DNA of 64,000 bases from an uncultured Carboxylicivirga sp. (GTDB taxonomy: Bacteria > Bacteroidota > Bacteroidia > Bacteroidales > Marinilabiliaceae), in the NCBI GenBank assembly GCA_947503525.1, contig CANNEA010000003.1, forward strand, positions 930,001 through 994,000. Direction: 5' to 3'. The position numbers and the translations under genes were made by a program. Under the pieces are notes generated by a model that was given only the letters and a program-made list of their open reading frames with translations, was not told where the DNA came from and ran no database searches. Shown here in pieces: positions 1-64,000 of this stretch. Within the stretch, counting starts at the first letter, position 1. Every line of letters starts with the position of its first letter.

Positions 1-323
1 ATGTAGGTAATCATGGCAATAATGTTGGATTGCATGACATTTACCTGAAAGGAAACATTAAGCCTGGCAAAGTAAAATTTAATGCTGCTGTACATTTCTT
101 TAGTGCAGATGGTAAAATTGATGATTTTAATCAGGGACTTGGTACTGAATTAGACCTTTTTGGCAGCTATACTCATAAAGGCCAGGTAAAGCTTGACTTT
201 GGTTATTCACATATGTTTGCATCAGATGCTTTATACGCCGTTAAAGGTATTGATAAGAACAGTACGGGCAACCATTGGGCTTGGGTAATGCTTACCTTTA
301 AGCCAACTCTATTTGAAAAGTAG
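1..323 (+). CDS. C-terminal end of an outer-membrane beta-barrel protein (partial)
   Basis: The reading frame is already open at base 3 and runs to a TAG at 321-323, so this is the 3' end of a gene that starts before the window; the first in-frame TTG at 30 is not a likely true start. The 107 visible residues alternate polar and hydrophobic positions (for example the stretch around FNAAVHFFSA and VKLDFGYSHMF), as expected for beta strands of an outer-membrane barrel, and the last strand ends WVMLTFKPTLFEK. This resembles the end of the alginate-export or porin-like barrels common in Bacteroidota, but with only the tail visible the family is a guess. The gene is followed by a strong hairpin that it shares with trpB on the other strand. 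Confidence 0.5.
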   Translation, partial: VGNHGNNVGLHDIYLKGNIKPGKVKFNAAVHFFSADGKIDDFNQGLGTELDLFGSYTHKGQVKLDFGYSHMFASDALYAVKGIDKNSTGNHWAWVMLTFKPTLFEK

Positions 324-343
324 ATTTTAAAATATAGAAATTA

Positions 344-371
344 AAAAACCGGAAAATCACTTCCGGTTTTT
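344..371. terminator. Bidirectional intrinsic terminator between the barrel gene and trpB
   Basis: An 11-bp perfect stem (344-354 with 361-371) encloses a 6-base loop. The stem has a CCGG core flanked by A/T runs, so each strand gives a GC hairpin followed by a U run. It sits between two convergent genes, 20 bases from the barrel stop codon and 19 bases from the trpB stop codon. Confidence 0.85.
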
Positions 372-389
372 TTATACAATAATATTTAA

Positions 390-1625
390 CTATTGGATGT
401 CATACTGATCTCCAAATTTCTCTACTACATAGTCAATATCCTTATCTCCTCTGCCGGAAAGATTGACTAATATGGTTTGATCTGAGGATAAAGTAGTTGC
501 TAACTTCATAGCATAAGCCACAGCATGCGAGCTTTCCAAAGCTGGTATTATACCTTCTTCACGCGCTAATGCCATAAATGCATCGATGGCCTCTTTATCA
601 TTAATGGTTTCATAATTGACCCGATTCAAATCCTTAAGGTAAGAATGTTGAGGCCCAACTCCAGGGTAATCCAAGCCACTGGCTACTGTATTAACCGCAG
701 CAGGTTCACCATTTTCATTTTGCAACAAATAACATTTAAAGCCATGGATCATGCCGGGTTTACCATAAGTCAGGGTAGCTGCATGTTCACCGGTTTTAAA
801 ACTGGTACCTGCCGGTTCAACACCATAAATATTAACACTTTCATCATTTAAGAAATCGGTAAACAAACCAATTGCATTAGAGCCTCCACCAACGCAGGCT
901 ACCAGATTATCAGGTAATTTACCTGTCAGGTCGTTCATTTGCTCTTTCGCCTCACGCCCCACCACGGCCTGAAAGTCACGCACCATCATGGGAAATGGAT
1001 GTGGCCCTACAACCGAACCAATCGCATAGAGTTGATTAACTGGATCGCCTAAATACGCTTCAAAAGCAGAATCTACAGCTTCTTTTAATGTTTTTAAACC
1101 ATGTGTTGCAGGAATGACCTTAGCACCTAAAATTTTCATTCGTACCACATTGGGATGTTCTTTGTAAATATCTACTTCCCCCATGTAAATATCACATTCT
1201 AATCCAACCAAAGCAGCAGCCGTTGCCAAAGCTACACCGTGCTGTCCGGCGCCTGTTTCAGCAATTAATTTCTTCTTCCCCATTTTCTTAGCCAATAAGG
1301 CTTCGCCAAGACAATGATTAATTTTATGAGCTCCTGTGTGATTTAGGTCTTCCCGTTTAAGGTAAATTTGAGCGCCACCCAGCCGTTTTGAGAGGTTTTG
1401 TGCATGGAACACAGGCGATGGACGTCCGGTATAATGCTTTTGAAGATGGTATAATTCTGTTTTAAAAACCGGATCATCTTTAATCTTCTGATAAGCCTCT
1501 GTAATTTCCTGCATAATAGGTTCAAGCATTGGTGGCACAAAGCGCCCTCCAAACTCGCCAAAAAACCCATTTTCGTCAGGCATTGCAGCAGTGCTTAATT
1601 GCTTTTTGTCTGAATTTTGATTCAT
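390..1625 (-). CDS. trpB: Tryptophan synthase beta chain
   Basis: TrpB condenses indole with L-serine to make tryptophan in the cytoplasm, using pyridoxal phosphate. The 411-residue length fits the TrpB1 type. The PLP lysine is visible as K101 in HTGAHKIN, the catalytic glutamate as E123 in AETGAGQHG, the phosphate-binding loop as GGGSNA near 247-252, and the C-terminal serine loop as SGRGDKD. The first methionine is used because the upstream attenuator ends about 20 bases before it. No other trp gene is next to it: it stands alone between two terminators, with its own promoter, leader peptide and attenuator. A lone trpB can supplement a complete trp operon elsewhere or salvage indole; the window cannot tell which. 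Regulation by charged tRNA-Trp is strongly suggested by the leader. Confidence 0.95.
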
Positions 1626-1652
1626 TAATATTTATTTTAAATTATAAAAGAA

Positions 1653-1678
1653 AAGCCGCAGGTGGATACCTACGGCTT
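1653..1678 (-). terminator. Attenuator (terminator hairpin) of trpB
   Basis: On the minus strand a 10-bp stem with one mismatch (1678-1668 with 1663-1653) closes a 4-base loop and is followed directly by TTTTCTTTT, which makes an intrinsic terminator 27 bases before the trpB start. The 6 bases 1667-1662 (ATCCAC), which are loop and 3' arm, can instead pair with GTGGAT at 1705-1700, which begins immediately after the leader-peptide stop codon. A ribosome at that stop codon would hide GTGGAT and let the terminator form; a ribosome stalled at the Trp codons would leave it free. These alternative pairings are read from the sequence; the mechanism is inferred from classical trp attenuation. Confidence 0.8.
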
Positions 1679-1705
1679 AATATATTTTTATATCAATTGA
1701 TCCAC

Positions 1706-1756
1706 TTAGATTTTACTTAAGCAGCGCCACCAATTATATGAATTCAAAAGATACAT
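1706..1756 (-). CDS. trpL: trp leader peptide with tandem Trp codons
   Basis: This short frame encodes MYLLNSYNWWRCLSKI and ends at a TAA. Residues 9 and 10 are both Trp (two TGG codons, 1732-1727). Tandem Trp codons in a tiny ORF just ahead of a terminator hairpin and trpB are the hallmark of ribosome-mediated attenuation. The stop codon lies against the presumed antiterminator arm (GTGGAT at 1705-1700), placing a terminating ribosome exactly where it would block that arm. The ORF begins about 20 bases downstream of a candidate promoter. No independent ribosome binding site is obvious, which is normal for Bacteroidota. Confidence 0.8.
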   Translation of the reverse strand: MYLLNSYNWWRCLSKI

Positions 1757-1778
1757 TTCTATTTGTTTTCGTTTAAGA

Positions 1779-1810
1779 CAATGATAAACATTTATTCGAG
1801 ATTGCCCAAA
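1779..1810 (-). promoter_or_regulatory. Candidate trpL-trpB promoter
   Basis: On the minus strand TTTGG (1810-1806, TTG at 1809-1807) is followed after 20 bases by TATCATTG (1786-1779), a one-mismatch fit to the Bacteroidota -7 box TAnnTTTG. The spacing is within the usual 19-21 bases. Transcription would begin roughly 5-8 bases further on, about 15 bases before the leader ATG. Confidence 0.45.
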
Positions 1811-1872
1811 TCTTAATTAGGGTTTATAAGTTTTAATTCCCCTTATAGTTATGAACGCTAATTAATCATATC

Positions 1873-2016
1873 ATGAAAATTAAAGCCACAATAACAAGAA
1901 TCAAGAATAACCTGATGATTATGGTATCAAAAGCAGGACAAAGAAAAGTAATGTTGATTCAGATATCACCCTTTTTAAAATTACAAATAGTTGCCTTAAA
2001 GACTACTTTTAAATAA
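1873..2016 (+). CDS. Possible small basic protein (47 aa)
   Basis: An ATG at 1873 opens a 47-codon frame to TAA at 2014-2016. The product begins MKIKATITRIKNNLMIMVSK, is rich in Lys and Arg with few acidic residues, and has no recognised domain. It lies alone between the divergent trpL promoter and a hairpin at 2041-2068. A possible upstream promoter is weak (a TAAGTTTT element near 1827, spacing to TTG longer than usual). It may be a real small protein, part of a small RNA, or chance; frame length alone is not convincing. Confidence 0.3.
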   Translation: MKIKATITRIKNNLMIMVSKAGQRKVMLIQISPFLKLQIVALKTTFK

Positions 2017-2040
2017 TACTACTCACGTAAAGTACAAAAA

Positions 2041-2068
2041 AACGCCATACAATTTTCATTGCATGGCG
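2041..2068 (-). terminator. Terminator of the 2090-3193 lipoprotein gene
   Basis: ACGCCAT pairs with ATGGCGT and an inner CAAT/ATTG pair extends the stem with one mismatch. On the minus strand the hairpin is followed by seven T residues, a good intrinsic terminator 22 bases past the stop codon of the minus-strand gene. On the plus strand the U tract is poor. Confidence 0.75.
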
Positions 2069-2089
2069 TCTATATTTTAATTATTAGGC

Positions 2090-3193
2090 CTAATAGTGAT
2101 AAGTCGTAAAGATTGGATTAATACCAACCGTATATTCTTCACTAACAATATGACGACTACTGCTAACCTCAAAAACAATCAGTTTACCAGTACTTCCGGC
2201 TGATCCCAGAAGGCCATGTAATCTTCCTGTTCTGGAATCCACATCAATACCCACTAAAGCCACATCAGAATAATCACCTACAATAGCTTCATCATCCATT
2301 GAATCATCATCTTTATAGATGCTTCTGAAATAAGTTTTACCATTTACATAGTAAACAAAGCGTCCATCTCTACTTACGGTCAACGCATTTTGTCCATTGG
2401 CTATTTTGTCTCCAAGATCCAATACCATTTCCGCCTCATGTTTAATGGTGTCGGCACTAAAAGTTCTGTTAATTCGGTATAGGCTTTGATTTTTACCATC
2501 GGTATCACCGTCACAAAACACCCATATATTTCGATCTAAATCAACTGCCATATCAATAGGTTGCATACCAACATCAACCGTGTCAATTTTCTTATCATTA
2601 CTCATGTCAATAACAATAACAGTTGAGCCATTCATACTTTTACCACCTGAATTAGCCACGTACAAGTATTTACCTGAAGTAATCATTCTTGCAGGACCAT
2701 TATGTACCTCAAAGGTTTTTGAAACTGTATTGGTCTCCAAGTCTAGCTTTGCAACAACATTATTACCAGCTCCAGTTGCCATTCCGTCACCACAACTTAC
2801 ATAAGCCGATGATTCATTGGCCAAAACAATATCATTGGGATGGGATAAACCATCAATGTTAGCTTCAATTTTATAATTCTCCATATTGATCATTTCCACC
2901 TCACCTCTTTCGGGGAAAACAATATATCCACGACCAGACAAATAGCCATCTCCTCTTTTAATTGCGAATGATGACGCACCAGGACCTAATTGTAGTCCAC
3001 CGTTTTTAGATTGGTAAATTGAATTAATAATATTCTCTTGCTCATAATCATATCGACTTATTGTACTCGTTTCTGAATTGCCCTGATTAAGGACAAAAGC
3101 ACCTTGATTATGACCTAGAGTAAAGGTATTCACGTCATTACATGAAGAAAAAGCAAATATTCCCAGGGTTAATATCAGGAAGATCTTATTCAT
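2090..3193 (-). CDS. YncE/DUF5074-like beta-propeller lipoprotein (second BtuG-type paralogue)
   Basis: The 367-residue product starts with a lipoprotein signal (lipobox near FAFSSC, Cys at about 18). The rest is made of recurrent propeller-blade motifs such as YLYVANSGG, NIWVFCDGD and RFVYYVNGK, as in YncE and DUF5074 proteins. In Bacteroides the DUF5074 lipoprotein BtuG sits on the surface over BtuB and captures vitamin B12; the neighbouring BtuB and BtuG-like genes suggest a related role here. It is separated from the upstream paralogue by 251 bases that hold a terminator and a candidate promoter, so it may be expressed apart from the riboswitch-controlled genes. The ligand is unknown; another corrinoid or a metal complex is possible. 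Confidence 0.65.
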   Translation of the reverse strand: MNKIFLILTLGIFAFSSCNDVNTFTLGHNQGAFVLNQGNSETSTISRYDYEQENIINSIYQSKNGGLQLGPGASSFAIKRGDGYLSGRGYIVFPERGEVEMINMENYKIEANIDGLSHPNDIVLANESSAYVSCGDGMATGAGNNVVAKLDLETNTVSKTFEVHNGPARMITSGKYLYVANSGGKSMNGSTVIVIDMSNDKKIDTVDVGMQPIDMAVDLDRNIWVFCDGDTDGKNQSLYRINRTFSADTIKHEAEMVLDLGDKIANGQNALTVSRDGRFVYYVNGKTYFRSIYKDDDSMDDEAIVGDYSDVALVGIDVDSRTGRLHGLLGSAGSTGKLIVFEVSSSRHIVSEEYTVGINPIFTTYHY

Positions 3194-3215
3194 ATTGTAT
3201 TTAAGTTTTCAGTTT

Positions 3216-3249
3216 CAAATATATGTGTTCTGATCCAATACGGTCAAAA
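3216..3249 (-). promoter_or_regulatory. Candidate promoter for the second propeller lipoprotein
   Basis: On the minus strand TTTTG (ending about 3245) is followed after 21 bases by TATATTTG (3223-3216), a perfect TAnnTTTG -7 box, 23 bases ahead of the ATG at 3193. This supports a transcript separate from the btuB unit. Confidence 0.5.
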
Positions 3250-3330
3250 CGCTACCAAAGATATTATTCCTTTTTCAAATTAAGGATGATTGGGCCGATT
3301 TTCTATTAATTTTGAAGTATTATATAAAAC

Positions 3331-3355
3331 AAAGGCCAGCAAATTGCTGACCTTT
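3331..3355 (-). terminator. Terminator after the BtuG-like gene
   Basis: AAAGG-CAGCAA pairs with TTGCTG-CCTTT with one mismatch. On the minus strand it is followed by TGTTTTATA. It lies between the two propeller genes, 90 bases past the stop of the first one. Confidence 0.6.
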
Positions 3356-3444
3356 GAAATCAATTAGCCCGGGTTAGAGGCTAAAATTTGGGTTAGGCTG
3401 AATGCCTACTCATCGTTTGGAAATGGCAGATAAGTACATTCTAA

Positions 3445-4530
3445 TTATTTAATATCAACTATCCAGGTTGGCGAAATACCTGTTTTATATTCCGATTGCA
3501 TTTCACCATCAGTATTATACATTTGAAGCAGACCGTTGGCAGTGGTACTTTCAGAAATCATAACGTACACAAGGTTGGATTGAGCATTATAATGCATTCC
3601 TTTCATACCATCTACTCCGGTAATTAATGGTTCTGTTTCAAATGCTTTTGAGGCTGTATCAAAGGTGAAAATTCCGCCGCTATACTTTGTATATCCTGCA
3701 TCCCATGATCCTCCCATCACATACAACTTTGATTCGTCTTTATTAAGAGCCATAACAGAAGCATAGTTCGATGAAATTGAAGATAGTTCATAGCTTGCTT
3801 CAAGCATTTTTGTTGAAGTATTAATGTATCCAATTCCAGCTTGTGGATTTGGTGAACTATATGTATTCGGCATAGTAACATATAAGTTATCAAACTTATC
3901 CTTTACAAAATATGAAGTCACCCCAACTAGTCCATCGATAAAAGAAGTTTCATCATTTGCTAAATCGACCATTCCAATTTTAGATGCATAGTTTAAGGCA
4001 CAAAACAGTGTTCCATTTACAATAGCTAAACCTTCCGGTCCGCCCGGCATTGCGATTTTCGCTTCTACTTCATCTGTAGTAACGTTATACTTAGCAATAT
4101 ACCCTAAAGATGTATCACCCCAAACATCACCACCCCAACATGAAATGTACAAGTAGTCACCTTGCCCTACACAAAATCGAGGTTTAACAATATCTTTTGA
4201 TACTCCATTTTTACTTTGCTTAATAGTTTTTGAATCGACATGAAAAATCTCATCAATGGCATTACCCATAAAATATACATTGCCGTTGTATTCATAGGCA
4301 TATTGCGGTTTACCCGACATGGCTACTCCATTCACAGATTTATAAACACCATTGTCTACGGTTGATTCTTCCAAATCAATAAAAGACAGGCTACCAACAG
4401 AACTTGAATAGGATCCATAATTAAGTACGTAGTGCCCTGTTATTTTCACTTCAGGTGTTACATTATCATCCTTTTCGCATGATGAAAACAATAAAGGCAG
4501 TGCCAACAATAATAAAAGAACTTTTTTCAC
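3445..4530 (-). CDS. BtuG-like surface beta-propeller lipoprotein (DUF5074-type), cobalamin capture
   Basis: This 361-residue protein has a signal peptide ending LLFSSC followed by the acidic sequence EKDD. A positive residue then acidic residues right after the lipid Cys fits the lipoprotein export signal that sends Bacteroidota lipoproteins to the cell surface. The body has propeller-blade repeats (YLYISCWGGD, NLYVTMPNT, KLYVMGGS) and ends with the motif KTGISPTW that closes DUF5074 proteins. BtuG of Bacteroides, of this fold, binds cobalamin very tightly and forms a lid on BtuB. Here the gene starts 21 bases after the TonB receptor gene, which itself lies behind a cobalamin riboswitch, so a B12-capture role is well supported by context though not proven. 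Confidence 0.78.
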   Translation of the reverse strand: MKKVLLLLLALPLLFSSCEKDDNVTPEVKITGHYVLNYGSYSSSVGSLSFIDLEESTVDNGVYKSVNGVAMSGKPQYAYEYNGNVYFMGNAIDEIFHVDSKTIKQSKNGVSKDIVKPRFCVGQGDYLYISCWGGDVWGDTSLGYIAKYNVTTDEVEAKIAMPGGPEGLAIVNGTLFCALNYASKIGMVDLANDETSFIDGLVGVTSYFVKDKFDNLYVTMPNTYSSPNPQAGIGYINTSTKMLEASYELSSISSNYASVMALNKDESKLYVMGGSWDAGYTKYSGGIFTFDTASKAFETEPLITGVDGMKGMHYNAQSNLVYVMISESTTANGLLQMYNTDGEMQSEYKTGISPTWIVDIK

Positions 4531-4551
4531 GATTAATAAGTTTTTATGTAT

Positions 4552-6498
4552 TTAAAATTGATAATTTATTGCTATTCGATATCCAATTTCCGGCATGGCA
4601 TATTGAAACTGGTTTTGGTATTTTTCGCTGAATATATTATTAAGCTGAGCATCAATTCTGAATTGCTCCCTCTTAATTTTAAACTTATAAAAGGCAGAAA
4701 CATTAACTAAATTAAATGGGTCAAGTGTTCCTCCAGCTTGATTATAATTACGCTTACCCACATAATTCGCATCTACAACGGCTCCAATGTCTTCATATAC
4801 ATATTGAAGAAATGCATTTGCTATGTTTTTAGGGGCATATTCAAGTTGCTGATTTAATTCATCCGTTTCCAGTTTTGACTTTCTCCTCTCAACAGGATTG
4901 TAGGTATAGTTTACTCCTAACTCAAATTCCTGTTTACCGATACTATAAATCAAATTTGAATTTAACTCCAAACCCTCACTAATAACATGTACAATATTAT
5001 CCGCATACCAGCCACCTGCTCCTTGAGTCCACTGTATCCATTGATCTACATCCATATAAAACGCATTCCCCTTTAATTTCAAAGACCAATGGTTATTGGG
5101 TGAATAAAAATATTTAAGACCCAATTCTGTACTTATGGCATCTTCCGGTTTAAGGTCTTTATTCCCATCATAACCTTCTTGCCCCCAGAATCGATCATTT
5201 AGTGTTGGAATGCGATATGCCCGTTGCAGATTACCTTCAATGGCAAGGAAATTTTTATCTGTGTACCATAGGCGAGCCTCAAGGCCCAATGCAGGTGTAA
5301 AAGGTGCATTATAATTAGTCACAAACTGTTGCCTGAGATTTAATGATGCTTTCAACCAAGGTAATGGCTGAGCTAAAAGTGACGCATATAATGATGTACG
5401 ATGCTCTACTACCTGATCATCATAGGCATAAACATTAGGTACGATATAGATGTAACGAATTCCTAGCTGTGAGCTCAACCAATTTTTTTCATGTTTTAAT
5501 CCGGCTTCACTAACCAAACGTTGCGTGCTGATCTTTTGCTCTTTGTTGCTATAATCCACTGCATCATCAAATACATAACCGGCCCCTATATAATAATCAG
5601 CCATTGTAGATTTATGATCATACTGCAACCATGTTCTTATATTTTGATCCTCAATATATCTGGTGTTGGGATTTATATTTTCTGTCATATTCGGTTGAGC
5701 TTCATGGCGGTTTTTAGCTAACCATATTACAGATGACAAGACTTGCTTTTCGTTTATTTTATAATTGAATTGCTGTAATAGATTTAAGTTCTCAATTCTG
5801 GCATTCTTTTGAGTATCTCTTGCATAACTCTGCTTCTCAAAATCATAGTAGGCCGTATTTTCAAAAGGAAAGTCATTCTCCTTTTCATAATAAACAAATC
5901 GTGTTACCGATTCAAATTTCCCATTGCCGGCAAAAACCTTAGCCCCTGTCATATATTCACCAAATGAACCCATTGAAGCTTTGGCCTCACCATTTATTCC
6001 ATTTGTAAAATTGTTTTTTAAATCAAGTCGAACATTACCTCCTATTGAACCAGACCCCTGAGTAGCAGATGAGCTTCCAAATGTTAATTCAACCTGATCA
6101 AACAAAAACACTGGCGCATTATTGGCATTATAACTACCTAAAGTTTGCGAGTTTAATTCTAAACCTCTTACCCTAACAGAGGTATGATTACTTGATGTTC
6201 CTCTAAATCTAAATGAAGCCAAGCCTCCCGCATCAGATTTAATATACACTGGCTGATATCGTGTAATAAGTTCAGTTAAGCTACCTTGCTCAACTACCTG
6301 GTGCTGAAGCTTTGTGAAGTTTTCCTTTTTCGAACCGACCTGGTACTGCTCCATTTTTTTAACCACCACATCTACACTCTCAATATCGTAGTGATCAAGA
6401 TTCAAAAGGGACGAATCCTTGGAGAATTGTCCAAGGACAATAGCATCTGGCATTAGGCCAAATAAAATAAATAGTATAAGCAACAGTTCTTTTCTCAT
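4552..6498 (-). CDS. btuB: BtuB-like TonB-dependent cobalamin receptor
   Basis: Outer-membrane receptor for TonB-driven uptake, here most likely of cobalamin because the gene is the first after a B12 riboswitch. The open frame reaches 6531, but the ATG at 6498 gives a proper signal peptide (MRKELLLILFILFG). A TonB-box-like ESVDVVV follows near residue 40, then the plug domain (FRFRGTSSNHTSVRVRGLEL near 95-115) and a 22-strand-type barrel ending in YRIAINYQF with the terminal aromatic residue needed for insertion. The length, about 648 residues, is typical. The BtuG-like lid gene follows after 21 bases in the same transcript. Confidence 0.85.
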   Translation of the reverse strand: MRKELLLILFILFGLMPDAIVLGQFSKDSSLLNLDHYDIESVDVVVKKMEQYQVGSKKENFTKLQHQVVEQGSLTELITRYQPVYIKSDAGGLASFRFRGTSSNHTSVRVRGLELNSQTLGSYNANNAPVFLFDQVELTFGSSSATQGSGSIGGNVRLDLKNNFTNGINGEAKASMGSFGEYMTGAKVFAGNGKFESVTRFVYYEKENDFPFENTAYYDFEKQSYARDTQKNARIENLNLLQQFNYKINEKQVLSSVIWLAKNRHEAQPNMTENINPNTRYIEDQNIRTWLQYDHKSTMADYYIGAGYVFDDAVDYSNKEQKISTQRLVSEAGLKHEKNWLSSQLGIRYIYIVPNVYAYDDQVVEHRTSLYASLLAQPLPWLKASLNLRQQFVTNYNAPFTPALGLEARLWYTDKNFLAIEGNLQRAYRIPTLNDRFWGQEGYDGNKDLKPEDAISTELGLKYFYSPNNHWSLKLKGNAFYMDVDQWIQWTQGAGGWYADNIVHVISEGLELNSNLIYSIGKQEFELGVNYTYNPVERRKSKLETDELNQQLEYAPKNIANAFLQYVYEDIGAVVDANYVGKRNYNQAGGTLDPFNLVNVSAFYKFKIKREQFRIDAQLNNIFSEKYQNQFQYAMPEIGYRIAINYQF

Positions 6499-6604
6499 CT
6501 CAAATAAGCGTTCAAAAAACTGTTCTAACAATCGAAAACCAAAAGAATACAGTATGTATCACCTTGTCTTGCACTTATTCCGAATGCATTGAACAATTAA
6601 GTTA

Positions 6605-6804
6605 CAACTGGCAGGTCTTCTGACTTATCCTGACTACAAACCGCCTTCCCGTCGTCCCCATTTGATGACAGTGGCTTAGTTGGTTGCAGCATTTTATTCC
6701 AAAAACTTTGGAATCAGGACTTACAGCAGCGGATACTGTTGCCGACTTTCACGGCATTCCCTTTTATCGCAGAGTAATGACAATTACTCTTTGAACCAAT
6801 TTGG
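6605..6804 (-). promoter_or_regulatory. Cobalamin riboswitch
   Basis: The minus strand contains the B12 box AGTCAGAAGACCTGCC (about 6625-6610) and, upstream, the conserved core with GGGAATGCCGTGAAAGTC, then GCAACAGTATCCGC and CTGTAAGTC. The outer P1 stem can be drawn between CCAATTTGG-like bases at 6796-6804 and CAACTGG at 6605-6611. The length of about 200 bases is usual for the class. It lies 107 bases before the btuB start, so btuB and the BtuG-like gene should be repressed when adenosyl- or other cobalamin is plentiful. It also follows the cbb3 cluster's last gene on the same strand, and so may receive read-through. Confidence 0.95.
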
Positions 6805-6893
6805 CTGCAAATGTAATCTTTTTTTTTTATCTGCGAAGAATGTATAAAGTAATTTACACTTTTATGCAATTAACTTAAAGCAGCAGACTTAAC

Positions 6894-7583
6894 TTAATGA
6901 CAACAAGCCGCTTTACTCATATCCGGGCTTATAAATGGAATGTCCAAATTCATTCCTCTTAGTATAAAAATTATACCCAAAATGATGATAAAAACTGGTA
7001 TAAACGCTTTAAGCTTATGTAGATATTTACTTTTTATGATATCAGAAAAGAATGCGACGGCAAACATCATGGGTAAGGTACCTAATCCAAAAAAGAACAT
7101 AGATAGCACACTCTCTTGTATGGTTAATGATAAAACGGCTTTTGAAATGGCAACATATACCAAGCCGCAAGGTAAAAATCCATTTAGAATGCCTATAATA
7201 AACAGATTACCTACTTTTCTGCGATTAAGCGAATCGCCTATTTTCTTTTTTAAGCTGGAATAAATTGAATTAGATATTTTATTACTGCTTTTCGGCAACT
7301 TAATAATACCCGGTAATATTACTGACAGGATCATAACTACTCCACATAATATGGATACTATTTCCTGAATACCAGAGTGCTTTAAACCAACTCCAACAAA
7401 GCCAAAGATAAGCCCTAACAAACTATATGTAACAGCACGGCCAATATTATAAAGCAAGGCGCCCAGTACTTTTTGCCAAACTGAATTGGTTGGTAAAGGT
7501 AGAGCCAGAGCCAAAGGTCCACACATTCCTACACAATGCAGACTTCCAAAAAAACCAATTACAAAACCTTCAAGAATTCCCAT
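6894..7583 (-). CDS. TauE/SafE-like (DsbD_2-type) membrane protein of the cbb3 cluster
   Basis: This 229-residue protein has six or so hydrophobic segments and the N-terminal motif GFFGSLHCVGMCGPLA, characteristic of the sulfite exporter TauE/SafE or DsbD_2 type found at the end of many cbb3 clusters. The HCxxMC motif in the first helix and the AACCH tail could bind copper; whether it moves copper, thiols or reducing equivalents is not established. It begins 2 bases after ccoH, so it is translated with the oxidase assembly genes. It is the last gene of the cluster before the cobalamin riboswitch. Confidence 0.75.
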   Translation of the reverse strand: MGILEGFVIGFFGSLHCVGMCGPLALALPLPTNSVWQKVLGALLYNIGRAVTYSLLGLIFGFVGVGLKHSGIQEIVSILCGVVMILSVILPGIIKLPKSSNKISNSIYSSLKKKIGDSLNRRKVGNLFIIGILNGFLPCGLVYVAISKAVLSLTIQESVLSMFFFGLGTLPMMFAVAFFSDIIKSKYLHKLKAFIPVFIIILGIIFILRGMNLDIPFISPDMSKAACCH

Positions 7584-7585
7584 AG

Positions 7586-8029
7586 TTAATCGATATATAC
7601 CGGAAGTTTACTTAAATACGCCTTGCCTTCCGTTTCCCACTCAATAATAAGTTGATACTTTCCCGAACGTAATTCTGATTTGTCGAATCTCATACAAAAA
7701 GCAGAATCCAGTTTAAGATCAGTCTCAATGTCCAAGCGTTTATCAGAAGGACGATACAAATGAACAGTTCCGGTAATATTATTAGCATTATCTGTTAAAC
7801 GCGGAAAATATATTTCTAACTGATCCTGAGATTCAATACGAATTCTATCGCCTAAAGCATTATAGTTTATTTCTTTTGCTATTTGTTCCTGATACTTTAA
7901 TTCTTTGGGATAATACTCATCCGTTACCATATCAATCCGCTCATTTGTTGTGATATAAACCAGGCTTAAAAAGCCGCTTACCCCTAAAACGATTACAACA
8001 AATATCCCATGTCCCCATGTAAATTTCAT
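7586..8029 (-). CDS. ccoH: FixH/CcoH-like cbb3 oxidase assembly protein
   Basis: CcoH is a small single-span membrane protein needed for stable assembly of cbb3 oxidase. The 147 residues start MKFTWGHGIFVVIVLG, a membrane anchor, followed by the conserved VTDEYYPKELKYQEQI segment of Bacteroidota FixH proteins and a periplasmic beta-rich domain (GTVHLYRPSD, RSGKYQLIIEW). It lies 16 bases after ccoG and 2 bases before the TauE-like gene. Confidence 0.85.
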   Translation of the reverse strand: MKFTWGHGIFVVIVLGVSGFLSLVYITTNERIDMVTDEYYPKELKYQEQIAKEINYNALGDRIRIESQDQLEIYFPRLTDNANNITGTVHLYRPSDKRLDIETDLKLDSAFCMRFDKSELRSGKYQLIIEWETEGKAYLSKLPVYID

Positions 8030-8045
8030 AGTGTATTATTTATTT

Positions 8046-9443
8046 TTATTGAGGTCCGACAAAGCTGGTTTGAATTGTTTCGAGCAAGTCATCACCATTA
8101 TAGATCCCTATCTCAACTCTTGTATTCCTTCCGCTCAACTGATCATTGGCCAACTTAATTAAGAAAGCACCTTGTATTATTTCCTGTTTTTTAATTTGCA
8201 TATTACTTCCAGCCAACTGCACTTCTCCTTCAGGGGAAATCAACTTAATGCTTAACTCTGTTTCTTCGTTGGTTTTATTTACAATCTTGTAATTATAAAT
8301 GTTACTCAGACGGCCATCCTCTAACTTTTGAAATAAAGAACCTTGTACTCTTAATATCGTTGTCTCATAATCCGATCGCAGATTAAACAATACCACCAAG
8401 ACACCAAGTAAAGCCACCATTAAACCTGTATAGGCAATAATTCGAGGCGTCCACCTAAACTTCTCTCCTTTTTCGACATTATTTAAGGAGGTAATTCGGA
8501 TCAGGCCTTTAGGCAACTTATAACGTTCCATTACACCATCACAGGCATCGATACAGGCTGTGCAGTTAATACATTCCAACTGAATACCATCTCGAATATC
8601 AATACCGGTAGGACAAACCGTTGTACATTTATGACAATTTACACAATCGCCTTTTCCTGAAAGTGAACGATCTTCATTTTTACGCATAGGTCCCCTTGAT
8701 TCACCCCTTTTGAAATCGTAGGTTACCATCAATGTATTATTATCTAACAAGGCACCTTGTAAACGACCGTATGGACAAACCAAAGAACATACCTGCTCAC
8801 GGAAATAAGCAAATACAAAATAGAAGGCGCCTGTAAAGATCATAATAGCCATAAATACACTCATATTATCAGATGGCGAGCCTGTAATGTATTCATGAAC
8901 AGTTTCGGAACCAACAATATATGACAGCATTGTGTGCGTTATTGCCAACGAAATGAGAATAAAAATAAAATGCTTCAATAACTTACGCCAGAATTTATCA
9001 AAGGTATCTTCACCATTATTTCTAATGCGTTGCTGATCTCCACTTCCTTCAATCCAGTATTCAATTCTACGGAAAACCACCTCCATAAAAATAGTTTGCG
9101 GACATGCCCAACCACACCATACTCTACCATAAACTACCGTAAAGGTCACAATGGATATAATAATTGAAATCAATCCTATCACAAACAGGTGAAAATCTTG
9201 CGGCCAAAAAACCACACCAAACAATACGAATTTTCGATGGATAATATCAAAGAGTAACAAAGGTTCTCCGCCAATGGAGATATAAGGTGCGCCAAACAGG
9301 AACGCCAGTAAAATTACACCAACAATATTACGCGCGGTATAGTATTTCCCCTTAGGCTTATTGGCATATATCCAATTACGTTTTCCATCTTCATTCATTG
9401 TGACTATGCGGTCACGAAAGGAATTGTTCTGATCGTTTGCCAT
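8046..9443 (-). CDS. ccoG: CcoG/FixG polyferredoxin, cbb3 oxidase accessory protein
   Basis: CcoG is a membrane ferredoxin that reduces Cu(II) to Cu(I) during copper delivery to cbb3 oxidase in studied bacteria. The 465 residues show several membrane spans and CX3CP motifs at C110/C114 (WCGWACPQ) and C219/C223 (CSLVCPYG). Two ferredoxin motifs follow at C267-C277 (CVNCHKCTTVCPTG) and C291-C301 (CINCTACIDACDG). The C-terminal third forms the immunoglobulin-like periplasmic domain typical of FixG. It is separated from ccoP by 167 bases with a hairpin, so expression may be uncoupled from the structural genes. Confidence 0.92.
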   Translation of the reverse strand: MANDQNNSFRDRIVTMNEDGKRNWIYANKPKGKYYTARNIVGVILLAFLFGAPYISIGGEPLLLFDIIHRKFVLFGVVFWPQDFHLFVIGLISIIISIVTFTVVYGRVWCGWACPQTIFMEVVFRRIEYWIEGSGDQQRIRNNGEDTFDKFWRKLLKHFIFILISLAITHTMLSYIVGSETVHEYITGSPSDNMSVFMAIMIFTGAFYFVFAYFREQVCSLVCPYGRLQGALLDNNTLMVTYDFKRGESRGPMRKNEDRSLSGKGDCVNCHKCTTVCPTGIDIRDGIQLECINCTACIDACDGVMERYKLPKGLIRITSLNNVEKGEKFRWTPRIIAYTGLMVALLGVLVVLFNLRSDYETTILRVQGSLFQKLEDGRLSNIYNYKIVNKTNEETELSIKLISPEGEVQLAGSNMQIKKQEIIQGAFLIKLANDQLSGRNTRVEIGIYNGDDLLETIQTSFVGPQ

Positions 9444-9557
9444 TGATGTGGTGTTTATGTGTTCAGGAATTGTAAAAGTATCAATACTCTGCTAAAATCA
9501 GAATTAACTTTCGATTTTTTGAATAGTAAATCTTTTTCCAGAATTCCATAACCAAAA

Positions 9558-9583
9558 TCGGGCAACGTTTTTACATTGCCCGA
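9558..9583 (-). terminator. Hairpin between ccoP and ccoG
   Basis: TCGGGCAA (9558-9565) pairs perfectly with TTGCCCGA (9576-9583) around a 10-base loop. On the minus strand it is followed by TTTTGG, a short U tract, so it could be a leaky terminator or an RNA-stabilising 3' end for the ccoNOQP message. It lies 28 bases past the ccoP stop codon. Confidence 0.55.
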
Positions 9584-9610
9584 AATATATCAATACTTTA
9601 TTGTCTAAGA

Positions 9611-10285
9611 CTATTCTGCAGGCACATACTTCTCACCCTCCGGTGCTTTCGGATTAGGTGGATTGGTTCCTACAAGTGTTGTAATAAAACTAGCTACCTG
9701 GTGAATTTGATTAGCCGATAATTGCCCTTTCCAGGCAATCATACCCTTTTCAATTACACCGGTATTAATTATTCTCATAATATCTTCAAAACTTCCTCCG
9801 TGAATCCAATACTCATCAGTTAAGTTAGGACCAACCAGGCCTTGCCCTTCAGCCAAATGGCATACCGCACAATTGGTAGCAAAAACCTTTGCTCCTTTAT
9901 CTAAATCAGCTTGTCCAAGCAATGGTACTGAATAATCCACCTTAACGGTTTCAATACTTATACCACCTCCTCCTTCAGCACCCTCTTCCTCTTCAACTGG
10001 CAATGCAGCATACATTTCACTTTCATATTCCTCAATCTGCATTTCTCCATCACCAAAGAAATGATACTTGGCAATATATACATACGCAAATAATATACTT
10101 CCAATAAGGATGAAAGTTAACCACCAGGGCGGATTATTGGCCAATTCACGTATACCATCAAATTCATGCTCCGGAACAAACTTGTCATTTGTTAATGGAT
10201 CAATTTCCGGTAGATTTTGGTTTTTCTTATTCTCTTCCATAGATGCGAATAAATATTTTGAAACTACAGGATCCGAAGATCCCAT
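9611..10285 (-). CDS. ccoP: cbb3 oxidase subunit CcoP (single-haem form)
   Basis: CcoP is the membrane-anchored cytochrome c subunit that passes electrons to CcoO. The 224-residue frame has one membrane span (WWLTFILIGSILFAYVYIA, about 54-72), the CcoP-typical FDGIRELANNPP before it, and one c-type haem motif CAVCH (139-143) with a likely Met ligand in GMIAWKG. Proteobacterial CcoP has two haem domains; here there is only one, as in several Bacteroidota. The start may be the ATG at 10240 (MEENKKNQN) rather than 10285. It follows ccoQ closely and precedes the hairpin at 9558-9583. Confidence 0.9.
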   Translation of the reverse strand: MGSSDPVVSKYLFASMEENKKNQNLPEIDPLTNDKFVPEHEFDGIRELANNPPWWLTFILIGSILFAYVYIAKYHFFGDGEMQIEEYESEMYAALPVEEEEGAEGGGGISIETVKVDYSVPLLGQADLDKGAKVFATNCAVCHLAEGQGLVGPNLTDEYWIHGGSFEDIMRIINTGVIEKGMIAWKGQLSANQIHQVASFITTLVGTNPPNPKAPEGEKYVPAE

Positions 10286-10297
10286 AGTTTATAAGGT

Positions 10298-10501
10298 TCA
10301 TTGAATTAATTCTGGATCTGAATCAGGTAACTCATCGGCTTTATCCGTTGCATAATTTGATACTTCTTCAACCACGTCTTTATCCATTCGGATCACATAC
10401 CATGTGATGATTAAAAACAAGGTAAAGAAAAGCACAAAAGAGATTAATGGATAAATTTCCACTCCCGAAATACCTTCTAAATAATGTCTTACCAGTTTCA
10501 T
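10298..10501 (-). CDS. ccoQ: CcoQ-like small cbb3 oxidase subunit
   Basis: The 67-residue protein has one hydrophobic segment (YPLISFVLFFTLFLIITWYV) followed by a charged tail containing RMDKDVVEEVSN, which fits CcoQ, a small stabilising subunit. It lies between ccoNO (12 bases away) and ccoP (12 bases away). CcoQ sequences diverge widely, so position is as important as sequence here. Confidence 0.8.
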   Translation of the reverse strand: MKLVRHYLEGISGVEIYPLISFVLFFTLFLIITWYVIRMDKDVVEEVSNYATDKADELPDSDPELIQ

Positions 10502-10512
10502 ACTTAAATTTG

Positions 10513-12660
10513 TTATTCAGCAGCTTCTTCTACAGGAGCTACTTTATAAATATCTGTACCCAAGCGTTGTAAATAAGCAATCAAAGCAATAATCTCCTTC
10601 TCACTACTTGTTTCAATGCCGGCTGATTTTAAACCATCAACCATCTTATCTGCCTGAGCCATATAATCAGCAACAGCCTTTTGGTCATATCCTTCTTCGT
10701 AAGGCACACCTAAAGTTTGCATTGCTCTTATTTTAGCAGGTATCCCTTCAATATTCGCATCATCACTAATCAACCAAGGATACTTAGGCATTATTGAATT
10801 TTCATTCAAAATTTGAGGATCCAACATATGGTTAAAATGCCATGCATCAGGTTTATATATTTTTCCTGTCATTACACCTTCACGTGCTAAATCCGGACCT
10901 GTTCGTTTAGATCCCCATTGGAATGGATGATCGTAAACAAATTCACCAGCTTTTGAATACTCTCCATAACGTTCAGTTTCGGAACGGAACGGGCGAACCA
11001 TTTGTGAGTGACAGTTATAACAACCTTCACGAACATAAATATCACGGCCTTCCAATTCTAATGGTGTATATGGTTTCACACTCGATATTGTTGGAACATT
11101 TGATTTGATTAAGAAAGTAGGAATCAATTCAACAAAGGTTCCAATCAAAACCACAACCAATGATAAAACCATAAATTGAACAGGCTTGCGCTCTAACCAT
11201 CCGTGCAACTTCTCACCCGGCTTTTTAGCCGTAATATTCTCAACAACAGCTGTTGTTTCCTCATTGGCAATCATCTTACCCATACTTGCCGTTTTAAACA
11301 AGTTATAGGTCATTAAAATGGCACCAGTTAAGTAGATAACTCCACCAAAGGCACGCATATAATACATTGGTCTGATTTGCGTTACCGTTTCAAGGAAACT
11401 AGGATAAGCTAATAAACCCTCAGACGTAAATTCTTTCCACATTAAACTTTGGGCCAAACCGGCCCAATACATCGGAATGGCATAGAATAATATACCTAGT
11501 GTACCAATCCAGAAGTGGGCATTGGCTAGTTTCTGTGAGTATAATTTAACCTTGAATATTTGAGGAACTAACCAGTAAAGCACTCCGAAAGTCAGGAATC
11601 CATTCCACCCTAAAGTTCCTACATGAACGTGGGCAACTGTCCAATCCGTGTAGTGACTAATGGCATTAACATTTTTCAATGATAACATAGGACCTTCAAA
11701 AGTGGCCATACCATAAGCAGTTACGGCAACCACCAAAAATTTAAGCGTTGCACTCTCGCGTACTTTATCCCAGGCACCTCGTAAAGTTAATAAGCCGTTT
11801 AACATACCTCCCCATGATGGAGCAATCAACATGATTGAGAAAACGGTTCCCAATGATTGTGCCCATTCAGGTAAAGCAGTATATAATAAATGATGTGGTC
11901 CGGCCCAGATGTATATAAATAGGAAAGACCAAAAGTGAACAATCGATAAACGGTATGAATAAACCGGGCGGTTTGAAGCCTTTGGTACAAAGTAATACAT
12001 TAGACCCAAATATGGTGTAGTCAGGAAAAATGCAACTGCGTTATGACCATACCACCATTGAACCAAGGCGTCTTGAACTCCAGCATACCACGAATAACTT
12101 TTAAACAAAGTAACCGGTAATTCAACTGAATTAACCACATGCAGCACGGTTACTGTTACAAAGGTGGCAATGTAGAACCAGATAGCTACGTATAAATGCT
12201 TTACGCGGCGTTTCATAATGGTTCCAAACATATTCCATCCGAATACCAACCAACAAACAGCAATTAAAATATCGATCGGCCATTCCAACTCCGCGTATTC
12301 TTTACCTGTGGTAAAGCCCAGAGCTAAGGATAATGCCGCCAATACAATAATTAACTGCCATACCCAAAAATGAAACCAGCTTAAAACATCACTGAACATT
12401 CTTGTTTTTAGCAATCGCTGCATGGAATAGTATACACCCATAAAAATACCATTACCTACAAAAGCAAAAATTGCTGCGTTGGTATGGATTGGTCGAACCC
12501 GACCAAATGTGGTATACTCTAAATTAAAATTGAATGCTGGCATGGCCATCTGAAGTGCGGCTAACACCCCAGCTAACATACCAACTAAGCCCCAAATAAT
12601 GGTGGCGAACATAAAGTACTTGACAATTTTATTGTCGTAATAAAACGTCTCTTGCTTCAT
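10513..12660 (-). CDS. ccoNO: Fused cbb3 oxidase catalytic and cytochrome c subunits, CcoNO
   Basis: One 715-residue chain joins the catalytic haem-copper subunit CcoN (about 1-480) to the monohaem cytochrome CcoO (about 490-715). CcoN ligands are visible: H59 in PIHTNAA, H206 in YGHNAV for CuB, the pair H256-H257 in AGPHHLL, and H344/H346 in AHVHVG. CcoO shows the c-haem motif CYNCH at about 547-551 followed by SQMVRPFRSE and GPDLAREG. The enzyme reduces oxygen at low concentration and pumps protons. The frame opens at 12747, but the ATG at 12660 (MKQETFYYD) gives the usual CcoN start; the extra upstream codons read through the ccoS gene. ccoS overlaps this start by 32 bases in another frame. 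Confidence 0.93.
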   Translation of the reverse strand: MKQETFYYDNKIVKYFMFATIIWGLVGMLAGVLAALQMAMPAFNFNLEYTTFGRVRPIHTNAAIFAFVGNGIFMGVYYSMQRLLKTRMFSDVLSWFHFWVWQLIIVLAALSLALGFTTGKEYAELEWPIDILIAVCWLVFGWNMFGTIMKRRVKHLYVAIWFYIATFVTVTVLHVVNSVELPVTLFKSYSWYAGVQDALVQWWYGHNAVAFFLTTPYLGLMYYFVPKASNRPVYSYRLSIVHFWSFLFIYIWAGPHHLLYTALPEWAQSLGTVFSIMLIAPSWGGMLNGLLTLRGAWDKVRESATLKFLVVAVTAYGMATFEGPMLSLKNVNAISHYTDWTVAHVHVGTLGWNGFLTFGVLYWLVPQIFKVKLYSQKLANAHFWIGTLGILFYAIPMYWAGLAQSLMWKEFTSEGLLAYPSFLETVTQIRPMYYMRAFGGVIYLTGAILMTYNLFKTASMGKMIANEETTAVVENITAKKPGEKLHGWLERKPVQFMVLSLVVVLIGTFVELIPTFLIKSNVPTISSVKPYTPLELEGRDIYVREGCYNCHSQMVRPFRSETERYGEYSKAGEFVYDHPFQWGSKRTGPDLAREGVMTGKIYKPDAWHFNHMLDPQILNENSIMPKYPWLISDDANIEGIPAKIRAMQTLGVPYEEGYDQKAVADYMAQADKMVDGLKSAGIETSSEKEIIALIAYLQRLGTDIYKVAPVEEAAE

Positions 12661-12841
12661 CTGAGATTTTGGATTTTGTATTTGACTTTTCTTCTTTATT
12701 ATCGTGCTGATCAAATAATATCCGTACTGATGGTGAATAGTCGTCATCGTACTGCCCTGAACGAACAGCCCAAATAAACAACCACAAAAACAATAAAGCC
12801 ACTAACAAACTGGCTATCACCAACACAAATATTATCTCCAT
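12629..12841 (-). CDS. ccoS: CcoS, cbb3 oxidase maturation protein
   Basis: CcoS is a short membrane protein needed for cofactor insertion into cbb3 oxidase. The 70 residues begin with a hydrophobic span (IFVLVIASLLVALLFLWLF) and then carry the family signature SGQYDDDYSPSVRILFD. A charged tail (DQHDNKEEKSNTKSK) is longer than in most CcoS proteins and is encoded partly inside the ccoNO start, with a 32-base overlap in a different frame. Such an overlap suggests translational coupling. Confidence 0.9.
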   Translation of the reverse strand: MEIIFVLVIASLLVALLFLWLFIWAVRSGQYDDDYSPSVRILFDQHDNKEEKSNTKSKISDEARDVLLRQ

Positions 12842-12857
12842 TCTTACTTTATTTTAA

Positions 12858-12873
12858 TAACGTTTAACCGTTA
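12858..12873. promoter_or_regulatory. Palindrome upstream of ccoS (possible operator)
   Basis: TAACGTTTAACCGTTA is a 16-base palindrome with a single mismatched pair, starting 17 bases before the ccoS ATG. It could bind a dimeric regulator, or be a small hairpin in the 5' leader. It does not match the FNR consensus TTGAT-N4-ATCAA. Confidence 0.3.
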
Positions 12874-12990
12874 CCTAAAAAACCGCGTAAATATAGCAAT
12901 ATTTAAGATTTTAAGCTCTTTATTTCATATTCTTAATGGCAGTTTTTCGCCTATAATTACAATTTCTATGTTCACTTTGTTTCGTAAAAG

Positions 12991-15363
12991 TTAAAGTAAT
13001 CTTCTTTTTTTTGCCAACAGCATTACGCTTAAACTGGTAAAGACAACAACCGAAGCACTGCTCAATGGCATCAAAACAGCTGCAAACAATGGACTTAACT
13101 GACCACTGACAGCATAATACAAGCCAACTACATTATATAAAAAAGAAATAGAAATTGCAGCATATACTACTCGCATTGCCGATTTAGAAAAAGCAATAAA
13201 CTTTGGTAATCTCACCAACTCGGACGCACTTATGATAGCATCACTCGATGGAGAAAACTGATAGACATCATCAGCGACAGCTATTCCTACCTGAGCCTCT
13301 TTAAGGGCTCCTACATCATTCATTCCATCGCCCAACATTAACACTTGTTTTCCTTCAGCCTTTAACTTGGCTACATATTCCAACTTATCTTTGGGTGTTT
13401 GATAAAAATGAAGATTATTTTTATTCGTTAGCTCTTTCTCCAATACTTGCCTTTCGGCATCGTTATCACCTGAAAGCACATGAACTTCTGCTTTTCTCTG
13501 AACAGCCTTCAGCATTTCTTTCCAATCTGGTCGATAAAAGTTATGAATCACAAAATATCCAAAACTCTTATCATCAATTGAAATATGCACACGTGCCGCT
13601 TCCTCTTTACCATCACTATTAATCCCAATATAGGATGATGAACCCATTTTAATCCTATGATTCATCACAGTGCCACTAACTCCTGCCCCTTCACGTTCAT
13701 CAAAGTCAAAAACTTCAAATTCGTCAGACTTATTTAAATGCTGAAATAAGGCCCTGCTCAATGGATGGCGTGACTGATGAGCCAAGGATTTAATGAGAGA
13801 TGAATGAAAATGATCTAATTCTAAACCTTCATAATTTACTTCAAAAACATCAGGATCCGTTAAGGTTCCGGTTTTATCGAAAACAATGGTATCTGTTTTG
13901 GTTAAGCCTTCAATAATAGCCGTTAACTTCAGATAGAACTTGTTCTTGCCCATAATTCGACTGGCATGTCCAAATGCAAAAGGAACTGATAACGCTAAGG
14001 CACAAGGACAAGCAATAATCAATACCGATGTAAAAGCCAAAATAGCCTTACTACTATCCTGCCAAAGCCAATATAATCCCGTTAATGTTGCAATGATCAA
14101 TATGGCTATTGTAAAATATTTACTTACCGCATCCAAAGTTGCCGACAACATAGATTCATTGCCGTCTTTATCTGTACGCTCTTTCCAAAGCTCAGCCAAA
14201 TAACCAGTTTCTACTTTCTTTTCCACTTTCAGAAGCAAGGCGCTACCTATTACCCTGCCTCCTGCATAAATCATATCTTCCTTTTGTTTGCGAACAGGAA
14301 CCGACTCTCCGGTAATAAAGCTATAATCAATAGAAGCTCCAATCGATAATAATGATGCATCCGCAGGTATGATTTCACCATTTCTTACTGAAATTTTATC
14401 TCCTGATTCTAACTGATTAATCGGAACTATTTCTTCTTCGTTATCCTTAATCCTTGTTATACCTAATGGAAAGTAAGATGAATAATCATTATCAAAACTT
14501 AGGGCCTCATAAGTTTTGGCCTGATACCATTTACCAATCAACAAAAAGAATACTAAGCCTGTGAGAGAATCCAGATAACCAGAACCTGTTCCCGAAACAA
14601 TTTCGTAGGTGCTCCTTAAAAAAATGGCAATAATCCCTATGGCAATAGGTAAATCGATGGATATGATTTTACGACGCAAATTTTTCCATGCCGTAATAAA
14701 ATACTCATTCCCTGAAAATAACAGGACCGGCAACACCAGAAGCCAGCTAATCCATTTAAAATTATTAATTAAATCAGGGTTTAAGGCCACATCATCTGAC
14801 AAGTAATCCGGAAAGCTTAATAACATTACATTTCCGAATACAAAACCCGCTACACCAAGCTTAACAATTAGTTTCTTACTCTTTTTAGCTGTTTTCTTTT
14901 GTTCCTCAGTCTTAATATGAGGCTTATAATTAATGGATGATAAAAGATTCATTAACTCACTCAACTTAATCTCGTCCTCATTATAAGTAATGCTGGCTTC
15001 TCGCCTGTTGAAATTAACAGCTGAATTGATGACACCTGGCTGTAATTGATGAAGATTTTCAATTAACCAAATGCACGAACTACAATGGATAGAAGGAATA
15101 TAGAGCTTTATACGGGCAATTGAACCATCATGAAAATCCAAAACAGACTGTTTAATCTCATCCTGATCAAGATAATCATAGTATTCTGCAGCAGTATTTT
15201 TTTTGCGAATACCGGGAGCCTTATTAATATCATAATAGGCACCCATATCTTTTGAATTCAATATATCATACACCATCACACAGCCCTCACAACAGAAATC
15301 TTTTCCATCGTGTTGAACCCATGTTTGGGATGGACTACCACAGTGGTAACACCTTTTGCTCAT
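12991..15363 (-). CDS. ccoI: CcoI/FixI copper-exporting P-type ATPase for cbb3 oxidase
   Basis: CcoI-type P1B ATPases move copper across the membrane for cbb3 oxidase assembly. The 790 residues have an N-terminal cysteine-rich zinc-finger-like part (C5, C8, then FCCEGC at 23-28), a metal-binding domain with CSSC (94-97), TGES (351-354), the CPC transport motif (452-454), the phosphorylation site DKTGT (D496) and GDGMND near the hinge. The order of parts matches the large FixI subgroup. It is the first gene of the cluster; ccoS starts 149 bases later. Not a general efflux CopA: the Cys-rich head and the location argue for the oxidase role. Confidence 0.92.
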   Translation of the reverse strand: MSKRCYHCGSPSQTWVQHDGKDFCCEGCVMVYDILNSKDMGAYYDINKAPGIRKKNTAAEYYDYLDQDEIKQSVLDFHDGSIARIKLYIPSIHCSSCIWLIENLHQLQPGVINSAVNFNRREASITYNEDEIKLSELMNLLSSINYKPHIKTEEQKKTAKKSKKLIVKLGVAGFVFGNVMLLSFPDYLSDDVALNPDLINNFKWISWLLVLPVLLFSGNEYFITAWKNLRRKIISIDLPIAIGIIAIFLRSTYEIVSGTGSGYLDSLTGLVFFLLIGKWYQAKTYEALSFDNDYSSYFPLGITRIKDNEEEIVPINQLESGDKISVRNGEIIPADASLLSIGASIDYSFITGESVPVRKQKEDMIYAGGRVIGSALLLKVEKKVETGYLAELWKERTDKDGNESMLSATLDAVSKYFTIAILIIATLTGLYWLWQDSSKAILAFTSVLIIACPCALALSVPFAFGHASRIMGKNKFYLKLTAIIEGLTKTDTIVFDKTGTLTDPDVFEVNYEGLELDHFHSSLIKSLAHQSRHPLSRALFQHLNKSDEFEVFDFDEREGAGVSGTVMNHRIKMGSSSYIGINSDGKEEAARVHISIDDKSFGYFVIHNFYRPDWKEMLKAVQRKAEVHVLSGDNDAERQVLEKELTNKNNLHFYQTPKDKLEYVAKLKAEGKQVLMLGDGMNDVGALKEAQVGIAVADDVYQFSPSSDAIISASELVRLPKFIAFSKSAMRVVYAAISISFLYNVVGLYYAVSGQLSPLFAAVLMPLSSASVVVFTSLSVMLLAKKRRLL

Positions 15364-15442
15364 TATTATTTGGAATTATAGGAATCAGCTAATACAGCGG
15401 ATAATGTATAACAACAATCTAAGAGTGCTTTTGATTTGACTT

Positions 15443-16327
15443 TTATATCAAAGAGATTGTTGTTTCAAGACAATGCGAGTTACCAGGCACAATCGTTATC
15501 GTGTCTTCCAAGCTATTAGCCGCCTCAACACATAACATATTCCGATAATCTTCATTCCCTAAATCGGCCATTTGAGCAGCGAGTTCTTCCCATGGGTTCC
15601 ATACCACAGTCACCTTACTTCCTTTCTTTGCAACATTAATGCGTCTTGATATATCATTAATTACACAATCGGTTTCAATACCATGATACCTTCTATCTAT
15701 ACGATTGTTAAACAAAAGTAAATCTTCGTTTTGCCTTGCTTCCTTCTTAAGCACATCATCCATATATGGCGTATCTTTCAAACCTTTTAAGCTAACATTA
15801 GCAATATCAGACACATTAAAGTACGAATGCAAGGCAGAACTAATATCGAAAGCACTTTCACTCTTATTTATTGTGGTTAAGGCTACACTTAGTTTTGTTC
15901 CCACCTTAATTTCCGCATACAATTCAAATTCATAAGGGAATAATTTGAAGGTTTCTTCATTCGATTTCAATACTAATTCCAAGGTAATCTCACCGTTATT
16001 TTGCATAGCCCCATTTACTTGCCATGTTGATATACGCGCAAAACCGTGTGATGGAAATGATGCCTCTGTAGGATGCGCATTAAACCAAGGCCAACAAATA
16101 GGAATACCCCCACGTATGGCTTTACCTTCTTCGAAATAGCTCTCACTACTTACAAAAAGTAAGTCTTCTTGACCGATTGGAATAAAACTCAATACTTGTG
16201 CACCATAAAGGGAAATTTTTGCCTTTGAATAAGAAGAATTGATTTCAGCAACGATGCTATGCTTCTCTTCGTAAAAAGTCAAAACTCCTTCTATCCCATA
16301 CCTCTCGTTAATTTCGCTTAGTTGCAT
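15443..16327 (-). CDS. Glucose-6-phosphate 1-epimerase-like mutarotase (YeaD family)
   Basis: Aldose-1-epimerase-fold protein of the D-hexose-6-phosphate mutarotase group. The open frame reaches 16384, but MQLSEINERYG at 16327 matches the family start and the codons before it look like an AT-rich leader. Family motifs are visible: GAQVLSFIP, AIRGGIPICWPWF, PSHGFAR (catalytic His), LHSYFNVSD and VVWNPWEE near the end. It probably interconverts the anomers of glucose-6-phosphate or a similar sugar phosphate in the cytoplasm. It lies 79 bases upstream of ccoI on the same strand with no terminator seen, so it might share transcription, but no functional link is evident. Confidence 0.82.
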   Translation of the reverse strand: MQLSEINERYGIEGVLTFYEEKHSIVAEINSSYSKAKISLYGAQVLSFIPIGQEDLLFVSSESYFEEGKAIRGGIPICWPWFNAHPTEASFPSHGFARISTWQVNGAMQNNGEITLELVLKSNEETFKLFPYEFELYAEIKVGTKLSVALTTINKSESAFDISSALHSYFNVSDIANVSLKGLKDTPYMDDVLKKEARQNEDLLLFNNRIDRRYHGIETDCVINDISRRINVAKKGSKVTVVWNPWEELAAQMADLGNEDYRNMLCVEAANSLEDTITIVPGNSHCLETTISLI

Positions 16328-16446
16328 TTTATTGTACGATTGTTTGAATTCGAAATATAGGTAAAGCAAATAAAAGCTTTCCATTATTTAAATAGTTTTC
16401 TTACTGTTTTTTCTATATTTAAATTCCATTAATAAATTATTACATC

Positions 16447-17019
16447 ATGATTCCAACTCGCCAACAAGCAATTGAATTATTTCAGAAATATAATCAAAGC
16501 GAAAGTTTAACAAAGCATGCCATTTGTGTTGAGGGAGTTATGCGTTACTTTGCCCAGAAATATGGTGAAGATGAGGAAAAATGGGGTATTATTGGCTTAG
16601 TACATGATTTGGATTATGAGAAATATCCAGATGAACATTGTGTGAAAACAAAAGAAATACTTGAACGAGAAAATTGGCCGGAGGATTACATTCATGCTAT
16701 TCTATCACACGCCTTCGGCATTTGTACCGATGTGGAGCCCAAACACATTATGGAAAAGATACTGTATGCCACAGATGAACTAACAGGATTAATTACTACT
16801 GCTGTTTTAGTTCGCCCGGATAAAAGCATTCATTCATTAAGCCTTAAATCGGTTAAAAAACGATGGAAAGACAAACGTTTTGCTGCGAAGGTTGATAGAG
16901 GTATTATCACTAAAGGTGCTGAAATGCTCAGTATGCCAATTGAAGAGTTGATTGAAGAAACCATTGAGGCGATGAAAACTGTTGCTAAACAATTAGGTTT
17001 GGGAGGCTCGAAATTGTAA
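16447..17019 (+). CDS. HD-domain hydrolase
   Basis: A 190-residue single-domain HD phosphohydrolase. Metal-binding motifs are visible as H24 in LTKHAIC, the HD pair in LVHDLDYEKYPDEH near 53-54, H in ILSHAFG near 87, and the late Asp in YATDELTG. It resembles the widespread family annotated as HDIG or HD superfamily phosphodiesterases, of unknown substrate (nucleotides are usual). It is divergently transcribed from the mutarotase, with about 120 bases between the likely starts. Confidence 0.75.
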   Translation: MIPTRQQAIELFQKYNQSESLTKHAICVEGVMRYFAQKYGEDEEKWGIIGLVHDLDYEKYPDEHCVKTKEILERENWPEDYIHAILSHAFGICTDVEPKHIMEKILYATDELTGLITTAVLVRPDKSIHSLSLKSVKKRWKDKRFAAKVDRGIITKGAEMLSMPIEELIEETIEAMKTVAKQLGLGGSKL

Positions 17020-17027
17020 AGATTAAT

Positions 17028-17306
17028 TTACATTTTACTATTTCGATTTTCTGCCTCAAACATAAGCAATTCAATGCCCCATATTTTTGTGATTGAGTAA
17101 CCAACTAACTTCTCTATCTCTAAATGTTGTTCATTATACTACGGCTTCATTGCTAACCGTTTAAGCTCATTTAAATAATTGAGGTATAAATTGAGTTGAT
17201 CAATTCCATATTGTGATTTTTTAACGGTCAAATAGCTCAATATTCGACTATCCCATATCGCGTATAAAATTGGACAAATTAGTATGACATCAATTAGAGT
17301 AATTAT
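17028..17306 (-). pseudogene. Decayed 3' part of an unidentified gene with an in-frame TAG
   Basis: On the minus strand one frame stays open for 55 codons (17306-17142), meets a TAG at 17141-17139, then stays open in the same frame for another 36 codons to TAA at 17030-17028. The translation looks like real protein on both sides: YAIWDSRILSYLTVKKS, then QLNLYLNYLNELKRL before the stop and EKLVGYSITKIWGIELLMFE after it. There is no start codon context and the 5' end runs into the last codons of the Gfo/Idh gene in another frame, so the front of the gene appears deleted. I do not recognise the family beyond a resemblance to proteins with an IWDSRV-type motif. Confidence 0.5.
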
Positions 17307-18277
17307 TTAATAATTTCTTCCATTACCTTATTGGTCCTGGCCGCACTTTCACCTGTACTAACACAATCACCAATTCCTTGAATGTTTTCAACAACTTGTT
17401 TGATTAAATTGTATTGAATGTTTTCAGGATTAAGATATGGAAACTCCATATATTTCCCATCCTTAAACAATTGAACTGGAGTATGTTTAAAACTTGAAAA
17501 CATTATCTTGCCATTGGTACCAACCATCTCAATTAGATCCTCTTCTGCATCCTCATTCGTTACGAACGACCATATTCCGTTACCCAAAATTCCATTTTCG
17601 AATTTAAAGGAAGCACTTACTGTATCTTCAACCGTATAATATCCTCCTCTGTTGGCTGATATTCCTTGAGCTTTAACAATTGGTCCAAATAGAAAATCAA
17701 GAAAATCCAATTGATGAGATGCTAAATCATAAAAAATTCCTCCTCCCGCCAGATCAGAATTTATACGCCAAAACGAAGCATTATTTTCCATTTCTGATAC
17801 CAAAGCCGGTCTCGTTAGGCGTATATTAACATAGAGTACTTTTCCAATGGCTCCTTCATTAAGTAGCTCCTTCACTTTTAAAAAGCCGGGTAAAGTTCTA
17901 CGGTAGTAGGCAACAAACAAGGGCACAGCAGTTTCTTTCGAAATTTTTACCATATCCATACATTGTTGATAAGTTGTTGCCATTGGTTTTTCAACATATA
18001 CTGGCTTTCCCGCTTTCATTGACTTTATGGCATATTCGGCATGTGAGGCCGGAGGAGTTGCTACATATATGGCATCCACATTAGGGTTATTAATCAAATC
18101 TTCTGCATTGTTTGTCCACTGGGCAACATTATGACGCAGTGCATAATCTTTTGCCAAGTCAAAATTGCGACGCATAACCATATGCAATCTACTACCTTCC
18201 ACCTTATTGAAAGCCGGTCCACTCTTTCTTTCCGTGACATCACCACAGCCTATTATTCCCCATTTAATTTTTTTCAT
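17303..18277 (-). CDS. Gfo/Idh/MocA family oxidoreductase
   Basis: NAD(P)-dependent sugar or polyol dehydrogenase-like protein of 324 residues. The Rossmann nucleotide-binding start is WGIIGCGDVTE (5-15), the strand-loop motif YVATPPASHAEYA follows near 71-83, and the catalytic lysine is in VYVEKPMATT (EKP near 95-97). The C-terminal alpha/beta domain has GGGIFYDLASHQLD, which contains the usual substrate-binding DxxxH. Substrate unknown. It begins 6 bases after the glycosylasparaginase stop, so the two are co-transcribed; together they could process glycan fragments released from glycoproteins. Its 3' end abuts a gene remnant. Confidence 0.85.
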   Translation of the reverse strand: MKKIKWGIIGCGDVTERKSGPAFNKVEGSRLHMVMRRNFDLAKDYALRHNVAQWTNNAEDLINNPNVDAIYVATPPASHAEYAIKSMKAGKPVYVEKPMATTYQQCMDMVKISKETAVPLFVAYYRRTLPGFLKVKELLNEGAIGKVLYVNIRLTRPALVSEMENNASFWRINSDLAGGGIFYDLASHQLDFLDFLFGPIVKAQGISANRGGYYTVEDTVSASFKFENGILGNGIWSFVTNEDAEEDLIEMVGTNGKIMFSSFKHTPVQLFKDGKYMEFPYLNPENIQYNLIKQVVENIQGIGDCVSTGESAARTNKVMEEIIK

Positions 18278-18283
18278 GAATGG

Positions 18284-19270
18284 CTACTTTAGATAATAAT
18301 TAGAGTCGATCAAATTGTTACTATCATCAGCATATAGTGCATAATTGAATCCTCTGTGTAAACTATAAGCCCCCACTTCTCCATTTTTATTGATGGCCAA
18401 ATACCCTATCTGAAATTCTTCATAACCCGGAATCTTTTTCACAATACGCAGAATAGCTTCTTCTACAGCTTGTTGAGGCGACATACCTTGATTCATTAAT
18501 TCAACAACCAGAAAAGAACCTAAGGTTTTCATCACCAACTCTCCCATTCCTGTAGCTACAGCTCCACCAACTTCATTATCACAATACATACCAGCTCCAA
18601 TAATAGGACTATCTCCAACCCGACCATGCATTTTGTAGGCTAAACCACTGGTTGTGCATGCCCCTGAAATATCACCATTCTGATCAAGCGCTAGCATTCC
18701 GATCGTATCATGATTTTCAATATTTATCAAAGGCTTATACTCCGATGTAAGCCTCCATTTTTCAAATTCTTGTTTAGATTTCTCCGTTAATAAGTCCTCT
18801 TGTTTAAAACCAAATTCGAGAGCAAACTGCAAGGCCCCCTTTCCTGCCAACATCACATGTGGCGTATCATCCATCACCTTGCGGGCCACCGAAATAGGAT
18901 GCATAATATTTTCAAGAGCACAAACCGAACCTGCATTTCCAGTCGAATCCATAATACAGGCATCTAAAGTTACAATGCCGTCTCTATCCGGTCTTCCTCC
19001 ATAACCTACACTCATATCATCCGGATTAGCCTCCACCACTTTTACCCCGGATTCTACCGCATCAATGGCCTTTCCTCCTTTTGACAAAACTTTCCATGCT
19101 GCAACATTAGCATCCATACCATTTTTCCAGGTGGAAATAGCCAATGGTTTTATTACAGGCCCCTTCTTCCTGGATTCAATAGTATTTTCCTTGGGTTTCA
19201 TTTGACAAGCGGATAATACACCAAGGGAAGCTAATCCGGCATTTTTTATAAAGTTTCTCCGATTACTCAT
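18284..19270 (-). CDS. N4-(beta-N-acetylglucosaminyl)-L-asparaginase (glycosylasparaginase)
   Basis: Ntn-hydrolase that cuts the GlcNAc-Asn link in fragments of N-glycoproteins. The 328-residue precursor has an N-terminal export signal with a twin-arginine-like NRRNFIK and a lipobox-like LSAC at about 19-22. The autocleavage site is visible as HD-T189-IGM: Thr189 becomes the new N terminus and nucleophile of the beta chain. GRVGDSPIIGAG and ATGMGE complete the substrate pocket. Length and motifs agree with the well-known Elizabethkingia enzyme. It is the first gene of a pair with the Gfo/Idh oxidoreductase. Confidence 0.88.
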   Translation of the reverse strand: MSNRRNFIKNAGLASLGVLSACQMKPKENTIESRKKGPVIKPLAISTWKNGMDANVAAWKVLSKGGKAIDAVESGVKVVEANPDDMSVGYGGRPDRDGIVTLDACIMDSTGNAGSVCALENIMHPISVARKVMDDTPHVMLAGKGALQFALEFGFKQEDLLTEKSKQEFEKWRLTSEYKPLINIENHDTIGMLALDQNGDISGACTTSGLAYKMHGRVGDSPIIGAGMYCDNEVGGAVATGMGELVMKTLGSFLVVELMNQGMSPQQAVEEAILRIVKKIPGYEEFQIGYLAINKNGEVGAYSLHRGFNYALYADDSNNLIDSNYYLK

Positions 19271-19390
19271 AAGAGGTAATTATTTATTAAGGTTAATTTA
19301 CAAATGAATTTACGACTTTCATCAATTTTCTTTTGCACTTATTGAAGAATATTTATTTTTGAGCCCATAAAAGGGTCAAATTAACGTAAG

Positions 19391-20353
19391 GTGGAAATCG
19401 ATAAGCAATATACTGCATCTATTCAAAAAACTGGCTATGATATCATTGGCGATATCCATGGTTACCATCTTGAAATGGAACTACTTCTCAAAAGACTTGG
19501 CTATAACAATGAATCTGGTTATTGGAAGCACTCCTATAGAAAAGCTGTTTTTGTTGGTGATTTTATAAATCGTGGACCCGAAAGCCGAAAGGTAATCGAT
19601 AGCATACGCTCGATGGTCATTAACGAAAGTGCTTATGCCATTTTAGGAAATCATGAAGTAAATGCTATTACCTATTTTACGCAGCGTAGTAATGGTAAAC
19701 CATTAAAAATGCCACGTAATGGTAACCGTAAACTGCTAGATGCTTTTGCCCTTGAATACCATTATGAATACGAAAAACTAATGGATGATATAAAGTGGTT
19801 AAGAACTTTACCCTTATATCTGGAATTAGATGGTATCCGAATAGTTCATGCCTACTGGAATGCTGAACATATTACTAAATTGAACAGCCTGTATGAGAAT
19901 GGTCGCATTCGAAAAAAATACCTTAAAGAAATAGTTAATAAGGAATCACCTTTATATGTACCTTTCACTGAAACCATTAAAGGTGTAGAGTTTCGCTTAC
20001 CAAAAGATATTGTAATCAAAGATTCTAATAATATTGCAAGAACCAACTTTAGGGTGAAATGGTGGGTGAATCCAAAGGGGCACACTTTTAAAAGCCTTAG
20101 TTATGGAAACAAATTCTCTTTACCTAATTATACCATACCCGGTGAGTTAATACATGAATATTGCGTCTATCCTGAAGATGCGCCTATGGTATTTATTGGT
20201 CATTATTGCATTGGACAAGGACCATTAGTTCCATCACAAAACATTTGTTGCGTTGATGCCTGCCTGGCTAGTGGCGGTCGTTTGGCAGCCTATCGTTATA
20301 GCGGTGAAAAGCGGATAGATGAAAATCGGTTTGTATTTATTGATAAACAATAA
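19391..20353 (+). CDS. Calcineurin-like metallophosphatase (PrpE/ApaH-like)
   Basis: A 320-residue protein with the metallophosphoesterase signature: GDIHG near 20-24, GDFINRGPESR near 56-66, and GNHE near 87-90. These are the ligands for two metal ions in Ser/Thr phosphatases and diadenosine tetraphosphatases. The start is a GTG preceded by GTAAGG; no in-frame ATG lies before the first motif. It resembles bacterial PrpE-like enzymes, but a late insert (residues 160-250) differs from ApaH, so substrate is left open. It is divergent from the asparaginase gene and ends in a terminator that overlaps its stop codon. Confidence 0.8.
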   Translation: MEIDKQYTASIQKTGYDIIGDIHGYHLEMELLLKRLGYNNESGYWKHSYRKAVFVGDFINRGPESRKVIDSIRSMVINESAYAILGNHEVNAITYFTQRSNGKPLKMPRNGNRKLLDAFALEYHYEYEKLMDDIKWLRTLPLYLELDGIRIVHAYWNAEHITKLNSLYENGRIRKKYLKEIVNKESPLYVPFTETIKGVEFRLPKDIVIKDSNNIARTNFRVKWWVNPKGHTFKSLSYGNKFSLPNYTIPGELIHEYCVYPEDAPMVFIGHYCIGQGPLVPSQNICCVDACLASGGRLAAYRYSGEKRIDENRFVFIDKQ

Positions 20354-20373
20354 AAGCCCGAAAAGGGCTTTTA
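20351..20373. terminator. Bidirectional terminator after the metallophosphatase
   Basis: A 9-bp perfect stem, TAAAAGCCC with GGGCTTTTA, has a 5-base loop. The first bases are the TAA stop of the plus-strand gene. The convergent DUF4199 gene ends 26 bases further on, so both use it. Confidence 0.8.
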
Positions 20374-20398
20374 TGTGATCTATTAAAGGTTTTTAAAC

Positions 20399-20875
20399 TT
20401 ACTTTTTCCGGGTAAAAATAGCAACGATAGCTGATGTAATTACTCCCATCATTAATGCTCCTATAACACTCATTTTAATGTAGTTTTTTAGATTAAAATA
20501 AGCTTCTGCTTCTACTTGAGTTTGATTTCCTGTTTTAACTGAATAGGCAATTACATTCGGAAAATACTCAGGCGAAAGATATTCATGCGTTAATACTTGT
20601 CCCAAAGGACTTAATATTGCCACAACTACAGCTATAATTATACCGCTAACAAAACCTTGTATCCAGGTCATTTTGTTGCCATAAAAGCTTTTTCTCTTAT
20701 CCAAAAGAGCCAATACATAAATCAAAATAGCAACAATGGCAAACAGATTGGTAAAAGTCATGTGCTTGTCAATGTAGGTACTATGAAGTCCTGTAATTTT
20801 CTCCAATACAGCCCACAAAAGTATTGCCGCGAAAAATGTAATTCCCCATTTAATCTCAATTGCAATTTTTTTCAT
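20399..20875 (-). CDS. DUF4199-family membrane protein
   Basis: A 158-residue membrane protein with four hydrophobic segments (near 12-25, 40-57, 74-95 and 132-153). The layout and segments such as GFVSGIIIAVVVAILSPLGQ match the DUF4199 proteins found in Bacteroidota. Function is unknown. It follows the beta-lactamase gene on the same strand after 47 bases and ends at a bidirectional terminator. Confidence 0.75.
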   Translation of the reverse strand: MKKIAIEIKWGITFFAAILLWAVLEKITGLHSTYIDKHMTFTNLFAIVAILIYVLALLDKRKSFYGNKMTWIQGFVSGIIIAVVVAILSPLGQVLTHEYLSPEYFPNVIAYSVKTGNQTQVEAEAYFNLKNYIKMSVIGALMMGVITSAIVAIFTRKK

Positions 20876-20922
20876 ATTCCCATTATTAGTTTCACACTCA
20901 CATCTAAATTATTAATTTAAAA

Positions 20923-21744
20923 CTAAATATATCCCAATATATGAAGTATTTCTTTTGTAATCTCAATTCTTCTATTTTGATTAAAAGCTTTAAAATCATC
21001 TGCTTTCATATTCATTGCAAAAACATATGGTCCCTTCTCTGTTTCTACAAAACCCACATACCAGCCAATTACATAATCCGCAGAACATTTACCACCACCT
21101 GTTTTGCCATATAATTTATAACTTTCAGTTTCTTCATATAAAATAATATCCTTGACCTCTTTTATATTCTTCGCTGTAAAACCATGTAAACGCTCATTAT
21201 AAAATCTTCTCAGAAAATGCGTTTGCTCGATAGCAGAGATCTTTAGGCTACTGCACAACCAAAAACGATCAATACCACCACTAATGTTCTTATTTCCGTA
21301 ATTTAAATCATTTATGGCATTGGTCATCTGCTTTTCTCCTATGCGTCTGGCAATTTCCTTATAATACCAGACTACAGAATATTTAATGGCAGTTTTCATG
21401 CTTTGATCCTGTATCCAATATTTGAATGGATCAACATCTTTTAGCTCATTGGCAAGAGGATCTCTAATACTGTCCCACTTAATCACCAATTCGGTATTTG
21501 AAGCTACTCCGGTTTCCAAAGCAATTAAGGAGTTAACGATTTTAAATGTCGAGCATGGAGAAAATTGTTCCTTACATTGATCTTTGTTAAAATAATAATG
21601 CTCTCTGTTATCCACTTTAGAGATCACGAAACAACCATCGGCACCATTGAAAAGTTGAGCAATTTTCTTTTCTTTCTCTTGACCAAGTGCAGTAAATTCA
21701 GTCAATAAGACCACAGAAACCAAAATAAGACAAACTTTTTTCAT
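20923..21744 (-). CDS. Class D (OXA-type) beta-lactamase
   Basis: A serine beta-lactamase of about 273 residues after choosing the ATG at 21744, which gives a signal peptide (MKKVCLILVSVVLLTEF). All class D motifs are present: S65-TFK (active-site Ser), S123-VV, Y149-GN, the conserved W of FWLCSSL, and K214-TG. It therefore probably hydrolyses penicillins and related drugs in the periplasm. It sits in ordinary chromosomal surroundings with no mobile-element signs and similar base composition, which points to an intrinsic gene. Spectrum cannot be predicted from motifs. The DUF4199 gene follows it. Confidence 0.9.
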   Translation of the reverse strand: MKKVCLILVSVVLLTEFTALGQEKEKKIAQLFNGADGCFVISKVDNREHYYFNKDQCKEQFSPCSTFKIVNSLIALETGVASNTELVIKWDSIRDPLANELKDVDPFKYWIQDQSMKTAIKYSVVWYYKEIARRIGEKQMTNAINDLNYGNKNISGGIDRFWLCSSLKISAIEQTHFLRRFYNERLHGFTAKNIKEVKDIILYEETESYKLYGKTGGGKCSADYVIGWYVGFVETEKGPYVFAMNMKADDFKAFNQNRRIEITKEILHILGYI

Positions 21745-21845
21745 AATAATTTCTTTAGGAACAGTCAATAATAAAAAATTTAATTAAACATCGCAAACTT
21801 TTGACTACTAAATAGTAATAGACATATCTAAAGTAAAACTTTAAC

Positions 21846-21868
21846 TTTATTAACAATTTGTTAATAAA
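21846..21868. promoter_or_regulatory. Perfect 23-base palindrome between blaOXA-like gene and a small gene
   Basis: TTTATTAACAA and TTGTTAATAAA form a perfect 11-bp inverted repeat around a single T. It lies 101 bases before the beta-lactamase ATG and 100 bases before the small gene at 21969, transcribed in opposite directions. It could be an operator shared by both genes; it is too AT-rich to be a good terminator. Confidence 0.4.
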
Positions 21869-21968
21869 ATAATTTGCATTGGAACGGTATTTGTTGTCTA
21901 AAATTATAACTAAATTAGAATAATTGAGTATAAGGAAATTATAATAGAAACATTAAAAAAGGAAGACT

Positions 21969-22202
21969 ATGAATTTATACATTACACCAGTAGCAAAGAA
22001 GAGCCAGATTTCCTTTTTATTAGACCTTGATAATTATTTATCGAGTCGCAAGCAGAGCAAAACCTCACAATTAATAAAGCGTTTGCATCAATTTATAGCA
22101 AAAAGAAATCCAGGCTTTAATTTTCAGGTACAACAAGGTAACGATAATCAAATTGAGCTTTATGCTGAGAACAGTTTGATCGGATACTATCCTGGAAAAT
22201 AA
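21969..22202 (+). CDS. Uncharacterised small protein (77 aa)
   Basis: A 77-residue soluble protein with no recognised domain; the sequence is mixed helix and strand (SFLLDLDNYLSSRKQS, QIELYAENSLIGYYPGK). A clear ribosome binding site (AAGGAAG, 5 bases from the ATG) supports the start, which is unusual for this genome, where such sites are weak. It has its own terminator at 22223-22250, so it is a single-gene unit. Its promoter must lie in the 200-base gap shared with the beta-lactamase. Confidence 0.7.
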   Translation: MNLYITPVAKKSQISFLLDLDNYLSSRKQSKTSQLIKRLHQFIAKRNPGFNFQVQQGNDNQIELYAENSLIGYYPGK

Positions 22203-22222
22203 CTTCTTTCAAAATTATATGC

Positions 22223-22252
22223 AAAGGCGCACCACTAGGTTGCGCCTTTTTT
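22223..22252 (+). terminator. Terminator after the 77-aa gene
   Basis: AAAGGCGCA pairs with TGCGCCTTT around a 9-base loop and is followed by TTTTATT. It lies 20 bases past the stop codon. Confidence 0.85.
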
Positions 22253-22295
22253 ATTGTCAATATAATTTTGCCTTTAATCCACGCTTTAATAACAT

Positions 22296-22314
22296 TCATC
22301 AATGTAATTGATGA
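22296..22314. promoter_or_regulatory. Inverted repeat TCATCAAT-GTA-ATTGATGA
   Basis: Two perfect 8-base half sites separated by three bases, 116 bases before the start of the OmpL47-like gene. It looks like a dimer-binding operator. It is not the FNR/CRP arrangement, in which the half sites face the other way. Confidence 0.3.
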
Positions 22315-22430
22315 TATGGACATTATATCTCTTAATTGCAGTAACACTTGCGCGTTAGTCACGTATTTAATCCTGTATGACACTCACCCGTCATCATAAT
22401 TATCTACAATTTAATATTTGATTACCCGCT

Positions 22431-24203
22431 ATGAAGAATGTATGCCTAGCAATTAGTATTCTAATTCTGACTGTCGCCAATGGAATGGCTCAAAATCCAT
22501 TAAGCCACCCTAAAAAAATGTACCGCAATGCAGAAGGCCGATTGTTTGCTAATAAAAATCAAGCCATGTACCTTATGCTATCAACTTCGCCCGGCACATC
22601 AGGCGATGCTGAACAGCTGAAAAGTGAAAGTGGCCCCAAATACGCCAATCCTTTTTATTTTGACTCAGAAGGGCTAAACACAATTCGTACTCCTTCACAA
22701 GTAGATCCGGAGTCTAAAGAATTGGTCTATCCTATCCAGGATGTTGTATTTGAAATATATGCCGATGGTATGGCTCCAAAAACAACAGTGAAGTTCTTAA
22801 ATGCTCCAAAACACCTTAAAAATGACTCAAGCTATTTTGGCCGGAATTTAAAAGTTGCATTTAGTGCATACGATAAAACTTCTGGGTGCGAAAATACATA
22901 TTACAGCATAAATGGAGCTAACTTTCAAGCATATAACGACACCCTTAGCTTTGAAAAAGAAGGAAGCTACCATCTTAAATACTACAGCGTTGATAATGTG
23001 GGAAATGTGGAAGAGTTAACACAAAAACTTTTTGTTGTCGATCGTGCAGCACCAACTGTAAACTGGAAAATGCAGGGAGATGTTTCGGGAGATGTTGTTT
23101 CTGCAAGATCTAAAATTGAATTGATAGCTTTTGATGGGGAGTCTGGAGTAGAAAAGATTGTATATCAACTTAATGACAATAAAGTTCAGACCTACACTCA
23201 ACCAATTGCTTTAAGTGCGATTAATTCAGGCAATCATGAGTTCAAATTTTGGGCAATTGACAATGTCGGCAATCGATCTGATTTAAATAACAGTGCCAGT
23301 GGAAATGTAGGAACAAGTGCAACCTCTTTTTCATTTATTATCGATTACGATCCACCAGAGGCCTTTGCCAGTATCATAAACGATAGTTATCAAGGCAAAA
23401 ACCTTTTCGTATCAGAGCGAAGCCTTTGCCAATTGGATGCAAAGGATAATCAACTGGTAGTCGATCGAATAATGTTTGGAGGCAGTAAATTGGAAATTAA
23501 AGAACTATATGAAGAACCATTTGCATTCAATGCGGATAAAACTTCTCAAACAATTTATTTTCAATCCTACGATATGGTAGAAAATCGGTCAAAAGTTGGT
23601 CAACTAGCTGTTGTAATGGACAAGGAAGCACCAATGACCGGAATTGACTTTAAAGGCCCACAATTTTTTACCCGAGATACCTTATTCATCAACCAATCAA
23701 CGGAGATAAAACTTTTTGCTGAAGATGATGGTTCCGGAGTACAATCTACCATGTTTAGCACTAATAAAAGTGAATTTAAAGAAGGAAAAACCTTAAAGCT
23801 AAAAGATGAAGGCTGGTATGTATTAAGCTTTTATTCAAGCGATAATGTAAATAATAAAGAAGTATACAAAACAAGTGAAATTTGTGTGGATAATGAAGGC
23901 CCGGATGTATTTATCAACTTTAGCATTAAACCTACCCGCCAGGAAAGTATAAATGGTGAAGATATTAATATATATCCTCCATTTGTTAAACTATACATTG
24001 GCGCAACTGACAAGCATTGTGGCACCAAAAGTATTTATTATAGCATTGATGGCGGACCAAAGAAAAACTATTCAAGTAATGGTTCACCTGCCGATTTGGA
24101 ATTATTTAAGGAAGAGAAAGTTTATAGTGTAGAAGTTGAAGCTAAAGATAAGTTGGGAAATACTAAACTTAAGACCTTAAACTTTAAGATTGCCAAAAAT
24201 TAA
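22431..24203 (+). CDS. Secreted OmpL47-like repeat protein
   Basis: A 590-residue exported protein with a signal peptide (MKNVCLAISILILTVANGMA). It is built from about five immunoglobulin-like repeats, each with a pattern such as YYSINGANFQAY, EGSYHLKYYSVDNVGN, then VVDRAAPTV; the later copies read VYQLNDN, FKFWAIDNVGN and YYSIDGGPKK, EAKDKLGN. The YSxDxxGN pattern matches the OmpL47-type beta-barrel domains and bacterial Ig-like domains of surface proteins. The protein has no C-terminal type IX sorting domain that I can see. It probably sits in the outer membrane or periplasm; function is unknown. It is transcribed alone, with a strong terminator. Confidence 0.7.
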   Translation: MKNVCLAISILILTVANGMAQNPLSHPKKMYRNAEGRLFANKNQAMYLMLSTSPGTSGDAEQLKSESGPKYANPFYFDSEGLNTIRTPSQVDPESKELVYPIQDVVFEIYADGMAPKTTVKFLNAPKHLKNDSSYFGRNLKVAFSAYDKTSGCENTYYSINGANFQAYNDTLSFEKEGSYHLKYYSVDNVGNVEELTQKLFVVDRAAPTVNWKMQGDVSGDVVSARSKIELIAFDGESGVEKIVYQLNDNKVQTYTQPIALSAINSGNHEFKFWAIDNVGNRSDLNNSASGNVGTSATSFSFIIDYDPPEAFASIINDSYQGKNLFVSERSLCQLDAKDNQLVVDRIMFGGSKLEIKELYEEPFAFNADKTSQTIYFQSYDMVENRSKVGQLAVVMDKEAPMTGIDFKGPQFFTRDTLFINQSTEIKLFAEDDGSGVQSTMFSTNKSEFKEGKTLKLKDEGWYVLSFYSSDNVNNKEVYKTSEICVDNEGPDVFINFSIKPTRQESINGEDINIYPPFVKLYIGATDKHCGTKSIYYSIDGGPKKNYSSNGSPADLELFKEEKVYSVEVEAKDKLGNTKLKTLNFKIAKN

Positions 24204-24224
24204 TTAACAACATTATAAAACTTA

Positions 24225-24257
24225 AAAGGCCAGCTTAATTTAATTAAGCTGGCCTTT
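24225..24257. terminator. Strong bidirectional terminator between the OmpL47-like gene and idh
   Basis: A 16-bp perfect stem (24225-24240 with 24242-24257) with a GGCCAGC core lies between two convergent genes, 21 bases past the plus-strand stop and 20 bases from the idh stop codon. Confidence 0.9.
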
Positions 24258-24276
24258 AATTTATTATTAAGCTACC

Positions 24277-26583
<2,307 letters not shown>

Positions 26584-26738
26584 TCAGTTATTTTAATAAT
26601 TATTGGCAAATCTAATCGATAAAAAATACCAGCAACATGACATTTGTTTTGATTACATATTTTTTTCTTTAATTAAGGATGCTGCTTAAAATGAAACATC
26701 CTTGCCAATACATTATGCCGAAGGGTATATTACTACAA

Positions 26739-28474
26739 TTACTCAAGGTCGAGGCCAAACTCTTGCTTGAATTTAATCAGGTCCGGATTCTTCTCTGCCA
26801 TCAATTTGAACTTATCTACCACGGTAAAGGCCTTTTTAGGACCATCTTGTTCGCCAAGAGATATTTCAAACTCCAGCGTAAGTCGGGCATTTTTGAGGGA
26901 GCGTTTTAAATACCCCGACATGGCTGATTTCTCTTTAAGTAATTCTGTCTCTTGTATTTTATTTCGAAGTTTAATTAAAAGCTTTTTCTCACCAACCAAT
27001 ACCGGTTTGTGGTTATCTAAAATACTGTATAAACGAGGATTACTTTGTTGGAATGTCATGCTGTATTTTCTCCAGGATTCATCAAGGCCTTCTTGAGAAA
27101 ATGATTCATTCCACGACATATCAATTGGCTCTTCAACGACTTCAACCTTATCTGAACTTTTAGTTGAAGTAGAAGGCACCTGTACTTTCTGAGCTAGATT
27201 TTTAAGCGAGAAAGACTTTAATCCCACATTATTGCCTGTTCCTTTATTTACCGGAGGAGAACTTGGTATTTTTGTTGTGGTAACAGGTGTTTTAGAAGGT
27301 GACTTATCAACTTTAGGAGCCTTAGGTTTTGGCTTACCAACCGTAATAATTGGTATTTTACCTGACGGTTCTAGTTTTTTTTTTCAGTGACTATACGAGC
27401 CAAACGAATTAGAGCAAATTCAATATGCAAGCGTTTATTTTTCGCCGCCCTATACTGTTGCTCACTTTCATTAATAATTTTAAGTGCCTCATATAAGAAA
27501 TCAACTGAACAAGCGGCAGCCTGTTTCAGGTACTTTTCTTTTGTACTTTGCCCTACTTCTAACAAACCTGCAGTAGCCTGATCGCGACACATTAATAAAT
27601 CACGAGCATGACTATTTAAGCCTGCCATAAAGTGTTGCGCATCGAAGCCTTTGAGCAAGATGTCATTAAAAATCAGCAAACCTTGCTTATAATCTTCAGC
27701 TAAAAAAGCATCTACTAATCTAAAGTAATAGTCGTAATCCAATACATTAAGATTCTCTATTACTTGCTTGTATGTAATCTCTTTACCTGAGAAGGCAACT
27801 ATCTGATCAAAGATGGACAAGGCATCACGCATAGCTCCATCAGCCTTTTGTGCAACAACAGCCAGCCCTTCCTCTTCAACTTGAACACCTTCACTCTCTG
27901 CCACATATTTTAAATGCCCAACCGCATCACCAATAGTAATTCGATTGAAATCAAAAATCTGACAACGAGATAAAATGGTTGGAAGAATCTTGTGTTTTTC
28001 AGTAGTAGCTAAAACAAATATGGCATGCCTTGGAGGCTCCTCCAAAGTTTTCAGAAAAGCATTAAATGCCGCCTGTGATAACATGTGGACCTCGTCAATG
28101 ATATATACCGAATACGATCCCAATTGAGGCGGAACACGTACTTTGTCAATCAAACTACGAATATCATCCACCGAGTTATTGCTCGCCGCATCCAACTCAT
28201 GAATATTGTATGAACGATTCTCGTTAAACGATTCGCACGATTCACAGGTATTGCACGCTTCAAAATCCTCACTTACATTAGAACAATTGATGGTCTTGGC
28301 AAAAATACGAGCACATGTTGTTTTACCTACGCCTCGAGAACCACAAAAGAGATAGGCATGCGCCAAATGATTACTCTTAATGGCATTCTTAAGCGTGGTA
28401 GTAATATTACCCTGCCCCACAACCGACTTAAAAGTAGCTGGTCTGTATTTCCTTGCCGAAACAATATATTCCAT
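26739..28474 (-). CDS. dnaX: DNA polymerase III tau subunit, reached by -1 recoding at A10
   Basis: DnaX is the clamp-loader ATPase of the replicative polymerase. The 0 frame from 28474 ends at TAG 27373-27371 just after a run of ten A. If one A is re-read or added, the frame continues for 211 codons to the stop at 26739-26741, giving a tau of about 578 residues, the usual Bacteroidota length. The joined tail begins KLEPSGKIPIITVGKPK and includes a proline- and lysine-rich linker, then SFSLKNLAQKVQ and a C-terminal domain (WRKYSMTFQQ, FELMAEKNP-like end). Domain I shows Walker A GSRGVGKT (45-52), zinc cysteines C64, C74, C77, C80, and DEVH (127-130). An assembly error in the A run is the main alternative. 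Confidence 0.75.
27339..27384 (-). other. Candidate dnaX recoding signal: A10 slippery run plus stem-loop
   Basis: On the minus strand A10 (27384-27375) is read GAA AAA AAA AAC TAG. Four bases after the run a stem begins: AACCGT (27370-27365) pairs with ACGGTT (27344-27339), and inside it GGTA (27362-27359) pairs with TACC (27355-27352). A slippery A run with a hairpin 4 to 6 bases downstream is the arrangement of programmed -1 frameshift sites, as in E. coli dnaX; an A run alone can also cause transcriptional slippage, as in Thermus dnaX. Either would restore the tau frame. Confidence 0.65.
27371..28474 (-). CDS. dnaX: DnaX gamma form (zero-frame product)
   Basis: The unshifted frame makes 367 residues ending RIVTEKKN, which covers domains I-III: the AAA+ ATPase core, zinc module and collar. 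This is what a clamp-loader gamma subunit needs, while the missing tail would bind the polymerase and helicase in tau. The stop follows the slippery run directly, so gamma is essentially the tau protein cut at the end of domain III. It starts 104 bases after the unknown secreted gene at 28579. Confidence 0.85.
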   Translation of the reverse strand: MEYIVSARKYRPATFKSVVGQGNITTTLKNAIKSNHLAHAYLFCGSRGVGKTTCARIFAKTINCSNVSEDFEACNTCESCESFNENRSYNIHELDAASNNSVDDIRSLIDKVRVPPQLGSYSVYIIDEVHMLSQAAFNAFLKTLEEPPRHAIFVLATTEKHKILPTILSRCQIFDFNRITIGDAVGHLKYVAESEGVQVEEEGLAVVAQKADGAMRDALSIFDQIVAFSGKEITYKQVIENLNVLDYDYYFRLVDAFLAEDYKQGLLIFNDILLKGFDAQHFMAGLNSHARDLLMCRDQATAGLLEVGQSTKEKYLKQAAACSVDFLYEALKIINESEQQYRAAKNKRLHIEFALIRLARIVTEKKN

Positions 28475-28578
28475 GTTCAGATTTTACCGATGACAAATAT
28501 ATATTTTCTTAGAAGCATAGCCAATAGTAGACAATGGAAGTTATTAACAAATCGATATGTTAATAAATCATTGGCCTA

Positions 28579-29436
28579 TCAACCTTTTAATCTGTTTCTA
28601 TCATATAAACGAACTTTACCTGTACGCATATCAATACCTAAAAACACATTCCAAAATGCATCTGTTTCAGGTATACTAACAGAAGCTACATACAGACATT
28701 CATCATTTTCAATTAATGGTACAGGTGTTAAATCTTCAATTACGAAACCTTCCATTATAGAATCACATACTACACCATTTCTAAGAAAGTAAACTATCGT
28801 TTTGTTTATGGTATAGTCAGAATATGAAATAAAAGAGATTGTATCCAAATCTAAATATGTAGAACCTGAATTATAGATATATCGATTATTAAGGTGCAAG
28901 CCAATATTTATTTTATCTAAACTTATTGTATCCTTAATAAAAAATGGAGCTTTTTGAAAGTCATAATGACGCTCTTGAATGAGACTAATTACGGCATGCC
29001 CACTGTAATCAAAATCAGAACGATATGTTACAATTATCTGACTCTCGATCATATCTTCATACCACTCATAATTTTTTCTATAGATGGTGTCAATTACCTC
29101 CTGATCAGCGTTAAAAACCAATAAGGCATTTAAATGATCGACCTCCAAATACCGCTCTACCATTACAGAATCTAATTTAATTCGAATCTCTTCGAAATTC
29201 TGCACCAACAAATGAGAGTTAATAGTTTTAAGTTCCTTTACAACTTCCTCAGCGTATTCATTTTTAAAATATAACAATACATGACAATCTTCATGACCAT
29301 ATTTACTAAGCAAATCAACAAATACCTCTTGATCTCTATATATATTACTCTTAACCTTATCAACCGCATTATAGTCTTCCAAAGAAGAAGCTATTATAAA
29401 TAAAGCTAACAACGAGTATACAAAATGATTCATCAT
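28579..29436 (-). CDS. Uncharacterised exported protein
   Basis: A 285-residue protein with a hydrophobic signal segment (VYSLLALFIIASS) and no recognised domain. The first half looks helical with charged residues (QEVFVDLLSKYGHEDCHVLL), and the second half is strand-rich with Tyr and Asp (YIYNSGSTYLDLDTISFISY, FLGIDMRTGKVRLYD). The final segment resembles a propeller or beta-sandwich edge. It has two adjacent ATG codons at 29436 and 29433. It lies upstream of dnaX on the same strand, with 62 bases from the previous gene; relation to either is unclear. Confidence 0.6.
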   Translation of the reverse strand: MMNHFVYSLLALFIIASSLEDYNAVDKVKSNIYRDQEVFVDLLSKYGHEDCHVLLYFKNEYAEEVVKELKTINSHLLVQNFEEIRIKLDSVMVERYLEVDHLNALLVFNADQEVIDTIYRKNYEWYEDMIESQIIVTYRSDFDYSGHAVISLIQERHYDFQKAPFFIKDTISLDKINIGLHLNNRYIYNSGSTYLDLDTISFISYSDYTINKTIVYFLRNGVVCDSIMEGFVIEDLTPVPLIENDECLYVASVSIPETDAFWNVFLGIDMRTGKVRLYDRNRLKG

Positions 29437-29498
29437 TGAAATATTAAAACTAATCCTAAAGCAAATAGCTATCAGCCAGTATCTATTGGCTCTTTTTC

Positions 29499-30035
29499 TT
29501 ACTTCCCACTTCCTTTAAAGTAATCCTCTTTTTCGGCAAACAGGACATTAAATGTGGTTAAGCTACCGTAAGCTCTTGTGATATATTGTTGCATATGCAC
29601 TTTTTCCTCTTCATTTAAGGTGGATGATGAATTGATATTTTGCTCCAACACCCTTAAGCGATCGCGCAACATTATAATTTTTTTAAAGAAAGTTTCCATT
29701 GGAATTTCCTTGGCTTGTAGCGACTCGTCAGCTGGTTGTAATAGTAGTTTTCCACCTATCCATTTTTGGCCCAATTCAACTTCTGCCGGCAAAGTACCAT
29801 ATTCGTCCAATACTGAAGCTATAGCTCTGCGTAAATCGCGGGCCGTAACCGCCTCTCCTTTTCCTTCTTCCGGACTTTCAATAATATTAAGGTTAGTACT
29901 GGTTTTAGGAATTTCCATTTTTCCGCCCTGTTCAAAAAAGACGTCATATGCTCCCAAGCTAATTTTTGCAATAATTCCTTCACCATATCTTGGGTGTTCA
30001 ACTCGTGTTCCTACTTTAATATCTATTGTATCCAT
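29499..30035 (-). CDS. Uncharacterised protein with an N-terminal Tudor/CarD-like segment
   Basis: A 178-residue cytoplasmic protein. Residues 5-50 (VGTRVEHPRYGEGIIAKI, YDVFFEQGGKMEIP) form a small beta-barrel like the Tudor-type ends of UvrD/PcrA and the CarD N domain, which contact DNA or RNA polymerase. The rest is helical, with a conserved-looking middle (RDLRRAIASVLDEYG, LGQKWIGGKLLLQP). No catalytic motif is evident. Similar Bacteroidota proteins occur, but I cannot name a function. It is divergent from the META-domain lipoprotein. Confidence 0.6.
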   Translation of the reverse strand: MDTIDIKVGTRVEHPRYGEGIIAKISLGAYDVFFEQGGKMEIPKTSTNLNIIESPEEGKGEAVTARDLRRAIASVLDEYGTLPAEVELGQKWIGGKLLLQPADESLQAKEIPMETFFKKIIMLRDRLRVLEQNINSSSTLNEEEKVHMQQYITRAYGSLTTFNVLFAEKEDYFKGSGK

Positions 30036-30114
30036 AATATTGATTGTTTAACTTGCCAGAAGTTTGGCACACTTTTAGCTAAAATACCAATTGAAAACTT
30101 TAAAACAGTATACT

Positions 30115-30579
30115 ATGAAGAGATTTTTCATAATAGCAATGGTCGCTACTGCACTAATTAGTTGCAAGTCAGGAAAAGGAACTAGTCAAAAAAAGGTTAC
30201 GCAGAATGCAAGCCAAATAGAGGCAAGCTCTTTTATGATTGAAAAAAACGTATGGGAATTAACTTCATTTCAGGGCAAATCTCCGGAAGAAGCGGGATTT
30301 ACAGATCGTATCCCACATGTGGTCATCAACAAAGAAAAAGCAAGCATGGGAGGAAACAGTGGCTGTAATTCATTTAGTGGTGGCGTTGAAGTGACCGACT
30401 ACACACTTAAATTGGGTTTGTTTATGTCTACTAAAATGTATTGCGATGGCGTTCCCGAGATTGAATTCTTTAAAATTCTGGAGGGTGAACTAGATTACAA
30501 AGTGGAAGACGAAAAGTTAAGCCTGACAAAAGACGGCCAACCAGTAATGGAATTTAGACTTAAAGAGAAAGATCAATAA
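30115..30579 (+). CDS. META-domain (HslJ-like) lipoprotein
   Basis: A 154-residue lipoprotein: the ATG at 30115 gives MKRFFIIAMVATALISC, a signal peptide and lipobox with Cys17. The META domain follows, with WELTSFQGKSPEEA, GGNSGCNSFSGG and MSTKMYCDG visible in order, the pattern of HslJ and META proteins. These are envelope stress or heat-shock proteins of unclear activity. An upstream TTG at 30091 extends the frame but has no signal-peptide logic. The transcript ends at a strong hairpin shared with rimO. Confidence 0.82.
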   Translation: MKRFFIIAMVATALISCKSGKGTSQKKVTQNASQIEASSFMIEKNVWELTSFQGKSPEEAGFTDRIPHVVINKEKASMGGNSGCNSFSGGVEVTDYTLKLGLFMSTKMYCDGVPEIEFFKILEGELDYKVEDEKLSLTKDGQPVMEFRLKEKDQ

Positions 30580-30584
30580 TACTT

Positions 30585-30610
30585 AAAAAAGCGCCGATTG
30601 GCGCTTTTTT
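30585..30610. terminator. Bidirectional terminator between META lipoprotein and rimO
   Basis: An 11-bp perfect stem (AAAAAAGCGCC with GGCGCTTTTTT) with a 4-base loop, followed by further T residues. The convergent rimO stop codon touches it on the other side. Confidence 0.9.
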
Positions 30611-30611
30611 T

Positions 30612-31916
30612 TTATTTCTGAGCTACTCCAAATAAATCATAATCTTCGGCATCGGTAATTTCAACCTGATAAAATTCGCCAATTGACAGTTCATTTTCTT
30701 CTTTATGAAGTAAAACTTCCTGATCGACTTCCGGCGAATCGTATTCAGTACGACCAATAAAGTAATCACCTTCTTCTCTATCAACTATTACCTTAAGTGC
30801 TTTACCAACCTTAGCTTGATTTTGTTCATTGGCAATACCATTCTGAATTTCCATTATACGATCAGCTCGCTCCTGCTTCACTTCTTCAGGAATATCATCT
30901 TGATATTTTTTGTGGGCATAAGTATCTTCTTCATGCGAATACGGGAATACACCTAGACGCTCAAAACGTACATCTTTAACAAATTCCTCCATTTCGCGGA
31001 AGTCTTGTTCGGTTTCACCCGGATGGCCTGTAATAAAAGTGGTTCTTAAATGAATGTCAGGCACTTGTTTTCGCATTTCTTCAATCAAACGATAAGTTTG
31101 ATTCTTTCTTACGCCACGACGCATTAACTCCAACATATTATCCGAAATATGCTGAAGGGCTATATCGAGGTAATTACAGACTTTAGGATTTTCGTTCATT
31201 ACCTTTAGTACATCCAAAGGAAATCCAGCAGGATAGGCATAATGCAAACGAATCCAGTCAATACCATTTACCTTTGATAATTCGTCGATAAGGTGTGGTA
31301 GTTTATAATCTTTATATAAATCGTATCCGTAAAAAGACAGATCCTGAGCTATCACCTGTAATTCTTTAACTCCGTTATCCGCCAAACCTTTGGCTTCATC
31401 CAACAGGTCTTCCATTTTTCTACTCTGATGTTTACCGGTAATTAATGGAATAGCACAATAACTACAAGTACGATTACATCCTTCTGAGATTTTTAAGTAG
31501 GCATAATGAGCTGGAGTTGTTAACGAACGTTCGTTCATCAAGTCGCGACGGTAAGTCGCTCCTACTTCTGATATAATATTTTTCCAGTCAAACTTGCCAA
31601 AGAACTTATCCACTTCAGGCAATTCCTTTTTTAATTGCCCTGGGTAGCGTTCCGATAAACAGCCCATCACATACAACTGCTTGATATCACCACGCTTCTT
31701 GGCCTCAACAAATTCCAGGATGGTATCTATGGATTCTTCTTTGGCATCACCAATAAACCCACAGGTATTAACAATGGCCACTTCACTATCAGGAGTCTCT
31801 GGGTCGTGTGCCACCTTAATATTATTGGCTTTAAACTGACGAATCAAAAACTCACTATCAACAAGGTTTTTAGAACACCCCATTGTCACAACATCCACTT
31901 TTTTACTCTTTGCCAT
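30612..31916 (-). CDS. rimO: Ribosomal protein S12 methylthiotransferase RimO
   Basis: Radical-SAM enzyme that adds a methylthio group to the Asp of ribosomal protein S12 near the decoding centre. The 434 residues show the N-terminal UPF0004 cysteines (GCSKNLVDSE, NTCGFIGDA, VMGCLSERY), the radical-SAM CX3CX2C as EGCNRTCSYCAIP, and a C-terminal TRAM domain (VIVDREEGDYFIGRT, VLLHKEENE). The sequence groups with RimO rather than MiaB because of the SEGCNRTCSYCAIPLITGK form. It follows ftsY after 68 bases. Confidence 0.93.
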   Translation of the reverse strand: MAKSKKVDVVTMGCSKNLVDSEFLIRQFKANNIKVAHDPETPDSEVAIVNTCGFIGDAKEESIDTILEFVEAKKRGDIKQLYVMGCLSERYPGQLKKELPEVDKFFGKFDWKNIISEVGATYRRDLMNERSLTTPAHYAYLKISEGCNRTCSYCAIPLITGKHQSRKMEDLLDEAKGLADNGVKELQVIAQDLSFYGYDLYKDYKLPHLIDELSKVNGIDWIRLHYAYPAGFPLDVLKVMNENPKVCNYLDIALQHISDNMLELMRRGVRKNQTYRLIEEMRKQVPDIHLRTTFITGHPGETEQDFREMEEFVKDVRFERLGVFPYSHEEDTYAHKKYQDDIPEEVKQERADRIMEIQNGIANEQNQAKVGKALKVIVDREEGDYFIGRTEYDSPEVDQEVLLHKEENELSIGEFYQVEITDAEDYDLFGVAQK

Positions 31917-31984
31917 CTTAATAAGTACTTAAATAATTAAATACAGATATAAAAAAGGCCACTATTTACAGCAGCCAAAATTTC

Positions 31985-32935
31985 TTATCTAAATAGTGAA
32001 TCAACAAATTCGTTTCGGTCGAACACTTGCAAATCATCAACGCCTTCGCCTATTCCAATATATTTAACTGGAATACTGAATTGATCTGAAACACCGATAA
32101 CAACACCGCCTTTTGCCGTACCATCCAATTTTGTAATAGCTAAAGCCGACACTTCGGTAGCTAAAGTAAATTGCTTGGCTTGTTCAAAGGCATTCTGACC
32201 CGTTGAGCCATCTAGCACTAGCAATACTTCGTTTGGAGCATCAGGTACGATCTTCTGCATCACTCGCTTCACCTTAGTCAATTCACTCATTAAATTGATT
32301 TTATTGTGCAAACGACCGGCTGTATCGATTATAACAACATCTGCTCCATTAGTTTTGGCAGACGATAAAGTATCAAAAGCTACAGAAGCCGGATCAGAAC
32401 CCATACTTTGCTTTACAATTGGTACATCAACGCGCTCAGCCCAAACCACTAACTGATCAATGGCAGCAGCACGAAATGTATCAGCAGCACCAAGCACTAC
32501 TTTTTTACCGGCAGCTTTAAACTTGGCCGCCAACTTACCAATAGTAGTGGTTTTACCAACTCCATTAACCCCAACTACCATTATTACATATGGATGATCT
32601 GTTTTGGGCAAATCAAAATCTATGGCGTTTTCATTGGCATTTTCACCTAGGAGATCAGCGATTTCTTCACGAAGAATGTCGTTAAGCTCATTAGTACTTA
32701 AAAACTTATCCTTGGCTACACGACTTTCTATTCGCTCAATAATTTTTAAAGTTGTATCCACTCCTACATCCGAAGTGATCAAAATCTCTTCCAGATCATC
32801 CAGAACAGAATCATCAACTTTAGTTTTACCAACCACAGCACGGGTTAGTTTTTTGAGCACACTCTCCTTTGTTTTGGCCAATCCTTTATCCAGGCTTTCC
32901 TTTTTATCCTTGGTAAAACTTCCAAAAATACCCAT
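31985..32935 (-). CDS. ftsY: Signal recognition particle receptor FtsY
   Basis: SRP receptor GTPase that docks ribosome-nascent chain complexes at the membrane. The 316 residues have the four-helix N domain, then GVNGVGKTTTIGKLAAK (G1), the insertion-box DTFRAAAIDQL, DTAGRLHNK (G3) and TKLDGTAKGG (G4/G5). The acidic A domain of E. coli FtsY is absent, usual for this phylum. It lies after the DUF4295 gene beyond a terminator and so may have its own promoter. Confidence 0.95.
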   Translation of the reverse strand: MGIFGSFTKDKKESLDKGLAKTKESVLKKLTRAVVGKTKVDDSVLDDLEEILITSDVGVDTTLKIIERIESRVAKDKFLSTNELNDILREEIADLLGENANENAIDFDLPKTDHPYVIMVVGVNGVGKTTTIGKLAAKFKAAGKKVVLGAADTFRAAAIDQLVVWAERVDVPIVKQSMGSDPASVAFDTLSSAKTNGADVVIIDTAGRLHNKINLMSELTKVKRVMQKIVPDAPNEVLLVLDGSTGQNAFEQAKQFTLATEVSALAITKLDGTAKGGVVIGVSDQFSIPVKYIGIGEGVDDLQVFDRNEFVDSLFR

Positions 32936-32995
32936 AGATCAATAGTTTAGAGGGCTAATATAAGCATTGATATTCATCAATAAAATTAAATACAA

Positions 32996-33023
32996 AAAAG
33001 CTCCCTTAATTTAAGGAAGCTTT
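32996..33023 (-). terminator. Terminator between the ribosomal-protein cluster and ftsY
   Basis: AAAAGCT-CCTTAA pairs with TTAAGG-AGCTTTT with one mismatch. On the minus strand it is followed by six T residues. It should end most rpmB-rpmG-DUF4295 transcripts before ftsY. Confidence 0.75.
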
Positions 33024-33046
33024 TAAGTTATACGGTTCATTGAACC

Positions 33047-33199
33047 TTATTTCTTGAAATACTCTTTTGTCATTTCATTAGGTACGATCTCTTCACGGAA
33101 TGAATAAGCTCCAGTCTTAGGAGATTTTACCATCTTAATTACTTTAGTGTGACCTTTACCTTCACCTTTTTGCAACGATGCAACTGCTTTCTTTGCCAT
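33047..33199 (-). CDS. DUF4295-family small protein
   Basis: A 50-residue basic protein, MAKKAVASLQKGEGKGHTKV and onward, ending MTKEYFKK. This small family is restricted to Bacteroidota and is nearly always found directly after rpmG and rpmB, as here (12 bases from rpmG). It is too short for a minimum-length ORF scan. Its constant linkage and charge suggest a ribosome-associated role, but that is not demonstrated. Confidence 0.85.
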   Translation of the reverse strand: MAKKAVASLQKGEGKGHTKVIKMVKSPKTGAYSFREEIVPNEMTKEYFKK

Positions 33200-33211
33200 G
33201 GTTAATCAGTT

Positions 33212-33400
33212 TTATTTGATTTCGCGGTGTAAAGTTACACGCTTCAATATTGGATTATACTTCTTTAATTCCATACGGTCAGGAGTATTTTTCCTGTTCT
33301 TCACGGTAATATACCGGCTAGTTCCCGGCTGCCCGCTTTCTTTGTGCTCTGTGCACTCAAGAATCACTTGTACGCGATTACCTTTTGCTTTTTTAGCCAT
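33212..33400 (-). CDS. rpmG: 50S ribosomal protein L33
   Basis: A 62-residue L33 with [14 protein letters not shown] and [14 protein letters not shown]. It keeps only one cysteine (C16) in place of the two CXXC pairs of the zinc-binding form, so it should not bind zinc. It lies 14 bases after rpmB and 12 before the DUF4295 gene. Confidence 0.93.
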
Positions 33401-33414
33401 TTCTTACTCCCTTA

Positions 33415-33657
33415 TTAGTAGTTAGCAATAAATCCTTGTTCCTTTGCACCTTTCAAGGCAGCCAACAAACCTACTTTGTTGATCATGCGCAATCCAGCTG
33501 CAGACACTCTAAGGCTTACCCAACGATCTTCCTCAGGTAAGTAAAACTTTTTCTTGAAAAGATTAATATCGAATCTTCTCTTGGTTCTTCTCTTCGAGTG
33601 AGAAACATTATTTCCCACCATAAATGATTTACCAGTTATTTGACATACTCTTGACAT
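33415..33657 (-). CDS. rpmB: 50S ribosomal protein L28
   Basis: An 80-residue L28 beginning [21 protein letters not shown], with the basic [13 protein letters not shown] core. A single cysteine (C5) remains, so this is also a zinc-free type. It is the first gene of the cluster. A candidate -7 element (TATTTTG) with a TTG 21 bases upstream lies about 45 bases before the start, but other fits are possible. Confidence 0.93.
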
Positions 33658-33873
33658 CTCTCAACAGTTTTTCGGATACATTTTTCAAACAGAGCGCAAA
33701 ATAAGGCATTTTTCTTCAATTACGCAAATAGTACAACTACAAATATTCTGTTTTTTACTATTTTAATACTTTTTAGCAAGCCTTTATTCTTCTGAATTAC
33801 TATTCCAGATTCATTATTTAATCCAAATAACAAATCACAAACATCAGTATATCTATACATTATATACTTTCTA

Positions 33874-35115
33874 TTATTTCTTCTTTATCTTCTGCAATAA
33901 CATTACCATTGCCATATCAGCTGCCCTTTGAATATTTCGTTCGCGAAGCTTTCCAAATTGAAAAACCTGACTTTCCACACCAAAATCACCAGCAATTGAA
34001 ATCCAAACTGTACCTAATGGCTTTTCTTCTGTACCTCCATCAGGACCAGCAATTCCGGAAGTCGCAACGGCATAATCAGCGTTTAAAGCATTTTTTGCTC
34101 CAGTGGCCATTTGCTCAACCACAGACCGACTAACAGCACCGTACTCAATTAAATCTTCTTCACATACTCCAAGCAAATTCTGTTTAACTGCATTCTCATA
34201 GGCGATAATGCCGCCTTTAAAATAAGCTGAACTACCCGCCTTACTGGTTAATAAATGCCCAATATATCCTCCTGTACAGCTTTCAGCCACGGCAACAAAT
34301 TTACTTTGCGCAATCAGCTCATTTCCTAGCAAAACCTGAACAGGCAGATCTTCATCACCGTAAATATTATCGCCAATAATTTCATGTAATGTTTCAACCA
34401 ATCTAGAAATATCTTCCAGAGCGAGCTCTTCCTGATCTGTTCGAGCCGTTAAACGCAAGCGAATACGACCCGGAGAAGGCAAATAAGCCAACGAAATGTA
34501 ATCTGGCATAGATTCTTCCCAATCCTCTAATTGCTCTGCCAAAACCGCCTCAGGAATATTAAATACCAAAACTGTTTTATGAATGATATTCTGTGTTTCA
34601 AAACGCATTTTTAAACGAGGAATGATTTGATTGGCCATTGCCTCTTTCATCTCACTTGGCACGCCCGGCATAGAAACCACTACTTTTTTACCGTGATTGA
34701 ACCACATTATTGGTGCTGTTCCGACCGGATTTTTAATTGGAGTGCATTTGTCGGGCACGTAGGCCTGACTCCTATTCAATGAATTTATATTTTTTACACG
34801 CCCCTTTAGCAAATCACACAAATCATCATACATCTGTTGATTAAAAACCAATTCAGAGTCAAAATATTCGGCTAAAGTTTCTTTAGTAATATCATCTTTG
34901 GTTGGGCCTAAACCTCCCGTCATCAGTACCACATCCACCCTGGCTATAGCTTCATCGAGACTTTCCTTAATTGCTTTGGCAGTATCCTGAATTGAAGAAA
35001 TACGTGATACAGCAAACCCTTGTTTATTCAACTCCTGACCCATCCAGGCCGAATTAGTATCCACAACCTGGCCAATTAGTAATTCGTCGCCAATGGTAAT
35101 TATTTCTACATTCAT
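33874..35115 (-). CDS. cinA: CinA (nicotinamide-nucleotide amidase / competence-damage protein)
   Basis: Two-domain CinA of 413 residues. The N-terminal MoaB-like (COG1058) domain starts VEIITIGDELLIGQVVDTNS and contains LMTGGLGPTKDD and SMPGVPSEM. The C-terminal amidase domain contains VAVAESCTGGYIGHLLT and VATSGIAGPDGGTEEKPLGTVW, which include the catalytic Ser/Lys-type residues of the NMN deamidase. It recycles NAD by-products. It follows the protease gene after 44 bases. Confidence 0.93.
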   Translation of the reverse strand: MNVEIITIGDELLIGQVVDTNSAWMGQELNKQGFAVSRISSIQDTAKAIKESLDEAIARVDVVLMTGGLGPTKDDITKETLAEYFDSELVFNQQMYDDLCDLLKGRVKNINSLNRSQAYVPDKCTPIKNPVGTAPIMWFNHGKKVVVSMPGVPSEMKEAMANQIIPRLKMRFETQNIIHKTVLVFNIPEAVLAEQLEDWEESMPDYISLAYLPSPGRIRLRLTARTDQEELALEDISRLVETLHEIIGDNIYGDEDLPVQVLLGNELIAQSKFVAVAESCTGGYIGHLLTSKAGSSAYFKGGIIAYENAVKQNLLGVCEEDLIEYGAVSRSVVEQMATGAKNALNADYAVATSGIAGPDGGTEEKPLGTVWISIAGDFGVESQVFQFGKLRERNIQRAADMAMVMLLQKIKKK

Positions 35116-35159
35116 TGTTTTATTGCTTAGTCGCTAGCATTTAGTAGATAGCAAAATAA

Positions 35160-36410
35160 TTAATCGGCAGTCTGTTTAAAATTCTGTATTGCTTTAATTC
35201 GCTCCAATAATGGCGGATGTGAATAATGAAAAAACACATATAAAGGATGCGGCGTAAGATTACTCAAAGCATTGACAGAAATAGTCTTCAAGCTTTTTAT
35301 TAAAGATTCTCCCAATCGAAAACCTGCCGCAAAGGCGTCAGCCGCGTATTCATTTTTTCGTGAAACCAATGACATCAGAATTCCCGTCACAAATGAGACA
35401 GGTGAATATAATAATCCAAAGGCTAACATTCCTATATGGAAATTAGGTTCATTTACACCCAAAGCCTGCGATAACAAAGGAGAACCCACAACCAAACCAA
35501 ACACAAATAACAACACGCCAGTTTGTACCACCGAGGTAATCGTTCCCCACAAAGTATGCTTTAGCTTATAATGTCCAACCTCATGGGCTAAAACAGCTAC
35601 TATCTCCTGGGTTTCCAAATCATTGATAAGCGTATCGTATAAAACGATTCGCTTACGTGCACCTAATCCGCTGAAGAAAGCATTAGCCTTGGTACTACGT
35701 TTGGAACCGTCCATCACGAAAATATTATCCAGAGTAAAACCAGCTTCTTTTGAAAAAGCTTCAATGGCCTGTCTTAACTCTCCTTCCTCCAAAGGTGTCT
35801 GTTTGTTAAACAGTGGCAAAATCAAGGAAGTATAAAACATGGTCATGAAAATCATAAAACCACTACTCACTATCCACGCATAGAGCCAGAAATAAGAGCC
35901 AGCCACCGCATAAATCCACATAATAAGCGCCAATAAAGGCCCACCTATTAAAACAGACAACAGCATTGATTTAAACATATCCAAAATAAAGATTTTCGGC
36001 GTTGTTTTATTAAAACCAAATCGTTCTTCAATCACAAAGGTTCCATAAATACCAAAAGGAAGGTTCAAGAGACTTGATCCCAAACCTAAAATGGCGAAAA
36101 ACAAAAGCGACTGAACAATGGCATTATCGCTTAATTGCATGGCCCAGCAATTAACCAGCGCAAATCCACCAAAAAATAGAAATAGCATAATCAAAGCAAA
36201 ACTTAACAGATCGTTTATAATACTAAAACCATAATTGGCTTTACGGTATTCATGTTGTTTCGTGTATTTTTCAGCATCATAAATTCCTTCCAATTCCTTG
36301 GGAAGTTCGGCTCGCCACCTGCTTTTATTTAAGTATTCCATCCATTGATCAAACACAAACTGCGCCACCAGAATGGCTATAATTATTGTAAACATTGTCT
36401 CCGCATTCAT
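35160..36410 (-). CDS. M48-family membrane metalloprotease (Ste24/HtpX-like)
   Basis: A polytopic membrane protease of 416 residues. The ATG at 36410 (MNAETMFTIII) is the likely start; the longer frame to 36431 uses a rare start. Zinc ligands lie in HEVGH (about 276-280) and the third, Glu, in RKNEYAADAFA further on. The N-terminal half resembles the Ste24-type M48A group (SIINDLLSFALIML, EERFGFNKTTPKIFILD), which in yeast cleaves CAAX proteins; in bacteria the group is often associated with membrane-protein quality control. It is probably co-transcribed with cinA. Confidence 0.85.
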   Translation of the reverse strand: MNAETMFTIIIAILVAQFVFDQWMEYLNKSRWRAELPKELEGIYDAEKYTKQHEYRKANYGFSIINDLLSFALIMLFLFFGGFALVNCWAMQLSDNAIVQSLLFFAILGLGSSLLNLPFGIYGTFVIEERFGFNKTTPKIFILDMFKSMLLSVLIGGPLLALIMWIYAVAGSYFWLYAWIVSSGFMIFMTMFYTSLILPLFNKQTPLEEGELRQAIEAFSKEAGFTLDNIFVMDGSKRSTKANAFFSGLGARKRIVLYDTLINDLETQEIVAVLAHEVGHYKLKHTLWGTITSVVQTGVLLFVFGLVVGSPLLSQALGVNEPNFHIGMLAFGLLYSPVSFVTGILMSLVSRKNEYAADAFAAGFRLGESLIKSLKTISVNALSNLTPHPLYVFFHYSHPPLLERIKAIQNFKQTAD

Positions 36411-36561
36411 TTTATAAATTTTAAACGGCAAAGATAGTTTTTTGAGTAGAAGTTTTAAGTAAGAATTTTATAGTCCGAAGTCCGGAAAAAGTAGTCCAAG
36501 ATAAACTATAAGGAACGGCTCATTACGTACATCTTTCGAATAGAGTACTGTTCTGCATGAT

Positions 36562-37626
36562 CTACTCAAACAAAATGCAGACAGGTTCAGGTGTTTTTAT
36601 TTCATTTACGAAAGACAGTAAACCACTGGTTTTATTCCTTTTAAAGGAAACTATATTATTGGTATTCTTATTCGCCACAAGCAAAAATTCTCCATCAGGT
36701 GAGATTGCAAAATTACGTGGATGATCACCTCTAACCGATTCGTGTCCGATTGCTTTTAATTGACCATTATCCTCAACTTTAAAAATGGCAATACTGTTAT
36801 GACCACGATTGGATGCGTAAACAAATTGGCCATCTTCACTCACATGGATATCAGCGCAAGAACTATTTCCTTTAAAATCAGATGGCAGCGTAGTAATACT
36901 TTCTTTGACCTTCCAAACACCTTCATTATGAACAACACGAGTCACCGTATTATTCAATTCATTTACAACATATAACGATCCACTACCTGGATGTGTAGTT
37001 AAATGCCGGGGACCGGCTCCAGCTGCTAACTTTACTTTTTGCTTTAGCTCCTTTTGTTGATTGTAAACCCATAATTCATCGGTCCCTAAATCAACTGCAA
37101 TCACTTCATCACCAACAAACCAAGCCGAATGTGCATGAGGACCTTTTTGTCGATTAGTAGGTCCCGTGCCTTCATGCTGGCTGACATGCTCCAGGTCGGA
37201 TAATCTACCTTCATTATCAACCCTTAACCAAGCAACATTTCCACCACTATAATTGGCCGCCACAACCTGATTACTTCTATTGACTTTAATATGGCATGGA
37301 TGAGCTCCCCCTGATGACGAACTATTGATCACCTCCAGTCCAGCTGCTGTTATTTTATAAGACTCAACCTGACCTTCCTTATTCTCTTCTTTAACAGCTA
37401 TTAAAAAACGTTTCGAAGCATCAAACGCTAGAAATGAAGGATTGGCAACTTCGGCTTTTAAACCTAAAGAAACCATATTACCATCTTCCTTTAATTCAAA
37501 CTGATAAATTCCCTTACTTTCTTCTTTTGTGTAAGTACCTAAATAAAACTTTTGAGCTCCACCATCTGGTGTACAAGCGATTAATACACTTGCAATCAGC
37601 AGGATTGCTATTAATAAATTTTTCAT
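36562..37626 (-). CDS. Lactonase-like beta-propeller lipoprotein (6-phosphogluconolactonase fold)
   Basis: A 354-residue exported protein: MKNLLIAILLIASVLIAC, with the lipobox Cys near 18. The propeller motifs FYLGTYTKEESKGIYQFEL, AHPCHIKVNRSNQVVAANYSGG, GAGPRHLTTHP, VVNELNNTVT and GEFLLVANKNTNNIVSF match the lactonase family of E. coli Pgl (YbhE). Cytoplasmic members hydrolyse 6-phosphogluconolactone; a lipoprotein version must act in the envelope on another lactone. The longer frame to 37650 is ignored in favour of the signal peptide. It is divergent from the SDR gene with overlapping promoters. Confidence 0.8.
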   Translation of the reverse strand: MKNLLIAILLIASVLIACTPDGGAQKFYLGTYTKEESKGIYQFELKEDGNMVSLGLKAEVANPSFLAFDASKRFLIAVKEENKEGQVESYKITAAGLEVINSSSSGGAHPCHIKVNRSNQVVAANYSGGNVAWLRVDNEGRLSDLEHVSQHEGTGPTNRQKGPHAHSAWFVGDEVIAVDLGTDELWVYNQQKELKQKVKLAAGAGPRHLTTHPGSGSLYVVNELNNTVTRVVHNEGVWKVKESITTLPSDFKGNSSCADIHVSEDGQFVYASNRGHNSIAIFKVEDNGQLKAIGHESVRGDHPRNFAISPDGEFLLVANKNTNNIVSFKRNKTSGLLSFVNEIKTPEPVCILFE

Positions 37627-37788
37627 TAATTGGTATTTAGAGTTAATCATATAGAAAGTAAAAATACAATATCTAAATTAAAACAAAATAAACCTGCTTT
37701 TATCTTAAATCAGCATCAAAAAACTGGATATTCGTTTATAATCGTAGTAATTTATCCGAAATTCTTTAATACACTTAAAACTTTTGAT

Positions 37789-38667
37789 ATGAGTCAGAAA
37801 AAGATATTGGTTACAGGTGCAAGCAGTGGCTTTGGTAAACTATCCATTAACACGTTATTGAGTAAAGGACACATTGTTGCGGCATCCATGCGCCAAGTCA
37901 ATGGCAAGAATAAAGAAAATGCTGAAGAGTTGAGTAAGGCAGGTGCACATATTGTTGAGTTAGATGTGTGCGATGAGAAAAGTGTCAATGATGGCATGCA
38001 GGATGCTATTGATAAGATGGGTGGTCTGGATGTAATTGTCAACAATGCAGGCGTTGGAGTAGCCGGTATGCAAGAACATTTTAACGTGGAAGAGTTTCAA
38101 AAGGTATTTGATGTTAATGTTTTTGGCGTTCAACGGGTCAATAGAGCTGCTCTTCCCTTCCTTCGCAAACAAGGTTCAGGTTTAATCATCTATGTTACCA
38201 GTTTATTAGGAAGAGTCACCATGCCTTTCTACGGACCGTATAACGCTTCGAAATGGGCCATGGAAGCCATGGCCGAGAATTACAGAATCGAGTTATCTGG
38301 TTTCGGGGTTGATAATTGCATTGTGGAACCGGGAGGTTTTCCAACTAACTTTTTTGGCAAACTGATTTACCCATCTGATCAAAGCAGAAATGGCGATTAT
38401 GGTGATTTCATGAATGTACCTAAGCAATTTGGCGATAGTTTTAGCAAAGCACTTGAATCCAATCCTGAGCAAAACCCGCAGCTGGTTGCTGACGCCATTA
38501 GTTTGCTTGTTAATACAGTAGCTGGACAACGCCCCTTTAGAACAACCGTCGACAAAATGGGCATGGGCGATCCTATTTCTGCATATAATATTCAACAAGA
38601 GCAAATTACGCAAGGCATCTTTAAAAACTTTCGAATGGAGGACATGCTCAAATTAAAAGTTAAATGA
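37789..38667 (+). CDS. Short-chain dehydrogenase/reductase
   Basis: A classical SDR of 292 residues starting MSQKKILVTGASSGFGKL. Nucleotide binding: T9-GASSGFG; NNAG at 85-88; catalytic Ser138, Tyr151 and Lys155 in YGPYNASKWAME. The open frame extends further 5', but that part overlaps the divergent lactonase gene and promoter region and lacks SDR features. NADP preference and substrate are not predictable here; the SSGFG form is seen in broad oxidoreductase groups. It ends at a long hairpin. Confidence 0.85.
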   Translation: MSQKKILVTGASSGFGKLSINTLLSKGHIVAASMRQVNGKNKENAEELSKAGAHIVELDVCDEKSVNDGMQDAIDKMGGLDVIVNNAGVGVAGMQEHFNVEEFQKVFDVNVFGVQRVNRAALPFLRKQGSGLIIYVTSLLGRVTMPFYGPYNASKWAMEAMAENYRIELSGFGVDNCIVEPGGFPTNFFGKLIYPSDQSRNGDYGDFMNVPKQFGDSFSKALESNPEQNPQLVADAISLLVNTVAGQRPFRTTVDKMGMGDPISAYNIQQEQITQGIFKNFRMEDMLKLKVK

Positions 38668-38741
38668 TTACCATTCTGTCCGTCATTTTGTATTGCTCCA
38701 TATCCCTCATTAAAAGGGCTATATTGATCATTAGAGTTACT

Positions 38742-38787
38742 AAAACAAATAAGCCGCTTATTTTATGGTAAGCGGCTTATTTGTTTT
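38742..38787. terminator. Bidirectional terminator between SDR and DUF4251 genes
   Basis: A 19-bp stem (38742-38760 with 38769-38787) with a GCCGCTTA/TAAGCGGC core and an 8-base loop, with A and T runs on its ends so both strands terminate. Confidence 0.9.
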
Positions 38788-38801
38788 TATTCAATTAATA
38801 A

Positions 38802-39362
38802 TCAATTAAACGAACTTCCTTTAAATACTGTACTTTCAGCTAATGATTTAATATCGCCACGATAAGTCAGGCGCTCGCCATTCATACCAGTAACCGTTGC
38901 CGATGCACCACCATCTGCCCCAATGCTGAAGTTGATCGTCACAAAACCCATTACAGCGCCACTAACATTGATTTCCAAAGTGATGCCAGAATTAGCTTTT
39001 TTCCCTGGATTCATTTCGTATTTACTTATGGTACCATCTAATGTAATTCCACCAACACCATTCAAACCCATTTGATCACTAACACCAAGTTGCACAGTTG
39101 CTTTTTCTTTTACAACACCCACAAAATTCAGATTTGATTCAATAATGTAACTTTGGCCAGATCTATCCTGTAAGGTATTAGCTTCTAAAATCCACTGTCT
39201 GGTTTCCAAAAGAGCAATCATCTGCTCTTTTTTGACAGCCATCTCTTTTTCTCGTTGTTCTTTCTTTTCTTTGCGAAGTTCTGCTCTTGATTTCTTTTCT
39301 TGAGCTGTGGAATAAGTAGCCACTATGCACAACAACAATAATATTGATACAATTCTTTTCAT
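38802..39362 (-). CDS. DUF4251-family exported protein
   Basis: A 186-residue exported protein: signal peptide (MKRIVSILLLLCIVATYSTA) followed by a very charged segment (AELRKEKKEQREKEMAVK). The DUF4251 body begins near WILEANTLQDRSGQSY and continues as beta strands (GNVGVVKEKATVQLG-like, GASATVTGMNGERLTYRGDI). The family occurs widely in Bacteroidota and has no known activity. Single-gene unit. Confidence 0.8.
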   Translation of the reverse strand: MKRIVSILLLLCIVATYSTAQEKKSRAELRKEKKEQREKEMAVKKEQMIALLETRQWILEANTLQDRSGQSYIIESNLNFVGVVKEKATVQLGVSDQMGLNGVGGITLDGTISKYEMNPGKKANSGITLEINVSGAVMGFVTINFSIGADGGASATVTGMNGERLTYRGDIKSLAESTVFKGSSFN

Positions 39363-39714
39363 TTTAAATCTTTATTAGTTTCCAATACCAATAGGGTTAT
39401 TTTATTAAAACTTCCCTAAAAGATAGTTGTTTTTTTTTGTTTTAAACAAACACAAACGACCTCACATTATCGCTAATAACTTGTTATTATGACACTTAAA
39501 TCAATTAAATTTTAAATAAAAGGAAGTAAGATTTGAAGCCGGCATTAGTTCTATTTCTTTTTACCCGCCTTCCAACTTGTGTATAATATTTTAACGGCTT
39601 TTTCTTTAAACAAATTGTTTTTATAAAAAACCAATACAACAACTTATTCAACAATGATTTAGTTACTGCTAAAATTAAGAAACATAATATAAATAATCCA
39701 GATAATACCGCTTT
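39363..39714. other. Intergenic region, 352 bases, no gene found
   Basis: Between two minus-strand genes. It is AT-rich with long A and T runs and no open frame of note. A wide AAGCCG/CGGCTT pair (about 39537 and 39595) followed by TTTTTCTTT could be the end of a short RNA, but the 50-base loop makes this weak. The DUF4251 promoter should lie in its first part. Confidence 0.5.
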
Positions 39715-40995
39715 TTAATCTTTTCGGGGAAAGAACTTTTCGGAGTATAACATTAAAACAATGGCTATAATTAACAATACAATTCCAATAAAATAAGTCA
39801 TACTAAAGCCATACAACTCATACAACTGAATCCCAATAATTGGGGCAAACATAGCCCTTGCTCCTGTAAGAAACATGTGAACAGATTGATAATCGGCAGC
39901 TTCGTTGGATTTACAAAAATAGCTACTTCCAATCCCCCATAATATGGGCATACTGCCCATAAAAATACCATTGAAGAAAATGGCAAGCAATAACATATAA
40001 TACACTTTTATACCCAATATCTCGGTATACTGAGGGAAGTACTCAGTTGCTCCAGTAAAGAAAATAAACAACATCAATGCCCCGAAGGTCAGGATTCCAA
40101 AACGCCGCGGATCACGTTTTCCAATCAACTTTCCAAAAAGCGGCAGAAAAGCAATGGCTACCAAATTAAATGCATTATTATAGAAAGCCACCGATGAATA
40201 ATTTAAATCCAGCGCTTCTTTATAGAAAATGGTTATAACTGCATGCGTACTCATCCATGCAAAACCATATAACATAAATCCATATTCCAGATGACGGAAC
40301 GGAACATTATTTTTTAGTATGCCAATTATCCGCCTAAACGATGCCCCCAAGGTGTGCCATATTGGTGTTGTAATCACTTCTGTATTCTGTACAAAATTCA
40401 TTTTTGTCAATTGAAAAACAGAAATAATACCCAAAACTCCAACCACCGGATAAAACCATTTATACGAATTCGGATCAAAATCCAATAATAAGCCGGCCAC
40501 AAAGGTAGACGTCATTAAACATATCTTATTAACAGTGGTTGAGTATCCGAATAAACGACCAAAATTCTCGTGACGGTAATTACCTTTTAAATATTGATTA
40601 ATGGAAGGTATAACGGCGATTTTAGACGTAAAAAACATTAGAAAGACGCCCAAGAATAAATAATGATAGATTGGCTCGAGACCTTCGCCAGTAACATTGG
40701 GAAAGAAAGCAAAACCTAGTAAAGGCAGCCGGGTAACAATACTTGTGATTCGCAACAAGAGTTTACGATTTGTAAATCGGCGCATTAACTCATTACTCAA
40801 CATGGCAAATAAAAACACCACCATGCTAAACTGAAATAAAAAAGCCAGTTGCACATTAGAGCCTTTTAAGGACTTAATAAATATAAATTCATTAAGAATT
40901 AATGCACCATTGGCAATCCCTTCCATTACACTGTAAAACAGATGGTATTTAAATGCACGTCTTTCAGTAGAGTTAAGCTTATCTATTATCGTCAT
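39715..40995 (-). CDS. MFS transporter
   Basis: A 12-helix permease of about 426 residues from the ATG at 40995 (MTIIDKLNSTERRAF); the frame stays open to 41058 with an extra hydrophobic stretch that may be read as an alternative start. Recurrent MFS features include NEFIFIKSLKGSNVQLAFL in helix 1-2, RRFTNRKLL after helix 3 and GSMPILWGIGSSYFC late in the protein. The substrate is unknown. It is adjacent to, but divergent from, the FMN/Fe-S protein gene. Confidence 0.8.
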   Translation of the reverse strand: MTIIDKLNSTERRAFKYHLFYSVMEGIANGALILNEFIFIKSLKGSNVQLAFLFQFSMVVFLFAMLSNELMRRFTNRKLLLRITSIVTRLPLLGFAFFPNVTGEGLEPIYHYLFLGVFLMFFTSKIAVIPSINQYLKGNYRHENFGRLFGYSTTVNKICLMTSTFVAGLLLDFDPNSYKWFYPVVGVLGIISVFQLTKMNFVQNTEVITTPIWHTLGASFRRIIGILKNNVPFRHLEYGFMLYGFAWMSTHAVITIFYKEALDLNYSSVAFYNNAFNLVAIAFLPLFGKLIGKRDPRRFGILTFGALMLFIFFTGATEYFPQYTEILGIKVYYMLLLAIFFNGIFMGSMPILWGIGSSYFCKSNEAADYQSVHMFLTGARAMFAPIIGIQLYELYGFSMTYFIGIVLLIIAIVLMLYSEKFFPRKD

Positions 40996-41160
40996 GTGAT
41001 ATTTTGAGGCTGCAAAAGTAACTAATAAAGCAAACATAACTAGAACAAACAAGTTCAATTATCACGTTTCATTTAACATCAGAAAATAGACGCTTGATAA
41101 TACATGATTAATTAAGTATATTGTTTACACCAATACAATCAATAGTATTTAAAAATTACT

Positions 41161-42333
41161 ATGAAACGCCATCCTTTAAAAACTATTTACCAATTTTTAC
41201 TCCCGCTTTTAATACTGTTTGCCATTGCACTTCAACAGAAAATGCTGTTTGGTTTTCCAATAAACGAGGAAATAAAAAAGGATAATTACAGCATTGATCT
41301 CAAAAAAACACAAAGCGTATTTCCCAATACAATCACAATAAAAGCCTATGGCCCATTCACCATTGCTATGGATAGTATTAGTACACTTGGTTTCTTAGGA
41401 CACTCAGCGTTTTATGCTTCCCATGTTAGAGGATATAATGGTAAAGTTCCCCTTATTGTAGCCATTGATAGTGCTTTAGCTATACGCGATGTCATTATAC
41501 TTCCCAATAAAGAAACTGGTGATTTTGTTGAGATTTTACGGAAACGCAATTTCTCTCAGGCTTGGAATGGTATTTCTATTCATCAAATTGCAGAGCATAA
41601 AGTGGATGCAATTAGCGGTGCAACTGAAACAGCAGTTGCGATTGAACAAGGTTTAAAACTCACTATCGAAGGCATGACACGTTTCATGTCTATTGAAACT
41701 AATGTGCATTTGCCGCAAAACTCAAATAAACGCTACATTCAGCTCCTTAGTCAGCTTGCTCTATTAATAATAGCCCTTCTGAGCTTTTTTATGCCCAAAC
41801 AATTCCGAAGATACAGAATTGCATTACTTATTGCTAGTGTAATAATATTAGGTTTCTGGACTAGCTTAATGCTTACACATGCTAACCTTTATAATTTACT
41901 GATAAATGGTTTTAACCTTAGCACACAAATCGTCTTAATTGCCATTTTAGTAATTAGTTTAGGCTTTCCTATTTTTATAAAAAAAAACATTTATTGTCAA
42001 AATATTTGTCCCTTTGGTGCCCTACAGGAAATCTGCTATAAAATTCCGAATAAAAAGTTAAAGATACCGTATAACACATACACATATCTAGTACACTTAA
42101 AACAAATTTACCTACTAATTATCATTGGCATACTATTGATTGGCTGGGGTGTTGATTTATCAAAACTGGAACCTTTCATAGCGTTTAGAATTCATATTGT
42201 GTCGAATACCATGCTTTTCTTTTTCATTATTGTAATGCTATTATCAACAATAATCAATAAACCATGGTGTAAATACCTATGTCCAACCGGACTATGCCTT
42301 GATCTTTTAAAATATAAAGAAGTCAAAAAATGA
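41161..42333 (+). CDS. NosR/NapH-like membrane FMN-binding and 4Fe-4S protein
   Basis: A 390-residue redox membrane protein. Residues 10-30 form a membrane span, about 35-180 form an extracytoplasmic FMN-binding domain ending in DAISGATET, where Thr155 is the likely covalent FMN-phosphate site (the SGAT motif). Four or five more spans follow, with two NapH-type CX3CP motifs: C279/C283 in YCQNICPFGAL and C370/C374 in WCKYLCPTGLC. This is the layout of NosR and related electron carriers that take electrons across the membrane. It overlaps the start of the SagB-type gene by 4 bases (ATGA), so the two are translationally coupled. The partner suggests electrons go to an exported flavoenzyme. Confidence 0.8.
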   Translation: MKRHPLKTIYQFLLPLLILFAIALQQKMLFGFPINEEIKKDNYSIDLKKTQSVFPNTITIKAYGPFTIAMDSISTLGFLGHSAFYASHVRGYNGKVPLIVAIDSALAIRDVIILPNKETGDFVEILRKRNFSQAWNGISIHQIAEHKVDAISGATETAVAIEQGLKLTIEGMTRFMSIETNVHLPQNSNKRYIQLLSQLALLIIALLSFFMPKQFRRYRIALLIASVIILGFWTSLMLTHANLYNLLINGFNLSTQIVLIAILVISLGFPIFIKKNIYCQNICPFGALQEICYKIPNKKLKIPYNTYTYLVHLKQIYLLIIIGILLIGWGVDLSKLEPFIAFRIHIVSNTMLFFFIIVMLLSTIINKPWCKYLCPTGLCLDLLKYKEVKK

Positions 42334-43124
42334 AAAAACTACAGTTTAGCGAATTGATGAACCTATTATTGGTTCTTGTCATCATCATACTCATATACCA
42401 AATCCCGAATAAGGCAACGAACAATGCACCTGAAAAGAAGCAGGTGGTTAAAGCACCATCAAGCAAGAAAAAACTCACGCAGCTCGCTGATACAACTTTC
42501 CAACTAGCATCTCCAAGTTACGAAAGTTCCGTATCGGTTGAAACAACCATGCTGCATAGAAGATCGCAACGCGATTATACTCTAGATGCAATTAGCAACC
42601 AACAATTATCACAAGTGTTATGGGCAGCATATGGGATAACAGAGATAATGGATGAACCAGCCTTTTTAAGAGGAGGTCTTAAGACTGCTCCATCAGCGGG
42701 AGCCAGATATCCTTTGGATATTTATGTACTAGTTGGCAATGTCGATGGTTTGAAAAAAGGACTTTATAAATTTATACCACAGGGACACCGATTGAAACCA
42801 GTCTTAAATAAAGACCTGCGTGAAGCTCTTTGCGATGTAGCCTTTGAACAACCTATGATTCAGGAAGCTCCAGCTGTTTTATTGTATACTGCAGTATTTG
42901 AAAGGTGTACATCGAAATATGGCGAACGTGGTCGCGAACGATATGTTTGCATGGATCTGGGCCATTCAGCCGAAAATGTCTATCTACAAGTTCAAAGTCT
43001 CGGACTGGGAACTTGTGCAATTGGCGCATTTGATGACGAAGGTGTTAAAAAAGTTATACAACTAAGCGAAGAAGAAGAACCCTTATACATAATGCCAATA
43101 GGTTACTATACCGAAAGTGAGTAG
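42330..43124 (+). CDS. Exported SagB-type nitroreductase
   Basis: A 264-residue FMN-dependent enzyme of the SagB/ThcOx nitroreductase group. The N terminus (MNLLLVLVIIILIYQIP) is a single membrane anchor and a Lys-rich linker follows, so the catalytic domain (about 70-264) should lie outside the cytoplasm. Family motifs include RRSQRDYT, LSQVLWAAYG, TAPSAGARYPLDIYV and the C-terminal AENVYLQVQSLGLGTCAIGAFDD. SagB enzymes oxidise heterocycles in peptide natural products, but no precursor or cyclodehydratase gene is nearby. The tight coupling to the upstream FMN/Fe-S protein is the main clue to function. A hairpin follows. Confidence 0.8.
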   Translation: MKKLQFSELMNLLLVLVIIILIYQIPNKATNNAPEKKQVVKAPSSKKKLTQLADTTFQLASPSYESSVSVETTMLHRRSQRDYTLDAISNQQLSQVLWAAYGITEIMDEPAFLRGGLKTAPSAGARYPLDIYVLVGNVDGLKKGLYKFIPQGHRLKPVLNKDLREALCDVAFEQPMIQEAPAVLLYTAVFERCTSKYGERGRERYVCMDLGHSAENVYLQVQSLGLGTCAIGAFDDEGVKKVIQLSEEEEPLYIMPIGYYTESE

Positions 43125-43143
43125 TTCAATTTTCAACATACAA

Positions 43144-43174
43144 AAAGGCCGAAATCATTACAACTTCGGCCTTT
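43144..43174. terminator. Bidirectional terminator between the redox pair and lgt
   Basis: AAAGGCCGAA pairs with TTCGGCCTTT around an 11-base loop, between convergent genes, 20 bases past the SagB-type stop codon. Confidence 0.8.
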
Positions 43175-43193
43175 AAACAATAAATATTATTTT

Positions 43194-43982
43194 TTATTTC
43201 TTTCTTAGCGCATTATAAATCAAATATATTCCGCCAACTATAAATGGAATACTTAACAACTGCCCCATATTTAGGGTCATTCCTACCTCCCATTCTTCCT
43301 GAACTTCCTTAACGAACTCAACCAAAAACCTTGATCCAAACACGCCAATTAAGAATATCCCAAACAGAAGACCTTGCTTTTCTTTCGCCTTGGTTTTCCA
43401 ATAAGCAAAAAACATAACAATAAAAGTAAATAAATAACAGATGGCCTCATAAAGTTGCGTTGGATGCTTAGGCAATGTTTCTCCACGCCGTTCAAATATA
43501 AATCCCCAGGGCAAATCGGTTACGTGCCCATATATTTCAGAATTCATCAGGTTACCCAAACGAATAAACATCCCGGCCAATGCTACCGGAACCAATAATC
43601 GATCCATGGTCCATAGCATGCTCTTTTTGGTTACATTTTTAGAATAATAATAAATGGCAATAAGAATCCCGAAAGCTCCACCATGACTGGCTAATCCACC
43701 TTCCCATATCTTAATGATATCTCCCGGATGTTGAGAATAATGATCCCAACCATAAAAGAATACATGCCCCAAACGTGCCCCAACTACAGTTGCAATTACC
43801 ACATACATAAATAACTTGTCGAGCCATTCTTGTTGAATATTCTCCGACTTAAACATCTTTTCTAAAATGTAGTAACCTGCCATAAAACCAACGGCAAAAA
43901 ACAAACCATAATAACGAACAGAAAGGAAACCCCATTCAAAAATCTCTGGTTTAAGGTTCCAGTTTATAGAATTCAAAATCAT
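43194..43982 (-). CDS. lgt: Prolipoprotein diacylglyceryl transferase
   Basis: Transfers diacylglycerol to the lipobox cysteine of prolipoproteins, the first step of lipoprotein making. The 262 residues have seven membrane spans and the conserved motifs GLASHGGAFG, the Arg of MFIRLGNLMNSEIYG and HPTQLYEA. Needed for the many lipoproteins seen in this window. It follows secA after 65 bases on the same strand. Confidence 0.95.
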   Translation of the reverse strand: MILNSINWNLKPEIFEWGFLSVRYYGLFFAVGFMAGYYILEKMFKSENIQQEWLDKLFMYVVIATVVGARLGHVFFYGWDHYSQHPGDIIKIWEGGLASHGGAFGILIAIYYYSKNVTKKSMLWTMDRLLVPVALAGMFIRLGNLMNSEIYGHVTDLPWGFIFERRGETLPKHPTQLYEAICYLFTFIVMFFAYWKTKAKEKQGLLFGIFLIGVFGSRFLVEFVKEVQEEWEVGMTLNMGQLLSIPFIVGGIYLIYNALRKK

Positions 43983-44047
43983 ATTTTAAATATTAATGAT
44001 TAGCCATTAGTGGTCAGCAATTTCTACCAACCACCTTAAACTATTAC

Positions 44048-47000
44048 CTATTTTCCGTGACATTGCTTATACTTCTTACCACTTCCACAAGGACAAGGCT
44101 CATTTCGTCCCACTTTTTTCTCAACACGCACCGGCTCGACACGCTCAGGTCTTTTAGGACCTTCTCCTGGTGCACCATTGCCTCCTCGAGAAAATTCATC
44201 CTTACGCGCTTTCATACGACTATAATCCTGACGCTTACGTTCCTGCGCCTCCTGCACTCCATCAGCATTCTGAATAGGAATATGCCCTTTAGCCAATAAC
44301 GAAATTACAGATTTATTGTTTCGGCCTACCATGTCCTTAAACAAGTTAAATGACTCAAACTTGTAGATCAACAATGGATCTTTTTGTTCGTATGTTGCAT
44401 TCTGAACGGCCTGACGCAAATCATCCAATTCGCGCAAGTGCTCTTTCCAGGCATCATCAATAGTAACCAACAAGGAAGCTTTCTCAAATGAACGCACTAA
44501 CTCTACGGCCTCTGATTCATATGCTTTCTTTAAATTAGTTGTAATCTGATATACCTTTTGACCATCACTGATTGGCACCACAATATTTTTGTACAATTCA
44601 GCCTTAGTCTCATATACATCTTTAATTACAGGATGCGCCTGTTTAGCAATGATTTCGCTTTTGCGTAAGTAGGCATCCCACATTTTTTCATTCAACTGCT
44701 CGGCCAGATTATTGGCATTTGTTTTCAAAAACTCTTCCCTCTCAAATGGCGACTCTGCTGAGAACACTCTGATCAGTTCCATTTTGAAACCTTCAAAATC
44801 ACCGGCATCCTGATATTCTGACACAATATCCGAACATGTATCCGCCATCATATTGGAAATATCCACTTGAATACGCTCTCCGTGAAGCGCATGTCGACGC
44901 TTAGTATAAATTACTTCACGTTGTGAGTTCATCACATCATCATATTCCAGTAATCGTTTACGAATTCCAAAGTTATTTTCCTCCACTTTCTTCTGAGCAC
45001 GCTCAATGGATTTGGTAATCATGCTGTGTTGAATCATCTCGCCATCTTCCAATCCAAGACGGTCCATGTATTTTACAATACGATCCGAACCAAACAATCG
45101 CATTAAATCATCCTCGAGTGACACAAAAAACTGTGATGAACCCGGATCACCCTGACGACCGGCACGACCACGTAACTGACGGTCGACACGACGTGATTCA
45201 TGACGTTCCGTACCTACAATCGCCAAACCACCTGCTGCTTTAACTTCAGGAGTCAGCTTAATATCGGTACCACGACCAGCCATGTTGGTTGCAATGGTCA
45301 CAATTCCAGCCTGACCGGCATCAGCAACAATATCAGCCTCTCGCTGGTGCAGTTTAGCATTAAGTACATTGTGCTTTATTCCACGTATTTTTAATGTACG
45401 GCTCAATAATTCAGATACCTCAACTGAAGTAGTACCAACCAGCACCGGGCGACCGGCTTCAACTAATTTGATAATCTCCTCGCCTACAGCATTGTATTTT
45501 TCGCGTTTTGTTTTATACACAAAATCTTCCATGTCCTTACGTTGGATCGGACGATTAGTAGGAATAACAACCACATCTAATTCATAGATATCCCATAATT
45601 CACCTGCTTCTGTCTCGGCAGTACCTGTCATACCCGACAGCTTATGGTACATGCGGAAATAGTTCTGTAAAGTAATGGTTGCGTATGTCTGTGTAGCTGC
45701 CTCAACAGTTACTTTTTCTTTAGCTTCAATTGCCTGGTGTAAACCATCTGAGTAACGACGGCCTTCCATAATACGACCAGTTTGCTCATCTACAATCTTC
45801 ACCTTATTTTCCATCACCACATACTCAACATCCTTTTCGAATAAGGTGTAGGCTTTTAATAATTGGTTGATGGTATGAACACGTTCCGACTTGATAGAGA
45901 AATTTTGAAGAATCTCATCCTTTTGTTTAAGCTTCTCTTCTTCCGGTAGATCTGATTTTTCAAGAGCAGCAATATCTGAACCCACATCAGGCAGTACAAA
46001 GAATTCAGGATCATCAGCAGAACCTGTTATCAAATCCAAACCTTTATCAGTTAACTCAATGGAGTTATTTTTTTCATCAATTACAAAGTATAAGGGATCA
46101 GTAACTACATGCATGTTTTTGCTATTCTCCTGCATGTAAAAGTTTTCGGTTTTAAGCATACTAGCTTTAACCCCCTGCTCACTTAAAAACTTAATAATGG
46201 CCTTATTTTTAGGCAAGCCCTTAAAAGCTCTTAATAATAATAGTGATCCTTCTTCAAGTTCCTTTTTATCACTCGATTTAAGTTTTTGCTTAGCCTCAGC
46301 CAATACTTTTGTAACCATGCTCTTTTGAGCATCCACAATCTTTTCAATTTTTGGCTTAAGCTCACCAAATAATTGATCATCGCCCTTAGGCACAGGACCT
46401 GAAATAATTAAAGGCGTACGTGCATCATCGATTAATACCGAATCCACCTCATCGACGATGGCATAATTATGAACTCTTTGAACCAAGTCATCAGGTGAAA
46501 TGGCCATATTATCACGTAGATAATCGAAACCAAACTCATTGTTAGTACCAAAGGTAATATCGGCCTTATAAGCAGCTCTTCTCTCCGCAGAGTTAGGTTG
46601 ATGCTTATCGATACAATCCACTGATAAGCCATGGAATTGGTAAATTGGCCCCATCCATTCGGAGTCACGTTTTGCCAGGTAATCATTCACAGTTACCAAA
46701 TGCACACCGCGTCCCGCCAATGCATTTAAGAATACAGGCAAGGTAGCCACAAGTGTTTTACCCTCACCAGTTGCCATCTCCGCAATTTTACCGTTATGAA
46801 GTACTATACCTCCGATTAGCTGCACATCGTAATGGACCATATCCCAGGAAATTTCCGTTCCACCGGCTATCCATGATGTTTGGTAAATGGCCTTATCTCC
46901 TTCAATATCCACAAAGTCTTTGATGGCAGATAAATCCCTATCCACATCTGTAGCTTGTACTTCTATGGTCTCATTCTCTTTAAAGCGACGAGCTGTATCT

Positions 47001-47350
47001 TTTACAATAGAAAAGGCAACCGGCAAGGCCTTTGTTAAGGCTTCTTCAAGTTTACCAACAATGTCCTTCTCAATTTTATCAATCTCATTATATACTTTCT
47101 CGCGATCAGCTACTTCGATTTTACCTTCTTCAATCTGATCTTTTAAAGATTGAATACGATCTTCATCAGCTTTGATAGCCCCTTTAATTTCCTCTTTAAG
47201 CTCTTGAGTTCTTTGACGCAATTCGTCGTTACTCAACTTTTCAATGGATGGATAAGCTTCTTTGATTTTCTTCACCAAAGGCTCAACCTCCTTCATATCT
47301 CTATCGGATTTATTCCCTATTATCTTAGAGAAAAACTTAGCTATTGCCAT
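44048..47350 (-). CDS. secA: Preprotein translocase ATPase SecA
   Basis: The motor of the Sec export pathway. At 1100 residues it is the long Bacteroidota version with an insertion in NBD1 (about 330-400). Motifs: [14 protein letters not shown] (Walker A), [17 protein letters not shown] (Walker B and DEVD), the preprotein cross-linking domain after 230, [43 protein letters not shown]. The C terminus ends in the zinc-binding [20 protein letters not shown] that contacts SecB and lipids. Single-gene unit by position. Confidence 0.97.
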
Positions 47351-47450
47351 TATATCTTAATTTTATTTGTTCAGATGATTACCCAACAGGGTAGAAATAA
47401 ATAATACGTATCAATTCACATTTAATGCTTGATTGACACATTGAGGAAAC

Positions 47451-47873
47451 TTAAGAAAGTGGCCCTGCTCTGGATGGATGATTACTAAGAACAAAGAGCT
47501 TGTTCTCAATTGATGAATTATAATATGAAATTTGAACTAAGGTATTATCCTCATGCCTGACTATCGGCTGATCCGATAACACCTCAAAACTTTTATGGTT
47601 TTTTTCAACAGGAATAACCTCGACATAAAGATCTTGTAGAGCATTCCAATTGGCTAATACAGGAGAATCATTAGTTGAAGATATCTTTCCCTCAAGTGCA
47701 ATATCCCATTCTATGACTTCAGATAAATGCTCAGAACCCATATGCTGAATCTGATCCAGTATAATCTCCCTAACCTCTTTATTGGCAAAAGGGGAACGAT
47801 CCAGACCCGAACTTGCTCCAATACAAGCAGTAGAAAAAACAAGGGTAACCCCGAGTAATTTCAAATATTGCAT
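47451..47873 (-). CDS. Uncharacterised small lipoprotein
   Basis: A 140-residue protein from the ATG at 47873 (MQYLKLLGVTLVFSTACIG), with a lipobox-like STAC at residues 14-17. The rest has no recognised domain: IREIILDQIQHMGSEHL-like helical part, then strands (YVEVIPVEKNHKSFEVL, LVQISYYNSSIENKLFVLS). The longer frame to 47897 adds an unlikely N terminus. It lies 85 bases from the cupin gene upstream on the same strand. Confidence 0.55.
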   Translation of the reverse strand: MQYLKLLGVTLVFSTACIGASSGLDRSPFANKEVREIILDQIQHMGSEHLSEVIEWDIALEGKISSTNDSPVLANWNALQDLYVEVIPVEKNHKSFEVLSDQPIVRHEDNTLVQISYYNSSIENKLFVLSNHPSRAGPLS

Positions 47874-47958
47874 TTCTATGGCTGTTCGTTGATTCACTTT
47901 TTTTTTTAGATGCGTAAAGATGCGAAAAAACTTTTATAATACGGCTTCTTCTATTTTA

Positions 47959-48411
47959 TTATAACTTGATTTCTCCCTCTTCTCTTTTTCCGTCTAAAAC
48001 AGTGTATGCACTTAAAGTATCTACGGTTGATTGCACCACTATATATATCATTAGATCTTCAGACAGATTGCTTAAGGTTCTATTCCCTATAGGACTTACT
48101 CTGATAACAGATCCTTCTGAAATATTCATCACGTCATCATCAACCTGAAACTTTCCATTTCCTTTAAGAAAAATATAAATTTCTTCATGTTGCTTATGTT
48201 TGTGTAGAAAAGGGATTGTTGTCTTTGGCTGAAGCTCACGAAAAGAGAGTTCTGATCCGGTAGAATTTAGAAGCTCACCAAGAAAAATCCGCCCCTTATC
48301 CACTTCCTTTGTTTTAGGATGAACAAACTCATGTTGTCCAAGCTTGCTCAATTTACCAATATTAATTGAGGTATAATTTGCGCCTGCAACTCTTTTTACT
48401 CTTGTGGACAT
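47959..48411 (-). CDS. Cupin-domain protein
   Basis: A 150-residue single-domain cupin. Motif 1 is visible as LHKHKQHEEIYIFLKGNG, with metal ligands H, H and E, and motif 2 as GSVIRVSPIGNRTL, where the usual His is replaced by Asn (NR). The ATG at 48411 (MSTRVKRV) is preferred. Substrate unknown; cupins bind sugars, cofactors or metals. It precedes the small lipoprotein gene by 85 bases and follows the rhomboid gene. Confidence 0.75.
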   Translation of the reverse strand: MSTRVKRVAGANYTSINIGKLSKLGQHEFVHPKTKEVDKGRIFLGELLNSTGSELSFRELQPKTTIPFLHKHKQHEEIYIFLKGNGKFQVDDDVMNISEGSVIRVSPIGNRTLSNLSEDLMIYIVVQSTVDTLSAYTVLDGKREEGEIKL

Positions 48412-48432
48412 AGTGTACAATTTGAATTAATA

Positions 48433-49110
48433 TCAAACATCAGTCTTGTTATCTTCTTCAATTTCCCAATATGGGTATTCATATTCTTCATCCGGCCATT
48501 CCTTAACAGGTCGTTGTGGCCCTCTTTTTCTGTAAATTACTGCTAAAACACTTCCTGCAACCGATCCCCACAAATGTGATTCCCACGAATAAGGTACATC
48601 CCACTTAAAAGGAAAAATTCCCCAAATCATACTTCCATATAGAAATATAACCATTAAAGAAATAGCCATTAAAGGAATATGATTACGCAGAAAACCACTA
48701 AATAATAAAAAAGCAGCTAAGCCATAAATCACTCCACTTGCTCCAATATGCCAGGCATCCCGGGCACCCATCCATACCCACAAGCCACTTAAGAGATAAA
48801 TGAGTATAAATACTTTAACTGAAATACCTCTATAGAAATAAAATAAAGATACTCCAAGAACTATCAGAGGAACAGCATTTGCAAAAAAATGTTCCCAATC
48901 GGAGTGCACTAAAGGGGATAATAATATACCGGGAAGTCCTTCTATTGATAAGGGTCTTACGCCCCACTCCACAAAACTAAACCCTTCAAGAGTTTCAATT
49001 AGTTTTAAAGCAAAAGCAACAATCAAAAAGAATGCAGGAATAACAATGGCCGTTTTTATCTTTTTTAGCTCAATGTCTGATGCTTTGGGTGAAGTGATTT
49101 TATTATTCAT
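48433..49110 (-). CDS. Rhomboid-family intramembrane serine protease
   Basis: About 225 residues with six membrane spans. The catalytic Ser lies in HIGASGVIYG (Ser125 counting from the ATG at 49110), the catalytic His in WESHLWGSVAG (about 179), and the oxyanion Asn in HFFANAVPL (about 78). These match rhomboid signatures. The C-terminal tail is short and acidic (EEYEYPYWEIEEDNK). The start at 49119 is a GTG and less likely. Substrates unknown; the downstream cupin may be in the same transcript. Confidence 0.82.
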   Translation of the reverse strand: MNNKITSPKASDIELKKIKTAIVIPAFFLIVAFALKLIETLEGFSFVEWGVRPLSIEGLPGILLSPLVHSDWEHFFANAVPLIVLGVSLFYFYRGISVKVFILIYLLSGLWVWMGARDAWHIGASGVIYGLAAFLLFSGFLRNHIPLMAISLMVIFLYGSMIWGIFPFKWDVPYSWESHLWGSVAGSVLAVIYRKRGPQRPVKEWPDEEYEYPYWEIEEDNKTDV

Positions 49111-49427
49111 ATACAGCACTTACCTCAAATTTTACACCACAAGATAAATGCAGTCAATATGTCACAAACAACGCATTCCTTATGCCATATCGACTGATTT
49201 ATAGCCACGTTAAAAGTTTAAGCACCTCTAGTTACATGCCAATCCAACCTATAGAATACTAATTAACATTAAGTATATGCTTTATACAAAATACCTTTAC
49301 AAGCATAGGATATCCATATACCACGCCAAGCATTTCAAAAACATTGTCACAACTACCTATATCAATTTTGCCAACTAATACAAAGAATGGCTTAACTCAT
49401 TCAATAATATTTAATACAACAGTAGAA
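49111..49427. other. Intergenic region, about 310 bases, no gene found
   Basis: Between the minus-strand rhomboid gene and the minus-strand aldolase. AT-rich, no open frame, no clear hairpin with a U run. It probably holds the rhomboid promoter. Confidence 0.4.
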
Positions 49428-50459
49428 TTACTCTAACAAATCATTAAGTACAGCAACAAACTCTTTGATATCCTCTTCTGTGGTATCGAATGAGGTCATC
49501 CAACGAACTTCTGATCTTTCCTCATCCCACACATAAAAGAAAAACTCTTCTTGCAACTTTGGTATTATTTCTTTTGGAACAATGGCAAATACTCCGTTGG
49601 AATCAACAGGTTGGGTTATTTCAACTCCATCTATTTGCCAAACTTCCCCAGCTAACAATTGAGCCATTTTATTGGCATGTGTTGCATTTTTCTTCCATAA
49701 GTCATTGCTCAACAAAGCTTCAAACTGAGCAGAAGTAAAGCGCATCTTAGAATGCAGTTGAGTAGATTGTTTTCGAATATACTTAACGTTCTCGGCCAGT
49801 TCAGAGTTAGCAAAGACTACTGCTTCTCCATACATTAAACCATTTTTAGTACCTCCAAACGACAAGACATCAACTCCAGCGTTAAAGGTAATATCGGCTA
49901 ATGAACACTCTAATGCTACAGCTGCATTTGACAATCGAGCACCGTCCATGTGCAAGTACAAACCTAAGCTATGTACATAATCTGCTATGGCCTTAATTTC
50001 ATTTATGGTATAAACCGTTCCCAGCTCTGTAGCTTGTGTAATAGAGATTATCTTTGGCTGCGCATGGTGTTCAAAACCAAAACCATGCATATAGGATTTA
50101 ATCTGATTGACAGTGACCTTTCCATTATCCGTATGAATGGGCAACAATTTGCATCCTGAAAGTTTTTCAGGTGCACCACATTCATCCATATTAATATGAG
50201 CCGTTCTTGCACATACTACTGCATTAAAAGATCTTGCCAACGCTTGTATTGAAATAACATTTGCGCCTGTTCCGTTGTAAACAAAAAAGGTTTCCACATC
50301 TTTTCCGAAAACTTCTTTAAAAAGTTGTTTTGTGCGCTCTGTTACAACATCATCTCCATATCCGATGGCATGATCAGAATTGGCCTTAACTATGGCTTCC
50401 ATCACATCGGGATGCACGCTTGCATTATTATCACTTGCAAATCCTCTAGGTCTTTTCAT
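49428..50459 (-). CDS. ltaE: Low-specificity L-threonine aldolase-like PLP enzyme
   Basis: A fold-type I PLP enzyme of 343 residues that cleaves threonine or allo-threonine to glycine and acetaldehyde. The PLP lysine is in LSFGGTKNGLMYGEAV (K near 206). The N terminus has FASDNNASVHPDVMEAI and GYGDDVVTERTKQLF, the cofactor-contacting region near YNGTGANV and the domain boundary LHMDGARLSNAAVAL. This agrees with the bacterial ltaE group, though related beta-eliminating lyases share the fold. Confidence 0.88.
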   Translation of the reverse strand: MKRPRGFASDNNASVHPDVMEAIVKANSDHAIGYGDDVVTERTKQLFKEVFGKDVETFFVYNGTGANVISIQALARSFNAVVCARTAHINMDECGAPEKLSGCKLLPIHTDNGKVTVNQIKSYMHGFGFEHHAQPKIISITQATELGTVYTINEIKAIADYVHSLGLYLHMDGARLSNAAVALECSLADITFNAGVDVLSFGGTKNGLMYGEAVVFANSELAENVKYIRKQSTQLHSKMRFTSAQFEALLSNDLWKKNATHANKMAQLLAGEVWQIDGVEITQPVDSNGVFAIVPKEIIPKLQEEFFFYVWDEERSEVRWMTSFDTTEEDIKEFVAVLNDLLE

Positions 50460-50507
50460 TTAAAAAAATATATTTTGTTTCTTCCCCTTTACTATCCTTT
50501 AATTCAA

Positions 50508-51380
50508 TTATTTCAGAGACATTAACCTGTCCAAAGACTCTAAATAAACCTGCTTTGAAACACAACGGTAGCCTAATTGGGCTTCATCAATAAAAAAGAA
50601 TTCTCCTCCCCAATCATGTTTCACCCTGAAATAAATACGACGCTTTTTGCCTTCACAAAAAATTGTTCGATCAATAGTCCTTCCCTTTAATTCAAAACTC
50701 TCATCCGTTCTTCCTTGCGGATATGAATGTTGTAATGGCGGAAGCCCTTTAATCAATTCACTATCTTTCTGAACCACTTCTTTAGTTTCTTCTGAAACTG
50801 ACTCTTCCTTCTTTTTCCTTGTTTCCACCTTTTTTGTCGTGGTCTTTCTATTTTTTTTATTGCTTCCAAGTTGATGATCCCTTTCCTTTCTGCCTTTTTC
50901 ACGCATTCCCTCAACTTTATACTTCACATTTAAGGAATAGTCTCTATCATCTGCAAAATCCTTAAGATTATTATCAAATCTGATTTTTGCCACCGGATTC
51001 TTAAAAAAAACAGTATCTACCCCAGGAAACACTTTAAAGAGTCTAACCGGCAAATAATAAGGTTCTATCGTTTGAGGATAGACATCACCAGGGACAATAG
51101 TCGAAAACTCAATTACTTTGGCAACATATCCCGGCTTCTTAAAACTGAGCAATGAAACCTGATTCCATTTCAGGAAGGTATCGAACTTGCCATCGCCGGA
51201 TACCACAATCTTACTTTTCACCCCATCGCATAGCAAAGTCACCGCTACATCTTGAAAAGCGAAATCAACATCAATGATTTCCCCACTCACTTTGTATTGC
51301 GCATTCATCTGGACCGAGCTCCAAAATAAAACGGAAATTAAAAAGCCGGCTTTAATTATGCCGGCTCTTAAACTCTTCAT
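50508..51380 (-). CDS. Uncharacterised exported protein with a lysine-rich linker
   Basis: A 290-residue exported protein from the ATG at 51380 (MKSLRAGIIKAGFLISVLF). It begins with a carboxypeptidase-regulatory-like beta domain (VSGEIIDVDFAFQDVAVTL, KFDTFLKWNQVSLLSFKKPG), then the motif VAKIRFDNNLKDFADDRDYS, a strongly basic and low-complexity segment (NKKNRKTTTKKVETRKKKEE), and a C-terminal part with RTIFCEGKKRRIYFRVKHDWGG. A TTG at 51416 would overlap the USP gene stop by 4 bases but gives no signal peptide. Function unknown; an envelope role is plausible. Confidence 0.6.
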   Translation of the reverse strand: MKSLRAGIIKAGFLISVLFWSSVQMNAQYKVSGEIIDVDFAFQDVAVTLLCDGVKSKIVVSGDGKFDTFLKWNQVSLLSFKKPGYVAKVIEFSTIVPGDVYPQTIEPYYLPVRLFKVFPGVDTVFFKNPVAKIRFDNNLKDFADDRDYSLNVKYKVEGMREKGRKERDHQLGSNKKNRKTTTKKVETRKKKEESVSEETKEVVQKDSELIKGLPPLQHSYPQGRTDESFELKGRTIDRTIFCEGKKRRIYFRVKHDWGGEFFFIDEAQLGYRCVSKQVYLESLDRLMSLK

Positions 51381-51412
51381 ACGGCGAACAATTTGCCTTA
51401 AAACTAATAAAA

Positions 51413-52519
51413 TCAATCATTAAAAACTAACAAAGGAGTAGTTGAATGAAACAACATCTTTTTGGCAATATTCGGATTAAACAACTTACTAATCAGGCTT
51501 CTTTTCTTGCGGGTAAAGGATAACACATCGATTTCCTTATCCCGAACATAGCCTTCCAGCCCAATATAAAAATCTTCATGCTCTATAAGATCGCAATCAA
51601 CTTTTGTTTCGTCATAGATTTTCTTAAAATGTTCTTTCAATCCCTGTAAACGCACGTCGTCCCATTGAGAATGCCCCTTAGAACTTACATGCGCGCATAT
51701 AATTTTTACACCCAAAGGCTTAACCACTTTTTCTAAAATCGCCATCGCTTTAAAGTCTCCATCCATAAAATCGGTAGCATATAAAAGATTGGTCACTTGA
51801 TTAATGCCAGTGTAATTGAAATCTTCAGGAACCGCAAAAACAGGTACCTTTGCCCGCTCAACGACTTCAGCAGTTACACTACCTATTAAATCAGCTACTT
51901 TCTGATCCTTTCCCCTCGTTCCCATTATAATAACCGACGGCTTATAAACTTTACTGTAATTAACAATTTCATCTTCAGCAATGCCTTTGACCAGTTCAGT
52001 TTTAACTTCGACATTACCATTATATAATTCCTGGTTTTTTTCATCGAGAAAAGCTTTTAGATCACTCATCCCTTCTTTGGCCTTCTCTTCAAGCTCAACA
52101 ACCAATTCTTCCATATTCATTTCATAAGCAAATGTATCGGAGAAAGGCATGGTGCTGATGACCGGATTAAAATAAGTATGAAACACCATCACCTCGGCAT
52201 TTAATACTGAAGCCCAATCCAAAGCTATTCGAGCTGCTTTTCTTGAATATTCTGAAAAATCAACCGGCAAAAGAATTCGTGGTGGTATTTTTTCAAGATT
52301 TGGCAACTCAAAGTCTTCATGCATCATGCCTTCAAGAACCAACATAGAACGCTCAAGATTATTTCCACTTATTTTAATCTTGACCCCAGAGGATACTGCC
52401 CCTTGGATTAGATTGGCATTTTCCAAGAAGCAATCTATGCCCTCCGCTTCAAGCAATGTTTTAAGTATTTGTGCTCGTTCGAAAGACAACACGACTAATG
52501 TAATGATTTTTCCTTCCAT
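51413..52519 (-). CDS. DUF2007 plus tandem universal stress protein domains
   Basis: A 368-residue protein with a DUF2007-type signal-transduction domain at 1-75 (IITLVVLSFERAQILKTLLE, IDCFLENANLIQGAVSSGVK) followed by two USP domains: about 82-230 (RILLPVDFSEYSRKAARIALD, IIMGTRGKDQKVADLIGSVT) and 235-368 (NLLYATDFMDGDFKAMAIL, weaker). The first USP domain keeps the GTRGK ATP-binding signature; the second lacks it. USPs help cells survive starvation or oxidative stress. It shares a 3' end with the following secreted gene, and the RSH gene ends 77 bases upstream. Confidence 0.85.
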   Translation of the reverse strand: MEGKIITLVVLSFERAQILKTLLEAEGIDCFLENANLIQGAVSSGVKIKISGNNLERSMLVLEGMMHEDFELPNLEKIPPRILLPVDFSEYSRKAARIALDWASVLNAEVMVFHTYFNPVISTMPFSDTFAYEMNMEELVVELEEKAKEGMSDLKAFLDEKNQELYNGNVEVKTELVKGIAEDEIVNYSKVYKPSVIIMGTRGKDQKVADLIGSVTAEVVERAKVPVFAVPEDFNYTGINQVTNLLYATDFMDGDFKAMAILEKVVKPLGVKIICAHVSSKGHSQWDDVRLQGLKEHFKKIYDETKVDCDLIEHEDFYIGLEGYVRDKEIDVLSFTRKKRSLISKLFNPNIAKKMLFHSTTPLLVFND

Positions 52520-52596
52520 AGCGGTAAAGTTTAGAAGTTCAGACTTTTTTATAAAAGTTAAGTCCTTTTCAAGAAAAAATCAAGCCAATTGAATAA

Positions 52597-54804
52597 TTAT
52601 GACAATCCTACTCTGGAAACCGAATAAACGCCTTTAACATTCTTAATTTTACGGGTTAACAACTTTAAACTTTCCGTATTATCAACAAAAACAGTTAATG
52701 TTCCCTCAAAGGTACCCTCATTAGAATCTATGGATAACGACCGTATTTTTACATTTTTCTCTTTCGATATGACATGTGATATATTAGTGACAATGCCAAT
52801 ATCATCAACTCCAGTAATTTTAAGTGTAGCCTGATACACACTATCCGCAACACTAGTCCATTGTGCTTTGACAATGCGATAACCAAACTTGGTCTTCAAA
52901 TCAAATGCATTCGGACAAGTATGGCGATGTATACGAATTCCTCCCGATGCGGCTACAAACCCAAAAACGTCATCTCCAAAAATAGGATTACAACATTTGG
53001 CCAGTTTATAATCAACATTGGTTAAACTCTTGTCGATCATTAATACATCATCGTCTGGCAAATCTCCTTCGCTGGCAACAAAATTAACTGCACTGCGCTC
53101 TTTTTCTTCCTCTTGCTCTTCTTTCTTCTCTGGTTTGTTTATAAACTCTTTAATTCGAACCAGATCAACCTGATCAAGCGCTACTGATCGCATAAAATCA
53201 TGAATTGTCTTGTATCCAAAAAACTTCACCAGCTGATTCAGTAACTGATCATTCAGCTCATGTTTCCAATTCTTCAATCTCCTAACCAGCATCTCACGGC
53301 CAATTTCAGCTTCCTTATATTGCATCTCACGCAAGGCCTGTTTTAACTTTGATTTAGCCTTAGAAGTCACAACTATATTAAGCCAGTCTTGCTTAGGAAC
53401 CTGGTTGCTTGATGTCAATATTTCGACATGATCACCATTCTGCAGCTCATATTTTATGGGCACATTGCGATGCTCAATTTTTCCACCAACACATTTCTTC
53501 CCTACTTCAGAGTGAATCTCAAATGCAAAATCAAGAATTGTCGATCCCTTTTTCAATCGTCGCAGATCGCCTTTAGGTGTAAATACAAAAACTTCTTCAT
53601 CATAAAGGTCAAGCCTGAAGTCATCTATAAAATCTACGGCATTAAGTTCGGGATTCTCTAATATTTCACGAACATTGGACAGCCATTCGTCCATCCCTCG
53701 TTCACCTTTTACACCTTTATATTTCCAATGCGCAGCTAAACCCTTCTCTGCAACCTCATTCATTCTTTCGGTTCGCACCTGTACTTCCACCCACTTTTTA
53801 TCAGGCCCAAGCACTGTGGTATGTAAGGATTCGTATCCGTTTGACTTTGGCACCGATATCCAATCGCGCATACGACTCGGATTAGGCTGATAGCGATCGG
53901 TTACAACAGAGTACACCTGCCAGCATTCTGCTTTTTCATTACTTGGTTCACTATCCAAAATAACGCGAATAGCAAACAAATCAAAAACCTGCTCAAATTC
54001 AGTATCCTGCTTTTTTAATTTATTCCAAATGGAATGAATGGTTTTGGTTCGGCCTTTAATTTCAAACTTAAGCCCCATTTTATCAAGCTCCTTCTTAAGA
54101 GGATCAATAAAAGCCTTAATGTATTCCTCCCGGGCTCGCTTGGTTTCATTCAACTTCTTAGCAATGAAGGTATACATTTTCCTATTTGTATATTTCATTA
54201 CCAGATCTTCCATTTCTGACTTGACCGCATATAAGCCCAAACGGTGGGCCATTGGAGCATAAAGAAAACCTACCTCATTACTTATTCGATTCTGATCTTC
54301 TTCCGAATATAAAGCTAATGAGCGCATTGTTCTCAGTCGGTCAGCGATTATAATTAGTACAACCCTAATATCCTGAGCAAATGTCAACAGTAACTTTCTG
54401 AAGTTCTCATTTTGTATTGAAGTCTTTTTAGCATACAACTCTGCTACCTTAACCAAACCTGAGGTTATAGACGACACCTGATTGCCAAACAACTCTCTGA
54501 TTTTAGCTTCAGTAATGGTTTTCTCCACTACAGGATTATACAGAAGTGCACATATAACCGCTACACGCCCTAAGCCTATTTCTTTTGTAAGTATTAAGGC
54601 TACTTCAAGGGTTTCAATCAGATACAATTCTCCTGCTGCATTTCGACTCAAGTATCTACCCTCATCCATCATATCTATCATTGCACTTCTAATTAGCTTA
54701 ACATCATTGGCTTGTTGAAATGGTTGACAAACATTTAACAGCTCCCGAAACAATACAATAATACTTTTTCTCTCTTCCTCTGTGATACCTTTATTGGACG
54801 TCAT
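52597..54804 (-). CDS. relA: Long RelA/SpoT homologue with degenerate hydrolase domain
   Basis: A (p)ppGpp enzyme of 735 residues with the usual order: HD hydrolase-like domain (about 30-190), synthetase (240-350), TGS (410-475), helical region, then ACT (655-735). The synthetase keeps FEIKGRTKTIHSIWNKL, FDLFAIRVILDSE and SNGYESLHTTVLGP. In the hydrolase domain the HD pair expected in a LLHDVVED context reads ALLYNPVVE (residues 86-94), and the RLHNMRTL motif reads RLRTMRSL. So it should make but not degrade (p)ppGpp, like RelA of gammaproteobacteria. Another RSH with a good HD motif is expected elsewhere. Confidence 0.88.
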   Translation of the reverse strand: MTSNKGITEEERKSIIVLFRELLNVCQPFQQANDVKLIRSAMIDMMDEGRYLSRNAAGELYLIETLEVALILTKEIGLGRVAVICALLYNPVVEKTITEAKIRELFGNQVSSITSGLVKVAELYAKKTSIQNENFRKLLLTFAQDIRVVLIIIADRLRTMRSLALYSEEDQNRISNEVGFLYAPMAHRLGLYAVKSEMEDLVMKYTNRKMYTFIAKKLNETKRAREEYIKAFIDPLKKELDKMGLKFEIKGRTKTIHSIWNKLKKQDTEFEQVFDLFAIRVILDSEPSNEKAECWQVYSVVTDRYQPNPSRMRDWISVPKSNGYESLHTTVLGPDKKWVEVQVRTERMNEVAEKGLAAHWKYKGVKGERGMDEWLSNVREILENPELNAVDFIDDFRLDLYDEEVFVFTPKGDLRRLKKGSTILDFAFEIHSEVGKKCVGGKIEHRNVPIKYELQNGDHVEILTSSNQVPKQDWLNIVVTSKAKSKLKQALREMQYKEAEIGREMLVRRLKNWKHELNDQLLNQLVKFFGYKTIHDFMRSVALDQVDLVRIKEFINKPEKKEEQEEEKERSAVNFVASEGDLPDDDVLMIDKSLTNVDYKLAKCCNPIFGDDVFGFVAASGGIRIHRHTCPNAFDLKTKFGYRIVKAQWTSVADSVYQATLKITGVDDIGIVTNISHVISKEKNVKIRSLSIDSNEGTFEGTLTVFVDNTESLKLLTRKIKNVKGVYSVSRVGLS

Positions 54805-54963
54805 CTTTACAATTCTTGATTGATGTGGTTAATGTGCCGTAAAGTTAAAATTTCTATTGGATGATATTTACATGAACTTGTCATTTTAATACACTAAAAA
54901 AATTGACATGTTCAATTAGATATGGTATATTATTAACTTTAATAACCATAAAATATATAAGAC

Positions 54964-55251
54964 ATGAAAAATACTGGATTATTTCTCGGGGGCTTACTAA
55001 CCGGTGCTGCTTTAGGTGCTTCACTAGCCTTACTTTATGCCCCACAAAAAGGCACTGACACACGCGATCAATTGAAAGCCAAGCTTAAAGAAATGGAAGC
55101 CGAATTGGCCACTATGCGTGATAAGATTAAAGTTAAAGGTGGAGAGCTTAAAGATGAGATGAAAAAGAAAATGAACGATTTAGAGAATCGAATTGAAACA
55201 TTAATTAAAGAGTACAAAAATACTTTGGAACCAACTCATGGAGCTAATTAA
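54964..55251 (+). CDS. YtxH-domain protein
   Basis: A 95-residue protein with an N-terminal membrane segment (LFLGGLLTGAALGASLALLY) followed by the YtxH signature APQKGTDTRDQLKAKLKE and a coiled coil to the end (EMEAELATMRDKIKVKGGELKDEMKKKMNDLENRIE). Such proteins are linked to general stress and envelope responses. It heads a three-gene set with the holin-like and the unknown genes, although a hairpin lies between. Confidence 0.85.
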   Translation: MKNTGLFLGGLLTGAALGASLALLYAPQKGTDTRDQLKAKLKEMEAELATMRDKIKVKGGELKDEMKKKMNDLENRIETLIKEYKNTLEPTHGAN

Positions 55252-55294
55252 AATTTTTTTCGTTGAAACATTTGAATTACTTTTAACTTAAGAT

Positions 55295-55315
55295 CCCGGA
55301 AATTTTACTTCCGGG
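55295..55315 (+). terminator. Hairpin between ytxH-like and holin-like genes
   Basis: CCCGGAA pairs with TTCCGGG around a 7-base loop and is followed by TTTCTTATT. It could reduce downstream expression rather than end it, since the next genes are close. Confidence 0.6.
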
Positions 55316-55337
55316 TTTCTTATTAAAACACACATCT

Positions 55338-55703
55338 ATGAAAGAACGTTTGAGCGATGAAATAAATGAAGTTAAAGACGACTTTGAAGAATATGTTAAG
55401 TCTCAAGTCGATTTAGTTAAATTGCAAACTGCTGAAAGCGTTTCAAAACTTGTATCCGGTCTTCTAATAAACATGGTTCTTTTTTACGTTTTCTTTTTTG
55501 TTCTCTTGTTTGCTTCCATAGCCATTGCATTATGGTTGGATAGATTATTTGAAAGCAGAAGCCTCGGCTTTATTATTGTTGCTGGATTCTATTTCATTTT
55601 CGGACTATTATTCCTTTTATTTAGGAAACGAATTATTGAAAAACCAGTTATCAAATCTGTAATCCAATTGTTTTTCCCTAATTACATCAGCAATGACAAA
55701 TAA
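55338..55703 (+). CDS. Phage-holin-superfamily (DUF1469-type) membrane protein
   Basis: A 121-residue protein with an amphipathic N terminus (DEINEVKDDFEEYVKSQVDLVKLQTAESVSK), two membrane spans (VLFYVFFFVLLFASIAIAL and GFIIVAGFYFIFGLLFLLF) and a basic tail, as in the putative actinobacterial holin-X or DUF1469 family. The name is historical: these are usually chromosomal and not lytic. It overlaps the next gene by 11 bases. Confidence 0.75.
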   Translation: MKERLSDEINEVKDDFEEYVKSQVDLVKLQTAESVSKLVSGLLINMVLFYVFFFVLLFASIAIALWLDRLFESRSLGFIIVAGFYFIFGLLFLLFRKRIIEKPVIKSVIQLFFPNYISNDK

Positions 55704-55962
55704 ATCGAATAATAAATATAGCCATATTGAATCGTTTGAGGATTTTGAAAATGAAAAGATGAAACTGTATTATCAGGTGAAGTTCAGTGAAAAAAAATTA
55801 GCCCTTAAATACATTGAACTTGGCATGTTGCTTAGCCCTGCCCGACTGGTTCCTATGCTTGTTTCGGAATGGTTACAGCCCATTATAACTCTATTCAAAA
55901 ACTTCATTGGACAGTTTTTTTCTCGAAAACCACATGATTCATCAAAAGAACAAGCTGAATAA
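55693..55962 (+). CDS. Uncharacterised small protein, third gene of the YtxH cassette
   Basis: An 89-residue protein overlapping the holin-like gene by 11 bases. It has a charged, helical N half (SFEDFENEKMKLYYQVKFSEKK) and a short hydrophobic region (LALKYIELGMLLSPARLVPML). No domain is recognised. The overlap suggests its translation depends on the upstream gene, so the three proteins may act together at the membrane. Confidence 0.65.
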   Translation: MTNKSNNKYSHIESFEDFENEKMKLYYQVKFSEKKLALKYIELGMLLSPARLVPMLVSEWLQPIITLFKNFIGQFFSRKPHDSSKEQAE

Positions 55963-56100
55963 ATGCATAATATTTGGCTAATCATTTCTTTTATTGGGCT
56001 TAAAATACTATTTTTGCACCCGATTTCACGTAATCTCTTACTGAACAAGGGAGTCATGTAATATTGCGTGGGAAATTTTAATCCTATAAAAAACGGAAAA

Positions 56101-56448
56101 ATGGATTTGATTAAAGTAGCAGAAGCCGCATTTGAGAGTGGCACAGAGATGCCAAAGTTCGGTCCTGGTGACAACATTTCAGTTTCCTACAAGATTAAAG
56201 AGGGAAACAAAGAACGTATCCAGGTTTTTAAAGGCGTTGTGATTCAGATCAAAGGACATGGGGCAAACAAACGCTTTACAGTTAGAAAAATTTCTAATAA
56301 CGTAGGTGTTGAAAGAATTTTCCCATTCAACTCTCCATTCATTGAGAAAGTTGAAATGAACAGACAAGGTAAAGTTCGTAGAGCTAAGTTGTATTACTTA
56401 CGTGGACTTACCGGTAAAAAAGCTCGTATCAAAGAGAAAAGAGTTTAA
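56101..56448 (+). CDS. rplS: 50S ribosomal protein L19
   Basis: A 115-residue L19 from the ATG at 56101 ([20 protein letters not shown]). The ORF extends 33 bases upstream, but that part is AT-rich leader. Typical blocks follow: [41 protein letters not shown] and [21 protein letters not shown] strong terminator follows. Confidence 0.96.
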
Positions 56449-56468
56449 GCCGTTATATAACAATGGTA

Positions 56469-56495
56469 AAAAACCCAGCAATGCTGGGTTTTTTT
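56469..56495 (+). terminator. rplS terminator
   Basis: AAAAACCCAGC pairs with GCTGGGTTTTT around a 3-base loop and is followed by more T residues, 20 bases past the rplS stop. Confidence 0.9.
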
Positions 56496-56510
56496 TATGC
56501 CTTATATTTT

Positions 56511-58721
56511 CTATTCTACCTTGGCAATATTTTCTATCTCCATAAAGTAGGCCTCCAGATAGGTAAAGTGAGATAACCAATACGAACATGTACTCTCTGT
56601 GCCTTTCTCAGGATTAACACCTCTAAAGCTTAAGCCTTCGTAACATCCTCCTTCGCCATGATCATATAAGGATTTAAGCAGATTATTTTCGCCCAAATAC
56701 CAGAGGTGCACTTTTGACAACTGAGACAAATACAACGGCTCTTTCGAAATTTGATACAACTTGGCATAACAGGCTACCATTAAGAAAGCTTCATTGCACG
56801 ATTGATCACCGCTTTTAATCAATTTATTACTTTGCTTATCATGACCCGATATAGCAGGATTAAATAATCCTTCAGACATTAAGAGTTTTTCAATAAATCG
56901 ACATGATCGGCGAGCTGCTGACAGATACCGATTGTCACCTGTAATTTTATGAGCATGAGCCAAAGCCAAAGGAACTAATCCATAATTATTTGTTAATTGC
57001 TCTTCATGCCACTGCCACTTAATTCCAATATCTTCGGGTATAAGCTTCAACAAAGCGTTAGCAAATCGCTTAACTATATCAAACAGTTCAGGATCTGGAT
57101 TTCCACCTTCTAATACCTGAGAGGCACCTATAATAATAGATGCTTTTGCCTTCACATCTGCCCAATCTTTATTTCGAAATAGTATACGATGCAACAATGA
57201 ATAAGCAACATCTTTAGTGCCTTCACTCTTCGCTCGTTTATATAAACTTCCCAGAGCCCATATTGCTCTGCCCTCACTATACTCGCAAGATTCATTCAAC
57301 TTACTTTTATCCAATGTCATTCCTGAACTCCAGGTCCCATTCGAATTCTCTAAATAAGCAATAAAAGACAGGCAGGTTCTCAGATATTCCTTTATTGATG
57401 AATGATCAACATATTCTGATGCCAAGGCAAATAATTGAATAGCCATCGCATTATCCTTAAGCCTATAACCTTTATTAAAATCAATAACACTATAGAGGGA
57501 ACTGGAAAACAATCCTATTGAATCAGACATTTTAGATAAATGCTCATTATTCCACTTAGGTAGTATTTCCGGCGCTATTACAGTCTTAGCCCTGACCTTA
57601 AGCTTAGCTTTACTTTTAACGCATTCCTTTACGAGTTTATCAAATCGTTTCCCAATATTTTCCCAAACAAACTGCGAACCGTATAAGGCTGCTGTTTCCT
57701 TGTAAACACTAACCTCTGAAGAACTTCTTAGCGTATTAATAATCATTTGTGCTAAATCCTTGGATGATTTAAACGGGAAAAACTGTCCTCTCTGATCATC
57801 TAATAATTCCTTTGCAAACCAGGTAGGAGTTGAAAACACCAAGGCTCCGGCGCCAACTGCCATCGGCAAATAGGCATTAGCTAAACTTTTCTCATTAAAA
57901 TCAGGCGCAATATAAAGCTCTGATTCCTTAATGGTTTGAAAAATATTTAAATCAGAAAGTGTCCTGTCATCGAAGTAGACTTTATCACTAACACCCCTTC
58001 TTTTTGCCAACATCATCAATGACTTGCGATATTGATCACCATTCTTTTGATATTCTATATTATCCGTTACCCCCTGAATTAAATAAACCATATCCGGATG
58101 ATGGTTTAATAAGGTTGGTAAGGCATTTATAACCGTCTCATATCCTTTTTCTGGAGATAAACACCCAACAGAAAGAATAACCCTTTTTGATTCCAGTTCA
58201 AGATCGCTTATAGCGGAATTTACAGTTTTACTTTGGCGAGAGGGAACACCATGCTCTAACCTAAACAGTTGATCCTGATTTATTTTATAGAAATGCTCCA
58301 AAAAATCAAGCCCGATTTGACTTAATGTAATCAAACTTTCCGATTTTCCGGATAAAGCATTAACCACAAAGCGCTCACTATTAGTGGGGTTATTATTTAC
58401 AGATTGACAAATAGTTATCAATGGTAACTTCAACTTATACACTAATGAAAGTATATACCTACCATCATTACCTCCATAGGCATCAGAATGGTATTGGACA
58501 ATACACAGATCAGCACTCTTATTAATATAATCAGCCGCATTAATGTAATCTTCTATATCATTTCCTTTAAAACAATCAGAATCACTACCTGAGGCACCAC
58601 TATTAACATTTTGTACTTCAACCTTATGTCCACGATTTGTTAATGCAGATGCAATATGACAAGTATGACTAGAAACTGACTGATTTACTTCAAGAGAAGG
58701 CGTTACAATTATTATCCTCAT
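56511..58721 (-). CDS. Glycosyltransferase (GT4-like) fused to an alpha/alpha-toroid domain
   Basis: A 736-residue protein with two parts. Residues 1-370 are a GT4-type glycosyltransferase of the GT-B fold (LEVNQSVSSHTCHIASALTNRGHKVEV, ILSVGCLSPEKGYETVINALPTL, and the nucleotide-sugar loop NEKSLANAYLPMAVGAGALVF, which ends in a variant of the E-x7-E motif). Residues 390-736 are a helical toroid resembling glycan-processing alpha/alpha barrels (QLFALASEYVDHSSIKEYL, SCEYSEGRAIWALGSLYKRA, EQLTNNYGLVPLALAHAH, GDQSCNEAFLMVACYAKL). I recognise this pairing from Bacteroidota polysaccharide-utilisation-like loci for mannosides but cannot confirm the linkage made. It has no neighbours of glycan type here. 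Confidence 0.7.
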   Translation of the reverse strand: MRIIIVTPSLEVNQSVSSHTCHIASALTNRGHKVEVQNVNSGASGSDSDCFKGNDIEDYINAADYINKSADLCIVQYHSDAYGGNDGRYILSLVYKLKLPLITICQSVNNNPTNSERFVVNALSGKSESLITLSQIGLDFLEHFYKINQDQLFRLEHGVPSRQSKTVNSAISDLELESKRVILSVGCLSPEKGYETVINALPTLLNHHPDMVYLIQGVTDNIEYQKNGDQYRKSLMMLAKRRGVSDKVYFDDRTLSDLNIFQTIKESELYIAPDFNEKSLANAYLPMAVGAGALVFSTPTWFAKELLDDQRGQFFPFKSSKDLAQMIINTLRSSSEVSVYKETAALYGSQFVWENIGKRFDKLVKECVKSKAKLKVRAKTVIAPEILPKWNNEHLSKMSDSIGLFSSSLYSVIDFNKGYRLKDNAMAIQLFALASEYVDHSSIKEYLRTCLSFIAYLENSNGTWSSGMTLDKSKLNESCEYSEGRAIWALGSLYKRAKSEGTKDVAYSLLHRILFRNKDWADVKAKASIIIGASQVLEGGNPDPELFDIVKRFANALLKLIPEDIGIKWQWHEEQLTNNYGLVPLALAHAHKITGDNRYLSAARRSCRFIEKLLMSEGLFNPAISGHDKQSNKLIKSGDQSCNEAFLMVACYAKLYQISKEPLYLSQLSKVHLWYLGENNLLKSLYDHGEGGCYEGLSFRGVNPEKGTESTCSYWLSHFTYLEAYFMEIENIAKVE

Positions 58722-58803
58722 TAACTCACAATTATCTGATCGACCTGGTGTGCGATCAATTTGACTAGATATAAAAGTACATTTTTATACCATAAATAAA
58801 ACA

Positions 58804-58830
58804 AAAGGGCCGCATTATATGCAGCCCTTT
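58804..58830 (-). terminator. Terminator of the AsmA-like gene
   Basis: AAAGGGC-GCAT pairs with ATGC-GCCCTTT with one mismatch, 20 bases past the AsmA-like stop. It has an A-rich left flank, so on the minus strand it is followed by TTGTTTTAT. Confidence 0.75.
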
Positions 58831-58849
58831 ATACAGCGTTTATCAAATA

Positions 58850-61351
58850 TTATTTAAAAATGCTCTTAAACTTCTTTGTTAATTCATCAACTTTCTTTTG
58901 AGCATCAGGATCTTCCAATAGTTTTTTAACTGCTTTTTCCGCTTCCTTCTCCAGTTCTTTACCCACTTCTGCCTTGGCTTTATCCAGATTAAGTGACAAT
59001 TGAGGATCGTTAACTGTACCTCTAACAATGACATCAACCAATAAATCATCACCTGATGTAGGAAGATTTAAGCCCATTAAGCCTGCCATTCCAGCCACCT
59101 CTGCCCTTGCTACAGGCATGGTTAATTTATAATCAATAGATTTATCTACACCCTGACGCCCCTGAACTGCAATACTCTTACCATAAACCTTTGTAGTAAA
59201 AGGTTGTACTATTACATTTCCCTTTTCAATGCTAAAATTAATGTCTAAATCTTCAGCTTTCATCACTTTGTATCGTTCATCTTTTAACATTGTAGCAAGG
59301 CCATTCTGAATTTTGGATCCCGAAACTTCTACTCCATTGGACTTCAAATTTCCACCTCCATCAATACTTGACATAACAGGTTTAAAATCCTTTGTTAATT
59401 GACTATAATAGCTAAATTTCGGCGATACAATACCAATTGCATTTTTAGCTAAAGGTAACATTGAATCAACTACACTAAACGAATTAGCCGCTTTATTAAC
59501 ATCGATATTGTGACCAACAAAATTAAAATCAACGAAAGGCTTTTGAAGATCAGCTGTATTATATTGACCCGTCATTTTAAGATCACCACCCATTAAATCC
59601 ATATTCAGACCATCCAAGACGACACTGCCATCTTTAATGACAATTTTTCCATTGGCATTATTAATACTTAACTTATCGTACAACAAATGTTTGATATTTG
59701 AACTTAATACCAAATCAAGATTTTTAGGAATTTCAACCAATTCAAGCTCTGTGGTATCTTCCGCAACAGGCTCTTCACTTGATGCTTCAGTTAAAAACTC
59801 ATTACTATTAATATAACTTGAGGTATGCTTCAACTTACCCTTTAAAATCCCGTTCTTTAGCACATAAGACAAGTAGTTCTCAATTTTTCCTTCAAGCTGA
59901 AAATCACTTTGGCCTATCTTCGAATCAAATGATTTCAAATCGAGGTACTTTGGAGAAAATAAAAGCTCGGCTGACGGAATTAAAACACCTTGCGGCATAT
60001 CCACACTATTGTAGTAGAAATCAGATAATATAACTGTTCCATTCGCTTCAATTTTTTCGTAATCCTCCCTTTCTACCATCTGATAATCACCAACAAGAGT
60101 GAGATCAGCTTCAATCATACCTTTAAGATCTAGGCTATCCAGTGGTATGGCATCGGCAAGTGATGATAAATCAATTTTACCATCTACCAAACCATTAAAT
60201 GTCAAGTTACTAACAGGAGTAGTAACATTTAACGATGCATCAAAAGGATTACCACCCAACTCAAAATGAAATTTCTCAAGTACGGTTGTAGTGCCATCCG
60301 GAGATCCACCTGGGTTATTTACATTTAGTTTGATATCTATATTATCCACTGATTTTGGCAAATCCGGATATTGAATCATTCCATCCACTACATTGAGTAC
60401 AAAATTAAAAGCAGGCAAGTTTTCTTCACCTACATAATCCCCTTTTAATGAAGCATTAAGCTCTAACTGACCTGCCGTTTTTAAATCTTCAAAGTCCTTA
60501 AGGTACATTTCAGGAACTAAAGCTAAGAGGCTTTTAAAATCTGTTTTCTTTGCTCCTAAAGTTAAATCCAATCCATAGACCTCTTCTTTCATATGAACTG
60601 AACCATCCATCTGTAGGGCCAATCCATTTAAGCGAAGTTCATTTTCCAGAAAGGTGAATTTCATGTTCTCCAGATCCGCATTAATTCCTGCATTTAAACC
60701 AAGTGATGCACCTTTAAGGCATTGATTACCTTCCATATTAACATATACACCAGCTACTTCCGAATCTAATTCAATATTAGTTTGACTTTCAGACATATCA
60801 CCAGACAGGTTTAGGTTAAAGCCCTTTATCTGACTATGCAATGCCATTAATTGATCTGTATAATTGATATTAGCATCCCGAACTTCAAATGATTCTAATA
60901 CAACTTTAAACGAAGAACTTTCTTCATCACTTACTTCATCCTCATCAACTTCTTCCGATTCGTTAACAATATCCCAATTTACAGTAGAGTCCGCTAGCAT
61001 TATTGCATTAACACTAAGCTGATCCAATAGAATTGATTTAACGACTACCTCACCTGATAAGGCACTCAACAAATCGACTTCCGTTGAAAAGCCACCTAAT
61101 GCCAACAAAGTATCTCTAGAAAAGGCATCCTGGCCAACAACAGACAAACCATTTAAACCCACATAAATATCTGGAAAACCTTTAATAAATGACAAAGCAA
61201 AGGACTCATAATCAACTTTGGCATTTACATTATTATTAATTTCTTCTTTAACTATTTTCTCTATTTTACCTTTAAAAGCAAACGGTAATATTAATAAGAC
61301 TAAAAAAAGGCCTAATAAAACGCCTACGAAAATCTTAATTATTCTTTTCAT
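58850..61351 (-). CDS. AsmA-family envelope protein
   Basis: An 833-residue protein with an N-terminal membrane segment (IKIFVGVLLGLFLVLLILPF) and a long run of beta strands, as in AsmA and related proteins that form grooves for lipid transport between membranes. Family segments: VDYESFALSFIKGFPDIYVGLNGLSV at the start, AKAELDLLSALSGEVVVKSI-like strands and the C-terminal AMMQGRQGVDKSIDYKLTMPV. The tail is helical and Lys-rich (AEVGKELEKEAEKAVKKLLED). Lipid or envelope homeostasis role is the best guess. Single-gene unit. Confidence 0.8.
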   Translation of the reverse strand: MKRIIKIFVGVLLGLFLVLLILPFAFKGKIEKIVKEEINNNVNAKVDYESFALSFIKGFPDIYVGLNGLSVVGQDAFSRDTLLALGGFSTEVDLLSALSGEVVVKSILLDQLSVNAIMLADSTVNWDIVNESEEVDEDEVSDEESSSFKVVLESFEVRDANINYTDQLMALHSQIKGFNLNLSGDMSESQTNIELDSEVAGVYVNMEGNQCLKGASLGLNAGINADLENMKFTFLENELRLNGLALQMDGSVHMKEEVYGLDLTLGAKKTDFKSLLALVPEMYLKDFEDLKTAGQLELNASLKGDYVGEENLPAFNFVLNVVDGMIQYPDLPKSVDNIDIKLNVNNPGGSPDGTTTVLEKFHFELGGNPFDASLNVTTPVSNLTFNGLVDGKIDLSSLADAIPLDSLDLKGMIEADLTLVGDYQMVEREDYEKIEANGTVILSDFYYNSVDMPQGVLIPSAELLFSPKYLDLKSFDSKIGQSDFQLEGKIENYLSYVLKNGILKGKLKHTSSYINSNEFLTEASSEEPVAEDTTELELVEIPKNLDLVLSSNIKHLLYDKLSINNANGKIVIKDGSVVLDGLNMDLMGGDLKMTGQYNTADLQKPFVDFNFVGHNIDVNKAANSFSVVDSMLPLAKNAIGIVSPKFSYYSQLTKDFKPVMSSIDGGGNLKSNGVEVSGSKIQNGLATMLKDERYKVMKAEDLDINFSIEKGNVIVQPFTTKVYGKSIAVQGRQGVDKSIDYKLTMPVARAEVAGMAGLMGLNLPTSGDDLLVDVIVRGTVNDPQLSLNLDKAKAEVGKELEKEAEKAVKKLLEDPDAQKKVDELTKKFKSIFK

Positions 61352-61530
61352 ATTTAATTATTTACAATCAAATTCAATCTAATACGTCAACTGCCAAAGT
61401 TAGTAAAAGCAATTGTTTCAACTCTTTTTTTATTATTTAAAAGAACTTAAAAAAAGACAGTAACAAAAGACATTTTTATATTTTTGTTGAATACATCTTA
61501 ACCTATTCAATAATTTTCAAAAATAAGCAG

Positions 61531-63108
61531 ATGCAGTTAAAATTAGCACTAACCATCTTTTTGTTTGCTGGTTACCAAATGGCAAGCACTCAAATAAAAG
61601 CTGACTGGGAAGGCGGTGTTCCTGAGGGTTGTACAACTATAACAGTAGGCAAAAATGCATCGTATGATGGTTCAGTAATCACATCGCATACAGATGACAG
61701 TCACAGAACGCGCTCCTGGATGGACATTATTCCGGATATGAGACACGGTCGCCGTGATGTGGTTACCATGTATAAACGTGAAAAAGATGACAGTAGAAAA
61801 ATGCCTGCCTACAAACATACGGCAGTTGGCGAAATTCCACAAGTGCGGTCAACGTACGGCTATATCAACTCAGCCTATCCTTGTATGAATACCAAACAAC
61901 TGGCAATTGGAGAATCAACTTTCGGAGGAAGAGAATCTTTAGTATCGGATAAGGGTATTATTGATTGTCAACGCTTAATTCAGTTAATGTTGGAGCGATG
62001 TACTACTGCTAAGGAAGCATTAAAACTTACGGATGAATTAACCAAAAAATATGGATATAGTGATTACGGCGAATGCCTTACCATAGCGGATAAAAAGGAA
62101 GTTTGGCACCTTGAAATCGTTGGTCCAGGAACGGATAAAGTTGGCGCCATTTGGGTTGCTCAACGTGTACCCGATAATCATATCAGCGTTAATGCTAATG
62201 CCGCGCGTATTCAGGAAATTGATACGACAAATACTCGTGACTTTATGTATTCAGAGAATCTTTATGAGATGGCCAGAGATAGTGCATGGTGGAGCGAAGA
62301 CAGTACTTTCCGATTCGCAGATGCTTATGCACCTAGCGGAAGAGATTCTAAAGCTGCAACCCGCAGAGAATGGCGCGTCTTAAGTTTGGCCGCACCATCT
62401 CTAAATCTTGATGCCGAAGCTCGTGATTTTCCTTTTTCAGTTAAACCTGACGAGAAAGTTACCCTGGAAAAGATGGTAGAGATGTTTAAGGATTATTACG
62501 AAGGTACAGACTACGATATGGTTGGGCACCTTACGATGGTTAATGAAGAGGGAGATACAATTCCGCATCCTTATGCAAATCCATTTATGCCTTACGACCG
62601 ATACGACATGCATAATATTCATGGTGGCTGGGGAAAACTTGGTGAAAGAACAATTGCCCGATGGTACACAATGTATGGTACAATTACTCAAAGTCGTGAT
62701 TGGTTACCTGACGAAATTGGCGGTGTAGTTTGGATGGCACAGGATAACATTGCTACATCGGTTTACATTCCTATCTACTGCAGCGTAACTGATTTACCCG
62801 AGTCCTATAAAGCTGCCGGCCGAAATGGCTTTAACCGCCAATCAGCCTGGTGGGCATTTAATCGTATGAGCACATTGGCAGCCATTCGTTGGAACGATGC
62901 CCGTCATGACGTAGATAAGGTATTACTACCTCTGCAAAAAGATATATTTGCCAAACAAACCGAAACTGAAAGGGAAGCTATGAGTATGAATAAGAAGCAG
63001 ACAAAGGCTTTCTTAACCAGGTACACAGCACAATGGGGTGATAAGGTTGTGAATACCGCATGGAAAATCGGTGATGATCTTTGGACAAAATACGACGAGA
63101 AATTTTAA
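61531..63108 (+). CDS. C69-family dipeptidase (PepD-like)
   Basis: An exported Ntn-hydrolase dipeptidase of 525 residues. The signal-like start (MQLKLALTIFLFAGYQMAS) precedes a pro-segment and the catalytic Cys34 in PEGCTTITVGKNASYDGS, which becomes the mature N terminus. The ESTFGGRESL, GYSDYGECLTIADKKEVWHLEI and VSVNANAARI segments are standard for the family. It cleaves dipeptides, typically with broad specificity, in the periplasm. Single gene, between two minus-strand genes. Confidence 0.9.
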   Translation: MQLKLALTIFLFAGYQMASTQIKADWEGGVPEGCTTITVGKNASYDGSVITSHTDDSHRTRSWMDIIPDMRHGRRDVVTMYKREKDDSRKMPAYKHTAVGEIPQVRSTYGYINSAYPCMNTKQLAIGESTFGGRESLVSDKGIIDCQRLIQLMLERCTTAKEALKLTDELTKKYGYSDYGECLTIADKKEVWHLEIVGPGTDKVGAIWVAQRVPDNHISVNANAARIQEIDTTNTRDFMYSENLYEMARDSAWWSEDSTFRFADAYAPSGRDSKAATRREWRVLSLAAPSLNLDAEARDFPFSVKPDEKVTLEKMVEMFKDYYEGTDYDMVGHLTMVNEEGDTIPHPYANPFMPYDRYDMHNIHGGWGKLGERTIARWYTMYGTITQSRDWLPDEIGGVVWMAQDNIATSVYIPIYCSVTDLPESYKAAGRNGFNRQSAWWAFNRMSTLAAIRWNDARHDVDKVLLPLQKDIFAKQTETEREAMSMNKKQTKAFLTRYTAQWGDKVVNTAWKIGDDLWTKYDEKF

Positions 63109-63155
63109 CTCTGAGATAAGAATAAAGTGACCTTTACAATACAATGTTTAGGTCA

Positions 63156-64000
63156 CTAATTTTCTATTTTAGGAAAAAATATTTTAAACTCAGTACCTAC
63201 CTTTACCTCACTTACGACTTCAATTTTACCACCATTCTTTTCAATCATTTCTTTGGCCAGGTTAAGCCCAAGTCCTGTACCTTTTTCCTGAGCAGTACCA
63301 GCTGTTGCCATAAACTCCCCAACATTAAATAACACCTCTAATTTGTCGCTTTTTATACCAATCCCGGTATCCTTGATACTTAACACTTCAAATTTACCAT
63401 TGGAATACGATGAACAGGTAACATTACCATCTGAATTGGTAAACTTAATTCCATTATGCACGAGGTTACGCACAACAAATCGCATCATCTCCATATCGGC
63501 AGTGATGATTATGTTAGGATCAACATCATTAACCAGCTTAATTCCTTTATTACTAGCATGAATTGAAAAGCTATCAAGTGCATCAACCACTAAAGATGAC
63601 AAACGTAAATTTTGTTTACTTACTTTCATTTGGCCTAATTGTGATTTAGCCCAAACTAAAAGGTCGTCCAGCAATTTATATACATTTTCACTTGCAGATA
63701 AGATACGTTCAACGTATTCCTTAACCTGCTCTTTTGTATAATGGTCAATATTATTTTTCAGGAGATTAGAAAAGCCTAAAATAGCGTTAAACGGATTTTT
63801 TACATCGTGAGCAATAATAGAAAACAACTTGTCCTTAGTACTGTTAATCTGTTTTAATTTATCTTCTGTATGTTTAATACTTGTAAAGTCAACACCTACC
63901 GACTGGTATTCAAATATATTTCCATTCGAATCAACCAGTGCCCTATCCAAACGGTGTAACCATTTTTCTGTTCCATCCTTTAAAACTACCCTGTACTCCA
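63156..64000 (-). CDS. PAS-domain sensor histidine kinase (3' part; runs off the window)
   Basis: The frame is open through base 64000, so the gene begins outside the window. Reading in from the edge, the end of a PAS domain with its PAC motif is visible (EYRVVLKDGTEKWLHRLDR, then YQSVGVDFTSIKHTEDKL). Next are HisKA with SIIAHDVKNPFNAILGFS (phospho-His in AHDVKNP) and the HATPase with NLVHNGIKFTNSDG (N box), KDTGIGIKSDKLE (G1), EKGTGLGLNLAKEMIEKNGG (G2). No receiver domain follows, so the kinase is a classical sensor whose signal is unknown. Its partner regulator is not in the window. Confidence 0.9.
   Translation of the reverse strand, partial: EYRVVLKDGTEKWLHRLDRALVDSNGNIFEYQSVGVDFTSIKHTEDKLKQINSTKDKLFSIIAHDVKNPFNAILGFSNLLKNNIDHYTKEQVKEYVERILSASENVYKLLDDLLVWAKSQLGQMKVSKQNLRLSSLVVDALDSFSIHASNKGIKLVNDVDPNIIITADMEMMRFVVRNLVHNGIKFTNSDGNVTCSSYSNGKFEVLSIKDTGIGIKSDKLEVLFNVGEFMATAGTAQEKGTGLGLNLAKEMIEKNGGKIEVVSEVKVGTEFKIFFPKIEN

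Follow-up and report, generated by a model that had tools for sequence, protein, structure and literature searches.

The question raised by this locus is how one dnaX gene, whose reading frame ends at a stop codon directly behind ten consecutive A residues, could supply both gamma and tau. The gene lies on the minus strand of the window, the whole 64,000-nucleotide stretch of DNA that was analysed (G000:C3:930001-994000, from a 6.56-Mb Bacteroidota genome), and its junction reads ...ATA GTC ACT GAA AAA AAA AAC TAG. The features discussed below are as follows.

27371..28474, minus strand: zero-frame ORF of dnaX, gamma, 367 aa, with AAA+ domains and domain III (ORF call, Pfam, NCBIfam)
27375..27384, minus strand: A10, the putative slippage run, codons 364-367 (GAA AAA AAA AAC); T10 on the plus strand
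27371-27373, minus strand: TAG, stop codon of gamma, directly behind A10
26739..27374, minus strand: tau tail, in the -1 frame that +A transcripts would reach; 211 codons and a stop, for a tau of 578 aa
27358..27360, minus strand: TAA closing the third frame (one A fewer), after 371 codons
27339..27370, minus strand: stem-loop of the first-pass annotation, outer arms 27365-27370 with 27339-27344 and inner arms 27359-27362 with 27352-27355; probably no part of the signal

The gamma part matches Pfam DNA_pol3_delta2, DNAX_ATPase_lid and DNA_pol3_gamma3, that is, a clamp-loader ATPase with domain III. Against NCBIfam PRK14971 (gamma/tau, 614 positions), the 367-aa part matches positions 3-366 and the tail positions 453-613 (E 7.8e-22), and a Pfam search of the tau tail returned no match. 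A tau-tail profile built from 173 uninterrupted tau tails, and blind to the A run, detected the tail of the window in the -1 frame (E 9e-39). The nearest named relative that we found is the MAG Saccharicrinis sp. UBA6048 (L003), with 92% identity to the gamma part; its first 900 nt are the same as those of locus L087 of genus member G008, and Saccharicrinis is placed in Marinilabiliaceae by NCBI. The first-pass annotation had placed the A10, the immediate zero-frame stop, the 211-codon -1 frame and the 578-aa tau correctly, and its proposal that gamma and tau, the latter of standard length, arise by recoding at A10 is supported.

Transcriptional slippage at A10 is very probably the main way in which the single dnaX gene of the window supplies both gamma and tau. 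RNA polymerase would slip on the run and produce mRNAs with ten A's, with extra A's and with fewer A's. Those with A10 (and 10+3n) would end after 367 codons and give gamma; those with A11 (and A8 or A14) would join the -1 frame, where one added A opens the further 211 codons, and give the 578-aa tau; and those with A9 (and A12), ending after about 371 codons, would yield a further protein the size of gamma. Translation would follow the standard rules throughout. Gamma and tau would be made in some ratio, and both would presumably be used by the clamp loader.

The A run in dnaX genes of Bacteroidia

A run of ten A's is not rare as such in the window, whose minus strand holds three against 4.7 expected from shuffles. 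The other two, at 6819-6828 and 47898-47907 on the minus strand, lie outside any ORF of at least 80 aa. We collected 357 dnaX loci and dropped 6 whose first 900 nt repeat another locus; in the remaining 351 genes (508 kb scanned, zero-frame part only), 224 runs of at least nine A's were located at codons 345-400 and 5 elsewhere. The non-random feature is the position of the run in dnaX, not A10 as such.

For a count with less bias we used a draw across the phylum, in which 382 of 395 genomes had a dnaX match, and all 97 genomes of class Bacteroidia except the window's own were read; the draw is uneven, with 40 of the 97 from a single family (f31). A run of A9-A12 at the end of domain III was present in 90 of the 97 genomes and in 11 of 12 families, its length being A9 in 11, A10 in 69, A11 in 9 and A12 in one. 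The seven class genomes lacking a run of at least nine are all tau-open; among them, L136 and L168 show a run of A7 at this position. In all 13 members of the window's genus that were read, the window included, the run is A10, its codon position is identical and tau lies in the +A frame (a fourteenth member, G013, has only a dnaX fragment and stands outside the 13). A search of 71 genomes of f1, the window's family, gave 65 with a match, and 63 loci were read, G513 (split match) and G536 being left out. A10 is present in 52 of these loci and A11 in one; in another the contig ends within the run, and the nine of genus g3 lack it. Elsewhere in the order, 12 of 26 loci from other families have the run, and among 20 genomes from outside the class, one per family, A9 or A10 occurs in four, all tau-open, and in none of the remaining 16.

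Homopolymers are error-prone, and the window's frame break could in principle come from a mistake in assembly or from a gene in decay, with tau continuous over a true run of A11 (or A9). Such a reading is scarcely credible beside 52 A10 loci and a single A11 in f1 and beside the tail calls of the profile, which assigned the tail to the -1 frame in each of the 108 +A genes; sequencing error was ruled out by the A10 found across the genus and the f1 loci.

A further control bears on the count itself. When the 40 codons around the site were shuffled synonymously with the protein fixed, runs of at least nine A's appeared in 43.5 of 90 cases, so that by this control the excess of such runs is only twofold, which weakens the count, with the caveat that the lysines held fixed are themselves encoded by the run. 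The run is kept despite a GC content of at least 50% in 10 of the 90 run-bearing genes.

Direction of the shift and closure of the frames

Whether the ribosome or RNA polymerase does the slipping had been left open by the first-pass annotation, rightly, and run length, the occurrence of both directions and the closure of the frames point to transcriptional slippage. In the 90 run-bearing class genomes the tau frame is the zero frame in 45, the +A frame in 43 and the -A frame in 2. Further loci of the order were chosen for a short frame (16 picked from the matches listed, 15 readable), and 15 have the run, 8 of them +A and 7 -A. A FastTree gene tree, on which 115 tau-open, 108 +A and 5 -A genes with a run were resolved (228 in all), requires no fewer than 24 changes of the default frame, compared with at least 73 in 50 label shuffles. 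Within genus g11 of the window's family, where all loci have A10, L097 and L287 are tau-open and L289 and L291 gamma-first. The profile located the tail in the expected frame in every +A gene of the tree, as given above, and in 5 of 5 -A genes. Frames other than that of tau close after a median of 2 codons versus 9 at control positions (p 9e-35), and in 84 of 90 genes neither runs past 10 codons, versus 28% at control positions. An early stop and a run shorter than nine were never combined in one gene of the draw.

These observations favour RNA polymerase on several counts. Seven A's suffice for a ribosomal heptamer, yet the early-stop genes all have at least nine; -A genes exist, and a -1 ribosomal shift cannot serve them; both non-tau frames are closed, as in the Thermus arrangement; and the default frame flips while the run stays. 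According to the available text of Antonov et al. (PMC3711429), an unconserved direction of the shift is a sign of transcriptional realignment.

The same letters would also suit a ribosome. The A10 of the window contains A_AAA_AAA and A_AAA_AAC in frame, and since every run of at least nine A's includes an in-frame A_AAA_AAA, ribosomes may slip there as well. A -1 ribosomal frameshift on these heptamers, perhaps aided by a stem, would make tau from faithful transcripts; it fits the position of the window's tau in the -1 frame, and the sister genus g3 of the same family has A_AAA_AAG, an adjoining stop and a covarying stem (see below). We nevertheless consider it quite unlikely for the window, whose stem is not conserved, given that SD-like words 5-18 nt upstream of the run are not above background, that -A genes and genes with tau in the zero frame carry the same A10, and that both other frames are closed. 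In a partial survey of mixed tRNAs, those of G000 among the 25 loci scanned gave two Lys(ttt) and no Lys(ctt). An arrangement in which RNA polymerase and the ribosome both slip, the ratio of products being set by both, would refine transcriptional slippage and overlaps with it. Homopolymeric A is slippery to both machines, as the available text of PMC3711429 has it, but the A10 genes give no positive sign of a ribosomal share and slippage by RNA polymerase alone meets the data, which leaves the combination as a somewhat improbable, secondary possibility.

The tail could also be a protein of its own, made beside gamma from the GTG at 27227 or by reinitiation, and a GTG-started ORF of 162 aa does lie at 26739-27227. 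This start does not adjoin the stop, however, and half of the run-bearing class genomes (45/90) have a tail fused in the zero frame, making two separate proteins very improbable; a separate tau-tail gene was rejected on the basis of these zero-frame fusions and the frame calls of the profile.

A few loci depart from the general pattern. L106 (G025) has A10 with the tail in the zero frame behind a TAA, and no single slip joins the tail; its genus mate L338 is ordinary, and L106 probably has a second indel or a sequence error. L071, the dnaX locus of an uncultured Bacteroidales MAG, is interrupted by a single in-frame TAG at the place where others would shift, and its tau tail continues in the same frame, which would reflect readthrough or an error. 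No significant tail call was obtained for L308, L016, L018, L025, L030, L095, L340, L346 and L348, several of which are cut by contig ends.

Downstream structure and signals other than the A run

The first-pass annotation had counted the stem-loop at 27339-27370 as part of the signal. The stem can be drawn with the arms listed above, but folding of the window RNA showed no unusual stability, with z -0.57 over 101 nt and z -1.7 over the 60 nt directly 3' of the run. Across the genus (13 members), 69% of the cells of the stem hold standard pairs and three pairs are changed on both sides, with at most 55% of cells paired in slid versions, the stem itself having been drawn from one of these sequences. 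A variant stem of some genus members has 75% of cells paired and one pair changed on both sides. For the 13 members RNAalifold chose a different, weak 5-pair hairpin (-2.67 kcal/mol) that 1 of 100 column shuffles reached, and the 60 nt 3' of the run gave z from -0.86 to -3.11 across all 13; a weak genus-level structure may lie downstream of A10. Four A10 groups, g6 (11), g21 (4), g5 (3) and g54 of family f31 (18 sequences), showed no common structure (alifold 0.0, a value that poorly alignable linkers also give). The mean single 100-nt folds of g6 and g5 (-25.5 and -26.9 kcal/mol) are not much weaker than that of g3 (-29.4 kcal/mol). The stem-loop was rejected as a general part of the signal, its pairing not being kept in the genus and none being common to the four groups. 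The comparison with relatives that the annotation had called for upheld the run, A10 in 13/13 genus members and A9-A12 in 90/97 of the class, and not the stem.

An SD-like element was not found 5' of the window's run. Across the run-bearing genes, SD-like words lie 5-18 nt upstream of the run in 10 of 90 versus a background of 7.5%, and at most 8 nt before it in 48 of 90 versus 4.2% in control windows, the latter mainly in family f31 (32/40). In the f31 dnaX genes of the draw (among L174-L220), GGAG adjoins the A run in 29 of 40 and is one base off in 2. The words abutting the f31 runs may be protein-driven (Met-Glu-Lys).

In the sister genus g3 of the window's family, the A10 is absent from all nine loci (L098, L100, L284-L286, L288, L290, L339, L341). 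Eight of the junctions read AGA AAA AAG followed by TAG or TAA, and one reads GAA AAA AAG TAA. A_AAA_AAG is in frame, gamma occupies the zero frame, and the tau tail of 209-213 codons lies in the -1 frame, with which the profile agrees in 9/9. A stem of 9 bp with a further inner 4 bp begins 10 nt after the heptamer; 94% of its cells are paired, against at most 44% in slid versions, and compensating changes occur in 11 cells at 5 pairs. Of 500 shuffles, none reached the paired share or the number of compensating cells, and 62 reached five such pairs. The alifold energy was -21.4 for 100 nt, compared with a mean of -1.1 for column shuffles, and 0.0 for 60 nt, which is too short for the stem. Genus g3 has apparently swapped the A run for -1 ribosomal frameshifting. 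The window's family resembles a natural experiment, with A10 and no shared structure in most genera and a heptamer with structure in one.

A different signal was encountered in the Bacteroidales family f2, for which 59 genomes were searched, 55 had a dnaX match and 51 loci were read. In 41 of the 51 loci the zero frame is short, there is no A run longer than 8 near the site, and a 14-nt motif, AGGCAATCRYRRGR, is present. The motif loci are listed here.

f2 motif loci (41): L253-L264, L266, L267, L270-L275, L279-L281, L318-L334, L163

The motif, AGG CAA TCR YRR GR, is read in the zero frame and precedes the stop by 3-10 codons, with 40 exact copies and one that has a single change; its positions 1-6, 8 and 13 are invariant in 41/41, and an added final G is found in only 33/41. 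The profile placed the tau tail of all 41 in the +1 frame. The remaining 10 of the 51 loci are tau-open and have no motif, and three of them retain A9 or A10. The strict 15-nt form, AGGCAATCRCRGGAG, occurs in 33 of the 59 f2 genomes, once in each except G496 (two), and always 28-70 nt behind the dnaX match, while a reversed control pattern is absent from all 59. Of the 393 genomes in the order sample, 8 have the strict form; half of these belong to f2, and the four matches in other families (L358-L361) lie outside dnaX; the reversed control also matches there, in 2 of 393 genomes, so the matches outside dnaX are chance.

In the +1 frame the nearest stop lies one codon upstream of the motif, and in the zero frame the nearest lies three codons after the start of its AGG; the shift is confined to AGG-CAA-UCR if all loci use the same site. 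An ATG lies near by in the +1 frame in only 10 of 41 loci, with GTG or TTG in others, and a separate f2 tail with its own ATG is therefore unlikely for most. No common RNA structure was found around the motif (alifold 0.0). From these sequences we propose a +1 ribosomal shift at AGG-C, the motif being a candidate new recoding signal. A tRNA cause was rejected: in one f2 genome, G508, whose 43 tRNA matches were scanned with ARAGORN, tRNA-Arg(CCT) is present, and its anticodon loop, the one loop inspected among these tRNAs, has the ordinary 7 bases. The GYN-AGG-C core of the motif resembles yeast Ty-type +1 sites, and we know of no such mechanism from bacteria. Should the motif work by +1 recoding, it would represent a frameshift signal in bacteria that has no RNA structure and no fixed stop codon.

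Comparison with known dnaX systems

A two-ORF dnaX was reported in 2013 for 17 genes of 12 genera, nine of them with A10, and transcriptional realignment was proposed (PMC3711429); the only organisms named in the main text, as available, are three Chlorobi whose runs have 9, 8 and 7 A's. The gene of the window belongs to this known two-ORF A10 type. In the available text, the genes of Antonov et al. share with it the two overlapping ORFs, the -1 relation at the DNA level, the poly-A at the junction and tau in the second frame, but come without a phylum-wide survey, a frame reversal or a swap to other signals. The frame reversal, the run in tau-open class genes, the g3 swap and the f2 motif do not figure in the part of PMC3711429 that was available. 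No second report of a two-ORF dnaX with A10, besides PMC3711429, and none of the g3 and f2 swaps was found in the literature searched, a body that most subscription papers fall outside. The available text of PMC3711429 also gives yields for E. coli cassettes of another gene, with 63% frameshift product for 11 A's, 40% for 9 and 10% for 7; given these yields at 9-11 A's, a substantial tau yield from A10 is plausible.

Thermus thermophilus dnaX, as described in the available parts of PMC1088944 and PMC5009743, slips at a run of 9 A's and shares with the window the late A run, the stops in both other frames and the production of gamma and tau from one gene. The two differ in that Thermus has A9 with tau in the zero frame and slippage leading to gamma, whereas the window has A10 with gamma in the zero frame and slippage that would lead to tau. 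With gamma in its zero frame, the gene of the window would work in a Thermus-like way but is filed under the two-ORF type of 2013. In Blochmannia dnaX, a poly-A frameshift lies downstream of the gamma/tau site (PMC3017870, available text). What gamma does has been a matter of long debate (PMC5009743, available text).

The A run of the window, kept in most relatives of the class, is a widespread version of a device already known, though some relatives have apparently exchanged it for other, partly undescribed signals. Selection seems to favour both products in much of the class, through whatever recoding route is available and in either order. On balance we lean towards the view that Bacteroidia exchange the means of producing gamma and tau at one point of dnaX: an A9-A12 run that flips the default at least 24 times, A_AAA_AAG with a covarying stem in g3, and in f2 a linear AGG CAA UCR YRR GR directing a +1 shift.

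Escherichia coli dnaX uses a -1 ribosomal frameshift with A_AAA_AAG, an SD-like element and a stem-loop. With it the window shares the gene and both kinds of product, but it has neither the SD-like element nor a conserved stem. Genus g3 comes closer, having both heptamer and stem in common with E. coli, and differs in that gamma, not tau, occupies the zero frame.
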